Assembly: GCA_037355855.1 (NCBI GenBank) | Contig: CM074764.1 | Location: 1,488,001-1,552,000, forward strand | Reading direction: 5' to 3' | Length of the DNA: 64,000 nucleotides | Source of the DNA: Pseudo-nitzschia pungens | Lineage: Eukaryota; Bacillariophyta; Bacillariophyceae; Bacillariales; Bacillariaceae | Shown here: positions 1 to 64,000 of the stretch, piece after piece | Numbering within the stretch: the stretch's first letter is position 1 | How the letters are laid out: each line of letters starts with the position of its first letter | Notes under the pieces: model-generated | Told to the model about the DNA's origin: nothing | The model's database searches: none | What the model saw: only the letters and a program-made list of their open reading frames with translations | Program-made: the position numbers and the translations under genes

Positions 1-1321
1 GGCGGTGATGCAACCGTTATTCTTTGTTGCAGTCTTTTGTTGCCCATGCGATCGCATTGCTGAAAGGAATCTGTCGCTGAACATATTGACAATAGCAAGA
101 GGAGACAAAAAAGAAAGGAACGCTGCAACTGCCGGACAGTCGGCACTGCAATTTGTTCCGTCGTCGTGCTGCCTCTGGTTCTGACATGGTTGCTATTTTG
201 GTTGTATTTGATGCTTCTGCTGGTGTGTATTGTGTGTTGCATCTTTCACCGCCGAATCAGAGCTAGACTTTGTAAGTGTGATCGGTGGTAATGGTGAGTT
301 TCAACACGAGTATTGGTAGATGTGATTTTACGGTGATGGTGGTGTATTCACTATTATTTACACCGTGTGGTTGTTTTGTTTGTGAGTGGAACGCGTTGGT
401 TCTCTGTTGTGGTTCTCTGTTTTTTTTATGATTCGATTCATTCTTCCTTCTTTCGTTGACGGCGAAATAGACGTAGCGAACATACGAATGAAACGAATCA
501 ATTTTGCGACAGAGATTCTCATCCATTAAAGAAGCGTCATGTTCCACACGTCATTCGAGCTTTTTGATTGGTTCGTAATAGAGAAGGTAAGGACAAGCTG
601 TCAATTTTTCGTCTACAACTCTTCTTGGTTGTAAGTGATTTCCATTAGGTACACGATTGATTTCAAAGTCAGGTCGCGTTTTGGATTAGATTCTTCGCGG
701 TGACGATCACATTTTACTAATTGATGGAAGCAAATGACTTGCGGTCCATCCATATTATTTTTTTGAACCTTTCTTGACATGGTCTAAATTTTTGGTGCGA
801 TTATTTTGTGAGTACGTGTGCGCAGTGCGCCAACTAAGATCTTACGTACGCCTTATTGACTACCTATGTAACATATGTAAGAACCATATTTTCATGAAGA
901 TTATCATCTCATCATTATGTTTCGCATCAAGTTGACTATCGTACCGGTAAGAGTCCCGGTAGGTAAACCTTTTTTAAGGCTACGATGGAAAGACGAAGAA
1001 CATTATTATTATTTTTTGTACCTGTGTCTGTACCGGGTAATTACGGTACAACAACGAAGAGTTCTCTTTTCCATGCATGGATTGATCACACGACCAACGG
1101 CTTCGGGAATGTTGTTCCAGGAGCGCGGAGGACTGCCTCACGCCGAAAAACCTGAATTCCTCACTCGACTTTTTGCTAGTAGCTATGCGAGCGTGCAGCT
1201 CATGTTCAGGGGCCAGGAACAGATGATCTTCTTCGTTGCGATATCCTTTGACTTTGTTCTCATTTTCACAGAAAATGGACAACAAGAAGATCCGATCAGA
1301 TAATCTAGTTTGTCTACAACT
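1..1321. other. No supported gene
   Basis: I find no convincing gene here. An open frame at 917-1303 (+, 128 codons) and one antisense to it overlap each other. Neither resembles a protein I know, and both lie directly upstream of the cytochrome b5-like gene, so they are probably chance frames in its promoter or 5' leader. The rest is AT-rich with short homopolymers. Confidence 0.4.
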
Positions 1322-2951
1322 ATGCTCTACTGTACAATGACTTCATCTTTGGTGCTAGCAATTGCTACTTTAAGCGTTTTGAGCTTGCAACATTCGTTAG
1401 CGTTTGTCTTTGTTCCTGCCTCTCGAGTTGGATTATCTTCAAGCAAGTGCATTGTTCGTGGATGCAGCCTTCTTGGGAATGGCTCCCCAGGAGTCAACGC
1501 ACTGTACAGCAGCATCACCACAAGCGACCAGCACAGCAACGCGACTGCTTCAGACCCGGAGCATTCATCCCTCCCATCAGACAGATTTGATAGAATTGCA
1601 ACGTCTGCCAAGTCAATATCCGAACCTTGCATCATCACGATCAATGGTGTAGAGCACAATATGACAGCTTGGGCAAATGCTCATCCCGGAGGCAAGTCAA
1701 TCCTTATGAAATTTCATGGCAGAGATGCCACAAAAGCGTTTGCAGCTGCTGGACATTCACAGCGAGCAACCGAGATGTTGAATAAGTTTGCAATCCACGA
1801 AGAGGAATCGTCGGAAGGCACTGTTACGGAGAGTGGCGGTCTCGCGGGGCCAACGGGTCTCGTCGAAAGCGGTGGCATTCTATCCCGCATTCGTTCCAAA
1901 CTATTCACGAAAGAAGATCCAATCGGGATTCACAAGTATTGCGGCATATTTTCACTTTTGCATTTCGCTTATCGCTATGTCCGGGGTGTTTTCGGAGACC
2001 CTACAGCTGGATTTGGCAAAGGGTCCAGCATTGCGAGCATAGCATGCATCATTCCCCATGCCACGTTAAGTTTGTCTTCACTCATTTTCCACACAGTCCC
2101 CAAAGAGAGGGTGGTTGGTCTCCCGATGATTGTAAGTCTACTTGTTTGCATGGAGTGCTCTTCTGGGTCTACATTTGTCTTTTCACCGACGGCTCTAATA
2201 CTAAGCTCTAAAATATTTTCATCCCTACACAATTATTTTTGCACGCGCACAGTGGCAAGAATATCGAGCCCATAACATTTGCTTCGGAATGAGATCTATC
2301 ATATGCACTATCCTTGCATGGCTGGCAATTCGAAAACCAACGCTGAGGAGGGCGTGTGTCGTTGGATCGTCGCTGTGTGTCATGGCTACTTTGCGTGCAG
2401 CTGACTACGCGACTGAAAAATTGCGATACGATGAAACAGAGAGCACTACAGCAACCATGCCGTATGTGAGTACATGAAATCTCAACAGAGACCCGCAATC
2501 TCTTTTGCCCTGACACCAACCATCTCATACACTTGTTTCGTCAATTCGATCAATTCAGTGGGAAGGATGTTCTCCTGAAACGCAAAAAAGATTCAAAACC
2601 TTTTACGCATATGCCCAATTTGGAGCCACCATTGGATGCCTCGATACGACGAACCCAATATTTCCATTCATAGTCCTTTTTCCTATTCAGTTTGCGAGTC
2701 TATTGATGACTCTGGTACGGAAAGGATTGTTGAGCGCCAGGGGATATCATATTGCTTACACCCTGTCCTTATTTCTGCCATTTATTCCGGCTTTGCGTCC
2801 TTTCTTGGCATCTGGGCAGGGTCGTCTGCCAATTGTACTTGCCATTGGTTTTTCGATGTTTCAAATGCGTCGCCTGGGCGTGAGCAAATACGTTCTGTGG
2901 GGATCCGCAGCCCTTGCTCGAAACACATTCGCCTACGACTACTGGACATAA
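1322..2951 (+). CDS. Cytochrome b5-like heme-binding multipass membrane protein
   Basis: Three exons fit: 1322-2131, 2253-2465 and 2559-2951. Introns are GTAAGT..AG and GTGAGT..AG, both phase 0, giving 471 residues. The N-terminus is a hydrophobic leader with a possible SLA/F cleavage, so it may enter the ER or plastid; a second ATG at 1337 is an equally good start. Residues about 104-165 form a cytochrome b5 fold. The first heme ligand is His121 in HPGG and the second His145 in AAGHS. Their 24-residue spacing is that of classical cytochrome b5. The rest holds several hydrophobic segments and ends in a conserved-looking membrane region. No desaturase histidine boxes are visible, so this is not a front-end desaturase. 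It probably carries electrons or binds heme or sterol in a membrane; the partner is unknown. Confidence 0.8.
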
Positions 2952-3436
2952 TGCAGCGATTTTCGTTTTCTGGATGTGCACGAAAGAGCATGATCACCAC
3001 TGATTGGTAAAAGAAGAGAGAAAACTCCTCGTTCCTTTACGATAGGTGCCATCTGGATCTCAACGTATCTGGTTTCACTGTGCGAAAATGGAGACAATGT
3101 CGGTTGCTCCATGACTGCATGGGATTTGTTGGGCGAAGCAACGGGATGGTCGTTTCCTCAAGGATATCAAGGCACAGTAGGATGAATCCGGTTCAATAAC
3201 CCTAGCTTTCCGCGACATCACCATCCCAAAATAAGTCATTCTATGTCCGCCCATGCCAGAAGCAAGGTCAATCTCTTTTATATCAATATTGTAATACTAT
3301 AATACGTACAATAATTTAGAACATAACGCAACTCACTACTTTGCTGCTCGGATTGCACTACCTTCTAATTTGAATTCGTATTCGTCTTTGGGAAAGCTGT
3401 CCTCAGTACTCATTCCTACCACTCTATAGGAGCAAC
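2952..3436. other. Intergenic, convergent 3' ends
   Basis: Short spacer between the 3' ends of the cytochrome b5-like gene and the tRNA-binding protein gene. I see only AT-rich 3'-untranslated-type sequence with no gene, repeat or RNA. Confidence 0.5.
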
Positions 3437-4756
3437 TTACGAGACTTGAGCATTGGGCATGCCCTTGCTGGCCTTGATGCTGGGTTTGCTAGCGGCACCC
3501 TTCCAGACGCAAACGCCATTCGCGTCGGTCTTGAGATCCGGAGCAACCTTTTCAAAAACCTTCTTCTTGGCAATCTTGTTTTCTGGTTCGGGTTCCCCGT
3601 CGTAACCCTCAAACATGATGCGGGTGCCAATAGGAGCGTCCTCCGGCGGTTCCATGCACTCGACGGCAGTGTGGTCGGCGTTGGAGGCACACAAGACCAT
3701 TCCGTGGCTGGGGAAGCCGACGAGCTTGCGGCTCTTGAGATTGCACAACACAAGCACCCGACGGCCCTCTAGTTCTTCCGTCTTGTAAAAGGCACGGAGT
3801 CCGCTGGCAATCTGGCGGGGTGCCTCCTCGCCAAGGTCGATTTCCTCGCAAAAGAGCTTCTCGCTGTCGGGATGGTGCCAGGCCTTGACGATTTTACCGA
3901 CGCGAATGTCCAGAGCGGAGACGTTGAAGTCTGCCCCAGCGGCAGCTTGTTGCTGCTGTTGTTTTTGCTTACCCTTGCTCGCTGCGTTCGCTTCCTTCTT
4001 TGCCTTCTTGGATTGGTTCTGTGGTTGTTGCTGTTGCTGCTGCTGTTGATCCTTGCCGCCGGCCGATTTCGCGGCCTTTGCTTTGGCAACGGGAGCCTTG
4101 GGGATAACAACATTCGTTTCGTTTCCGTAGAAAAAGATGGGAGGTCCGTGACTGTTCGAAACGGAAGGAACCGGGGACTTTGCCGAAAGCGCAATGTCGA
4201 ATTCCGATTTCAGGTTCTCTTGGACGCCCACGATCCACCGATGAACATTGGGATAGGATGGAATTTCTCCCACCAACGACGCCCCGGCTTTGGATCGCAC
4301 CAGAGCCACAGCCAGATCGACATCGGCAATGGTGAACGAGGGACTGTCGATCAAAAATGCTCTGGTCTGGAGATGGCTGTCGATTTGTTCCAAGAGACCT
4401 TCCGTTTCACCTCCCTGTTTGACCTCATCCGCAAGGCTCATCCATGCCGTGAGGGAGGCCAGGGCTGTGGCGGAGTAGGGAGAAGCCTTGGAGAGAGAAG
4501 CGTGGCCACCCAAGAGATAGTATGGTGATCCGTCAAGAGCATTGTGAAGTCCCATCCCACACAAACAACGAATGATGGAATTCCGTTGCGTCAATTTGAG
4601 TCCGCTCAAGAGTTCCAGCGAAAGGCTCGCCTTTTTCGAACTCTTTACGGTCACTTGGAACGGAGATGCTGCCTTGGTGACGAGTTGGAGGAGGGGATCT
4701 CCGTTAAGGTCCGCTGTGGAAACCGTGAGGGTAACAATGCCACTATCTGCTTTCAT
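3437..4756 (-). CDS. Arc1p/p43 (EMAP II)-type tRNA-binding protein
   Basis: Single exon of 439 residues from the ATG at 4756; the frame is open further upstream but has no earlier ATG. It has three parts. Residues about 70-180 look like a GST C-terminal helical fold, used in other aminoacyl-tRNA synthetase complexes for protein docking. Residues about 220-275 are a basic Lys/Ala/Gln-rich linker. From about 276 to the end is an EMAP II/tRNA-binding OB fold (LDIRVGKIVKAWHHPDSEKL, then KSRKLVGFPSHGMVL). No synthetase catalytic HIGH or KMSKS motif is present, so it is an accessory factor like yeast Arc1p or animal AIMP1. It probably delivers tRNA to methionyl- or glutamyl-tRNA synthetase in the cytosol. 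The synthetase partner is inferred. Confidence 0.85.
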   Translation of the reverse strand: MKADSGIVTLTVSTADLNGDPLLQLVTKAASPFQVTVKSSKKASLSLELLSGLKLTQRNSIIRCLCGMGLHNALDGSPYYLLGGHASLSKASPYSATALASLTAWMSLADEVKQGGETEGLLEQIDSHLQTRAFLIDSPSFTIADVDLAVALVRSKAGASLVGEIPSYPNVHRWIVGVQENLKSEFDIALSAKSPVPSVSNSHGPPIFFYGNETNVVIPKAPVAKAKAAKSAGGKDQQQQQQQQPQNQSKKAKKEANAASKGKQKQQQQQAAAGADFNVSALDIRVGKIVKAWHHPDSEKLFCEEIDLGEEAPRQIASGLRAFYKTEELEGRRVLVLCNLKSRKLVGFPSHGMVLCASNADHTAVECMEPPEDAPIGTRIMFEGYDGEPEPENKIAKKKVFEKVAPDLKTDANGVCVWKGAASKPSIKASKGMPNAQVS

Positions 4757-5463
4757 GATTCTACGTTCGTTCCAGTATTTTGTATCTGCGAGGATTGTTG
4801 TGTTGCGGTCCGACAATTCCGTTTACTCGTGCTACAACTATGATAATGCAAGTATGATTTCGTTGTGCAAAGAATGAGTTCTCAGCACATGGAATGCTGT
4901 CGTCCCGGAGAAATTTCAAGGCCCCAAACCTTCGAATTGTATCTCAGTTTTGGCTATCTTGACGAACGACTGATAGACGAACCACTAGAATTACTCCCCT
5001 TTGGTAAACTTGTATGTTGATATGTTGAATATGTATTTATAATATATATAACATTTACGTGCACGTACGCATCTGGAAACGTCTGGAAAACAGACAAGGG
5101 GATTCTTTGAGAGTTTCGGCGGGTTCTCACCCGCGCGAATCATGAGTTTTTCGATGTCAGCGTTGAAGAGCTGACGTACTTGCCATGAAAATTCACGTGT
5201 GCGTATGTGTACCATGTTCGTTACTCATGCTCGTCGTGTTGGCGTCACACATCATCTTCCCCTCCCGCATCGTGTGACATGCATCAGCCATCCTCCAGCT
5301 TCTCGTTCGCGGGGGGGGGAGGTCCTTCGGGTCCGACGTTATCGTATCGTGCGTGGATCATGCGTCGTCGCTTAAACCTAAATCCAATTGTGAACGAATC
5401 CAAAAACTTCGTTTGAACACTCTGTCCTCACAACACGAGCATTGACATCAATCAAATAGCAAA
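4757..5463. other. Divergent intergenic region
   Basis: Divergent spacer between the tRNA-binding protein (-) and plastid aldolase (+). It holds a short G-run near 5310 and AT-rich sequence near 5010-5060. The 60 bases before the aldolase ATG are A/C-rich, as for a 5' leader. No TATA box or gene is convincing. Confidence 0.4.
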
Positions 5464-6904
5464 ATGAAATTCTCCACCTTTGCCTTCCTTGCCACTGTCG
5501 GCTCCGCCGCTGCCTTTGCTCCCAGCACTGGCTTCCAGGCACGAACTGCCCCTCTGAACATGGCTACCGAGGCTGCTGAAGAGACCAAGGTGTGTCATTT
5601 TTTTCTTGTCTGGAGCAGATAACGAGAATATTAGTTGTAGATTTCGCCTGGAGACGAGGAGAATTATTTACGATGAGCAACGATAAGATACAGATGACGG
5701 TGAATGAAAATTCATGATAAGTATGAGCTGTAGTTTCTCACTTTTTTACCTGTAACTGTTTTTCGACGTCTCCGAAATGATGATTAATCGATGACAATTC
5801 ACTGAATATTAACAGGCTTTCGCCAAGCTCCCTGCTTCTGTCAAGCCTGGTGTTGTCACCGGAAAAGCACTTGTCGACCTTCTCGAGCACGCCAAGAGCG
5901 AGGGATTTGCCATCCCCGGAGTAAATGTTGTCGGAACTTCCTCCATCAACGCGTGCATGGAAGCCGCCAAGAAGTACGGAGGTCCTATCATGGTCACTTT
6001 CTCCAAGGGAGGAGGTTTCTTCATTGCCGGAAAGGCCGCCGATGACACCGACGACCAAGCCTCCATTGCCGGATGCGTTGCCGCCGCCAAGCACGTCCAC
6101 GAAGTTGCCGCCCTCTACGGAGTCCCTGTTGTCCTCCACACCGATCACTGCCAAAAGGCCTGGTTGCCTTGGATGGACGGTTTGGTCAAGGCCAACGAGG
6201 AATTCTACGCCGCCAACGGAAAGCCTCTTTTCTCCTCTCACATGCTTGACCTTTCCGAGGAATCCCTCGAAGAGAACATTGCCATCTGCAAGGAATACAT
6301 GGAGAAGTTCGCCAAGTTGGACATCCTTCTTGAATTCGAACTCGGTGTGACCGGAGGAGAGGAAGATGGTGTTGATAACACCGATGTCGACTCCGCCCGT
6401 CTCTACACCCAACCCGAGGAAGTCTGGTACGCCTACGAACAACTTTCCCAGGTTGAGAACGCCGCTTTCACTTGCGCCGCTTCCTTCGGAAACGTTCACG
6501 GAGTCTACGCTCCCGGAAACGTCGAGCTCCGACCCGAAATCCTTCACAACACCCAGAAGTACTTCGCCGAGAAGCTCGACAACGGTGAGGAGAAGGCCAT
6601 GAAGTTCGTCTTCCACGGAGGTTCTGGTTCTTCCGTTGAAGATATCCAATACGCTATTGAGGCCGGAGTTATCAAGATGAACATTGATACCGACACCCAA
6701 TGGGCCTTCTGGGACGGAATCCGTGAATACGAAGCCAAGCACCACGACTACCTCCAAGGACAAATCGGAAACCCTGACGGAGACGACAAGCCCAACAAGA
6801 AGTACTACGATCCTCGCATGGCCCTCCGTGCCGGTGAAGAAGCCATGGCCGCCCGTCTTGTTAAGGCCGCCGAAGATCTTAAGTGCGTTAATGTTCTTAA
6901 CTAA
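5464..6904 (+). CDS. Class II (type A) fructose-bisphosphate aldolase, plastid-targeted
   Basis: Two exons, 5464-5589 and 5816-6904 (404 residues), split by a 226-bp GTGTGT..CAG intron just after the targeting region. The leader MKFSTFAFLATVGSAAAFAP is a textbook diatom bipartite plastid signal, with cleavage expected before the Phe. The mature enzyme is of the FbaA/yeast type: Asp152 and Zn ligand His153 in HTDHC, the GVTGGEEDGVD loop, Zn ligands His270 (FGNVHG) and His309 (VFHGGSGS), and NIDTDTQWA for phosphate binding. It reversibly condenses glyceraldehyde-3-phosphate and dihydroxyacetone phosphate in the plastid Calvin cycle or glycolysis. Codon use is strongly biased (C- and G-ending), as in highly expressed genes, and this leaves a long spurious frame on the opposite strand. 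Confidence 0.96.
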
Positions 6905-8002
6905 GTACGCTCACACGATCGTATCTTGTCGGCTTGGTATGAGTCCGGTATAACGATGAGCAGGAAGAAAGTGTTTCCTCTGCTCCATCGAACCGCGGTG
7001 TTTTCTTCCACGAAACCAGGGAACTGAAGCCTATCAGGTGTTCATGCAGTTGTCCATTTACCAACTGAACGTGGGTTGGTGGACAGAGGGAGACAGTTGT
7101 TGTCGGGATTGTTCGATTTTTTAGCCTACCACACAAACGTCATAGAACACTAATCCATAATATTAAAAGAACGAACAAACTGCTCTGAAACTTTTATGTC
7201 AACGGAACGAAATATACGGAAATACGTGTGTTGTAATGTTACTAAGCATTAGTTTGTCTTCCGAATGAATAAAATTGTTTTGAGTTCCACTCCAGATAAT
7301 TACGAGAACGAGAAGGATACAGTAATCTTATCCAACCACAATTTCTTTAGAATCACAATTGGTATCATCGAATCTCATTGGACAACCGGAATCTTGACAA
7401 ACTACATGATTCTTGAAATCTAACGATAGGCCCTGACGTCTTGTCACGGTGAAGTAACTACGTACGTCACACGGAGTCGCGCCAAGCTTGAGAAGCCCAG
7501 AAGTGTAACACCTTATCCTCAAAATAATGAAATAATCTCACCGCACCGCACGTTGATGTTTTTTTCTCCGAAAACAACCGCAACAATTTGCAACTTCCAC
7601 CGTGACACACGGAGAGGTTGAGACATACCGCACGACCATTTCATCGTCTTTGCATTGTTCCATTACAATCAATAGTGGCATCTAAACAAAAAATAAAAAC
7701 CGTACAGGATTGGTTGTGATGTCAAAAAAATTACTGTATTTCGCAATGATAGATAGGCCTCGTCAGAGTGCGCAAGGCTCTTTCATCCATTTCCTTCCAT
7801 ACAAGCTCCAAATCCAATGCGAATTGCGTTGGCGGAGCAGCAGCAGCAGCAGGGGTAGTAGTGCGCAACTCGAGCGCACGCACGGTCACGCGGCGAGATC
7901 GCAAACGTCCCCAAAAAAAGCGCCTCAAAAATCCCGCGGCAAACGATTTCGTCTTCCCACGGGCGAGACGTTCCGCAATCGTTCGTTCGTTCGTTCGTTC
8001 GT
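6905..8002. other. Convergent intergenic region
   Basis: 3' spacer between aldolase (+) and enolase (-). It is AT-rich. A (CGTT)n microsatellite at about 7978-8002 abuts the enolase stop and probably lies in its 3' end. I see no gene. Confidence 0.5.
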
Positions 8003-9715
8003 TTATGCCATCCAGGCGGGTGTGCGGAAGCCGGCTCCGGGGAAAATGGCCTTGTCTCCGAGCTCGGCCTCGATTCGCAACAATTGGTTGTACTTGGCGG
8101 TTCGCTCTCCACGGCACGGAGCTCCGGTCTTGATCTGACCGGTTCCGAGACCGACGGCCAGGTCGGCAATGTAGTTGTCCTCGGTCTCTCCGGATCGGTG
8201 GGAGGTCATGACACCCCATCCGGCTTGCTTGGACATCTTGACGGCGTCGATGGATTCGGAGATGGATCCGATCTGGTTGACCTTCAACAACAAGCAGTTG
8301 CACGACTTCTTCTCGATGGCCTCCTTGATCTTCTCGGGGTTGGTGACGGTCAGATCGTCACCGACGATTTGGATGTCGGTGGCGGCGGTGATCTTGCTCC
8401 AGTTCTCCCAGTCGTCCTGGTCGAAGGGATCCTCGATGGTGACAATGGGGTATTCGGCGATGAGCTTCTGGTAGAGGGCGACCATCTCGTCTCCGCTCAG
8501 GACCATGGAGGGGTCTCCGTTGGCGGACTTGAAGTCGAGGTCGTAGGCATCCTTTCCGTCGACCTTGAATTCGGAACTGGCAACGTCCAAACCGACCGAG
8601 ATCTTGTCGGCGTATCCGGCGATTTCGGCGGCTTCCATGAGCATGGCCAGACCGGACTCGACGTCGCAGGGGGGAGCGAAACCACCCTCGTCTCCGATCA
8701 GGGTGGCGTCACCACCGAACTTTCCCTTGATGACCTTCTTGAGGGCGTGGAAGGTCTCGCAACCGATTTCCATGGATTCGGAGAAGGTTTCGGCACCGGT
8801 GGGGATGACGAAAAATTCTTGAAAGGCGAGCTTGTTTCCGGCGTGTTCTCCTCCGTTGATGACGTTGAAGCAGGGAACGGGCATGGTTTCGGGGATGGGG
8901 TTTTCCGCGACCTGGGCGTAGTGCTTCCAGAGAGGGATTCCCTGGACACCGGCTCCGGCCTTGGATGCGGCAAGGGAAACTGGGGGGATAAAGTAGTAGC
9001 AGTGGAACAGAATTGCACACAGCAAAAGAAAATCAATGAATGAGTTGTTTGGAACCAACCACACGGATTGTCGGAGAGATACACACTGCCAATCCATCAC
9101 AAAGGAGCTGACTACCCAACGACAAACACATCATTCTCCCGAATGGCAGGACCCGAATAGCTATTTCGTGAACGTCCGGCATAGCGTCTCCCGATCCGGA
9201 CGAGCTAACGAAATCCGGGCGATTGATTTGTCTTTGGTGTTGTTCCATGCGTTCCGATCGTTCTGTTTCGTTTCATTCGTTTGGTTTCGTTTCGTTTCAT
9301 TCGTTTGCTACTCACTTCCGAGAATGGCGTTGGCTCCCACGTTGGCCTTGTTGTGGGTTCCGTCGGCCTTGAGCATGGCCTCGTCGATGGCACGCTGATC
9401 GGCGGCATCGATTCCCATGACGGCGTCGGCCAGGATGGTCTTGGCGTTTTCGACGGCCTTGAGGCATCCCTTTCCGAGGTATCGGTCGCCTCCGTCGCGG
9501 AGTTCGTGGGCCTCGTAGGCACCGGTGGAGGCACCGGAGGGGACACTGGCGGTGTAGGTTCCGGTGGCGGTGATGATGTCGACCTCGACGGTGGGGTTGC
9601 CACGAGAGTCGATGATTTCGCGGGCGTCAACGCCGGTGATGGCGGACATCATGCGCTTGGAGGCGACACCGGTGGAGGCCTTTCGGGCGACGGAGCGGGA
9701 GAATTGGGTCAACAT
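8003..9715 (-). CDS. Enolase, probably mitochondrial
   Basis: Two exons on the minus strand, 9715-9316 and 8979-8003, with a GTGAGT..CAG intron; 458 residues. The join restores GANAILGISLAA, as expected for enolase. The fold is complete: substrate loop [18 protein letters not shown], metal-site GDEGGFAP, signature [13 protein letters not shown] and SHRSGETED. It interconverts 2-phosphoglycerate and phosphoenolpyruvate. The leader [20 protein letters not shown] is rich in Arg/Ser, lacks acidic residues and has no plastid AF motif, so it looks mitochondrial. This agrees with the known mitochondrial lower half of glycolysis in diatoms. Location is inferred from the leader only. Codon bias is high, as in the neighbouring aldolase. 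Confidence 0.95.
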
Positions 9716-11321
9716 GCTGTACGGTATGTATGCGTATGCGGGGAGGAGGAGGGGGGGGGGGGACCGAACGGTAGTAGTGGTGCTTCAAAAAGAGGAGAAG
9801 ACGGAAATTATGATGTGCGGTCGTAAGATTTATCTCCTAAATGCTTGTCGTAGCGATTCATGCATAAACCCTACACTCGTATGCAGTAGTACGGTACGGG
9901 AAATCCACAAACGAAGAGAACCATCAAAAAAACCGGCAACACGAAGGAAAGGCTGGAAGATGGGAAGCCCCCGGATGCAGGTGCATAAAAAACGGGTATG
10001 CGGGGTAGGTGTACTTATGTGACGTGAAGAAGCAACTGGCCAATCACAAAGATTTTGGCTTCGCCACGAATGATCCGGGGAAAATCTGCGGTGGGAACGC
10101 CGGACGATGATGATGGACGCCGGGCTCTGCCGACCGGAAGGCATTGTATAATCGTAGGGTTTGTATCGTTGACACTTACTCTTAATACCTACCCTCATAA
10201 CATCATTTTTTCGTGGCGTCGATTGCAAATCTTCTAAGATCTTACCGTAACCTTACTCGTACGAGTATAGTACGAGTACTACTAGTAGAACAAACCAATC
10301 ACAATGCCTTCCACCGTTCGTATAAGTGTATTGGAGGACTTCAGCCAACGGTTTTTAACTCCTGGAATTCCTTCCCCAATCAAAAACAATACCGGTAGTA
10401 GAAGAACTCTGCCGATATGTATGTACGAGTAATACGGATGCACGGTAATTACGGTAATTACTTTACTTAGTTCGCAGCGATCCTTCCAATCGGTCCTGGC
10501 CTAAATTCTTCGGTCACGAGTCAGTCTGTCGTCACGAACCCGAACGCCGGGTGCAGCCGTGGAAATGGGCTCATGCCCCAAATTTGCTTCCACGCGGAAT
10601 CCAGTCATCCACACTTTTTGTTTTTGAACAAAATCTCGAAGACATCATCCTCGTGATAAATAAATACGTAGTAATACGAAGTGATAAGATTTTTTTACTT
10701 CATCTTGTTGTTTGAATTTGAAATTGGTGATTTTGAGCGTGCTGGCCAATCGGCAAAAGATGCGCGGGCATCAGTGCAAGCCGCAGCGGGCATTGTTTTA
10801 GTGAGTAAGCAGTGCGCGACGAAATCGTGACGCGTTGCAAATTCAGTACGGTAAGATACGAGTATTATTGATGCGTTGGAAACTCAGTGCTCTCGATGCC
10901 GAACCACGAAGACCTAAAACGCAATCAGTCCAGACGCCTTGTTTCAAGGAGGCTCCATTTGGCGGCATCTCCTTCACTTTGTTTCCGATGCATGATAAAC
11001 TCGTACCATTCCATCCCATCACTCATCAAATAATACAGTAACTTAAGGTTACGAGTAAGATTAACAACCACATCCAATATCCAATCCGCAAAGCATTGTC
11101 GATTGCTGCCATCAATCAAGTCACGATACGATCCATCCTGTCTTTGGGGTTTTCTTTCGTCTTCTTGTTCTTTGTCGAATCCATCAATCCAATCCAACCC
11201 AACCCAACCCAATTCTATCGTATCCTATCCTATCCTATCCAATCCAATCCAATCCGATACAGCAGTAGTAATTACTCCACCGCCACCGCTCGCGAATCAC
11301 ACCGATCGATCGATTGCCACC
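9716..11321. other. Divergent intergenic region
   Basis: Spacer between enolase (-) and NF-YC (+). A G-run lies near 9750, just upstream of the enolase start. A pyrimidine-rich run of tandem CCAAC/TATCC/TCCAA units at about 11185-11262 lies in the likely NF-YC promoter or leader. The rest has short repeats of ACGAGTA-type words. No gene was recognised. Confidence 0.5.
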
Positions 11322-13560
11322 ATGAATCAACCCACCGTGAAACAAGAAGAGGGCGTCGCCGTCGACGTCGCCGTGCCCGCAGCGGCACCCATGGATACCC
11401 TCGCGGCAGCCACCGGCATTGGTCCCGCTCCCGCTTCCCTCGCTCCCCCCGTGGCGGTGGCCCGGCCACCGGCGGCCCCGCAACCCCGGGCGGTGGTGCC
11501 TTCTCCCCTGGCGGCCCCGCAACCCCCGGCGGTAGCGGTCGCACCGCCTCCGGTGGCCGCATCCACGGCACCACCGGTCTCGGTGGTGGCATCCACGGCA
11601 ACCGCAACGGCACCATCGGCAACCGCAACGGCAACCGCAACGCCGGCCGACGCCAACAAGCGGCCGGCTCCGGCCGGTCCCGTGGCCGCCGCCCCGGCCA
11701 AGAAACCCAACACGACGACACAGGCGTCCACTTCCAAGACGCAGCTGCAGCAGCAAATACAACAACAGCTCCAGCAACAACTGCAGCAACAACTGCAGGC
11801 GGCGGCGGCCCGCGGGCAGCAGGCGAACATTACTCCCGAACAAATACAGGTGAGCAAAGGAAAGAGAAGGAAAGCAAATCAAATCGAATCAGAGGAATGC
11901 AAATGCAAATCAAACGACACAAAACGAATGAGTTTCTGCCGTTCCGTGCCATGCCGTGTCGTGTGGGCCGGGGGAGGAATGACTCCGATGCCGCGCGGGA
12001 GCAAAGGATCGATTCTTTGGTTTGGTCTGGTTTGGTTTGGTTTGTTGCATGTTGTAATTTTTAATGTTGATCATGTTGATTCTTGGTCGGAATTGAACTT
12101 AACAAATGTGTTTTCCTTTGCACTCCATTCGATGAAATGCAATGCTATGCAATGCCTGTTCTGATTCGATTCAAACGAAACGAAACGAAATGAAATGAAA
12201 CAGGCCCAAGCGCAAGCAATGGTGCAGGCCGCAGCACAGGCCCAGGCGGTGGTAGCTGCTGCCAAGACCCGGGGCGATGGCCTTGTTCCCATGAACCAGA
12301 GCCAAATCCACGCCCTCAGTCAGATCCAGGCGCAGGCCATTGTCCACGCCCGGAAATCCCAGGGAACACCCCAACAGATCCAGACACAGATCCAGCTGCA
12401 AGGTGCGTACAAAATTTCGAGAGCGGGCTCGCTGCTTTCGAACGAAAGGATCGGCGATTTGGTGGTTGGTGGATCGCTGCTTGCTCGCGGAAGATTGGCG
12501 TTGGTGCCAGGGTCGCTACGGATTGAAATTCCAACTGGCAAACGGACGATAGAACCGATGCGAGAAAAATCAATCAACCAACGAACAAAACGTGGAGAGG
12601 ACGAGGATGAGAAACATTATCGCATACAACGGAACAAAAAGATGAACGACGAGAATAATTTCCGCTGATTCTACTGATGTCCTTCTCCTCGGTTCGTGAT
12701 CTCGGCATCCGACTCCGTTCCCCAATCGGACAGCAATCGGAGCGATCGATGAGGGGCGTTGAATTTGGTTTCGTTGTAATAGGAGTCGTCTGCGTGATAC
12801 AGTGTCTCACTTGCTTGCGAATTCTCTCCAACCTTGCGTCATTTGAATGGTGTTTCCCGAATTAATTATTACTCCACGTCCTGCGTCTCAAATGCATTAT
12901 ACAGCCCAAGCGCTGGTACACGCGCACACACAGGCGCAGATCGCGGCCGGAATCTACAAGGGCGACGAGAGCCCCAAGGAAACTACCACGACCGCTACCG
13001 CTCCTGCCACCACGGAGGTCAAATCCACACCCACCGGCGTACCGAATCCAGTCATGGGATCCCCGGGCCTCTCCACACCCGGTCAGCCGGTGGTAGCCAG
13101 TCTTCCCTCGGGGGTGTCCAACGGAACAGCGGCTCCGGGAGCCATTGGAGACCAGAGACTCTCGGCGGTGGACGACCACCTCATTCCTGCGGCCGCGGCA
13201 CCCTCTTCGTCCAGTCCCCAATTCCTTGCACAGCTCAACGGAAGCCTCGACAAGTTCTGGAAGGAGCAACTCGCCTCGGTACAGGAACTCAAGGGACAGA
13301 CCGAACAGGATTTCAAGACGCACAACGACCTGCCACTGGCACGCATCAAGCGCATCATGAAGTCCGACGAGGACGTGAGAATGATCTCCGCGGAGGCTCC
13401 CGTCCTATTTGCCAAGGCCTGCGAGCTCTTTATCCTGGACCTGAGCATTCGGAGCTGGAACTACTCGCAGCTCCACAAGCGACGAACCCTCCAAAAGGAA
13501 GACATTCGAGAGGCCATTCAAAAGACGGACATTTTCGACTTTTTGGTGGACGTCATCTAG
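11322..13560 (+). CDS. NF-YC (HAP5/CBF-C) CCAAT-binding factor subunit
   Basis: Three exons fit: 11322-11849, 12204-12402 and 12905-13560. Introns are GTGAGC..CAG (phase 0) and GTGCGT..CAG (phase 1); the product is 460 residues. The last about 76 residues are the NF-YC histone fold: LPLARIKRIMKSDEDVRMIS, EAPVLFAKACELFI, then KRRTLQKEDIREAI and FDFLVDVI. The protein ends right after the fold. The N-terminal part is low complexity: Ala/Pro/Val-rich, then Gln-rich (about residues 145-260), as in activation domains. NF-YC pairs with NF-YB and then NF-YA to bind CCAAT boxes in the nucleus. Length and repeats of the N-terminal part are unusual; identification of the fold is firm. Confidence 0.92.
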
Positions 13561-15523
13561 GTTGTGGCCCGGGCTGGCGTGCGTTGCGTGGCGCAGCGTA
13601 GCGTAGCGTAGCGTAGCGAACGGGGGAAACGACACAAACGCCAACGGCAGCGCTAGGATCGAAACGAAACGAAGCAAAAAAAAATACACACAAACACACA
13701 TACAAATGCACACACACGAGATGGGGAAGCACACAGAAACGCACTCGCTCACACGGTCGGCCCAGCGTTGTATAGTACAGTATTGGTATTGGTATTGGAA
13801 TTGGTATTGATCAACTACGTGTCCGCGCCAAGGTATCGTTCGAAACGAAACGAAACGAAACGAAACGAACTGGTTGTAGATTTTAAAACCCCGGCACATT
13901 CACCTTTTGGACGGTGTCGGGCAGTTCGTGGAAGCGCACTACATACGTATGAATGATGTATCTTTCAAGTAGTCATGATAAGTAGTAGTAACCGTTATAG
14001 ATAGATGTTCTTGGGGATGGTTTTTTCGTTGGAAACAACAACACGGACACACGCGCACGGTGCAATAGTCTACTCTGCGGATCCCAACACCCTCGTTTCG
14101 GTACACCCCGCAGTGAAAGTTAGTACTCGAGCGTTTGGCAAGAACCAGCAAGATCAGCACAGAAACCAAACTCTCACACCAAATAATGAAATCAATCAAC
14201 CCATCACGCTGTACCGTACACCGGCCGAAATCCCGATGAGACGAACCGTTCGGGGCAATTTCCCCCGAGTTTCGTCGTTCGCGATCATTGCACCGCTGTG
14301 TGGTAGTGTACTACTAGTACTACTAATATCTGTTTTTGTTGATTCTTTCGCGACACGACGACCAATGGTACCTGAAATCTGTTCGTGATGTGATGAGCAA
14401 GAAGAAGAAGAAGAAGAAGTCGGTCGTCCCCGAATCATCTTCTTCTTCTTCTTGCTCTCGAATGGACAAGTCGTATCAGCAGGAAAGCTCCAATCCACTT
14501 TGGCAACACTAGTAGTAGTACTAGTAGTAGTAGTGTTAGCCCGGTGATACACTTGAGGATGATGCAAAATAAGGAACTCCAAGATGTTCACTCCCGTTAT
14601 CATAGGAGTATGCCGAGCATTGATTCTATCATCCGTAAATCTACGGTATGGTGCTGAGTTTCTTCTTGAGATGACGAGTCTTGTTGTCACTCTGTGGTGT
14701 GGTGTCTTGGAATTTTTGGAATTGTGTCTAGTACTACTAGTACCAATTTGTCATTCTCTTCCTCTTTTTTGGAATTGACACGACGCTTCTCCATCAATTC
14801 TACTATCAACCAAGAACTATGTGACAGTCTAATGCACAAGCCTGCACCAGACTTTTGGCAGCAGTTGCAAATTAGTACTAGTAGTAGTAGTAGTTCTGTG
14901 TCACCAAATTCAAAGGTGCAAGACTCCTGCCATGCAAAGCTTGTAGTAATTGAAGAGAGTCCTTCTTGTCTTGGTACAATCTGATTAATTGCAAAGTATT
15001 ATGGCAACTGTTCTGTGAGTCGGAAACAATTGTCACATACCTATACTACTAGACAAAGCTCCTTTTTTGCTACCACCATGCATCTTGCTGCCAGCATAAA
15101 TCTTCCTTTTAGTTTTGCTTCCTTTTGCTTTCAGTCATCCCATCAAAATGCTCCAAGCTTGCATGGCACAATGATATATTATATTACCTGTATTGTGAAA
15201 GGTGTGATGAAATACCAGAAGTATGTGTTATCTCTTTATAGTTTGATACTACAAGAAGTTGGGTACAATTTGAAATGGATTAATGGTTCTGTGATTCTAG
15301 CAATAAACTTGTAACTTTGTTCCTACAAGATTGTACACCTCCCAATTACAAACATCTGCATCGTGATTTTGAGTATGAAGCAAGTGATTGAGTGTGAGGT
15401 CTGATGCTTTGATCACTGTTTCCGATTGTCTTGTGCTCGAAAGGTGAGATGCCCAACAAAAGAATGCACATTGTCTGATTTAGGTTTATATAACCAAATT
15501 TGAGCTCTGTATGGCAGCGTAGC
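13561..15523. other. Intergenic with short tandem repeats
   Basis: No supported gene. It holds GCGTA repeats at 13595-13620, GGTATT repeats at 13785-13810, CGAAA repeats at 13840-13868, an inverted pair of AAG/CTT runs at 14398-14455, and several (CTAGTAGTA)n stretches at 14305-14330, 14508-14532 and 14878-14893. An open frame at 14196-14690 (-) is Ser/Thr/Lys low complexity and probably random. Confidence 0.45.
15485..15497 (+). promoter_or_regulatory. TATA-like element upstream of tRNA-Pro
   Basis: The TTTATATAA sequence lies about 27-39 bases upstream of the tRNA 5' end. That position suits the upstream TATA seen before some Pol III genes. It is inferred from position and sequence only. 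Confidence 0.35.
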
Positions 15524-15595
15524 GTCCGCTTGGTCTAGGGGAATGATTCCTGCTTTGGGTGCAGGAGGTCCCGGGTTCGAATCCCGGAGCGGACC
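15524..15595 (+). tRNA. tRNA-Pro (anticodon UGG)
   Basis: This 72-base sequence folds as a complete tRNA. The acceptor stem GTCCGCT pairs with AGCGGAC, followed by discriminator C. The anticodon stem CCTGC/GCAGG encloses loop TTTGGGT, giving anticodon TGG at 15556-15558. The T arm is TCCCGGGTTCGAATCCCGGA. The internal A box (TGGTCTAGGGG) and B box (GGTTCGAATCC) are intact. There is no intron and CCA is not encoded, as is normal for a nuclear gene. Confidence 0.95.
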
Positions 15596-15602
15596 ATATA
15601 TC

Positions 15603-15607
15603 TTTTT
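15603..15607 (+). terminator. Pol III T-run terminator
   Basis: Five T residues begin eight bases after the tRNA-Pro 3' end, a normal RNA polymerase III stop signal. Confidence 0.6.
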
Positions 15608-15948
15608 GGTGCAGTCTTTCTTTTGGTACGATTGAAAGGCTTCTAGATCGACGGTATTGCCCAGATAATGCTTTCATTATGAGTATTATTAACCCTATGA
15701 GAAGAGGAAGACAAGTTCGTTCTGCGGAAGCACCTTCTCACACAAACCACTGTACTTATTTTATGATAGACTCTAATGATTTGGGGATCGGAATATGTAT
15801 GTTTTTGCGCGATGAAGACGGATCATTCAGTGTTACGTTATGCGAAGTATTATTCTTTTGAGCCATGTCATTCACCCAATAACTAATTTCAGGCTGTGTC
15901 ATTGCTAACCCGAGTAACGTCAACCATTTCTGAAAAGCTAAATACATC

Positions 15949-18900
15949 CTAATTTTCGCTCGTGGGGCTATATGCTGGACTTGTCGGACTGTATGCCGGA
16001 GAAGTTGGGGAATACGCTGGGCTGGTGGGACTGTATGCCGGGGAAGTCGGCGAGTATGCTGGACTTGTTGGGCTGTACGCAGGGGACGTTGGTGAATATG
16101 CCGGGCTGGTGGGACTGTATGCCGGGGAAGTTGGGGAATAGGCTGGGCTGGTCGGACTGTATGCAGGCGACGTTGGGGAGTATGCCGGACTAGTCGGACT
16201 GTACGCGGGAGATGTAGGTGAATATGCCGGACTAGTCGGACTGTACGCAGGCGATGTTGGCGAGTATGCTGGACTTGTCGGACTGTACGCAGGAGATGTG
16301 GGTGAATATGCTGGACTTGTCGGACTGTACGCAGGCGATGTGGGTGAATATGCCGGACTTGTAGGTGAATATGCGGGGCTAGTTGGCGAGTACGCCGGCG
16401 AAGTCGGTGAGTATGCTGGACTAGTTGGACTGTACGCAGGGGACGATGGATTGTAGCTTGGGCTACTTGATCCGTCATCCTGGCCGTAGGAACCCGAAGC
16501 GAACCCAGAGCCATAAGATCCACTCGCTGGGGAATAGGCAGGGGAAAAGGATGCCGTTCCAACTGCAGGGCTAAATTGACCTGTTCCAACGAAGGGAGAC
16601 ATCTCTCCACCACCAACCATGGGACTACTCGCAAAGGGAGTGGAAGCATACGGAGTTGCAGCTCCAGCATTCGAGCTCCCAATCATACCCAAGTTATCCC
16701 CGATGACGTCATCGACTACGACTTCAACGGCTTCACGTACAACTTTGTCCTCATCGAGTAGTAATTCCATGTCGCCAGTTCCCACTCTTGGAAGTTGGCC
16801 AAGCATAATATTTTCTGTGACTCCCTTCAACACTTCTTCCTCAGCATGCAGAGCTGCATCCATCAACATATCGACAGTTTCTTCGAAGGAAGCGCGAAGC
16901 AAAGGACCGGTATCCACACGATTGATTCCATGACGGTCGATTGCCATAAGATGCCCCTGCATGGTCATTACGTCTACGAGGCTTGCCAAATGCCTATAGT
17001 TGACATAAGAACCATCGAAAGAAATGACGTTGCGTAACTCCGACAGTAGTGCGCCGCGAACACCTTCAATTCCAAGTGAGACAAAGACTTCCACAATGTC
17101 ATTACTGATAGTGCGGGCAGGGTCGATGTAATCTACACCCAATACACCCATAAGATTTGTTCCATCAGTTTCGAGAACCCATTCGTTACGAGTACCAAAC
17201 CCTTTGTCATCGTCCCAGACAGTTCGTTTGGCACCACCACGCATAAATACCTTTTTCACGTGATCTATTCCTCTTAATTTCAAAGAACTCAAGAGACTCC
17301 TCTCTAATCGTTTCAAGAAGACATCGTCTTCTTGACCAACTTCGACCTCATCTATTGGGTTTCCAGCGTCATCGACAGCTCCAACATTTGGATTGTATGG
17401 AACATCATTTACCACTCGTATACGAACAACCAGATCTTCTGCATTGTCGTCAGACACCTCAACGTTTAGATCCGTGCCATATTCATTTTCGACCTCTTTC
17501 ACAATTTCACTCATTTGAATCTTTTTCACAAACACAATATCCTTGTCGAGCTCCATGCGAAGGACCCACGAACTCATTCGGTTGATATCATCTTCCGTCT
17601 TTTCGGCAAAGTCGTAATAATCCTTTACCCATTCACGATCTTGCATCACAACACTATTTTTAATGTCCGGGTCGTACCAAATTTCGGTACGCTTCACAAT
17701 ATCTTTCAAAACTGTGAATTCCAGCATACCAACAACAAGTTCGGCAACTTGACGATCTCCACTGAATTCTTCCGCCAAATAAACCGTGAGACCAGGCGTC
17801 TTCGGAGTTTTGGCAACATTGATAATCTCTTTCAGGCGAGGAACTCCGAGTGTAACATTTTTGGCGGACACACCAGCATAGTGGAATGTCTATCATTGCG
17901 GCAACAAGTTTTCGTTATGAGACTTGCGATTAGAATCACCGAATTGAACACAGTTGGAACCCATCATACGATGCGAAAAGCAACATAGCGACAGAAAAGA
18001 AACTTACATTCAGAGTCATCTGAGTTGCGGGCTCACCAATCGACTGTGCGGCAAGAACACCAACCATTTCACCCGGATTAACCTTCGACTTGTGAAAGCG
18101 TGTTTCTACCTCACCAATAACCCAATTCAAAGCCGCTTCAGACAGCCTGAACTGCTTCAAGACACGCTTGCTTGCCAACATGCCACGAATCAGAATCCGG
18201 TACAGTGTCGTGGCATTGTTTTGTGCTTCGATACTAAGGGGGTCATCACCGACAACCACGCCCAAACGATCCAACAGTTCTCCAACCTTGGAAATAATGG
18301 TTTTCGGGTGCAAATCGGAAGGTTGCCCACGATCGATTTGAAACTGACGAAGAGCATTTTGAATCACACGCTTGACATTGCCCGGCGCATAGGAACTCTC
18401 ATCGGAATCTCTGCCAGCTTCTCGGTTGGCCATCACCACTCTCAGGACGGCTTGATCTTCTCGGAGAGTTTCTGCTTCCTTATCCAACAGCAGCTGGACC
18501 TCCGGGTCCGTGCGGCATTGTTCCATGACATCGCTCTCCATAAACGGAACATTTTGTTCGTCGAAAGCCAAAATCACTGGCCGTAGTGTTCAAAACGTAA
18601 CGATCCTCGAATTCCTCCTTGGCTAGCGTCAAGGAATCGAAATCTTGTCGTTCGATCCAGACGGCATCCATGCCGTCTTCTCCGTACAAAAACTGCACAA
18701 TTTGCCCCCCCGAAGTTCGAACAGTTCCGTCGTATCGAGCCATGACTGTTTCCATCGCTTTGACCAAACGGCGTTGAATGTACCCGGTCTCTGCCGTTTT
18801 ACAGGCCGTGTCAATCAAACCCTCTCGACCACCCATAGCATGGAAGAAAAACTCCTGTGGAGTCAGACCGCGAAGGTAACTGTTTTCGACGAATCCACGA

Positions 18901-21673
18901 GACTCGGGTCCCAGGTCGTCCTTTGAAAAGTGGGGCAGCGTTCTCTTTTTGAATCCATAGGGAATCCGTTTTCCCTCCACGTTCTGTTGTCCGACGCAGG
19001 CGATAATCTGCGAAATATTGATGAAGGATCCCTTCGATCCCGCCGACACCATGGCCTTTACCGAGTTGGTTTCGTCCAGGGAACTCTGTGCTGATTTTCC
19101 GGCGTGATCACGAGCCGTGTTCAGAACCTTGTTTACCAGTTGCTCAAACGACTCCATCATGGTTCGTCCTGGTTGAATCTCGAGATTACCCTGTTTTCCG
19201 AGCTGACCCTGACGGACCAGATCCAACACCTGCAGCTTTGCCTTGTTGATCGTGGCTTCGATCTCCTCCATGGTCTTCCTATCGGCCACGGCATCACAAG
19301 CACCGATGCTAAAGGAGCACTGCAGGACCCAATGGTTTACCAGCTGCTGGACCTGGTTCATGAACCTTGACGTTTCATCGTGACCCTGGTCCAACCACGA
19401 AGTGTGGATGAGACCGTCCATGCTCTTTCCGATTGTTTTCTTGTCGATGATCCCCTCGATCAGCTCCCCCTCCAAGATGGTGACCTTATTGTCGTAGGCA
19501 TTGAAGGTGTTTGGCATGCGTTTGCCGTCATCCCCGACGGGTGGTCCCGTGTTGGCCTTGGCATGCAGGTTGATCTTTGGCAGGATCATTCCGAGGAAGC
19601 TGTTTGCCGGTCCACAGCTCCACTGGCTTGCAGATGGCCGGGATGGGAATCCGTCCGTTCCAGTTCTTCACCCACATGAGCATGTTGAAGGTCAGGTCCT
19701 TGTGGATGAAGCAATTGCGTTTCGTCATTTTTTGCACGGCCAGGAGGGAATCCTGCACGATGCCCATGACGGGACGGTTGCTCTGTCCCGAAACCACCAC
19801 GCGGGGCGAAAGCATCATCAATTCGGCTTCGGTCCGTGCGGCAATGGACTGCGGAACGTGGAGATTCATTTCGTCTCCGTCGAAATCGGCATTGTAGGGA
19901 GACGTACAACTGAGATTCAATCGAAAGGTCGACCAGTCCAACACCTTGACGCGGTGTCCCATGATACTCATCTTGTGCAGGGAGGGCTGTCGGTTGAACA
20001 AAATCACGTCGTCGTCGCGCAGCTGGCGTTCGACGATCCAGCCGGGGGCCAGCAAGAGCTCCGACTTGTTCTTGACGTACCGCAGATCGATACGAGTTCC
20101 GTCGTTACGGATGATGTGCTTCGCTCCGGGATGGGTGGTCGGCCCGTTGGCCACCAGCTGGCTCAATTCGTGGATGTTAAAGGCGGTGACCCGATCGGGG
20201 ACCGTCAGGTTCATGGCCACGGATCGGGGAACTCCGACCTGGTGGATTCCCAGGTTGGGATCGGCGGTGATGACGGTCCGCGCCGAAAAGTCGACACGCT
20301 TTCCCATGAGGTTCCCGCGCAACCGTCCCTCCTTTCCCTTGAGGCGTTGCTGCAGGGTCTTGAGGGGACGGCCACTGCGCTGCGTGACCTGGGGCATCCC
20401 CCGAAGCTCGTTGTTCATAAAGGCCGCAACGTTGTGCTGCAGGGCCTGCTCGAACTGCTCGACGATGATGTTGGGTTCTCCGTTCTGAATGGCGTTGCTG
20501 AGGGCAATGTTGCTCTTGACCACGTTGACCAGCTGGTGGGTCAGATCGTCTTCCGAGGCGGCTCCACCCCCCACGCTGACACTGGGCCGGACGTGCAGCG
20601 GCGGGACCGGCAGGACCTGTACCAGCAACCAATCGGGTCGGGCGTAGGTCGTGTCGAGGCCCAGGATTTTCATGTCCTCCTCCTTCATGGTCTGGAAGAT
20701 CTTGACGGCCTGCGCCCCGCTCAGGAATTGCTTCGAGTCGCCACCCGCGGCGCCCCCACCGGCGTCGTCGTCCGCGTATTCCGCCTCCAGGTGCAGGCCG
20801 ACCTTGGTGAGTTTCGGCTGCGATCCCTGGCAGTGCTCGCACTTCTTGACGTTGCGCAAAAGGTCGTGAAAGGCGTTGAGGCGCTTTCCGCGCTTTTTGA
20901 TTTTCTGGGCCACCTGCATCTTGTGGTCGTCCATCGTTTTCTTGATGCGCGAGCAATGGAAACAGACGCATCGGAGCGTCTTGAGGGTAGCGTTGAAGTA
21001 CCCCTGGTGGTAAACCGGTCGGGCCAGTTCCAGGTGCCCAAAGTACCCCGGGTTGCTCTTGTCGTGGAGGTCTCCCAGGCGGGGATCGTTGACTCCTCCG
21101 TAGACGGGTTGGCCCTGGATTTGTGTTTCGTACTTGGTGACTCCGGCAGGAATCTGGCGCGCGTTGACCGTTATCGCCTGGGTGACCGAATATTGGCGCT
21201 GCGATTGGAATTGGAATTGTCACGAGAAAGCGATTTGTATGTAGTGCGACACGGAAAAAGAAAGAGAGAGATGCAGCAGATACCAACAGCAGCAACAACA
21301 ACAACAAAACAAACAGAGCGGGGAATCCCAATACCAATTTCGGAGCGTGCAAAAGAACAATCACGAGAAATACAGCAAAAAAAGGGAGCGTAAGTAGGAT
21401 TCCTGGAGGCTGCTCCGTGTCAACCACCGCTCATTCGTGGCAGTTCGCAAAACAACAGAGCGCCGAAAAACAGAGCGCGGCACAGAACGGCACGGCGCAA
21501 CCGGAGTTGCGTTCGCGGGAGCCAAAAAGCGCGGCTGGGTTTTCTCTTACAAGCTCGTTGGGATCCACCACACCGAATTGCAACTTTTTGACTCTTCGAA
21601 GACGGACTCTCGAGTATCCAAAATTCTCCGAGGCCATCCCGAGGGACGCCGCTCCGGCTTGTTTCGCAGACAT
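15949..21673 (-). CDS. RNA polymerase II largest subunit RPB1
   Basis: Minus-strand gene with exons 21673-21551, 21198-18008 and 17889-15949, about 1750 residues. Exon 1 joins exon 2 as VVDPNEL/RQYSVT. The third exon joins as MTLN/TFHYAGVSAKNV. The catalytic NADFDGDEMN (residues 477-486), the LTPQEFFFHAMGGREGLID region near the bridge helix and trigger loop, and AAQSIGEPATQMTLN are all present. The C-terminal domain is 22 heptads YSPTSPA plus a final YSPTSEN. Three oddities are seen. The long middle exon needs two +1 shifts, near 19599 and 18578, to stay in frame. The first clamp zinc site lacks its cysteines. No CTD heptad has Ser7. The enzyme core makes mRNA in the nucleus. Confidence 0.93.
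15952..16434 (-). repeat. RPB1 CTD heptad repeat block
   Basis: The DNA encodes 22 tandem YSPTSPA heptads, in exact 21-base steps from the Tyr codon at 16434 to the one at 15972, then YSPTSEN and stop. Codons differ between copies, so the protein repeat is kept by selection rather than by recent duplication alone. These repeats are phosphorylated (Ser2, Ser5) in other eukaryotes to recruit capping, splicing and 3'-end factors. Confidence 0.95.
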
Positions 21674-23410
21674 TGTTTTCGCTTCTAGTTGTTGTTCTCG
21701 TTGTTGTTGTTTTTTTGTTTTGCGTGGATTGTGTTTCTGTTTCTGTCTTGTGTTTGAGTGCAGAGTATGATGCGTACGATGTTATCTCAATGTGTTTGTA
21801 TTGGTGTCTACGATTTTGTCGCGATTGCTCAGCGGTGCGTTTGTTGGTGGTGGACAATGGGAAGAATCAGTTGCGTGCAGTCCCTTTTCCGGTGTATGCC
21901 CCGATTTCGGCTGATCCCTATTCGGTTTTCAGGGCGGAAACGTATTGTCTGCCAGTCTGTTTGTTTGTTTGTTTGATGAATGTCTGAACCCAAGAGCAAC
22001 TTGCTCCTGATCGTACTTGTCCAGTAGTTGTACCCGCTACTTCTGACACCGAGTGAGTCCTTTCTTGTAACCAAGGTCGTTCAATTCAACAATTCAATCC
22101 AATCCAATCCAATCCAGAACGAATGAAATGAAACGAAACGTGCAGCAGCTGAGGAATGTTTGTTCTTGTTGTTGTGGTGGTGGTCGTGTTTGCAACCAAG
22201 GGCGGTCCGACCAAACTTGGAACGAGCCAAAACGAGTGACAGTTGTCGGGGATGGATGGGGCTTGTCACTTCACTGACCAAGAAATGCAATCAAAATCAC
22301 GTGCATAATTTCTCTTACTATTACTTCGTAAGGTTATTTATTGTCTGCTGTCCAGCTTGGCGTGCTTGTTTCGAGCTTGTGTTTTCGGTGCTCGTCTCTC
22401 CTGGTTGCGCCAGTTCGTAAGGTTACCGTACGGTAACAACCGTACCGGGCATCAATTGCGGATGTACGGTACCAGGTACGCTGCGTACGGTAAAGCCCGG
22501 TAAAATGAATAAGTTCGACTGAATGAATGTCCATGTTTGGTTCCGTCGTGACGACAATCGTGCGGCGCTCGTTTCGTGTTCCTCGACGCACTTCGTTGTC
22601 ACGTACTATGTGTATATGTATATACGATATGTACATATATGCAATAGAGTAATATAGTATTAGAACACAGTTTGTACCGGTACCGTAGGGTGGACTGCAC
22701 GATGATTATTTTTTTTGAATTTTTAACGGTGAAATAACCTTTGGCATGGTAGCGTATTCGGGACTGGTAAGTCTTACTTATATTCCATACGTACACACGT
22801 ATGTACAGACGACTAACTCGCACAAGGAGAAGTAACAATGAAGCGAAGGAATGGTCCTAACGATTATTTATTCATTCACAGACGACATCGATCGTTCAGC
22901 ATAAACAGGGATGACCGTCGCGCATGGGGGATTGTTGGGATTGTTGATTGATTGATGATGATTTTTTTATGATTCGATTCTCATCGTGGAACAATCACCA
23001 AAAACAGGGATGACCGTCGCGCATGGGGATTGTTGGGATTGTTGAGATGATGATTTTTTTATGATTCTCATCGTGGAACACACAACGGCGAACTAGCCTT
23101 AACCTGTTGACAACCGTTCCTGTTCCTCCCGAAAAATCTTTTCTCCTGGGTCTACTGGTACGGTACAGCTACCGGTAAGGTTTTTTACCGGTATCGTACA
23201 TGGTAATTACCCACTCACCCAGAAGTACGTGTAAGATCTTACGGCACATTGAGTAATGGATATCCATGAAACAAACAACTTGAAACTCATATACCGACAA
23301 CCCAACAATTCCAACACCGGTGACACATTACAGTAAGGATTAACTTACTGCTACTTCGTAATACTAATACACACACCACCACACAGGTCCTTCTATTACA
23401 CCAACCCACC
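21674..23410. other. Divergent intergenic region
   Basis: Spacer between RPB1 (-) and cysteine synthase (+). It holds a (TCCAA)n run at about 22090-22116, a direct duplication at 22903-23080 (listed separately) and scattered GGTACGGTA-like words. No gene is visible. Confidence 0.45.
22903..23080. repeat. Tandem direct duplication, two copies of about 80-99 bp
   Basis: The block starting AAACAGGGATGACCGTCGCG at 22903 is repeated from 23002. Both copies run through ATTGTTGGGATTGTTGA to TCTCATCGTGGAAC. The second copy is shorter by small deletions (one ATTGATTG and one CGATT). It lies upstream of cysteine synthase. The high identity suggests a recent duplication. Confidence 0.85.
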
Positions 23411-24493
23411 ATGAAGTTTTCAACAGCTCTCCTCGCCATCGCCTCGCTCGGCATGGCCCAGGCCTTCACTCTCCCCCAGACATCCTCGACTCCGTCGTCG
23501 ACCACCGCACTGATGGCCGAACGACCCAAGATTGCCGAGAACGTTCTGGAGCTCATCGGAGGAACCCCGCTCGTCAAGCTCTCCAAGCTCAACGAGGGAT
23601 GCGAGGCCGAAATCGTCCTGAAGCTCGAGAGTTTTAACCCCGCCAACTCCGTCAAGGACCGCATCGCCCTCAGCATGATCACCCAGGCCGAGGAGCGGGG
23701 AGACATCAAACCCGGCGAGACCGTTCTGGTCGAGCCCACCTCCGGCAACACCGGGATCGGACTGGCCATGGTCGCTGCCTCCAAGGGATACGACCTCATC
23801 CTGACCATGCCCGAATCCATGAGCATGGAGCGACGCGTCCTCCTCAAGGCATTCGGTGCCAAGCTGGTCCTCACCCCCGCCGCCAAGGGAATGGGCGGTG
23901 CCATTGCCAAGGCCGAAGAAATCGCCGCCACCCAGGGCGGATTCTTGTTGCAGCAATTCAACAACGCCGACAACCCGAAGATCCACCGCGAAACGACGGG
24001 ACCCGAGATCTGGGCCGACACCGATGGCAAGGTCGACATCTTGGTCGGCGGTGTCGGAACCGGTGGCACCCTCACCGGATGCGGCCAGTACCTCAAGCCG
24101 CTGAACCCCTCCCTCCAGATCGTCGCGGTCGAACCGACCGAATCGGCGGTCCTCTCCGGCGGAAAGCCCGGCCCCCACAAGATCCAGGGCATCGGAGCCG
24201 GTTTCATCCCCGGAAACGCCGACACCAGCCTCCTCGACGAGGTCATCCAGATCTCGGGCGACGACGCCATGGAAATGGCCCGCAACATTGCCACCCAGGA
24301 GGGCATCTTTTGCGGAATTTCCAGCGGGGCCGCCGTCCTGGCGGCCACGCAGGTGGCCAAGCGCCCCGAGAACAAGGGAAAGCGCATCGTGGCCATCATC
24401 CCGTCCTTCGGAGAGCGATACCTCTCGACGGCGCTGTTCCAGAATCTGTGGGACGAGGCCTCCAACATGAAGGCAGAGTCCGTCGAGGTTTGA
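23411..24493 (+). CDS. Cysteine synthase (O-acetylserine thiol-lyase), organelle-targeted
   Basis: Single exon, 360 residues. It joins O-acetylserine and sulfide to make cysteine, using pyridoxal phosphate. The leader [20 protein letters not shown] carries a signal peptide with an AQA/F cleavage like diatom plastid proteins. The cofactor Lys is Lys82 in NPANSVKDR. The substrate loop is [11 protein letters not shown] (about 109-119), the phosphate cradle [11 protein letters not shown], and the Ser of CGISSGAA caps the ring nitrogen. Length and motif order match plant and bacterial CysK. A cystathionine beta-synthase would carry extra domains that are absent here. Codon bias is strong, and several antisense frames are shadows of it. 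Confidence 0.96.
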
Positions 24494-25566
24494 TTTGGAT
24501 GGATGGATCGATGGATGGATGCAGCGCGATGATGGACGGACCGTCCGACCGACCGACCGACCGACCGATGGTGTGGTTGACACCGGAACGGGAGGCTCCA
24601 GGAAAAACATTTTTTTTTTAAATTATAATATAATATTAGAAAAAAAGAAAACACTATTCTGTTAATATTTTATTATAATTTTTCATTCGATACACTCAAC
24701 AAGACGCATTGCATTACCAATTACTAGTATATTGATATCATTGATAATAATATTGAAAACTTATGGTTGAATTCGATCTCATCTACTGTGTTGAACAAAC
24801 CAATTAGATTCCAACACCACCTGATGGACAATTTCCAGGAACCTTTGCAAACCATCGACAGAACTCTTCTTCTCGCCGTTTCATTTGTTGCATTCGACTG
24901 TCGTCAAAGACCAAACAAATAATAACAATCTCGGTACGGTGGTATGCCATCCCGATAAAGTGGCTTGCCGCATCATCAACCCTCACCCGGCCGATTCGAC
25001 CGAACACACTCCGAAAGTCTTGTCTTCTCGCGAAGGAGGTCCGGTAAACGCGGAGCATTTGGCGAATAGTGCGACACAGTCGAGACGGCACACCTGCCCA
25101 CCGACAAGAGCATTCGAAATAGGATTCTGATTCTGATGGACTTCCGAGGCGATTCACCGCAAAGACGTGTAATACCAGAAATCAGAATATGGACTGTTGT
25201 AACGGTGGGATGCCGAAGGAACCAACAGCGAGTCCGGGAATTGAGATAGCTGAATGCAGTACATTCTCGGAGGACGAACTGTTTCGGAAGGAACTCAAAA
25301 ATTCTGAATTCCGAAACGTCGGACTTTTGTGAATAATTCTTGGTAGCAGGCATCGAAAAAGCCATGATTCGCCGTTAGTGTAGTTGGTTTCAGTTTGGTT
25401 ATTATGAATATGAAACATTATGGATTCTTATTTTTTTGATAATATGAGGAAGCATCGGAGAATGAATTTTTCGAATACAACCTACAATACGTGCTATGAG
25501 TACATGACTTGTCCCTAATCGATTTGACGCCACTGCAACACGAATGATGCTCGTGAGCCGTTTTCT
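24494..25566. other. Convergent intergenic region
   Basis: It begins with (GATG)n and (GACC)n microsatellites at 24498-24567, then a very AT-rich 3' region. Overlapping minus-strand frames at 24804-25157 and 24976-25365 have no recognisable domain and conflict with each other. They could be exon fragments but I cannot support that. Confidence 0.4.
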
Positions 25567-27003
25567 TTACCAACAGGCGACTTTTCTCCCCAAGCCACCA
25601 CTCTTGCAGTGTATCAAATCAAAACACTTTTTGCCCTCCAGCAGATCGTTCCAACCAAAGAATATTTCTTCGTCCTCGTTGTTGTTTTTGCTGCCGGAAT
25701 CCTTGGAACTCGTGGGCTTGGGTGTGTAGAGTTGCGAGCACAAAAAGTCAAAGGCCTGGCCAATCTTGTAGAGGGCCGGTTGCAACTCGAGCCGTTCCCA
25801 CAGCTGCCCGTCTTCGATTCGCAACAAAAACCGCCCTCCGCGAGATTGAATCGAATTCCACACCGCCATCATGATTTCGTCCCGGACGTCTTCGGACGTC
25901 GCCTCGTGATAGCCCTTTATGTTTTTCATGATCATCTGGTGGTATAAAACGTTCCCGTTCATTGACATTTTCCGCTTGCCCAAAAGGACGTCGTCTTCTT
26001 CCGGCACCAATACAATCGATGCCTGTTGCGATTCTGGAAAGGATTCGATGCGTCGACGGAGCTTGATCCATCTCAAGTGTTCCTTCACATCGATGCTACC
26101 ATCCAGCGGGTTTAGTGGGATGAAATGACTCGGAACGCCATAGGTCACAAGACCGTGCATGCATTCCTGCAAAGATCCCTTGTGGATTCGAACGTCGGTC
26201 TCGCCGAGCTCTCGTTTTTCGTGCACCTGATACGAGGACTCGTACTGGGATACTTGGCAATAATGCAACTTCGATATTTTGAACGGAGCGCTAATCTTCT
26301 CAAACACCCGCCAAAAGGGGTCGAACCACTTGGTTGGGGCACCATTCCAAACAACCATGCTGATTCCTTTTCGGGCTGTATCCTCGTCTTCCAGTGCGCT
26401 TGCCACCATGTAAAACAATATCTTGCGAAAGTTATTGGGTTGCTCGGAATAAAGATTCTGGTCGTATTGGAAAAAGAGAACCGCCCGGCCCGCAAGATCG
26501 CGTGTCGGAAGTAGCTGGACGTAACCATTTTCCACACCTATTTCGGACTTTTCCGTCGACAAATCTTCGAAGAGAGTGATCTTTTTGTCGACGAGTTCGG
26601 ACCCAAAGAGTTCGATCTTGGTCTTGCAGTTTTTTTCGATGCGGTCGGCGGCCTTGGACGGTATGTACGCTTCGGTTGCTAGCAACAATTTCTTGTCGCG
26701 TTCCGAATCGATGAGGGACGACAACCTCCATCGACGAGCCAACAGAGAGTTCGTCTCGTGCAGCAATTTGTCCACTTCTTCGGGGGTCTTTTGGGGAGTT
26801 TCTTCTTCGTTGCAGTCCTTCATTATTTCGTAATGGCCATTGTGGTTGTGGTTGTTTTTGCCATTTTTGGACTCACCCGTGGGACCCCGACCTTCCTTCG
26901 CTGTAGTTTTCTTTTTCCTCAAAACGTATCTTGGAACCAGCCCAAATTCTTGACCATCCTTTTCGATTCCCGGACTGTTCAGAGGTAGAACCTGCTGTGC
27001 CAT
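25567..27003 (-). CDS. DUF6824 protein with CRAL-TRIO-like N-terminal region
   Basis: Single exon of 478 residues with ATG at 27003. Residues about 160-305 resemble a CRAL-TRIO/SEC14 lipid-binding fold (GRAVLFFQYDQ, then ISMVVWNGA and VFEKISAPFKISKLHYCQV). Residues about 336-415 match DUF6824 (EDDVLLGKRKMSMNGNVLYH, then IMMAVWNSIQSRGGRFLLR), a domain I know mainly from diatoms and related algae. The DUF6824 signature DVLLGRG is here DVLLGKR. The N-terminus is basic and Asn/His-rich. The function of DUF6824 is unknown; its Gly/Arg pattern suggests nucleic-acid or protein binding. No signal peptide or membrane segment is seen, so it is probably cytosolic or nuclear. Confidence 0.75.
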   Translation of the reverse strand: MAQQVLPLNSPGIEKDGQEFGLVPRYVLRKKKTTAKEGRGPTGESKNGKNNHNHNGHYEIMKDCNEEETPQKTPEEVDKLLHETNSLLARRWRLSSLIDSERDKKLLLATEAYIPSKAADRIEKNCKTKIELFGSELVDKKITLFEDLSTEKSEIGVENGYVQLLPTRDLAGRAVLFFQYDQNLYSEQPNNFRKILFYMVASALEDEDTARKGISMVVWNGAPTKWFDPFWRVFEKISAPFKISKLHYCQVSQYESSYQVHEKRELGETDVRIHKGSLQECMHGLVTYGVPSHFIPLNPLDGSIDVKEHLRWIKLRRRIESFPESQQASIVLVPEEDDVLLGKRKMSMNGNVLYHQMIMKNIKGYHEATSEDVRDEIMMAVWNSIQSRGGRFLLRIEDGQLWERLELQPALYKIGQAFDFLCSQLYTPKPTSSKDSGSKNNNEDEEIFFGWNDLLEGKKCFDLIHCKSGGLGRKVACW

Positions 27004-27479
27004 TTTTATTGATGCCTTCTATCTTCTTGTAGTGCGAGTATTCTTATTCGAAGCGGTGTCGCGAGGATTTTAGAGAGATCTTTGTATCGTCGTCGTCAAC
27101 AAAGATAGGTCCTTCCAACGAAACGGCGCGAACCATCTGCTACTAGAGTTTGTCATTTTGCATGTACATCGTATTTCGTACCAGGTAATCTTGCCGTTAA
27201 GTCAACGGCAAGAGCATCCTGTTTTTTTTTTTAATTAAAAAAAGAGAACGGAATGAAATCCGGGGTTTAGATGTCACGTCTCACCATGTCACGCTCTACA
27301 GTAAATTAATCTGATTTTGGTTCGATGAAGAAAAGAAAAAAATTGATGACCGGTAACTTACCCATAAGTGTACAGGAAGGTTTAATGAACAACACCAAAC
27401 AATTTATTTCAATTTTTTAAGAAAATGGTGTTTGCTATATGGAATAGAATATTGAATACAAGTACTTAGTAGTAGTTCG
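27004..27479. other. Intergenic spacer
   Basis: AT-rich spacer between two minus-strand genes, with a T-run and A-run around 27222-27244. Nothing else is visible. Confidence 0.5.
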
Positions 27480-30400
27480 TTAAATATCAAATGACCCTGG
27501 CTCACTCGTAAAGAGCAATGTTACCATCACGACCAATCCCACAAGGACGACGCAGTACGCAAGGGTGATTTTTACGAGAGCTGAGTTCCTCCTCAACACA
27601 TATAGCAATGGCTTCTTCCCTTGTTGAGCTCTGAAACAAACGTGCATAGCACCAATTGCAAGATAACGAACCGTGATCCCGATAAAGATCACAGGGCCTA
27701 CCGACCAGTACCATCCATCACAATCCTGATAAACTGCTTCGGGGTCGTGACCGGCATATCCCATCATAGACATCATAGTGTTGCTTGAGTTTCGGTTTTC
27801 ACTGGTTCGTTCAATTGTGAAGCCACTTTGCTCAGGCAAGCATCGGTATTCTCCAACCGTCAATGCCTCGAAAAAGAAACGTGTAGGCGAGACCCAACCC
27901 GCCAAAATCTCTTTGAAACCACCACTATCGTAGAGTTTTTTGTATGAAAACGGATCAAACGCGCCGCTGAACACCAAACCGCAAAATGCAAAAAAGAATC
28001 CCGCAATTAATGGCACTGTGTCTGGAGAGCAGATCATGGGAAACAACATCGACCATCCAACCGTCACCCAAGACAACAGAAGAAAATGGACGTAGAATGA
28101 AGCAGACAATGCAACTGGATGCCGGATCCAAGTTGCAAATAGAGCTGCGATCAGTACCTGACTTGAATGCTCAATGGTAGAAAGGATATTTATTGCAAAA
28201 AAGTATGCATTGGTGTCATATCCCGATCCAGCTTCCCGGAAGAATTCCAAACGCTTTGACGTTAAAGTGTTTGTTGCCGTCAATCCAACAAGAATGCAGA
28301 GGATAATACCGACTTTCATTGGATATCTGCGAAGGAAGGGGAAAGTCAGTATCATATACCAATAACCGATATTGACGTTTATCAGTATAATATACAAACG
28401 TTTATGCGCGACTTACTCTATCTGCTGGCTCTCTGAATATGCAAACAGTTGAGCAAAAACGTGATCCTTATCTGATTCTTTTGGTTGTAACAATACATCA
28501 AACGGGAGATAGGGATCACTATCAATAGAAACTGTAGTTACTCCGTCCATCGCGGTGATGAAAATGACGGAGCCAACAATGATACTGCTACTGATAACTT
28601 TGGCAAGACGGTCCCTCCAGGCGACAATGAGGGCTCTTCGCACTTGATTCAGAAATTGAGTACAAAACGATGGTTTCGTCGTGCCCGAAGGCAAATCGTA
28701 TGGGTTTGGAGGTTCGTAGATTGCCCTTTGTTCTTCGTTCATTTGATCAATATAATTCACCCACATTTCGCACAACCATGCTCTACGGGTTTTCGCCCCC
28801 TTGAGTGCTCTGAATCGACAAAAGGTCACGCGTCAATTGTGGCAAAATATGTGAGACAATAGAAAAGGAATCAAGAATGCACATAAAGAGTATACTCACC
28901 GTGCGACCTTGCCTGAAGTTACTCCCTGCTTGCCAACACAGTTGTCATCTGTGATCACGCCAAGCCCGCCAGATGGTATAGAATTCTGTTTGTCTAACGA
29001 CGATACAGTCTTGCTGCTGTGCTTTTTTTTCTTCGATTTCTTCGATTTCTTCGATTTTTGGATTTCGATCGTGTCATCAATCAGCACGTTCATAGTTGTA
29101 TCCTTCTTCAAAGCAACTGGGTTCTCGGGTTCCAAACGACCGCTGCTGATGTCAATAAGCCAATCTGCGACGCTTTCCCCCTTAGGTAATTTATAATTCA
29201 GTCGACCAAAATAAGGCTCTGCACCTTCCGTAGGACCATGATACATCATTTGCCCTCCAACTCCGAGCAGAATTAACGAGTCAAATAAGTCAAAAATAAA
29301 CTTTCGAGGCTGACGAGAGAGATTGTTGCGTATTGAAAAATTATAGTCAGAAAACATTTGGAAGGGTGTCGATGAATCCTTTTCAATAACAGCATCAAAC
29401 CCTCGCTTACCTGATGGATCACTGAAACTACGGTCACTCCATTCTTTTTCACCAAATTATTGAGACTCTTCATGACTAGCAGAGCAGAAGAAGCATCCTG
29501 TTCGGGAAAGATAGTACAAGAAAGCTATGAGCAAGTTTGTCGGAAAAATGGAATGCCCTTCTGCTTCGATAACTTACCAAACCCTGTCGGAGGTGGTTGG
29601 AGCCCGGTAACAAAAGGAGTATAGCGTTCCAGCGTACGTGTAGGACGGAAGGAGATAAAGCGTTTTGAATTGATGAGACATTCGATCTGTCACACCGAAA
29701 AGTGTTATACTATGATGTTTCCGCAGGAATGAGAGAAAACTTACTGATGTGGGCTCATCCAAGAACACTGCATGGATGATATGCCACATTCGTGTTAAAA
29801 GAGTGGAATTGTTCGTGAAGAGAGATGGTCAGAGCCCTGCGAACGTGTACAATTCACTATGGATGTGAAACAGATCCAAGCTACAGAACAACTTACAAAT
29901 AGATGGTTTTGCCATAAGTTCAAGGCCGATGTTCACTCTTTTCTTCTCCCCTCCAGAGACTCCACGTCTTTTTACATCACCAACAGGGCTATTTGCTACA
30001 CGAGACAACCCGAGATTGGCAATTGTTTCATCTGCATAGTCAGAAATCTCGGCGTCCGATGTCCACCGTGGAAGACGGAATTTCCCTGCGAAAATGAAAT
30101 TTTCTCTGACAGTCAATTCAGCGTAAACGATGTCATCTTGAGGCACAAAACCGATGCAATCCATGTGGCTTTCGATGTCTGCCTTGTGACCATTGATGTA
30201 TACCGTTCCCGTTGTCTCTCCATAGTGCGCCCTACCACACAACGCGTTGAGTAGAGACGTTTTACCTGCACCACTCCCTCCCATTAGGGCGGTCATCGTC
30301 CTTCCACGAATTCTTCCCGTTACGTTATTCACAACGTTGACCTTTTGTTTCCCTATGTTGACCGAAAGGCAAAGGTCTTTGAAACACAAGTCAACACCAG

Positions 30401-32516
30401 GGGAAGCCATGAGCTCGGTGCGGTCATCCTTGATGTCTTCCTCCTCGCTCAGCATGATATTCATCAAGAGCTCCGGATAATGCGCAATGAACAGTTCGCG
30501 CGAAATTGTCCCCGGCGAACTTCCTGTTGCTAATCGTGAACTTTTCGCATTGAATTCTTCGCTTTGTGCACCGCCAGCCAAAGACATGGTGCTTGGTGAT
30601 TGACCTAAGCGAAGAGCATTCAGGCTTTTGCGGAAAGCACTTGTTGGACTGTTGGAAGAGCCTGACTGATTTTGATCCGATACCGCCCCGTTGGAATTCA
30701 TCTTGATGGCTTTGAAATCTTTGATGAGTTGGAGAATCTGGCTGTCAGAGAGAAATTCCGACATGGAAGAGCTATAGAATTCAGTCATCTGCACTTGCTT
30801 CAACGATGTGTTTCCCTTGGTCATTTCATTAAATACCATCTCGGCTTCCTCATAAGAAACGGTCATGCGACCCGTGTCGGTGAGTGCCTGCAAGAAATAT
30901 TTCGCAAAAACAGGTCGCGTCACGGAAACCTTGCCAGAAGGAACACCCGTTGCCAGCTCGTTCATTCTTCGGATGAATTCGTTCAATTCCTTCTTGCTAA
31001 GGCCTAAAATAACATTTAGTTCATCGAAGGTCAGATCACCGCTGCCATCGGAATCCAAGACATCGAACACACGAATTGCATCGAACTTGATTTTTTTTCC
31101 ATCAAAATCAAGGCCTTTGAAACTGCCCGAGCCCTTGCTGCTGCCACCCGCCTTTCCTTCGGCGGCAAGAGAATGACTTTCCTCCAGCTTTGCCAGACGG
31201 TAGCTAATCAGTTCTAGCTTTGGCCTGAGATGTTCGAGATTGAGTTCATTCTCGCGTTTGCTTGGTGTTCGACCTATTAAGCGATAATTTATTCGTTTTT
31301 CCAGTTCGCCGACATGATCTGCGACACGCTTGTTATATCGGTTCAAGAGACCCCACGCAATGTAGATCACAACCATGATCGCAATCATCAACAAAACAAC
31401 CCAACCGTACATGTCTTGTTCGAGTTCGAGAGCCCCTTCTTTGCATCGATCGCAACGAATGAGTGGAGTTTGGGTCTTGTATGGACAGTAATACCCGGCT
31501 GGACAGGGCAGTTTTTCTTCTGGGTTTGGACAATAACTCCCCCTTGGACAGTTTTTTATTTCATTGAGACCGTTGTCGCCACAGTATATTCCCCCTAACA
31601 CGTTTCCAAGTTGATACGTGCTATTGTATCGTAACGCCAAAATAGTGCAATTCGCCATTTCATCGTAGCTACAGGTCATCCCAAATGGACAGCTCTCCGC
31701 CCCCGGCCGGAGCTCCTCTTTTAGGCATGACTCTTCGGCTAACATGATACATAAGTCGCCCCATTCCCAATCGCAGCACCAAGGTTCATTATTACACACT
31801 GCGTTTTGGCATCTCAGATCGTTGCAACCTCCTAACTCGTTTGTCTCGAAGCACGAGTTGGAAGGCTTCGGTAGTGATGGATTGCAAATGCTATTTCGCT
31901 TTGCGTTCTCTACACAATACAAAGACCAATATTCTGAGCAACAGGACGGATGGGACTCGCAGACAGTTTGCAAACACTCTAGATTCTCGCATCCCGGTTC
32001 TGGACTCTCTTCGAGGCAAGAATTTTCCGCTGGGGGTGGGTCGCAATGTTTATAGGCCAAAACAATGCATTCGGCGTCGTAGGAATCATTACAACATTCC
32101 GGTCTCTGCTCACAGACATTGCTTTCGCACGCATCATCGTAGTAGTCGGTGTCGTTACTTCTGCCGCATCCTGGTCGCTGAAGGAGATCTAATTCGAAGC
32201 AGCTGTTGTACTGTTCAGGCCAATCATTCATACATTCATTTAAGGATTCAAGAACGAATGATCCATACAAAGCGGCCTTCTCGACACAATAATCGCTCCA
32301 TTCTTCACGGCAGCACTCCTCGTTAAATTCACACACAGCCCTTTCACAAATCGGATCAGAACACCCCGGTGTGGGGGAAATTTCGAAACATGTGTTCGTT
32401 GGTACCACTCTCCGTTGGTCCTTTCCGGGTGCTGGGAGCGACGATGGAAGATGCGCCAGAAACAGAACGGCGACAGCCCAATGACGGTATTGATGAATCC
32501 AGAACAAAGAATTCAT
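27480..32516 (-). CDS. ABCG-type transporter with Cys-rich ectodomain and EF-hand
   Basis: Seven exons fit: 32516-29897, 29767-29745, 29583-29578, 29497-29411, 29309-28900, 28809-28417 and 28326-27480. All borders are GT..AG and the total is 1461 residues. A signal peptide starts at the ATG (32516). Four modules of about 45 residues follow, each with GC, a VC and a CCxxxW-type cysteine pattern. Then come a further Cys-rich stretch and a membrane segment near 363-385. A canonical EF-hand loop (DSDGSGDLTFDE) starts at 488. The single ABC cassette has Walker A GGSGAGKT (746-753), signature SGGE (854-857) and Walker B LFLDEP (874-879), then SGLD. A Lys-rich linker and an ABC2 membrane domain of several helices end the protein. 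This is the ABCG half-transporter order. Substrate is unknown; calcium control is inferred. Confidence 0.88.
29578..29583 (-). other. Six-base microexon (GGTTTG)
   Basis: Between acceptor CGACAG and donor GTAAGT lie six bases encoding Gly-Leu. They supply the GL of the near-invariant SGLD motif after Walker B, which neither neighbouring exon contains. Flanking introns are 161 bp (29584-29744) and 80 bp (29498-29577). The exon before it is also tiny (23 bp, 29745-29767). Confidence 0.8.
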
Positions 32517-32925
32517 CTTCGAGCTAATCGTGCGCTCCTGGTTTGAGTGTGTTGCTGACAGTGATAGACCGGGATTCTGCCAAATTGTGACGAAAAAGGT
32601 ATTGACTGAGCTCACCTTCAAGTAACCTTACTGAAGTTGTGCGAGTAACTTAGTTGGAAAGTACGTAACGAGTACAGTAAGATTTTACTTACATTTCAAT
32701 TTCGGTTGTTTGGGCCTAAGGTTAATTAATTAATCTTACCGTAAAAGCAATCTCAAGATCATTACCGACGAGTACGTGTATTCGTTTTCATTACTAGTAC
32801 CGTATTACGAAGTATTTTTTTTAAAATAATATGCCACTTCTGCATTACGACACCACAGTCTCACTCGTACCAAAACAACTTACGAGTTTTCAACAAGGTT
32901 TACTCTACCGTACTACCGTACGAGT
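32517..32925. other. ABC transporter 5' flank
   Basis: The transporter frame stays open upstream of its first ATG to about 32621, so a non-ATG or spliced start cannot be excluded. The rest is AT-rich with TACGAGTA-like words. No gene is seen. Confidence 0.4.
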
Positions 32926-33018
32926 ACTACAGAATTCCTATCAGCTGTCCCCAGCTTTCAGTAGAAATTAGTAGTCGGGGACGTAGAACCGGGGGACAGC
33001 TGATAAGAATTTTGTAGT
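32926..33018 (+). mobile_element. Small inverted-repeat element, copy 1 (93 bp)
   Basis: Ends are inverted repeats built on GAATTCCTATCAGCTGTCCC at the left and its near-complement at the right, bordered by ACTAC/GTAGT. The unique centre contains AGAAATTAGTAGTCGGGGAC. Too short to code for protein, it is a MITE-like non-autonomous element. Confidence 0.75.
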
Positions 33019-33074
33019 AACTAATGTGACACTTCAAAAATTTCGAAGCAAGAATTATCTATCCAAGATTCTTT

Positions 33075-33167
33075 ACTACAAAATTCCTATCAGCTGTCCC
33101 CCGGTTCTGCATCCCCAACTACTAATGTCTACGGAAAGCTGGGGACAGTTGATAAGAATTTTGTAGT
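33075..33167 (-). mobile_element. Small inverted-repeat element, copy 2 (93 bp, reversed)
   Basis: Same ends as copy 1 and the same length, but the centre is the reverse complement (GGTTCTGCATCCCCAACTAC side first). Opposite orientation shows that it moved or inverted as a unit. Confidence 0.75.
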
Positions 33168-33388
33168 ACGTGGCAATTTCATGGAAAAATTCCAGAATTC
33201 CTTTTCAACAATTTTACAATCATTCTCCGATTATTGCTATCACATGAAAGACAAGCCTGAAATTCTGAATGATACAGTAATAATATCTTTTACTGTAATC
33301 ATGATTTTTTTAAACTGCGTAAACCTTACGGTAATAAAAAATACTTCGGGGTACTTCGAGTAAATAAATACTTGTACTTCGTAGTAGT

Positions 33389-33491
33389 ATTACGGAATTC
33401 CTATCAGCTGTTCCCCGGTTTCCGTAGAAATTAGTAAGTAGAAGTAGTTGAGGATGTAGAACCGGGGGACAGCTGATAGGAACTTCGTAGT
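33389..33491 (+). mobile_element. Small inverted-repeat element, copy 3 (103 bp)
   Basis: Third copy, same orientation as copy 1, with about ten extra bases in the centre (AGTAAGTAGAAGTAGTTGAG) and slightly diverged left end (ATTACGGAATTCC). Confidence 0.7.
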
Positions 33492-33795
33492 AATTACGTA
33501 GTGAGAATACTTCGTACGAAGTATCGTACTTTGTACGAAAAAACAAAAGTACATAAAAATTCAATGTCCGGAGCGCGCGGGGTACATTGCCAATATTAGC
33601 GCGCGTTGACATAAATGTTCAAGCGTTGTTGAACATTCCGATTAGCCACTCTCGTACGGTAACCTTACTAGTACAATCATCCGTGATTCGCCAAATTATT
33701 CAGTTGTACATTCGGTACGTACGGTACGGTACACTGCAACAAGGTTGTACTGTAAAAATCGAATGTCAAGAGATATCACCAAAGGGGTGAAACCT

Positions 33796-34193
33796 GGAAC
33801 ATGGTTGATTTAATTTTTTTCTAAGAATTTAAATTTTTCCAGCCCCCCGTGCACCACTCAGCGCTGGGTGTCACTTTGACACCCGGGGTCACTTTGACAC
33901 CGGGGGTCACTTTGACACCCAAAAGTATCAGCGAGTGTCAAGTGTCACTTTGACACCGGGTGTCACTTTGATACCGGGTGTCACTTTGACACTCTACGTA
34001 TTTTTCTACTGCTCTTGTGAGTGTCAAAATGACACCCGGTGTCAAAATGACACCCAGTGTCAGTTTGACCCCCAAAAGTATCGGCGAGTGTCAAGTGTCA
34101 AAGTGACACCGGGTGTCACTTTGACACTGATTCAGTGTGGGGAGGACCGGGAATTTTTGAAATTTATCAAAAAACAAAAATCAACCATGTTCC
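33796..34193. mobile_element. Foldback element enclosing a palindrome array
   Basis: A roughly 45-50 bp imperfect inverted repeat begins GGAACATGGTTGATTT at the left and ends with its complement at the right (AAATCAACCATGTTCC). It encloses an array of 15-bp palindromes (33868-34127). No protein is encoded. It resembles a non-autonomous foldback or MITE element. No clear target-site duplication was found. Confidence 0.65.
33868..34127. repeat. Array of 11 palindromes GTGTCAnnnTGACAC
   Basis: Eleven units of 15 bp, mostly GTGTCACTTTGACAC and some GTGTCAAAATGACAC, are joined by short CGGG or longer spacers. A spacer near CAAAAGTATC(A/G)GCGAGTGTCA occurs twice, so a larger unit was also copied. 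Each unit is itself an inverted repeat. Confidence 0.85.
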
Positions 34194-35337
34194 TGTCACA
34201 GACTTAGTTCATCCGTAAAAAGTTGGTTCAGCAAGGTTTTTTAGGGTTGAGGAGAATACCGGTACCTTACTGTTGGTACGTTACGTAATTACCGTGATGG
34301 TATCGCAACAATCTGCAACAATAAATGCACAGTACAATAAACACGTACAATTGTATGTACATGTAACAAGGTGCCCGCAGCATACACATCAGTTGAGTCG
34401 TATGCCTAAGACCGTTAGAACGCATCACAAAAATATTTCCAAGTCAAAAACTCAGAACACCGTGTAAAATCACGTGATAAAAATTGACATCGATTCTTTT
34501 TTTAAATGTTATCTGATTTTACTTGACATCGGATCGGCCAATCTGAAGAGCAGATCCACAGACCGACAAGGGTAACAACAATAAACTTGAACTTTGAAAA
34601 CATGCCTTAGCAGTAACAACAGGGGTACTTCCCCTATCCAACAGAAATAAAGCAACAAGAAACACTTAGCAGAGTTGCGGATGAGGTCCATTCTTCTCGC
34701 TGTTCCGGATCTTGATGACGAGCTGCGTCATCGAACAATCCCCATGGACACGTCGGATCTTGTTGCATGCTGTATTAATATCGTTGCCTCTATTAAGAGC
34801 CCGTCCCAGCAAAAAACCTGTCACTTGGGACCCCTCGTAGGAATTTTCAAAATTTCTGCAGAAGCTTCCCAGACCGGCGCACCACCACAGCCCTTTAGAT
34901 AGTGGTCTTTTAGTCTATGTGCCCGAAGGAGGTTCTATGAAAGTGTTGATAATCCAACCATTATCAACCTCACTTTATCACCTATTTTCAACAGAAAAGA
35001 GTGACGTTTTTTCAACGGGACTCAAATTTTTACAAGATTGGCTTATATGAGGCTTAGATAATTTTGGCGCACCACGCGCCGGGTGATAGTTTCTCTTGTT
35101 TAATCCCGAGTCCAGAAATACTCGAATTCACATGAAAATCACTTATAACACGGCATACTGAGTGTAAATGGCACCTCTGATTGGAATGGTTCCACTCAGT
35201 CTTAAGCAACCGGACCTCCGGCGCTCCTCTGTCTATATATAGAAGAAACAGAAAATTGGCATCCGCAACCTTGCGCTGGTGATACTCCGAGTGCGCCATT
35301 TTCCAATCTACCCCCTAAACTGACATTTTTATCGTTA
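34194..35337. other. Intergenic, 3' side of Crypton
   Basis: No supported gene. The 12-base word TTAAGAGCCCGT occurs at about 34795 on the plus strand and as its complement at about 35340, at the 3' end of the Crypton reading frame. These may mark element sequence, but no boundary could be fixed. Confidence 0.35.
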
Positions 35338-37565
35338 TTACGGGCTCTTAAGAAGTCTTTCAATTACCTTCCAAATAATGAGTCTCCTAGAGTACTTGTA
35401 CTTCTCTCTTCCTCTCTCCCTCCTTGTAAATTCCCTTGCAGGCTTTCGACCACCGATCCCATTCTGATACTCGTCCCACATCTGCTCGATGGTCCGAGGA
35501 TGGGGATGAAGGGTAGCAGGTCTTTCAGCTTCTGGGGTTCCAGGTGCTGCAGTTCTTGCAGGGGCTCCTGCTGCTCTTCTTGTTCCACCACCACCACCAC
35601 GACGAGCAGGAGCCATGGACAATCCACGAACCATATTCGTGACAGTTCGCATCTGTCTTTTCAACTCAGCAATCTCCGACAGCTAGTGGTTCCGAATCTC
35701 TCCTACGTTCACTTGGGTAGTACAGACCTTTGCATAGATCACATTCCTCCACTGTTGACCACCTCTTGCAAGAGCACCACCTTCTCCTCCAACACCTCCT
35801 TCTTCTTCATCCTCGAATCGGATCTCATCCAACCACACGATACCATCAACGTTCGATGCAACAACACAAATTCTATCTATAGGATTTGCCCCTTCCTCCA
35901 GCATTCTTCCTGCTCCAAGCAACTCAAATATCTGAGTGATCTGCAGCTTCAAAGCAACAGGAACCATGTGCGCTACAGAGGCATCGAAACAAGCCCAAAG
36001 CAGGGCTTTCCCAAGGATTGAGGCGATGCCATCACCGAAGACTCCCCGGATTCCTGGAGTGACTGAAGCAGCAATCCACTCGTCTGTAAGTCCACTTCCA
36101 TCCTTCTCCTTGTACAGACAAATACCCTTATGGCAAAGCTTGCTTGCAGCGTTAATATCAGGCCAATCCAACTGAATATCAGTATAGTTGTCTTGCATTG
36201 TTCTAGTCTTCCATCGCGCCCTGTAGTTGACGTCATCCTTTGTAGCGCCGCCGCGTCTTGCCATTGTAGTCCCCCACTTCTTCACTGAGTGAGTTCCAAG
36301 GCGCCTGCACATACCATCAGGTCTAAAGTCTTGGCTTTCGATGATCCCTTTGATTGCTCTTTGATAATTGTTCTTGCATCGTAGCGTCTCGTCATCTTGC
36401 TCTTTCAAAGGCGAATCGATAGTGGAAGTTCCTTCAGCAAACAACCACTGACTTGTGCGTCCTCCTCCTGCTCCGCCGCTACTCAGCCACACCTCCAGGA
36501 AGATTGCAAGCCCAAGATAGACACAGTACTGTGGATTCATCGATGCCAGCAGCAGTTGCTTTGGACAGTCTTGCTCTTCGTGGACGTTCTTCGACAAGCG
36601 CATCTGTGCAGTGAGGTACTTTGGGTATCCAAGACTCTGTTCCAAGCAAACCTTCTTCATGTGGGCAGTATCATCCCCTCTTGCAATCATGTGGAGCTGG
36701 AACTTGAGCATCGCGGAGTGCCGAAGGCTTTCAAGACTTGTTCCATGTAGCAAGTCAACGACTTGGCAGAACTCATCGTTTGTGAATGATCTGTCTGCTT
36801 GGGAGTCCTTGCCAAGCAATTGCGTCTCCTTCCTCCTTACAGCCCGAATAAGATTGTTGATCATCCTTGATTTAGTTGGATTGCCTGTCTCGCTGCTATC
36901 ATTCCAAGCAGCAGTGTTAGGCATGAAATAAGAGATTGCCTTCTTCCAGTACATCATCGATGACGCTCTTCCATAGAGTGGGTTGTCCTGTTGGCTTGGA
37001 TCCACCCTTCCATAAACCTTCCAGCACATCCATCTGTAGATGTTAATTGGATGGACTTCAACGAGTTCGTCTGGACCGAACACTCTGTTAGTATTGAACT
37101 GGATGCCAGCGAAGTGGCTCATCATGTCAAGCAAGATCTTATGGTACCTGATCACTTGGGTTGGAGCGTTTACATCATTGGGAAGGATGGGTGGTCCATT
37201 GTTCAAACGTTGTGGGGGCGAGGAGGTCGGCGTGCTGGTGCTGGAGGAGGAGCAGCAGCAGCAGGAGGAGGAGGAGGAGCAGGAGCAGGAGCAGTGGCAG
37301 CAGCAGCGGGCGGGCGCCGACGTGAGGGGGGAGGGGGACGGAGAAGTACTGGATATTCTGGCAGGATTGTAGCAGCTGCGTCTGCAAGAGCAGCAGCGTT
37401 CATAACAGCAGCGCGTTCCAACTGTTCCTCGCCTACAGGAAACGCTGCTGCAAAGTTGTCACTGTTTTCTTTGGCTTCCTCCACAGCATCCCGAATGGCT
37501 CGTTGTCGGGCCTGGCGACGGCGAGCAGCAACAGCACTAGGGTTTGTACTTAGTTGTCTAGGCAT
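35338..37565 (-). pseudogene. Broken Crypton-type tyrosine recombinase
   Basis: Three adjacent minus-strand frames look like one disrupted recombinase. The first (37565-37203, own ATG) is Arg-rich then Pro/Ala low complexity. The second (from about 37206 to 35683) carries the recombinase core: an Arg in SLRHSAMLKFQLH, an H-x-x-K box in LGTHSVKKWGTT, and a Tyr in RTMQDNYTDI. It ends at an amber TAG (35683-35685). The same frame then continues as EIAELKRQM and a GCR1_C-like tail (TIEQMWDEYQNGIGGRKPAR) to 35338. Cryptons combine just these catalytic and DNA-binding parts. The frame change near 37206 and the TAG would inactivate it. Pathway genes are absent, so it is a mobile-element relic. Confidence 0.7.
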
Positions 37566-38438
37566 GCTGCTTGCTCTTGCTGTTGTTCTTGTTGATTCAG
37601 CAGAATTCCTCTATCGGTATTTTGTGAGCTGAGCTGACAATCAAAAATTTCGAAACTAATCCCGGGATGGAAGATTCCGCGATTCTCAACTCCCATGTGA
37701 GTCGGTTTGTTGCCTTAGTTGCGCACCTCATGTTAAAACACGGGAATAAAAATCTACTAAAAGATCAATTTTACAGTGTGTTGAAACGCAACATATACTC
37801 TATTAAAAACCATTGAAAAAAATTCTGTACCTCTAGTTTTGATGGGGTATTTAGAACGTAGGAGCTTCCACGTAGAAGGTTGCACTAGCGCATGGCGCGC
37901 GCAACAACGGTTGCATTTTAGTAATATCGTTGCCGTAATCTTAGCCTAATTTTGTTGTACCGGTACGGTAATAGTTACCGGTATTTTTTTCAACACGATT
38001 CTCTGATTGTCTCGCGCGCAAATCTAGTGCGCGGCTTCCATTTGTTTGTTCTCCTTTGTTCTCTTTTGCACGTGCGCTGGTGTCCGCCAAAGAAAGAGTG
38101 TCATTACAGTAATTACAGATGATGGGACATATTATTTGGCAGGTTATGAGCACCGAAACACAGCCAGCTCATCCCCAAAACTCCAGATTTACTGTTACCC
38201 CCTTCGACCAATGAGCTTCAAGAAACCAGGAGCTTCTTTTCTATTATGACCCCTGCTTGCGATTGATTGAATCTATTCCGCAGACATTGCCCACTTTCTC
38301 CCGATCATGCGGAGACCAAAACGACGGTCATCGTGAACCCAATCATTCCCACAATGTAAGCATCGGCTACTGCATAACACCCACTTTGTTTGATCGCAAT
38401 CTAACACTCTTACGCTTTCACCAGAATCAACTATAACC
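37566..38438. other. Intergenic region
   Basis: Spacer between the Crypton relic and the GDP-mannose epimerase gene, AT-rich with no gene or obvious repeat. The last hundred bases are presumably the epimerase leader and promoter. Confidence 0.4.
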
Positions 38439-39542
38439 ATGTCCACAGACGACATTAAACCCTTCGAATTGCCCAAGGGAGAGGGCAAGAAAGTTTGCGT
38501 CGGTGGAGGTGCCGGTTTCATCGGATCCCACATCGCCAAACGTCTCAAAGAAAGTGGATGGTACGTGATCTGCGTTGATTGGAAGACAAACGAGTTCATG
38601 AAAAACGACGAATTCTGCGACGAGTTTATCAAGGATGATTTGAGAAAGCTTGAAGTTGCCTGCAAGGCCTGCAAGGGATGCACCCAAGTGTACAACCTTG
38701 CCGCCGACATGGGTGGCATGGGTTTCATTTGTTCGAACGAAAGTGTGTTGTCTTTCAACAACACCGCCATCAGTATGAATATGTTGGAGGCCGCTCGCCG
38801 AAACAAAGTCGAGAGCTTCTTCTACTCTTCCAGTGCCTGCGCATACAACGAGGCAAAGCAAGAAGACCCCGCCAACCCCGGACTCGTCGAGAGCGACGCC
38901 TGGCCAGCCCGTCCGCAAGACATGTACGGACTCGAGAAGTTGTATTCCGAAGAAATGGCCCTGGCTTACGGACGTGACTTTGACATTAACATCCGTGTTG
39001 CCCGATTCCACAACATCTACGGTCCTTACGGAACGTGGCAGGGAGGTCGGGAGAAGGCACCAGCTGCCTTTTGCCGCAAAGCCATCACTTCCACGGAACA
39101 TTTTGAAATGTGGGGTGACGGAAAGCAAACTCGATCCTTCACTTACATTGATGACTGCGTCGAGGGTGTACTGAGATTGATGTTCTCTGATTGCAAGCAT
39201 GTTGTCAACATGGGATCTACTGAAATGGTTGACATGATCGAATTCGCCAACATTGCCTTGAGCTTCGAAGACAAGAAACTCCCAATCAAGCACATCGACG
39301 GACCCATGGGTGTTCGAGGACGCAACTCGAACAACAAGTTGATTCGGGAACAGCTAGGCTGGGAGCCAACCACTAAGATCCGTGACGGGCTGAAGAAAAC
39401 CTATTTCTGGATTAAGGGAGAAATTGAAAAGAAAGGTGGTGATTCCTCTGCTTACAGCAAGTCAGAAATCGTTGTGCAGGTCGATGACAGTCTCATGCAG
39501 CTCGGGAATGAAACCAGCACGGCCATGGAGGAAGCAGCGTAA
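38439..39542 (+). CDS. GDP-mannose 3,5-epimerase
   Basis: Single exon, 367 residues, an extended short-chain dehydrogenase. It converts GDP-D-mannose to GDP-L-galactose (and GDP-L-gulose), the entry to plant-type ascorbate synthesis and a source of L-galactose for polysaccharides. The NAD-binding loop is GGGAGFIGSH (22-31). Catalytic Tyr163 and Lys167 lie in MYGLEKLY. Cys134 in SSACAY and Lys214 in FCRKA correspond to the plant enzyme's acid/base pair. The block FHNIYGPYGTWQGGREKAPA is highly characteristic of this family. No targeting peptide is visible, so it is cytosolic. It ends in a short acidic/Ser tail not needed for catalysis. Confidence 0.96.
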   Translation: MSTDDIKPFELPKGEGKKVCVGGGAGFIGSHIAKRLKESGWYVICVDWKTNEFMKNDEFCDEFIKDDLRKLEVACKACKGCTQVYNLAADMGGMGFICSNESVLSFNNTAISMNMLEAARRNKVESFFYSSSACAYNEAKQEDPANPGLVESDAWPARPQDMYGLEKLYSEEMALAYGRDFDINIRVARFHNIYGPYGTWQGGREKAPAAFCRKAITSTEHFEMWGDGKQTRSFTYIDDCVEGVLRLMFSDCKHVVNMGSTEMVDMIEFANIALSFEDKKLPIKHIDGPMGVRGRNSNNKLIREQLGWEPTTKIRDGLKKTYFWIKGEIEKKGGDSSAYSKSEIVVQVDDSLMQLGNETSTAMEEAA

Positions 39543-40731
39543 TTGCAACCTAATTAGTTTTTGTGAAAATAATTCTAGTATGCTGCATGCTGCAATTGCA
39601 TGTTCAACTGAGTAAGACTTGTTCTATCGACATCTACGGTACTCCTATTTACATATTCACAGATAATTAATTCTACCTACAACAACCGAAGGACTAAATC
39701 TTACTCCAATCATGGGTTTCCAACTGAAAGGAAACGAAGAATCAATACTGGAATAAATCAATTGTTTTTCTGCTGACTTTTGACTGTTGTAACCAAATCA
39801 ATGGGTAATCGAGCCATACAAAGTTATCCAATCCATTGATCCCCAGCGACTGCATGCATACAAGCTGAATTTTGAATGCTTGCTCTTCAGTAGGTGCTGG
39901 CTACACTGACAACTCCCCCGACAAACTTATTGTGCATCAGATATTCTGCATTTGTTCCTGCTGTTAGCATCTCTGACATAGAACTGAATGGATGTGATGT
40001 AAGTTGTGGTGCAACGATGACACATCAGGTGTAAGGAGTCTATCACCTGGAGTGTAGGTTGGTTTGACCACAGTTTGTAGTGATACCTCTACATGATTGC
40101 CAGCTTGATCCGTCAAATATCACTTTGACTAGGTTTCAAATAGAGAAGTCTAGCACCCATAATTGTTTTGTTGGATCATATTCTTCTTCTGAATAGCTCC
40201 ATTCCAGTGTGTGATATGCATTAGGTTTAGTGCACCTTTGATAGCGACGTGCCGAAAGGTCGAAGAAAAAACCGAGACTCAGGCAACCTAAGCCACAGGT
40301 GCTGGACAGGTATTATGATAAGAGATTCTACTAACATGGATCAGTAGCATAACATATGCTCAATACAAAGTAACACTGGGTTAAACAGCCTTTGACAAGA
40401 AATCAATCACAATGATGGCTACATTCGTTTCCCCAAATTCTTTGTATTTTCATCACTACTGCTAATTAGACGTTCTCTTCAAAGCCTTTGGTAGAACCTT
40501 TGTCACTTGTTGGAGATTACAGCTTAACTTCGGCTGAAGCAAAAATCATGCTGAAGAAAAGTTGGTTGCAAATAAAATCCAACAACTTGATCTTGCGTTA
40601 CCCAATGACTTTCAATCAATTTCCATAATTCTATTTCCAAGCAGCGGGAGTATTTAGATTATTAGTGCTCTCAAAACAAAAATCTCGACGCATATTTTGA
40701 AGTATCTCAAGATTGATTTCCACGACTTAAT
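39543..40731. other. Convergent intergenic region
   Basis: AT-rich spacer between the 3' ends of the epimerase (+) and the repeat protein (-). No open frame longer than about 60 codons, repeat or RNA was seen. Confidence 0.5.
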
Positions 40732-43700
40732 TTAGTAACCGAAATCGTCTTCTCGCCTTCTCTTTTCAAGCTCTTCCATGGACAAAAGGTTTGATTTTGC
40801 CACTGCTTGTTGCTCGTACTCTGCGCCCTCTGGATATCCATAGTCGCCATTGTAATCCATCACAAGATCCGCCTTTATTGGACACTGATTACCGATCAAA
40901 GTACAATTATGATTTTCTGGAGGGCCATACTGCTCAACGTGCTTGTCGTATTTTTCCAACATTTCCTTCAGTTTGCTCAAAAGAGATGCATGCCACATCC
41001 ATTTCCGCTCGCACATTTTGTCACCTGTCATCGCCTTCCATTTGGGGGCAACTTCTTTTAAGTGCTCGTGTATTGCGCGTCGTTCTGTTAGTGTGAGTCC
41101 AGTAGTTCTCATTGCTTCAAGTGACGACGGGTGCATTTGTTCAATTACAGACGGCTCCGTTCTCAGAATCATAAGAATATTAGTTCGTTTGAATTTTTTT
41201 GCCAAGGCCTTGGGCAACGTCTTTCCATTGGGTGTGAGGTCTGTGGCCAAACTACTTTCACTCATATTTTTGATGTCGACTGGCATATGACGCCTCACTT
41301 TCCGCAACGATTCCTGATTTCTAGCCGAAACATCAATCTCCCATTGAAGCTCTTTCGCTTTCTGTTCCTGAGCCCATTCTTTGGTCAACATTAAGGCACT
41401 TGTATATTTTTCAAGTTGTTGCGAGATCTCCTCAAATGTTCGCTCAAACTTAGCAATTTGCTTTGCGTCGCTAGTGCTACCCATATCCACGGCAATTTTC
41501 TTCAACTCTTCCGTCAACTCAGCTACCCTAGTTTTTGCTACACTATATGGAATGTCTTCGTCGGGAAGAGTCAATCCAGCTTGTCTGAGTTGCTTCTCGA
41601 GAGTCTGAGTGCGTTTAGTGGAATGATATAGTTCACGAAGAAGTTTCTTGTCCACCTCTGTTTCATCGGGATCCAAACGAAGACGACTTCTGTATTCTTG
41701 AAGAATTATTGCTTCGGATGACATTGACGTCTCGGACAACTTCTTTTTTGACTGCGTTATTTCGTTTTCCAATTGCTTCTTCGATCCACTTGGGTTAGAA
41801 GAATTTTCGTATATTGCATCTTTGGTATAGCCGTAATCTCCACTATAGTCAAAAGCAGCATCGGCCTTTAGGGGGCATTGATTGCCAAGTAAAGGGCAAC
41901 CTCCTGCACTTGGATCATTGCGCTTAGCATACTGATGATCCCCCGGGGGACCATATTGGTTCACACATCTCAAATACGCATTCAAAGTCTCCTTAAATTT
42001 CGACCGTAACATTTGATACCATTGCCACTTTTTCTCGATAGATGGATCGGCTTTCTTCTCAGCCCACCTTTCAACAATATCCCTCAAATGATGATGCAAT
42101 GCACGTCGTTCCGTCAAAGTCAGGCCTGTAGTTCTCATACCTTCGAGTAGTGATGGGTGCATCATTTCAATGTCTTCAGGGTCCACCCTGATGAGTTGCA
42201 GTATGTTAGTTCTTTTGAATTTCCTTGCGAAAGCTTTGGGTAATGTCTTCCCATTCGGTGTTTCGACTGTAGAAAGTTGCTCTTCAGTCATATGCCGAAT
42301 TTTTACAGGCATGTGAGATCGAATCATTTCAATTGCTGCTATGTTGTCGCTCTCTATTGAATCGTCCCACTCCTGTTCCAAGCGTCGACTTTCCTCCGCA
42401 TATTCGTCAGTGAGCATCAAAGCTGTCGTGTACTTTGATAACTGTTCCTCTAGATGAAAGTATTTCTTCTCCATCGCATACGAGTCCATTTCCACTGTAC
42501 TCAATGCTTTCATTGATTCTGTGATCTCGGCAATCTTGTCTTTCGCTACATCGTATGAAATATCTTCACTGATCGGGATTCCATTTTGCATCAATGATCT
42601 CTCTAGTCTCTTTTGTCTGATTTCGTTTGCTTCTAGTTCTCCAAGGATCTTCTTTGTGTTGTTTGAATATGGCTCGGGTAGTGCTCTAAGATCCAAATAA
42701 TCCTTAGACGGTTCTTCCCGCTTTGTACCAGTGTTTGAAACACCGTCATCCGTCCGAGGACCGGGAGGGTGTGTTCCACTAGTTTCGTTCAATGGTTGTT
42801 GCGTCATTTGAATCTCTTCGTGGAGAGAATCTGAGTTTTGATCAACTCCAGTTTTAGCAGATTGAATAGACGAGCCCAGTTGTCTCTCTTCGTTCATACT
42901 TTCTGATTTTGATCGGATTTCAGTCAAGAAGCCTAGTTTTGGTCTTTGCGTGCTAGGTTGCTGGACAGGAGCTGGAGTGTCCTCTTCCTTCTTCGCTTTG
43001 GAGCGAATCTGGCTCAAAAACCCAAGTTTTGGTTTTTGCATACTCGGCTGCTGGACTGGAGCTGGAGTGCCCTCCTCCTCTCTCTTTGCTTTGGAACGAA
43101 TCTGGCTAAAAAACCCAAGTTTTGGCTTTTGCATACTCGGTTGCAGAACTGGAGTTGAGGTTCCCTCTTCCTTCTTTGCTGCCTTGGAGCGAATGTCATC
43201 CAAAAAGCTTGGCTTCGGTCTTTGTGTGCTGGGTTGCTGGACAGAAGCCAGAGTATCGTTTTCCTTCTTTTCTGCCTTGGAGCGGATGTCATCCAGAAAG
43301 CTGGGCTTTGGTCTTTGGGTGCTAGGTTGCTGGACAGGAACTGGAGTGTCCTCTTCCTTCTTTGCTGCCTTGGAGCGAATGTCATCCAAAAAGCTTGGCT
43401 TCGGTCTTTGCATGCTGGGTTGCTGGACAGGAGCCAGAGTATCGTTTTCCTTCTTTTCTGCCTTGGAGCGGATGTCATCCAGAAAGCTGGGCTTTGGTCT
43501 TTGGGTGCTAGGTTGCTGGACAGGAACTGGAGTGTCCTCTTCCTTCTTTGCTGCCTTGGAGCGAATGTCATCCAAAAAGCTTGGCTTCGGTCTTTGCATG
43601 CTGGGTTGCTGGACAGGAGCCAGAGTATCGTTTTCCTTCTTTTCTGCCTTGGAGCGGATGTCATCCAGAAAGCTGGGCTTTGGTCTTTGGGTGCTAGGTT

Positions 43701-45831
43701 GCTGGACTGGAGTTGTGGTTCCATCTTCCTTCTTTGCTGCGTTGGAGCGAATCTCACCCAGTTGGTCTGGCTTGCCAGAAACTGTTTCAGTCTCCAATGA
43801 TAAAGTAGAAGTCTCCAAATGGTCCCGCAAGCCGTTCTCCTTTGATTTCAATCCAATATCCACTGAGGAGTCATGTTCTTCTCGTCTGCCATCAGTTTCT
43901 TCGCCCTCGTGGGATTCGTCGTCGTCGTCTTCGACTTTCGTGTCAAATGGCCTGTGTTCTTCAGAAGCACTGCTTTGAGCTTTCACCGGCTTCGATTCCT
44001 GTAGATTGCTCGGCTGCTCTTCTACAACGGCGTCATAATTTGCTTTCCTTTCTAGTTCCTCTTTCTTTCGTTTCTTTTCCATCGCATCTTGTTTCAATTT
44101 TCGGGCCTCCTCTAAGAAAGCTTCTTTTCTCTTTTGTTCATCATCCCCATATCGCATATACACACTTATTCCGGGTATCTCTGGTTTGGGTTTATCTGGT
44201 TCTTTTCGTTCCTCATCCGTCTCCCCCAAGTCATAGCTCTCTTTTCCACCCTCTGCTTTTCGTTTCGTTTCCTCTTCTTGCCTTGCTGCTGCTCGGGCTT
44301 CTCTTAAGCGCCTGGCCTCCTCCCTTACCGTTTCTTTTCGCTTCAGTTCCTCTTCTTCTCTTACTCTTGCTTCTCGAGCTTCCTTTTCTTTTCGTCTTCG
44401 ATCTTCAGCTTCTTCTTCTAAGCGCCTGGCCTCCTTTCTTGCTTCTTCTTCTCTTGCTGCTGCTCGGGCTTCTCTTAAGCGCCTGGCCTCCTCCCTTACC
44501 GTTTCTTTTCGCTTCAGTTCCTCTTCTTCTCTTACTCTTGCTTCTCGAGCTTCCTTTTCTTTTCGTCTTCGATCTTCAGCTTCTTCTTCTAAGCGCCTGG
44601 CCTCCTTTCTTGCTTCTTCTTCTCTTGCTGCTGCTCGGGCTTCTCTTAAGCGCCTGGCCTCCTCCCTTACCGTTTCTTTTCGCTTCAGTTCCTCTTCTTC
44701 TCTTACTCTTGCTTCTCGAGCTTCCTTTTCTTTTCGTCTTCGATCTTCAGCTTCTTCTTCTAAGCGCCTGGCCTCCTTCTTTCTTGCTTCTTCTTCTCTT
44801 GCTGCTGCTCGAGCTTCTTTTAAGCGCCTGGCCTCCTTCCTTACCGTTTCTTTTCGCTTCAGTTCCTCTTCTTCTCTTGCCCTTGCTTCTCGAGCTTCCT
44901 TTTCTTTTCGTCTTCGATCTTCAGCATCTTCTAATCGCCTGGCCTGTTGCTTTCTTGCTTCTTCTCTTGCGACTGTTTCTCGAGCCTCCTCCTCCTCCTC
45001 TCGTCGTCTCTCTAAAGCTTTCTGGCGCAAAAGCCTTGCCTCCTCCCTGAAAGATTCATTCACCCCTTGCAAATTCTGTTTTGCGTCGAGCGTTTCTTTC
45101 TTGTCGAGCTCTCTTGTTTCCAAATTCACCGAACCTTTGTTGCTCTTATTGGTTCTGACAACCGTTTCACATTCTTGTTCCTCGATTTGTTTTTCATACT
45201 CGATTTGCTTTTTTTGTAATTTTTTGTGTTCTCTCGATCCGGGTGTGCTTTTACGCAACATTTTTTCCACTTTCTTTAGCTTCTTCTTCAGCATTTCAAT
45301 CGAATGCCCTTTGTCTTCCTCCTGGTCATTTGGCTCCTCTTTCTCTCGATGTTCTTTTTCCCCTTTTTGTACTGTGATTGGTGCATATTGAGAATCAACA
45401 TAATTTGCGGTTTCGTTTTGTTCATATAACCGTTCGTCTTCCTTCATTTCAGCAGGATCGGATGCGCTATCGATAGTAGCTTGATCATCGTAAGGCTTCT
45501 CCTGATTTTGTAGCTCCGTACGATATTCAATGAGTTTCTTGTGCAATTTCTTGTATTCTTTGGATCCTACTGGGGTTTCACCTAATAACTTTTCGACTTT
45601 CTTAACTTTCTTTTTCAGCATCTCAGCAGAGTACCTCCCCGGTGAAGCGGACCTTTGTTTGCCCATCGGCACAGATCCTGTAGGATTAGGAATGACAGCG
45701 ACTTTGTCATCAAGTTTTGCCAAACGTAAGCGCATCGCTTGTGCCTCGTCTTTCAATGACATGCGCCTCTCATTCTTTCTCCGTCTATCAGAGTTCCCAG
45801 CCTTAGGGACATCCTCGATTTCTTCAAACAT
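40732..45831 (-). CDS. Large coiled-coil/tandem-repeat protein with duplicated unknown C-terminal domain
   Basis: One uninterrupted frame of 1699 residues from the first ATG (45831). I do not recognise the family. The N-terminus has two copies of an EMLKKK(V/L)KKVEK helical segment about 40 residues long. Next comes a highly charged Arg/Glu coiled coil with four near-identical 57-residue repeats (DRRRKEKEAREARVREEEEL type). Then come nine 31-residue repeats (RPKPSFLDDIRSKA type). The C-terminal third is two copies of a roughly 270-residue domain. Each has TPNGKTLPKA(F/L)A(R/K)KFKRTNI, MRTTGLTLTERRA and GNQCP(L/I)KAD, and closes with GDYGY. No signal peptide, membrane segment or enzyme motif is seen. 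A cytoskeletal or scaffold role is possible but not shown. Confidence 0.85.
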   Translation of the reverse strand: MFEEIEDVPKAGNSDRRRKNERRMSLKDEAQAMRLRLAKLDDKVAVIPNPTGSVPMGKQRSASPGRYSAEMLKKKVKKVEKLLGETPVGSKEYKKLHKKLIEYRTELQNQEKPYDDQATIDSASDPAEMKEDERLYEQNETANYVDSQYAPITVQKGEKEHREKEEPNDQEEDKGHSIEMLKKKLKKVEKMLRKSTPGSREHKKLQKKQIEYEKQIEEQECETVVRTNKSNKGSVNLETRELDKKETLDAKQNLQGVNESFREEARLLRQKALERRREEEEEARETVAREEARKQQARRLEDAEDRRRKEKEAREARAREEEELKRKETVRKEARRLKEARAAAREEEARKKEARRLEEEAEDRRRKEKEAREARVREEEELKRKETVREEARRLREARAAAREEEARKEARRLEEEAEDRRRKEKEAREARVREEEELKRKETVREEARRLREARAAAREEEARKEARRLEEEAEDRRRKEKEAREARVREEEELKRKETVREEARRLREARAAARQEEETKRKAEGGKESYDLGETDEERKEPDKPKPEIPGISVYMRYGDDEQKRKEAFLEEARKLKQDAMEKKRKKEELERKANYDAVVEEQPSNLQESKPVKAQSSASEEHRPFDTKVEDDDDESHEGEETDGRREEHDSSVDIGLKSKENGLRDHLETSTLSLETETVSGKPDQLGEIRSNAAKKEDGTTTPVQQPSTQRPKPSFLDDIRSKAEKKENDTLAPVQQPSMQRPKPSFLDDIRSKAAKKEEDTPVPVQQPSTQRPKPSFLDDIRSKAEKKENDTLAPVQQPSMQRPKPSFLDDIRSKAAKKEEDTPVPVQQPSTQRPKPSFLDDIRSKAEKKENDTLASVQQPSTQRPKPSFLDDIRSKAAKKEEGTSTPVLQPSMQKPKLGFFSQIRSKAKREEEGTPAPVQQPSMQKPKLGFLSQIRSKAKKEEDTPAPVQQPSTQRPKLGFLTEIRSKSESMNEERQLGSSIQSAKTGVDQNSDSLHEEIQMTQQPLNETSGTHPPGPRTDDGVSNTGTKREEPSKDYLDLRALPEPYSNNTKKILGELEANEIRQKRLERSLMQNGIPISEDISYDVAKDKIAEITESMKALSTVEMDSYAMEKKYFHLEEQLSKYTTALMLTDEYAEESRRLEQEWDDSIESDNIAAIEMIRSHMPVKIRHMTEEQLSTVETPNGKTLPKAFARKFKRTNILQLIRVDPEDIEMMHPSLLEGMRTTGLTLTERRALHHHLRDIVERWAEKKADPSIEKKWQWYQMLRSKFKETLNAYLRCVNQYGPPGDHQYAKRNDPSAGGCPLLGNQCPLKADAAFDYSGDYGYTKDAIYENSSNPSGSKKQLENEITQSKKKLSETSMSSEAIILQEYRSRLRLDPDETEVDKKLLRELYHSTKRTQTLEKQLRQAGLTLPDEDIPYSVAKTRVAELTEELKKIAVDMGSTSDAKQIAKFERTFEEISQQLEKYTSALMLTKEWAQEQKAKELQWEIDVSARNQESLRKVRRHMPVDIKNMSESSLATDLTPNGKTLPKALAKKFKRTNILMILRTEPSVIEQMHPSSLEAMRTTGLTLTERRAIHEHLKEVAPKWKAMTGDKMCERKWMWHASLLSKLKEMLEKYDKHVEQYGPPENHNCTLIGNQCPIKADLVMDYNGDYGYPEGAEYEQQAVAKSNLLSMEELEKRRREDDFGY
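42925..43760 (-). repeat. 31-residue tandem repeat block (coding)
   Basis: Nine 93-bp units encode variants of RPKPSFLDDIRSKA plus an acidic/Thr-Pro linker. Two versions alternate (AEKKEN and AAKKEE), so the recent duplication unit is a 186-bp pair. The last three units diverge to KLGF(F/L)(S/T). Near-identical DNA between the middle pairs points to recent unequal exchange. Confidence 0.85.
44270..44940 (-). repeat. 57-residue charged coiled-coil repeat block (coding)
   Basis: Four 171-bp units encode the DRRRKEKEAREA, EEEELKRKETV, EEARRLREARAAA pattern. The three units nearest the 3' end of the block are almost identical in DNA. The complementary strand is open in the same region and yields a spurious Leu-rich frame. 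Confidence 0.85.
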
Positions 45832-45847
45832 CGTCAGGCTACAATGC

Positions 45848-45852
<5 letters not shown>

Positions 45853-45882
<30 letters not shown>
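45853..45882. repeat. (CT)n microsatellite
   Basis: A run of about fifteen CT dinucleotides lies just upstream of the large repeat-protein ATG, probably in its 5' leader (GA-repeat in the mRNA sense). Confidence 0.9.
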
Positions 45883-45884
<2 letters not shown>

Positions 45885-46989
45885 AATGGTGAGGATTGAA
45901 CTTCTTTGCTCTGACGACTGAAGTTCATTCTCGCTTGTACTAGTACAAGTAAGTTACGTCCTCGTAATTACAGAAATGTTCATGGACTTCAAAACTTCAT
46001 GGGGGTAGAAGAAATACTAAATAATACTTCGGTAAGGTTACTAGTACGGTAGGAGTCAAAACTGGCACATGACTAAGGAAGTTTACTCGCATGGCATATC
46101 TACAAAGAACGAGAATATCATGAAAGATCGATTAGTAGCACATCGTACGGGAAGTTAGCCACTGATGTTCGACATGCTTTACGAGTAATGACCGTTGTTG
46201 GGAAATAATGAATGAACCTCAATCAGGCATAATAACATTACTGTAGCGTACGTCTAAATTTACTCGTATGCGCAATGCTTAGTATGATTAAGATTCTTGT
46301 ACAAGATTGCAGAAGCACCAAAAAATAAAGGGATAAAAAAAATAATTATGAGAAGAGGAAGTAAAACTCCTTGCCTAAGACTTACTGTACCGGTAGTAAT
46401 TGGCCACCAAGAATGCTGTCACTTTTAATTTATTGAATTTTGTAGAATTTGTACAGGGCTTGCGTAGGTTGGAAATGAAAGGCTAACTAAGGAGAACCGT
46501 GGCTCATTGACCAAGTCACCTGTGGCAATGCCAGTTGTTACTGCTATTTCTTGACATTTATTTGGTACTCTGCCAGTAGAATGTAACTTTTAATAGAGAC
46601 TTTACTTGTTATTAAGGTGAGTTATCACGTCTTAGCAAGGGGAAAACTGTCACTAAAAAATTGTTCAAAATGATGATTATACCTTCTGGAACTGAAAAAA
46701 ATATTTTGCGCAGACTGTGCAATTTTAGGTCGACTTTGTCAACGCTCATCCCCTTTTTGGAACACAATTTTAGGGGGATAAACTTGCATTTTTTTCGCAC
46801 TTTTTTGGAGACCAAAAAGTGCAAGTTTTCACAGGACTAAAAATTCCGCACTTTTTCAACTCACATTAAATGCAAGTTTTCTTCAAGGGACCAAAAAGGT
46901 GCAAGTTTTCTTCACAATTTTTTTTTTCTAAAATATGCCTCTATTATTAGCAAATTGCACCTCATTTACAAAAAAAACAAATCCACTCT

Positions 46990-47433
46990 GTCGGTGCGCC
47001 TCTCTTAGCAAATTGACTCAATCGTTGCATCTCTCTTAGCAAATTGACTCCCTCGTTGCGCCTCTCTTAGCAAATTGACTCAATCGTTGCGCCTCTCTTA
47101 GCAAAACTCCATCATTGCACCTCTCTTAGCAAATTGACTCCGTCGTTGCGCCTCTCTTAGCAAATCGACTCCATCATTGCACCTCTCTTAGCAAATCAAC
47201 TGACTCCCTTGTTGTTGCGCCTCTCTTAGCAAATCGACTCCATCATTGCACCTCTCTTAGCAAATCAACTGACTCCCTTGTCGTTGCACCTCTCTTAACA
47301 ACTCGACTGACTCCCTCGTCGTTGCACCTCTCTTAGCAAATCGACTCTGTTGTTGTACCTCTCTTAGCAAATTGACTGACTCCCTCATCGTTGCACCTCT
47401 CTTAGCAAATCTGTGCCTCTATTAACAATTTGA
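46990..47433. repeat. Minisatellite of CTCTCTTAGCAAAT units
   Basis: About fifteen tandem copies of a unit near 27-33 bp are present. The core is TTGC(G/A)CCTCTCTTAGCAAAT followed by a variable TGACTC or CGACTCC spacer. Unit length varies by insertion of GACTCCCT blocks, so it is an old, heterogeneous array. No protein is encoded. Confidence 0.85.
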
Positions 47434-47802
47434 CTCGGTAGAGTTTTTTTTTGAAAATTTTGTTGAAAACACTAGTACAGGTAGTGTTGTAACACTCTAG
47501 GGTAGAAATTAGATGGAGTGGTACACGATAGAGGTATTTTAAAGATAAAATGTTAATAAATTATGTTTGAAAGAGAATGGTTGAATACTTTACAAGATGG
47601 GAATGATTTCTTGAGTATGGAATGAATGAGCGATTGAACAATAATAATGTTCGTCGGGCATAATATCAATAATCAGCGAGTCATGGGAATCTTTGTTTAT
47701 CTTGATATTTGAGTATCCAATCAGTATCCGTTGTATGTGTGTATATACTGAACATACATACATGAATACCATATATATTGGAGATTGGAGTACTTGCAGG
47801 AT

Positions 47803-47925
47803 TTAAGAAAAGTCACATTTTTCTGCTGAAAACTTGCATTTTGTTAAGAAAAGTCGCATTTTTCTGCTGAAAACTTGCATTTTGTTAAGAAAAGTCGCAT
47901 TTTTCTGCTGAAAACTCGCGGTTCT
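47803..47925. repeat. Three tandem 41-bp repeats
   Basis: Units start TTAAGAAAAGTC and run through TTTTTCTGCTGAAAAC to GCATTTTG. The first two differ by one base; the third diverges at its end. Confidence 0.9.
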
Positions 47926-48639
47926 TGCTGTATGTATGTGTTTTTTTGGAGCAAAAATGCGAGTTTTTCAGTCCCATGAAAACCGCACTTTTTCCAATCC
48001 CAAAAAATGCAAGTTTCTTTTGGAGAGATAGTATATTTAAGGGGATACCCTCAAACTGACTAACTGGAATAAGAAAATTGCAAGGTCCACGCACAAAAAA
48101 CTATCTTTGTTCCAGAAGGTCCTTAGATCGAAGATGTAACATGCTAGCGTAGGTAGTATGTTACGAATGAATAATTAACCGAATCCCACACGGGAATTGT
48201 GTTACATATATATATAGGATATTAATGTACGTATATTTGATGTGTACAAAACAGGCATGCAGGAAGAGCGATTATACGATTAAGGTTGCATATCAGGTAT
48301 ATGTTATATACAAGGATGTATATCATATGAAGAAGTCACGATGACATCATCGCTCATTATTTCCTATCTTTTAATTTGGATCCCATCTCGTAAAGTATAA
48401 CAACACACTTTTCAAATACTACTCCAAATTTTTCTACCTTAGAGTGTTACAGAAGAATGATAGAATAGGTTGAAAAATGTACATTGTTTCTTCTACTGTT
48501 TGTTTTGGGTTTAACTATTCACTTTATTTATCTCTAAAGGAAAATATGAGAACTTTTCTGTCTGACAAAATATTTTGCTCTTTCTTTGTTATTCACTTCA
48601 ACTTCACCTTCATTGTACTGGTACATTTGCTAGGCAATA

Positions 48640-49322
48640 CTTCCTCTGTTCCGAAATAACTGAATTATGACTGATATGTGTGCGTTCCTAACAACTGAAT
48701 GTCTGCCGTACAACTAAGTAGAAAATGTACCAAGAAAATAAAAACTTTAAAAAATAAATTGACAGGAATACGTACACAATGGCTAATTTTGCATGTGATC
48801 AATCCGATTAACAATTTGATCAATCCAATTTAATTTTTTTGCAAAAAACACACACAAAAAACTCGATCAAATGCACGATCGAAAAAAAACTGGCAAAAAC
48901 TCCGTTTTTAAGCGTACGTTGGGTCCCTCGTAGACCCAAAAAATGCAAATGGGACACCCCACCCGGGCTATAAAATGGGTCTCTTTGGAATAGAAGTGAA
49001 GGTACAAGAACTCTCTTCTTGTTTCTATTACCTATTGCTAGACAAAAGTTTAGTGTCTCAGCTTTCCAAAGAACCTTCCTAGAGGTTCAAATGCCAGGTG
49101 GAAAAGTTCAACCGGTGAAATCACATTTGCAGGGCTGGACAGTCCCTGTTCAAGTCCCAATGAAAGGTAGACCAATACCACTGATGTAACCAGTGTCTAA
49201 CCAGGCATAAGGACGTAGTTTAGGAGAGTTTAACCTAAAAAGAACGATTTGAATTGGTTGAAAATTGATCGATAGTCAATGTTGTATGTGCTAGGTGGTC
49301 AGTTATTTCGGAACAGAGGACG
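48640..49322. mobile_element. Stowaway/mariner-like non-autonomous element (683 bp)
   Basis: Terminal inverted repeats of 24 bp begin C(T/G)TCCTCTGTTCCGAAAT at both ends, with one mismatch, and are flanked on each side by TA, the Tc1/mariner target duplication. The end sequence resembles plant Stowaway MITE termini. Inside is no transposase. There is a TATA-like GCTATAAAATGGG at about 48968 and two B-box-like words (GAGGTTCAAATG, TGTTCAAGTCCC). Confidence 0.75.
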
Positions 49323-50029
49323 TACTTTGTAACAACTTTTCTCTCGTGCATCCTCGTTTGAACATGTTCTGTAAATCAATTAGGGGAAAGGAGAAAATTT
49401 TTGTTGAATCTCAAAAACATGAAAAGAAAATTGGACACTTAACCATTGTTTTCTAACTTCTGCGGTTGTGTACGTGTAAGATTACCGTCACTTACTTGAC
49501 AATAACTTTACTAGTTTCAGACGTACGGGAATAGTAATGAGAGGTCAAAATTCTCGGATGATTTTAGTCCGACACATCATTCTTTTCGATCTTTCAATTG
49601 CCTTTTGGCGTGTGCTGTGCACGATCTTTGCGAGTTTGACACGCACCAATACAAGATGTTCGAATTTCTGATTGGTTGAAAGTCGCGGGCACACTATCCA
49701 TAAATACTATAAATACAGATGGGATATGCTCACTAAGCGCAATGGATGGACGAAATGTGATACGACAACTTTTGATGCAGGTTCACCGTTCACAGAGAAA
49801 TCTGAAGTAAGTTACGGTAAACCTTACGATACTACGAACTACATACTGTATTTTGGAAATCTATCTTTCGAAGTCAGTCCCATAGAAGAGCAGACGCAAC
49901 GATTATCCACGAGCCTCCACTGGTGACTTTCTCGAATTCTTGCTTCGCAATCGTCATACCAATACAACTATCAGCAATCTTCACTCCAAAACCGAATCCA
50001 GTGTTATATCTGGTTTTTACTCTGTAACC
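49323..50029. other. Promoter/leader of phytotransferrin-like gene
   Basis: It contains TATA-like CTATAAATACAG at about 49708, some 320 bp before the ATG used. An open frame at 49672-49926 (+) falls in this likely leader and has no recognisable domain, so I do not call it a gene. No iron-response element could be named with confidence. Confidence 0.4.
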
Positions 50030-51975
50030 ATGACGGTTTTTGTTGCTTCGGTTGTTGCACTTCTTCTCCTTGTAACCCCGGCACGGTCATCGACCTTGCG
50101 ATCCACTCCCCAGGATGATCGGCGCCTTTCTTACGAGCTCATAGCAAACTATGAGCCCAGATCCTCGGTAACAGATATCGTGAGTTTGTTTTGTCGACTT
50201 GATTTTCATTCTTGTCACTTGATATATGCGGAAAAGATACTACCTCTTTCTTTCACGGCCTAACAAAATTTTGATGAACTGCTGTCTCATATCCAATGCG
50301 ATACAGAATGCTATCGACCTCGACCAAGCAGCCATGGAAGATCAGCTCGCAATCAGAAACATTGTAGCGTGGAAGAACGCTGAAGAAATTTACAAGAATG
50401 GTGGTCATTCAAAATCGGTCGCAATGATTACTCTGTCCACTCCCCTTGCTGGCGCCTTGAAGAAATTTACTCCCGTCACCGGCCAAAACTCTGGTGGCGC
50501 CACTGTGTATGGCCAAGTGTACGACGACTACGCGAATGGCGCAACCACTGTAGGGATACAATACACGGTGATTGATATCCAGGAGTCTTACGTGGAATGT
50601 CAGGTGGGTGGTCTTGTCAAACCAAACACCGTAGGGTGCTTCGCGGCCACTGGAACAATGACCATCGATGGGAAATCATACGATTACACGTACGATCCGA
50701 AGACAGCAAATGTAAACAAAATAACTCTACGAAAGTTCAGCACCGACGCCGAATCGAAGATGTACCGGTGTGATGACTGCCCGTATGCCACGTACCAGAA
50801 ATTCAGAGATTACTATGGATGGTTTGATTATGCCGATAGGTGGATCATGGCTGCGTTTGATGGTGTAGACACTGAATTGGCCAGAGGAAATGGTAAGTGG
50901 AACGGCTGGGCTTGTCTAGTTTGATCGTGCGCGATGACAGACATTCTCTTATGGCTCGTCTCGACTTTTCTTTCTAGCAAACTTTGCTGCTTACGGTTGG
51001 ATAGGAAGAGACGAAGCAATTAAAAAAGGAACAGCGTACATGAGTGTATGGATGTGGGTAATCAAGCTGATGGAAGACGCGCTTAGTAAGTGTGAAACTA
51101 TTAAGTGCGAAGAAAGCGGCTGCAACAGCGGCGCTTTGCGTAGCTGGGATTCAGCGGTTGCATCGTACACAGGCAGCTTAGAGGGAAGTAATGGATCGGG
51201 TTCTGGAAAGTTACTCTACGCACTCGCCGACAAGCGTTGCGAAAATTTCAGAACTTGTGGAGAACAAGCACAGAGTGCGGAGGGATCTTCTCATGTAAAT
51301 ATCAACATTATCCGCAATTTTGCTTATGGATCGAGATTGATTCAGGCTGGAATGTGCGCCGAAGCTAAACCGCACAAAGAACACATTGAAAAACTTATGA
51401 CTGTTCCCCTTATCCAGGGCACACTTCGGTACGCTTACATCACTAGCACTGATGAAAAGGCTGGTGACAAGGCGGAGCTGGAAGGAGCAACCTTTGCCGC
51501 TGCTGTCCTACCAATCGTCTATGCCTGTGACGAAGACGCAGCAAACACAATCTACAAAAATATGAAGACAGGCCAAGCCGGCTCTGCAAGTTTTCCGGAG
51601 GTCAAAGCCGCATTCGAATCAGTTTATAGCTGTATGGGTATTGATGGTCGTTCTGTAGGCGGTCTTTGGAATAAAGATACTGAAAGTTATTATTATGGTG
51701 CGAAGCCCGTTGGCACCTCACGGTCCAAGTCAAAGCTCCCTTTGATTATCGGGTGTCTTGCAGGCGGACTTGCACTTGGTGTCATTCTCTACGCTGCTGC
51801 GTCCAAGTTTGGTAATAGCGGTAAGGCGCTTGTGGGAGAAAAGGAAGATCCTTTGGGCTTATCTGAGGAGGATGATAACCAAGGAGGACGGGATCCAGAA
51901 ACTGTAACCGCTGGGAATGAGGAAGATCCTTTGCCTGCCACCAACAGTGAAATGGAGCCCGTTGAAATTAGTTAA
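50030..51975 (+). CDS. Phytotransferrin/FEA1-like iron-assimilation surface protein
   Basis: Three exons fit: 50030-50179, 50307-50892 and 50978-51975. GTGAGT and GTAAGT donors give 577 residues. A clear signal peptide (MTVFVASVVALLLLVTPARS) starts it. A single membrane helix near 499-520 (LIIGCLAGGLALGVILYAA) and a short acidic cytosolic tail end it, so it is a type I surface protein. The ectodomain has paired cysteines and an FEA1-like block: MTVPLIQGTLRYAYI, then FAAAVLPIVYACDEDAA and VKAAFESVYSCMGI. That pattern recalls the algal Fe-assimilation proteins, including diatom ISIP2A, which binds ferric iron with carbonate at the cell surface. Family placement rests on remembered motifs; iron binding is inferred. 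Confidence 0.68.
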
Positions 51976-53451
51976 AGAAATGGGCTATTGTGTTCAAGTG
52001 AATGAATCATATTTTCAACAATTAGAAAACTTTTTTGTGAGAATTACTAAATATTCTGTCAGTTGTATGAATGAAAGGAGATCAAAGTATTGTTTATTTT
52101 AACATCATCTTTTCTTCTCCCGAAAATAAATTTACCTTCAGGTACGTACATTACGGAACAAAGACAGTTCACACTGCCACTTGTAGCAATGCCTTTTTGC
52201 CATACATAGGGTTTACTACCGTGTGGTCCAGCCCTGTCTCGCGTGCTACGAAAGTCGTTAGTTTCGGCAAAGCGAAACGGTGCGCAGATAACGGGGACAC
52301 GACCTGTTAGAAGCGCAATTGCGTTGTGATAAGGGAAGATTTTGAAGGAAACATTAAGAGCAGCAGCACCACCACCAAAGTTGATACAGGACGACGCCAG
52401 CTAGGCTAGAGCACGTATGCCTACTAGTACTACGCAAGTGAACTTTATGATCTAGCACTACCTCATCTACTTCGCATGATTCTAATACTACCGAGTACTA
52501 CAACAAGTAACGGAATTAAACCTAACGAGTTACTACAGGACTCTGCCAGCACTCCGTGCACCACTGTTGTTATTTCTGTTCCCTCTATTGCTGACGAGCA
52601 ATATCTTTATAGTTTATCAGACCTAGGTCTTGGCGTTGGAAAGAACACTTACGATGCCATGACGCTGGCTAGAGGGTGGACAAAAGCCAAACGCTTGATC
52701 AGCGACAGCATCTGAGTTCCTTTGATCCGAGGGTCGTATCCGGACGACTTGGATCAAAGTTTCCTGGATGTAAAGGAACCATCTGCTGGATGTAAAACTC
52801 AGTCGCTGTCTGACATCGTACGGCTCCTAAAGTTAAGTAAATGGAGCAACCTCGTCTGTTGATTCGTAATCATCCGGGGCCTAGACGAGACCCATTCTAG
52901 GTCTACGAAACAGAGCAGGGTGGTGGCACCACCAAGTCTCAGCTCGGGGCAAAAGGGGGGATGACCAAAGTTAGGAATGACCTCATCAGCAGAACGGCTG
53001 CAGCGAAGTGATGGAACGAGCTGCAAGACAGAGCAGTGGAGTAGTAATCACAGCTGAAGTTGCGATTGCCTGTAGACGCGATTCAACTGCTGTTGGTGGA
53101 TTGCAGCCACGGGATGCCCTTGACCGGAGAGAGTAGCTCTCACAATCACTTGAACACTACAGTACAGCAACCAAATCGATCAGAATATTCCAATTGTCTT
53201 TCTTTTCGATTGGAATCTGCGTTTCCTGGTGTCAAAAGATTGCCATTCTTCTGAATAGATAGGGTGTCAATTTCTCAGAAGAACTGAAGATTGCGACGTT
53301 CGCAAATATTATTATGTTGGTGTTAGACTGATGTTAGGGGTTCAAGAATAGTTTCTGTATTCTCAGTCATACTAATTGACTCTTTTTTCCTTCGTTTGTG
53401 CGATGATACCATTTATTCAGCATATCATTTACTGACAACAAAGAAAACTCT
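51976..53451. other. Convergent intergenic region
   Basis: 3' spacer between the phytotransferrin-like gene (+) and the ankyrin-kinase gene (-). Short open frames at 52476-52715 and 53060-53254 lack recognisable features. The stretch 52720-53130 is GC-richer than its flanks and may be an element relic, but no ends or domains support this. Confidence 0.35.
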
Positions 53452-56400
53452 CTAGAGGAAAAGGTCATCAAACGGGATCTGCGATTCGTCTTTCTTTGCA
53501 ACATTCCACCAGGTCAACAACTCTTTGGTTTTTTCTTCATCGAGAGTTCTAGCAATATCTCTGCATGCTCTTGGCATACCAGCACCGAACATCTGTTTCC
53601 AAAGTTGTTCTTCCCGCATATTAAACTCTTCACTACTCCTTACTTCCTCCGGCGGGTCACAGACATAAGAAATCAATTTCTCAGGAGAATTCAGAATCGG
53701 ATGACGCCGTCTAGCAGTTGACGGGACATTGTTGGCAAAGAGAGTTACAGCTGATTCAAAATCAAGCTCCCAAACGGGGACAATTTTTTCTCCTTTAATT
53801 TGACTACCTCCTACTGAAATTGTTTCAGAGATCAAAATGAATTTCAGTGTCTCGGTGGATTGAATTTTCAACAATTTGTCAATGACATGGTGGATGTTTT
53901 TCACATTGTTTTTCTTTCTCTCATCATTTTCATAGCTACAAATGTCAAGCACCAAAAGCAATGACTTGCTTTCGGCATTTTTCTCGATAGATTGTAGCAT
54001 TTTATGGGGCTCAGACCCTTCGGTAATATTTACATTGCTTTCATCCATCATAAGAGTTATGAAGGACAAAAGATTTTGGTAAAGGCTGCTCGTACTATCA
54101 ATTGATCCTTGTGAAGGGAACCAAAATAAGTAATCGAAAGGAAAGGATCTTGATCTTTGCAGTATATGATCACACACGGCAGATACTATGGCCGTCTTTC
54201 CCACACCAGGTTTTCCAAACAATCGAATGACATCAGTTGTACAAATATCATTAAGTATACTGTACTGTTGAACTTCACGGCCAACAATAAAGTCCTTGAG
54301 CTTCGGAAGTCCGATATCTGTTATCTTGTTTGAAGATTCGTCTATCACTGATAGTGTTTCTGAGGAAAAGAAAACAGGAACATCATGGTACGACGGATCA
54401 TCGGGTCTTTTGGGCAATAGCAAAAATTTACCTGCTTCGATTTCCGAGTTCATTACCAACGGAGAGTTTTGCACAGCCTGTTGCGCCATGTTAAATGCTT
54501 TCAGTAGACTATTCTGACAGGCTAGTGCACGGTAAAAATTTCGAGTAAATTCCCACGCTGCTGCATCTTGAAGGCGTTCATTGACCAGGCAACATACAGC
54601 GTGGGGAACGCCGGCATCCACAAAAGCTTCTCCCACCCACTCCGAGTGACACGCGGAGATGAACACAACGAGAAGCCCGCTGTCAACGGCGGACACCATT
54701 CTTTTTAAAACGTCTGCATTAACCATTTCGAGACCACCTCTGTCGTCTTCTAAAGCAATGTAACTCGGATGACAGTGACCACTGAAATGCATCACCTGGC
54801 TTATCCCCTGAGCCAGGAATGCATTGATTCTATCTAGCGACGCAGTTTCGAAAATGACATCGATGGTGCACCCAAGCGTTTCGGCATCTTTCAATGCTTC
54901 GCATAACATGCGGGACTCTTGATTGAAATCAACTCTAGGTAGTGGCTGAATGTTGTTATTTTTGTCCTTAAAAACAAGGGGGGCAGATTGAAAAACGAAA
55001 AGTCGATCATAGTTGTCTTGTGCATTACCGAGACGGTTCAGTTCATTCACGACATGATTCCAGTTTTGAGGACGATCCTTTGGATCCTTTTGCAGAAGAG
55101 AGTCGAGTAGCGCCACGGGCCACTTTGAGTCCACTTTCGACAACTTTTCATATTTCCAGTCATCATCCCAATCTCGTAATACAACCAGATCTTCATCATC
55201 CACATCCTCCTTCATGTCGACATTGAAAAGTTGTTTCCCAGTACATAGAAAGTACAGCAGTGCTCCAAAACACCACATATCATACTGAGGAGTTGCGATG
55301 ACGTCTCCGGGTTTACTTTGTATCTGTTTTATATACGACGGTCTCGAACAGAGTCTGACAAGACGCTTTACCACATCAGTATCATTTCTGGAACTTGCAG
55401 CAGCAATCTTCACCATGATGGAATCCACACTCTCCTCTGTTGAGGCAAGTGAATGGTTGTCATCGTTTGAGCGTTCAAACGCTACTACGGCAGCTTGCTC
55501 CGGAGGTAAATAACCAGAGCTTGTTCGTTTTTTCCCTACCGTCTCTCGCCCGATCATGGAACTATTGTCCATGTCGATTGCCGCGAATCCTACGAGACCA
55601 ACACCTCTCGCGACAAAGTTCCTTGCCTTGACATCCCCGTGACAAACACCACAGGTTTCGTTCAGAAATTTTAGGCAGAGAGCGATTTCCTTCGCTATAG
55701 AAGTAACTACCAAAAGATCCTTACCGGCAATATTTTGATGTGATATGAAATCGTGCAGGTCATATCCGGCTCCACAATCCATAACAATGACGTATTTCAG
55801 ATCAGATCCCTTGAGTCGTATATTGGGGTACGGAACAAGTTCTGCCGCTAGATTTACTTTTGTGCATTCGAACTCATCAATAGCCATACTCGAAAAACTC
55901 GCTTTTATTGGTACTATGTATTTCGAATCCAACCTGCTCCGTTTTTCGACCTCGCGTCGCTGATACACTTCGTTGCAAAACATTTCTCGCGTCGTCATAA
56001 ATTTGAGCGCGACGGGATGCTCCACTATTCGCCCATCATTTTCTTTGATCGTTTCTGTTCCAAAGACGACAACGCACGATTCCGAAACGTGTTTGTTTCG
56101 TTTCTCGAGACGATACCTACGCAAAAACCTGCCTGCGGTGTCCAAGATTGTTCAAACAAATGAAACGACGAGAATTGTTTGAGTATCTGTTGCAAAAGTG
56201 GGGTGAGGACATCAATGGAACCGAAAGACGAATGAATCACAACGCACCGTATCCTTGACCCCAACGCTTCAAGGCCGGTGAGCTGTTTGAGAGCTTGGCT
56301 CTATCCGCAATTCTCGTTCGGACACTGTCCGAAACTCTTGCACGCGAAACAAACTCGAGAATGACATCGCCGTCTTCGTTGGCGATCGAAAACTCCTGAT

Positions 56401-57511
56401 GGTCTAGGTTCAATTTGTTTTTCTGTTCCACAATTATTTGCAGGAGCGCACTGGCAGCGTCTGTCGTGTCAAAGTCGGCAACAATATCCAGCAAACACCA
56501 ATTCGAAAGCACCCTGCTGTTGAGATCGAGCAGGAGTTTTCTATTGTTTGTAGTCCCCGTTGGTGTTTGTTGCTGTTGCTGTGATTTTTTCAGCAGGACT
56601 TTGTTCTCGTCAAAGAGGGAGAAAAAGGCCCAGAGCGACACCGGGTTTTCGAGACTGAAGAGCGTCTGCAGGGCGCGTCCATCTCTGGCCGTTTCGAGAA
56701 GCAATTTGAGCCGCAGGATAGTTTCGCGTCGCAAGAGATCGTCGATGCTCTTGGCCGACGCACATTCCCCCACCAAGATACTGACCGGGCTTCCGGTCGA
56801 CGGGCCGATGATTTCCGACGCTGGAGGAGACGCTCGATACATTTTCTCCAGAGTCGTGGTGACGGCCCGCGACACCTCTCCCTCGGATCCCTGTCCGGGC
56901 TGATCGATGTCGAGATAAATCTTGGCCTTCAGCGACGGAATGAAGGTGCTGCAAAATATGTTCAGGGGCAGATTTCCGGATCCATCCTTTTGGTGAACAA
57001 CCTCGGGAAAGGAATCGAGGAGGAAATCTAGATTGCTCAGTACCGAAAGAATGTCGGCCATGGGACTCTTGCCGCGTACGCCGGCTTCAATAAGGCTGCT
57101 CGTGGGCACGATGACCTGCTGCAGGGCCGGGAGCATACCGGTGTGAAAGGGCGTGTTTCCGGATGCGTCGAAGGACTTTATTGCATCCGGGTAGGCCTCG
57201 ACCAATATCATAACGGTTGTAGTCGGGGCGCCGATCATCATTGCCGTATGCAGCGGTAGCATATTGTTGTTTTCTGGGTCCCTGGTTTTCGCGAGTTCTG
57301 GGTACATGTCCAGCAACTCAAAGACGGCCTCGAAGTCCAGAAGAAGTTGGTGAAGTTGGTGGAGCTGTTGTCGTCGTTGATGTTGTTGAGTGAGATCTGT
57401 CGTAGCAGCTACCGCAGCTTTAGCCAAGGCCAACTTTGACGGTGCCGATTTACGGGAGGACGCCGGCAATTTTTGGTCCCCCCAAGAGTTATTAGTGTTA
57501 TACGACGTCAT
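53452..57511 (-). CDS. Ankyrin-kinase-CHAT-STAND NTPase multidomain protein
   Basis: Two exons, 57511-56248 and 56132-53452, join in frame (phase 1) across a 115-bp GTGCGT..CAG intron to give 1314 residues. Residues about 50-180 hold diatom-style ankyrin repeats (LPLHTAMMIGAP, AYPDAIKSFDASGNTPFH). Residues about 425-795 are a kinase: VALK Lys465, HGDVKARN with Asp588, DMD Asp608, PPE near 632, and an insert of about 55 residues after PPE. Residues about 800-980 form a CHAT protease-like fold with His874 in HFSGHCH and Cys916 in ISACHS. Residues about 1030-1310 have P-loop GKPGVGKT (1061-1068) and Walker B LLLVLD (Asp1151), as in STAND/NB-ARC switches. No C-terminal sensor repeats follow. An immune or cell-death role is inferred from architecture. 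Confidence 0.85.
56133..56247 (-). other. Predicted intron joining ankyrin and kinase frames
   Basis: Donor GGATACG/GTGCGTTG and acceptor CACCGCAG/GCAGG. The ankyrin frame otherwise stops at TGA (56237-56239). The kinase frame has no ATG before its Lys465 region and has an in-frame TGA upstream. Removing these 115 bases links them with one shared Gly codon, giving WGQGYGRFLRRYRLEK. Confidence 0.78.
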
Positions 57512-59300
57512 GATTTGCGTTGAGATAGTGTTTGTGCTATTACTCCATTAATCCCGATTGGATTGGCACTGCGACCCTTTCGTCTCCAAAACAAACCAGC
57601 CAAGGTGATTTTGTTAATGCATTGGCTCCAAACAATTATGTTCTCGGAAACGAACTCGTCATGCTGCTGTTGTTACCAAAACAACATGATACAAACAAAG
57701 ATGCATGTGTCGAGTTGAGTTACTCGGAACCAGCAAGCAGCATAGGATGCGCCGAGGAGACAAATCGGAATCTTGCATGCACGCTTTGTATCGTGCGAGT
57801 TCGTGGAATGTCATTTGTATCGAGACTACGAGTAGAATGCCGAAGGTAACTTAACACTACATTCAACATACGGTACATGTATTTCAATCAAAAAAGTTGA
57901 TAATAATACGAAGTACGAAGTAAGCCTAACCTATTACGTAATTTCGTACTTTCACAAGTACGAGAACTCGTATGAACCTATTACTGTACAACTATGGTTA
58001 CTTTTAAAATACTTACGACAACTGTACGGTACGTTATTCCACCGTACTATTATTTTTTATTTAGAAAAGAATACTGGGTACCACCGTATTAATTGCGCCT
58101 GAAAATGACCGAATCAAAATATTCTGAAAGTTAAATTAAAAACAGATTTTCCATGTGCTATCCTTCGATGCTCTATTTCTTTCAGAACAAAAAGACTTAC
58201 AACTAAAATTACTACGATTAGAATGAGTGTCAATCCTTTTTTTATTACGAAGTATTACCGATACAAGTTCAGTACTGGGACGGGTAAGGTTTACTTTTGT
58301 TATTAGAAGTAAGCTTATTACGTAGTATTTATTCTATTTTTTTTGCCTAATCTCGTCATTACGAAGTAAGGTTTAGTCTTACTTCGTGCGAAGCACGAAG
58401 TACGTAGTATAAGTATGAATATGAACAGACCGGGTACGAGTAAGGTTATGTACGCTCGTGCTTACGAACTCATTCATGCAAAGTAAGGTACGGTGCGAAG
58501 TAAGATCTTAACTTAACCTTAAGCCTTATTTAAAAAAAATCTTCCGAGCTCGAACGCAAGTAAAAATGTGCCCTGCGATACAGTAAAAGTAAGACTTACT
58601 GTACCAGTAATCTTACGTTAAGGTTATGTTTCAAAGGCTTGCGGGTTTTTGAATTGCGAGGCCGCAGGTGCTGCCACTGATACGGTAACCTTTTAAAAGC
58701 CTTATCTTCTTACCCAGTGAACGACTAGTGACCCAACTAATGCGATTTCCAGTACGAACTCGTACGTAAGGTCTTGCTTGTTTCAGTAACTAGTGCCACT
58801 GCTTCCGGTAGAAGAGAAAAGTTGGGGTTTTTCGATTACGAAGTAAGGTTACGGTAAGGGTTCCATGTAAAGTTAACCTTACTTTTACGAAGTACTTCGT
58901 ACTTTATTTTTTTCCCGTACCGTATGATACCGTACAGCAATGATAACAGTAAAGTCAGTGTAATACAAGCATGCTTCTAATGATTCGAATTCGTGGAAGG
59001 TGCGGGGAAGTACTGATATCGTACTGTACCCGCTTGTACCGTACAGTCCCAAGTGTTTTTGATTCTCGATTCATTTAGTTTTGCTCTATTCGTGTGGTAA
59101 GTTACGATAAAAACCTTTTTGGTTGGTGAACTTGTTCCTCCTTGAATTTGAATTTTGACGGGGATACGTCTTTGCGGCACTTTGTTTAGCGAGGAGTGTT
59201 GCACCGTAAGGTTATAAGTACGCTACATCCACCCCGATCAAATCAGGCCATACAGCATCTACGACAATCGTGCTATTAAAGACAACCAGTCATCGGAACA
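57512..59300. other. Divergent intergenic region with TACGAAGTA words
   Basis: Spacer between the ankyrin-kinase gene (-) and myosin (+). From about 57890 to 58960 it is crowded with short, partly palindromic words: TACGAAGTA, ACTTCGTA, GTAAGGTTA, GGTACGG. No coding frame is credible; the frame at 57532-57849 looks random. Confidence 0.5.
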
Positions 59301-62300
59301 ATGCCACGACAGGCATCACCATCACCAGAGCGTCCGCCGGAACGTCCGCATGGGAACAACAATATTTCGATCAGAACCACGAATGATGCCGAGAATGGCA
59401 CCAGTAATGATATCTTCGACGAAGTCCTTGAGAGTGAAAAGAAGGACGATATTTATGAGCATTCGAACTACGTTTACATTCTCGATGCGGAACACAGCTG
59501 GATTCCGGCCAAGGTGAAGGAACGAAAACACAGCGGCAAAGACAGCAATGCATCTGTTCTGAGCCTTTCCGTTCCTCAATACAGGAACGAACAAGCCATT
59601 CGATGCGACGGCGGCAGAATGGCTACGCAAGGGTACAAAACGGAAACAATAGATTTCTCAAATCCGGAAAACCAGACCAGGTATCCGAATCAGCACCTGC
59701 CGCTACAGAACGTGAACAGCGAGGGTGAATTGCAGGTCGTCGAAGACATGGTCGACTTGCCGTTTTTGCACGAGGCCGCTATTTTGTACAACCTCAAGGC
59801 TCGCCACGTAGAATCCTTGCCGTACACACGCACGGGCGATATCATACTGGCATGCAATCCCTACAAATGGATTCATCGTTTGTATTCGGACGCGGAGAGA
59901 AGTCGATATTCCAATGCCCTGGTCTGGAATCGACAGGGAGCCACACCACCATCTCCCAGGGGCAAAACCCCGTCGTCGCCGTCACTCTCCCAACCGACAA
60001 CGGTCCCGGCCTCCGATTCGAATGTCTCGGAGTCGTCCCAACGACAGCCATCTGCTGGCACAGATCCTAGATCACTGCTCCCGCCCCATGTCTACGAAAC
60101 AAGTTGTTTGGCCTATACCGGACTCGTCCGAGACCGAGAAGACCAGTCGATTCTGGTGTCGGGAGAGTCCGGTGCGGGAAAAACAGAAACCGTCAAAATC
60201 CTCATGCACGATCTCGCTAGCATACAAGAAGAACGATTTGCCATCAAGTCGACGACAGCGACAGCGACAGCTACGGCAGCAAAATCACAAGACAACAACG
60301 AAATTGTTCAGCGTGTGGTGGATTCCAATCCCCTCTTGGAGGCCTTTGGAAATGCTACGACGCTGCGAAATGACAACTCTTCCCGCTTTGGTAAATATTT
60401 GCAGCTCCAATACGATATCTCGTCGTCATCGAAGGATTCCAGCGCAACCGCGGGAATCGGTTCTGGTATTTTGGCGGGGAGCAAATGCGAGGTGTATTTG
60501 CTAGAAAAGTCGCGTGTGACGCACCACCACGATTCCGAACGGACCTATCACATTTTTTATCAGCTTCTAGCGGCCCCGGAAGAACTGAAAATCGCCATCT
60601 GGGACGGCCTGGAAAACACGGACGCGGAATCCTTCTGTTACGTGGGTGAAACCGAAATCGATGTCATCGAGGGCAAGACAGACGCCGAGCGATTCCAGCT
60701 TACGCTGCAAGCTCTGGAATTGATTGGTGTCCGGGGAGAAATTCTGCAAATGCTGTTGCGAGCAATTTGTATCGTGCTGCAGCTTGGGAATATCGAATTT
60801 GCACCCGCCCAACCAGAATCTGCTACCGGCATGGCAGCGCTCGGTATTCATCACAAACCAGCTATGAATGGTGACGACGGCAATCACGACGCAAGCGACA
60901 TTTGTAGCATCGAGGAGCTGCAAGAGCTGAGTGACTTGATGGGGATGAACGACATCGATTCTGTCTCCAAGATTTCAGCAGCGCTGAAAAAATCGCTCAC
61001 GGTACGAAACGTTGAAGCCCGCGGGGAGATATTTGCCGTCCCTCTCACACCGGCGAAAGCCAAAGAATCGGCCGACGCCTTTGCCAAGGAGATTTACGCC
61101 AAAACCTTTCTCTGGTTGGTCCGAACCATCAACGATGCAACCTGTGCCGAAAAGAACTACCGGGTTGTATTGGATGCGACCAAATCCAAAGGATCTCCAA
61201 TTGCGCCAACGGAGTTTGGAATCATTGGACTCTTGGATATTTTTGGTTTTGAGACCTTTGAGGTCAATAGGTTTGAACAGCTCTGTATCAACTACTGCAA
61301 CGAAAAACTTCAACAGAAATTCACGCAGGACATTTTTCGCAGTGTGCAAGTCGAGTACGAACAGGAAGGCATCGAATTGGAAGAGATTACTTACGACGAT
61401 AACACGGACGTCCTAGATCTGGTCGAGGGAAGAATGGGTCTTCTCGCCTTCTTGAACGAAGAATGTGTCCGTCCCAAAGGATCCGACAAGACATTTGTGT
61501 ACAAGGCACAAGCCATGAACAAAGAAAACCGGTGTTTCTTTCGCGACAAACACGCCGCAGATACCGAATTTGGAATTCATCACTACGCCGGTAAGGTGGT
61601 GTACGACGCAACGAATTTTGTCAAGAAAAATACCGACACTTTGCCAAGTGATTTATTGAACTGCGCAAAGCTGTCCAGCAATGCAATCATTGCAAATGAA
61701 TTGAACAATGACGAAATGATGAATCCGTTGCAAAAGGGAACCGCGTCGACCACTGGTACCAAGAAGAAAAAACGCCCGAAAGCAGCGCAGGCTGCGAACA
61801 ACAAACAGTTGAAGAGGCGAACTTCGAACATTGTCGCGGAGACGGTCTGGACGAAATTCAAGACACAACTATCGAGATTGATGAATACACTAAGCGATAC
61901 AAAGACCAGATATATTCGTTGCATCAAACCCAACACTCAGAAAGCACCCCTCATCATGGAACACGTCAGTACAGTGGAGCAATTGCGGTGTGCTGGTGTG
62001 GTTGCAGCTGTGACGATTTCGCGCTCGGCTTTCCCAAATCGATTGGAGCATATTTCGATTTTGGATCGATTCAAGTCTCTGTGGCCCAAGGGTGATCACA
62101 TTGCCGTCTTGCAGAACGAGCATCTAGATGTCGATGAGAGGTGCAAGAAAGCAACCGATATCCTTCTGACTCTTGCATTGAGAGAAATGGAATTCGAGAA
62201 GAATGGATCCAGATTCCGAGCTTTTGTTATGGGCAAGACCCGAGCATACTTTCGAGCTGGAGCGCTTGAGTTCTTGGAAGCGGAGCGCATGAAACATTTG

Positions 62301-63512
62301 GGAACATATGCTCTCACAATACAGACAGCAGTTCGTTGTTTCACTCGGAAATCCATGTACAGAAGATACCGACGAGCTCTGGTTACGTTGCAAGCAAATT
62401 ATCGTCGAATCCGTCAAAGAAGAGTCTATTTGGAAGTGCGTCAATCAGCGATTCGGATTGAATGCTGGTATCGAGTCGTATTTGCTAGTCGCAGAGTGTA
62501 CCATCTCAGGCGTTCAATGAAGGCTATCATGATTCAGACACAGTGGAGAGTGCGACGTGACAAGAGGCGGCTTCGCACAGCGGTAGACGCCTCTGTTGTT
62601 ATTCAATCCATGGTTCGAGGATGTCTACAGCGTCCAAAGTATCGGCAAGCGCTGTTCGAGAAGAAAGAAGAAGCCAAGCTTGAAAACCAGCTGCAAGCAT
62701 TACAACGAAAATTGGAAGAGGCTGAAGCCAAAAGACTTGAGGCGGAAAAGGAAGCAGAAGGGAGGGTGGCAGCCGCCATGGAGGAGTTCAAAGAACGAGA
62801 GGCGCAAAAAGCCAAACTCGAAGAAGAGACGATGTCGATAGCAGCAGCAACTGAATTGAACCAACCAAACGCAACGGAAGTGAATGAACCTGCTGCCGCG
62901 AGAGGAACGGAAACTCAAACCCTGGATGAAAAGAATGTCCAGGACTTGACAGCTGAACAACAGCAACTGATGGACGAGAGTGGGAAAATGCTCGAACATT
63001 TGCGCAAAGAAGTCTTTAGACTGCGTGGCCAGAATCAACAGCTTAAAAAGGATTTTGACCTTCTGAAAGATAATAACCAACGTCTCATGGATGCAAACGC
63101 GTCTGCGGGGGTTTCGTTTGCGTCACTGAATCAGCACGCAAAGCAACTGAGCAAGCAGAACACGAAGTTGGTAAAAGATGTGCAAAATTTCAAAGGTCAG
63201 GTTCACAAGCTCAATATATTACAAGTAGAAGCAAGGGAAGAGTTGAGACTCAAGTCAGCAACATATGTGGCAGAGGTTCAATCCAGGCTTCAGTATCAAA
63301 AAGCACTTCAGAGAATCACAGATATTATTCAAGAGAAATGTAGAGATCACAGATTGGTCGAGCAAATCTTAACAATCGCAGATGAACTGGATATGGATTT
63401 CATTCCAGGCTCCCACGAACTTCCTTTCGATCCAACGGAGACTGATTCTGAGGGTTTGGAAGAAACTGGAAGCGATTCACGACGTGGTCTTTTGAGTTAC
63501 TTCTTTTCCTAG
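59301..63512 (+). CDS. Myosin heavy chain
   Basis: One uninterrupted exon of 1403 residues. The N-terminus is a Pro/Ser-rich extension, then an SH3-like segment (WIPAKVKERKHSGKD). The motor follows: P-loop GESGAGKTE (288-296), switch I NDNSSRFGK (357-365), switch II LLDIFGFE (644-651) and the actin-site/converter region (RYIRCIKPN). Loops in the motor carry extra Ser/Thr-rich and Lys-rich inserts. About five IQ-like light-chain motifs span residues 1003-1112. A coiled coil follows from about 1115, and a further helical segment (LRKEVFRLRGQNQQLKKDF) lies near 1235. No PH, FERM, WW or ankyrin tail domain is seen. It is an ATP-driven actin motor; its class needs a motor phylogeny, but it looks like a stramenopile-specific type. 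Confidence 0.94.
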   Translation: MPRQASPSPERPPERPHGNNNISIRTTNDAENGTSNDIFDEVLESEKKDDIYEHSNYVYILDAEHSWIPAKVKERKHSGKDSNASVLSLSVPQYRNEQAIRCDGGRMATQGYKTETIDFSNPENQTRYPNQHLPLQNVNSEGELQVVEDMVDLPFLHEAAILYNLKARHVESLPYTRTGDIILACNPYKWIHRLYSDAERSRYSNALVWNRQGATPPSPRGKTPSSPSLSQPTTVPASDSNVSESSQRQPSAGTDPRSLLPPHVYETSCLAYTGLVRDREDQSILVSGESGAGKTETVKILMHDLASIQEERFAIKSTTATATATAAKSQDNNEIVQRVVDSNPLLEAFGNATTLRNDNSSRFGKYLQLQYDISSSSKDSSATAGIGSGILAGSKCEVYLLEKSRVTHHHDSERTYHIFYQLLAAPEELKIAIWDGLENTDAESFCYVGETEIDVIEGKTDAERFQLTLQALELIGVRGEILQMLLRAICIVLQLGNIEFAPAQPESATGMAALGIHHKPAMNGDDGNHDASDICSIEELQELSDLMGMNDIDSVSKISAALKKSLTVRNVEARGEIFAVPLTPAKAKESADAFAKEIYAKTFLWLVRTINDATCAEKNYRVVLDATKSKGSPIAPTEFGIIGLLDIFGFETFEVNRFEQLCINYCNEKLQQKFTQDIFRSVQVEYEQEGIELEEITYDDNTDVLDLVEGRMGLLAFLNEECVRPKGSDKTFVYKAQAMNKENRCFFRDKHAADTEFGIHHYAGKVVYDATNFVKKNTDTLPSDLLNCAKLSSNAIIANELNNDEMMNPLQKGTASTTGTKKKKRPKAAQAANNKQLKRRTSNIVAETVWTKFKTQLSRLMNTLSDTKTRYIRCIKPNTQKAPLIMEHVSTVEQLRCAGVVAAVTISRSAFPNRLEHISILDRFKSLWPKGDHIAVLQNEHLDVDERCKKATDILLTLALREMEFEKNGSRFRAFVMGKTRAYFRAGALEFLEAERMKHLGTYALTIQTAVRCFTRKSMYRRYRRALVTLQANYRRIRQRRVYLEVRQSAIRIECWYRVVFASRRVYHLRRSMKAIMIQTQWRVRRDKRRLRTAVDASVVIQSMVRGCLQRPKYRQALFEKKEEAKLENQLQALQRKLEEAEAKRLEAEKEAEGRVAAAMEEFKEREAQKAKLEEETMSIAAATELNQPNATEVNEPAAARGTETQTLDEKNVQDLTAEQQQLMDESGKMLEHLRKEVFRLRGQNQQLKKDFDLLKDNNQRLMDANASAGVSFASLNQHAKQLSKQNTKLVKDVQNFKGQVHKLNILQVEAREELRLKSATYVAEVQSRLQYQKALQRITDIIQEKCRDHRLVEQILTIADELDMDFIPGSHELPFDPTETDSEGLEETGSDSRRGLLSYFFS

Positions 63513-64000
63513 AACGTTGATGTCAAACAGACTAAGGATTTGCGGGATGGAGTTGTTGTCAATCATCTAGATGATGTGCAATTCAAAAATTATCAAAAAA
63601 TAATAATATTTTGAGCGGGGAAAAACAGGCTAATCAAATTGTGCAGAACGAATACAAGGAAGCGTTCTTCGGCATGCTGCAAGACGAGGATGCAGACGAC
63701 AAGCACCGAAAGCATATATTAAACGTATACATACTGTACAGTACTTCACTTTCCTTCTTGGTAGTCGTATTTTCAATAGCGGGGCGTACCTTGCTATGAA
63801 ACCGATGCGAACAATCAGGTAGGTGCAGATCTCACGAGTAATTCTCAATGTGTCACTCGTAATTTTTGACAGGACTCCTATCATGATTTTGAAAGTATCC
63901 GAGATGGAGCAACGGATTGGTCCACCTCCGAAACGCAGTGGGTCAGAGAGAGAGAGAGAGAGAGAGAGAAACAAAAGAATTTGTTCTTTCGATCGAGAAC
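63513..64000. other. 3' flank of myosin
   Basis: AT-rich 3' sequence with a (GA)n microsatellite at about 63946-63969. No gene reaches the end of the window that I can support. Confidence 0.5.

Follow-up and report, generated by a model that had tools for sequence, protein, structure and literature searches.

An ankyrin-kinase-CHAT-NTPase protein from Pseudo-nitzschia pungens: known conflict modules in a new order, with a putative signalling function

In the Apaf-1 and CED-4 systems, clustering of an NTPase switches on a caspase-like protease. A CHAT protease is found in SAVED-CHAT (PDB 8tl0), which we take to be bacterial and whose entry title mentions an activated filament. Fungal CHAT-NLRs, in which CHAT and an NLR NTPase occur in one protein, and their link to gasdermin are treated in passages of two papers (PMC9815663, PMC12881547), the second of which also states in part that protease domains may be joined to ankyrin repeats or kinase-like domains. 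Among algae, a section of one paper presents NB-ARC-TPR proteins as candidate immune receptors of brown algae (PMC11378527), and for diatoms the relevant passage of another describes the genes executing programmed cell death as unknown, caspases as absent and metacaspases as suggested candidates (PMC8455989).

The protein described here combines such known conflict modules in a new arrangement, with a putative function. It is encoded within the window, i.e. the whole stretch of 64,000 nucleotides that was analysed, by a gene with the following features:

53452..57511, minus strand: whole gene, two exons encoding 1314 residues
56248..57511, minus strand: exon 1, residues 1-422, with start codon (57511), low-complexity N-terminus, ankyrin-like repeats and conserved linker
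56687..57403, minus strand: ankyrin-repeat fold, residues 37-275 (predicted structure)
56133..56247, minus strand: intron of 115 bases, GTGCGT...CGCAG, GT-AG, phase 1, its junction matched by P0001 and P0004
53452..56132, minus strand: exon 2, residues 422-1314, including the stop codon
55042..56121, minus strand: protein kinase domain, residues about 426-785 (Pfam Pkinase, 3.5e-14)
56002..56004, minus strand: kinase Lys465 in VALK (alignment)
55618..55641, minus strand: kinase catalytic loop HGDVKARN, residues 586-593 (motif common to relatives)
55567..55575, minus strand: DMD replacing DFG, residues 608-610 (same place in relatives)
54343..55011, minus strand: CHAT caspase-like protease domain, residues about 796-1018 (Pfam profile and fold)
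54775..54777, minus strand: CHAT His874 in HFSGHC (alignment)
54649..54651, minus strand: CHAT Cys916 in ISACHS (alignment)
53503..54327, minus strand: STAND-type NTPase, nucleotide-binding and first helical domain, residues about 1024-1298 (profile and fold)
54193..54216, minus strand: Walker A GKPGVGKT, residues 1061-1068, with Lys1067 (alignment)

The CHAT fold is shared with SAVED-CHAT, and the His and Cys residues of the two proteins align, but the diatom protein has no SAVED sensor and carries ankyrin repeats and a kinase before CHAT and an NTPase after it. Similar to the fungal CHAT-NLRs it unites CHAT and an NLR NTPase, although CHAT is N-terminal in the fungal proteins of those passages, whereas here repeats, kinase and CHAT precede a C-terminal NTPase. 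Compared with the NB-ARC proteins Apaf-1, CED-4 and plant NLRs, no winged-helix/MHD part or C-terminal sensor was seen, and, unlike in those proteins, the NTPase shares its chain with a caspase-like protease. LRR-CHAT-NACHT proteins (P0073-P0088 and L009, the latter from the same genome and with a C-terminal NTPase) share the CHAT-NTPase cassette with its His/Cys pair, but have LRR in place of ankyrin-kinase. Conversely, kinase-TIR proteins share the kinase family, and P0064 the ankyrin repeats too, but carry TIR where CHAT-NTPase stands in our protein, while P0093 (cyclase-CHAT-NB-ARC-TPR) and P0042 (CHAT-AAA-cyclase, Microcoleus) combine CHAT with a STAND-like NTPase but have neither kinase nor ankyrin, P0093 ending in TPR. 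The sequence-only reading knew of no described protein with all four parts in this order. This agrees with the passages of PMC12881547 and PMC9815663, which describe no four-part protein, and with the matches listed from open-licence PMC, among which there was no paper on diatom CHAT or CHAT-NTPase proteins or on orthologues of this protein; however, orthologues are already present in sequence databases, and the protease fusions to ankyrin or kinase-like domains mentioned in part of PMC12881547 lower the novelty of the combination.

That all parts belong to a single protein, as the same reading had proposed together with the intron at 56133-56247, was borne out by our analysis. The open reading frames 57547-56237 and 56151-53452, spliced across 56247-56133, give a translation without internal stop, and P0001 (1303 residues, of which 1263 are identical), which to judge from its unbroken frame probably derives from cDNA, runs through the junction GYG/RFLRR; P0004 reproduces this junction as well. 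When the same order was sought among database proteins, the whole chain was found in P0001, P0002 (a gene model), P0004 and P0016, the last two showing no break between the N-terminal part and the C-terminus. Two unrelated neighbouring genes are ruled out, since P0001, P0004 and P0016 each span all parts. In other relatives the chain is interrupted at two points: at or near the splice point, where the predicted proteins P0003, P0005 and P0006 begin or end and where P0056 has apparent intron sequence between its N-terminal part and the kinase, and before DLHDF in the kinase, where P0010, P0026, P0053 and P0056 begin or end. This is the pattern expected from unspliced translation of intron-bearing DNA. 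As far as sequence comparison can tell, the gene is real, intact and conserved, the best named match of exon 2 among the matches listed being a jgi/Psemu1 protein with 91% identity. The Psemu1 label presumably denotes Pseudo-nitzschia multiseries.

Exon 1 matched no Pfam family, the ankyrin family included, at E values up to 1. Nevertheless, the ankyrin module read from the sequence was recovered by structure prediction of exon 1 (in a model whose last two residues are read from the intron), since residues 37-275 fold as ankyrin repeats, and exon 1 is 33-38% identical to P0016, P0019 and P0035, in all three of which Pfam detects ankyrin. The adjoining kinase is recognized with 53.3 bits against a cut-off of 31.7. 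Its catalytic motifs, earlier read as retained, are so only in part: Lys465, Asp588, Asn593 and Asp608 are all there, whereas the glycine loop, which reads RYRLEKRNKHVSESCVVVFG, has no GxGxxG, and HRD and DFG are changed to HGD and DMD. Of the 40 relatives covered in full, 36 have all six key positions K-H-D-N-D-D (exceptions P0003, P0061, P0062 and P0064; ten more rows are partial), and Lys465, Asp588 and Asp608 occur in every fully covered kinase-CHAT relative. An NCBIfam scan of the protein gave nothing but matches below cut-off. PADLOC matches to mad6, PD-T4-6 and MkoA were confined to the kinase part and were taken as general kinase similarity.

The CHAT assignment around HFSGHCH/ISACHS, where Cys916 was given exactly and the histidine is residue 874, is supported by the Pfam profile (2.7e-7, 30.7 bits against a curated cut-off of 24), a predicted caspase-like fold, the aligned His/Cys pair and conservation, which together rule out a chance match; the protein would accordingly be classed as a CHAT peptidase with putative protease activity. 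CHAT is the slowest-changing part (84-97% identity to the six chosen relatives P0002, P0004, P0005, P0006, P0007 and P0009, compared with 81-95% for the kinase and 56-81% for the fastest-changing part, the NTPase). The pair His874/Cys916 is kept in all 17 kinase-linked relatives (P0001-P0016 and P0070, of which P0070 has a kinase tail only). Among 48 CHAT proteins without detected kinase, including four from the same genome and some fragments, 39 keep both residues, eight lack one or both (L006, L007, L008, P0023, P0025, P0027, P0030 and P0032) and one is uncovered (P0041).

Likewise, the STAND-type P-loop NTPase proposed around GKPGVGKT, with Lys1067 placed exactly, was confirmed by Pfam (NB-ARC 3.3e-5, 23.7 bits against a cut-off of 23.5; NPHP3_N 25.5 bits against 24.8; NACHT, with 25.5 bits, slightly below its cut-off of 26.7) and by a fold matching the nucleotide-binding and first helical domains of Apaf-1. 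Walker A (GKPGVGKT), Walker B (LLLVLDI) and a GxP-type motif (FGAGMPR) are all there. Taking the usual Apaf-1 domain borders, the fold alignment reaches as far as Apaf-1 residue 347, after which about 16 residues of the chain remain, and no winged-helix/MHD part or C-terminal sensor was seen after the first helical domain. The Walker A lysine is kept in all 16 relatives having this part (P0013 is without it), but the Walker A Ser/Thr is changed to Glu or Lys in four (P0004, P0010, P0011, P0012) and the Walker B Asp to Glu or Asn in three (P0015, P0016, P0070). The nucleotide switch proposed from the sequence thus remains plausible, although as a textbook switch it is weakened, since no winged-helix/MHD part was seen and the Walker motifs are uneven.

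The relatives point to a modular history. Our three protein searches each scored the 7999-8000 candidates with the most shared words, and the counts of relatives are lower bounds. With the kinase part at least 49 proteins were found, of which, in overlapping Pfam classes, 16 had CHAT, 6 TIR, 12 ankyrin, 3 LRR and 1 FYVE. In all six kinase-TIR proteins (P0017, P0037, P0064, P0066, P0068, P0069), whose kinases are 28-52% identical to that of our protein, the kinase is N-terminal to TIR; none has CHAT, and Pfam detects ankyrin in P0064 alone. Kinase-TIR fusions occur with or without ankyrin or LRR. With the CHAT-NTPase part at least 41 proteins were found, many of them without detected kinase, and 16 of these (P0073-P0088) are CHAT proteins of 1437-1540 residues with LRR in 13 and NACHT in 13 (Pfam). 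Across relatives, the CHAT cassette is replaced by TIR, or the kinase by LRR or PDZ, and CHAT and TIR may have been exchanged within diatoms. When 44 kinase domains were placed in a tree, the 14 rows carrying CHAT grouped together (98/83, 98% of bootstraps), with the TIR protein P0017 beside them (99/95; midpoint root only), and the starred branches require the TIR label to change at least three times. The best CHAT tree does not unite kinase-linked CHAT in a single clade (two changes), and 16% of bootstraps do, so that one fusion and two fusions are indistinguishable. Among the matches listed, the only named source with kinase and CHAT was Psemu1 (P0002), while ankyrin-kinase proteins came from Seminavis robusta (P0019, P0035) and Amphora coffeaeformis (P0052), and CHAT without detected kinase from Nitzschia inconspicua (P0029, and P0027 without the His/Cys pair), a record with taxid 33640, Asterionellopsis glacialis (P0036) and Phaeothamnion confervicola (P0039), the last of which we take to be an ochrophyte. 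The named prokaryotes with CHAT and NTPase among the proteins listed were Microcoleus (P0042-P0044). In scans covering sequences with two short peptide patterns, no close viral or bacterial source was confirmed (viral_contigs, 27 pattern stretches; genome_contigs, 6 stretches).

A model to which we give an even chance is that of an intracellular signalling receptor with a nucleotide-gated CHAT protease, which may act in immunity or cell death; the cell location, signalling direction, oligomerisation and enzyme activity it assigns to the protein are those that we infer. The order of a full NLR (effector, NTPase, C-terminal repeats) was not found, the repeats being N-terminal and the NTPase C-terminal, and the layout would be an inverted NLR-like one, with repeats first, effector in the middle and NTPase last. 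The ankyrin-kinase half would serve as input, docking a partner and setting the state of the protein by phosphorylation, and the CHAT-NTPase half as effector cassette, in which nucleotide-dependent self-association of the NTPase would bring CHAT domains together and switch on cleavage at His874/Cys916. Cleavage of a target might then lead to a stress, defence or cell-death response. The C-terminal half is placed at the output because the shared kinase precedes either CHAT-NTPase or TIR, and analogy with Apaf-1 and CED-4, together with the filament named in the title of the SAVED-CHAT entry, suggests NTPase clustering as a natural route to CHAT activation. Several observations count against this model: the kinase has no glycine loop, no winged-helix/MHD part was seen, Walker residues are replaced in some relatives, none of the six TIR fusions has CHAT, kinase-linked CHAT does not form one clade in the best CHAT tree, and the one kinase-CHAT gene found in the genome does not resemble large, expanding receptor families.

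It is unlikely, in our view, that the kinase is instead the output, such that clustering of the NTPase makes CHAT cut the chain, releasing or destroying the kinase within an ordinary stress-signalling pathway that has no role in death. The largely complete key positions (36 of 40 relatives), the high identity of the kinase to the six chosen relatives and the one kinase-CHAT gene found in the genome would fit this explanation, but TIR in the place of CHAT behind the same kinase family fits an effector slot better, and in many CHAT-NTPase relatives no kinase was detected that could be regulated. Decidedly improbable is a scaffold that is enzymatically weak or inactive, whose divergent kinase and degenerating NTPase merely bind ligands and partners: the altered glycine loop, HGD and DMD, the Walker substitutions and the His/Cys pair lost in 8 of the 48 related CHAT proteins are in line with it, whereas the invariance of His874/Cys916 in kinase-linked relatives and of Lys465, Asp588 and Asp608 argues against it. 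We regard a house-keeping role in sensing redox, aldehyde, iron or light stress, instead of parasite defence, as similarly improbable; the one gene found in the genome, intact and with orthologues conserved in other sources, speaks for it, but conflict systems are the main setting in which TIR and CHAT-NTPase partners are known.

Returning to the nucleotide-gated receptor, a wider proposal, tentative and rather doubtful, is that diatoms and related algae possess modular immune or death receptors with an ankyrin-kinase chassis and a swappable effector slot (CHAT-NTPase or TIR), beside LRR-CHAT-NTPase receptors. If this is true, some of the caspase-like activity that has been reported from dying diatoms would come from CHAT, and not from metacaspase alone. 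A caspase-like CHAT that is conserved together with its active-site pair and tied to an NLR-type NTPase offers a direct, testable alternative to metacaspases. The occurrence of both TIR and CHAT after a single kinase family would point to an ocean-algal receptor toolkit, comparable to plant, animal and fungal NLRs yet differently arranged.

In the own genome (66.9 Mb, 28 contigs; locus counts are lower bounds) at least five CHAT loci exceeded the cut-off, and the gene in the window alone also matched over the kinase part, giving at least one kinase-CHAT gene, in contrast to large, expanding receptor families. L009 (contig C4, about 0.14 Mb) is a 1503-residue LRR-CHAT-NACHT open frame with intact His/Cys, resembling P0073-P0088, while L006, L007 and L008 (contig C5, about 3.245-3.271 Mb) are neighbouring LRR-CHAT genes, all three without the active-site His, with a Macro domain match over cut-off in L008 and under it in L006. 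TIR_2 had no match in this genome (controls matched in 4 of 14), so that the sources of the kinase-TIR forms lie elsewhere, and Gasdermin (Pfam) matched neither this genome nor any control genome. The CHAT family profile has, beyond the NTPase, a section with weak similarity to the coiled region of ClpC. L023:407-5764 is an ankyrin-kinase open frame of 1786 residues that has the degenerate catalytic loop HRNLSLRS and is a distant relative of the kinase described here. Three more NB-ARC loci (L016-L018, contigs C10 and C5) match more strongly than that in the window, and at the place of L018 (an open frame in L022) repeat-like helical sequence was seen by eye after NB-ARC. Within the window, open frames at 49886-51975 (plus strand) resemble a signal peptide and membrane-anchored protein with a weak match to Fea1, a low-iron-inducible periplasmic protein (E 0.009, under cut-off), and a myosin motor gene (59301-63512, plus strand; Myosin_head 6.2e-166) adjoins the gene at 53452..57511.
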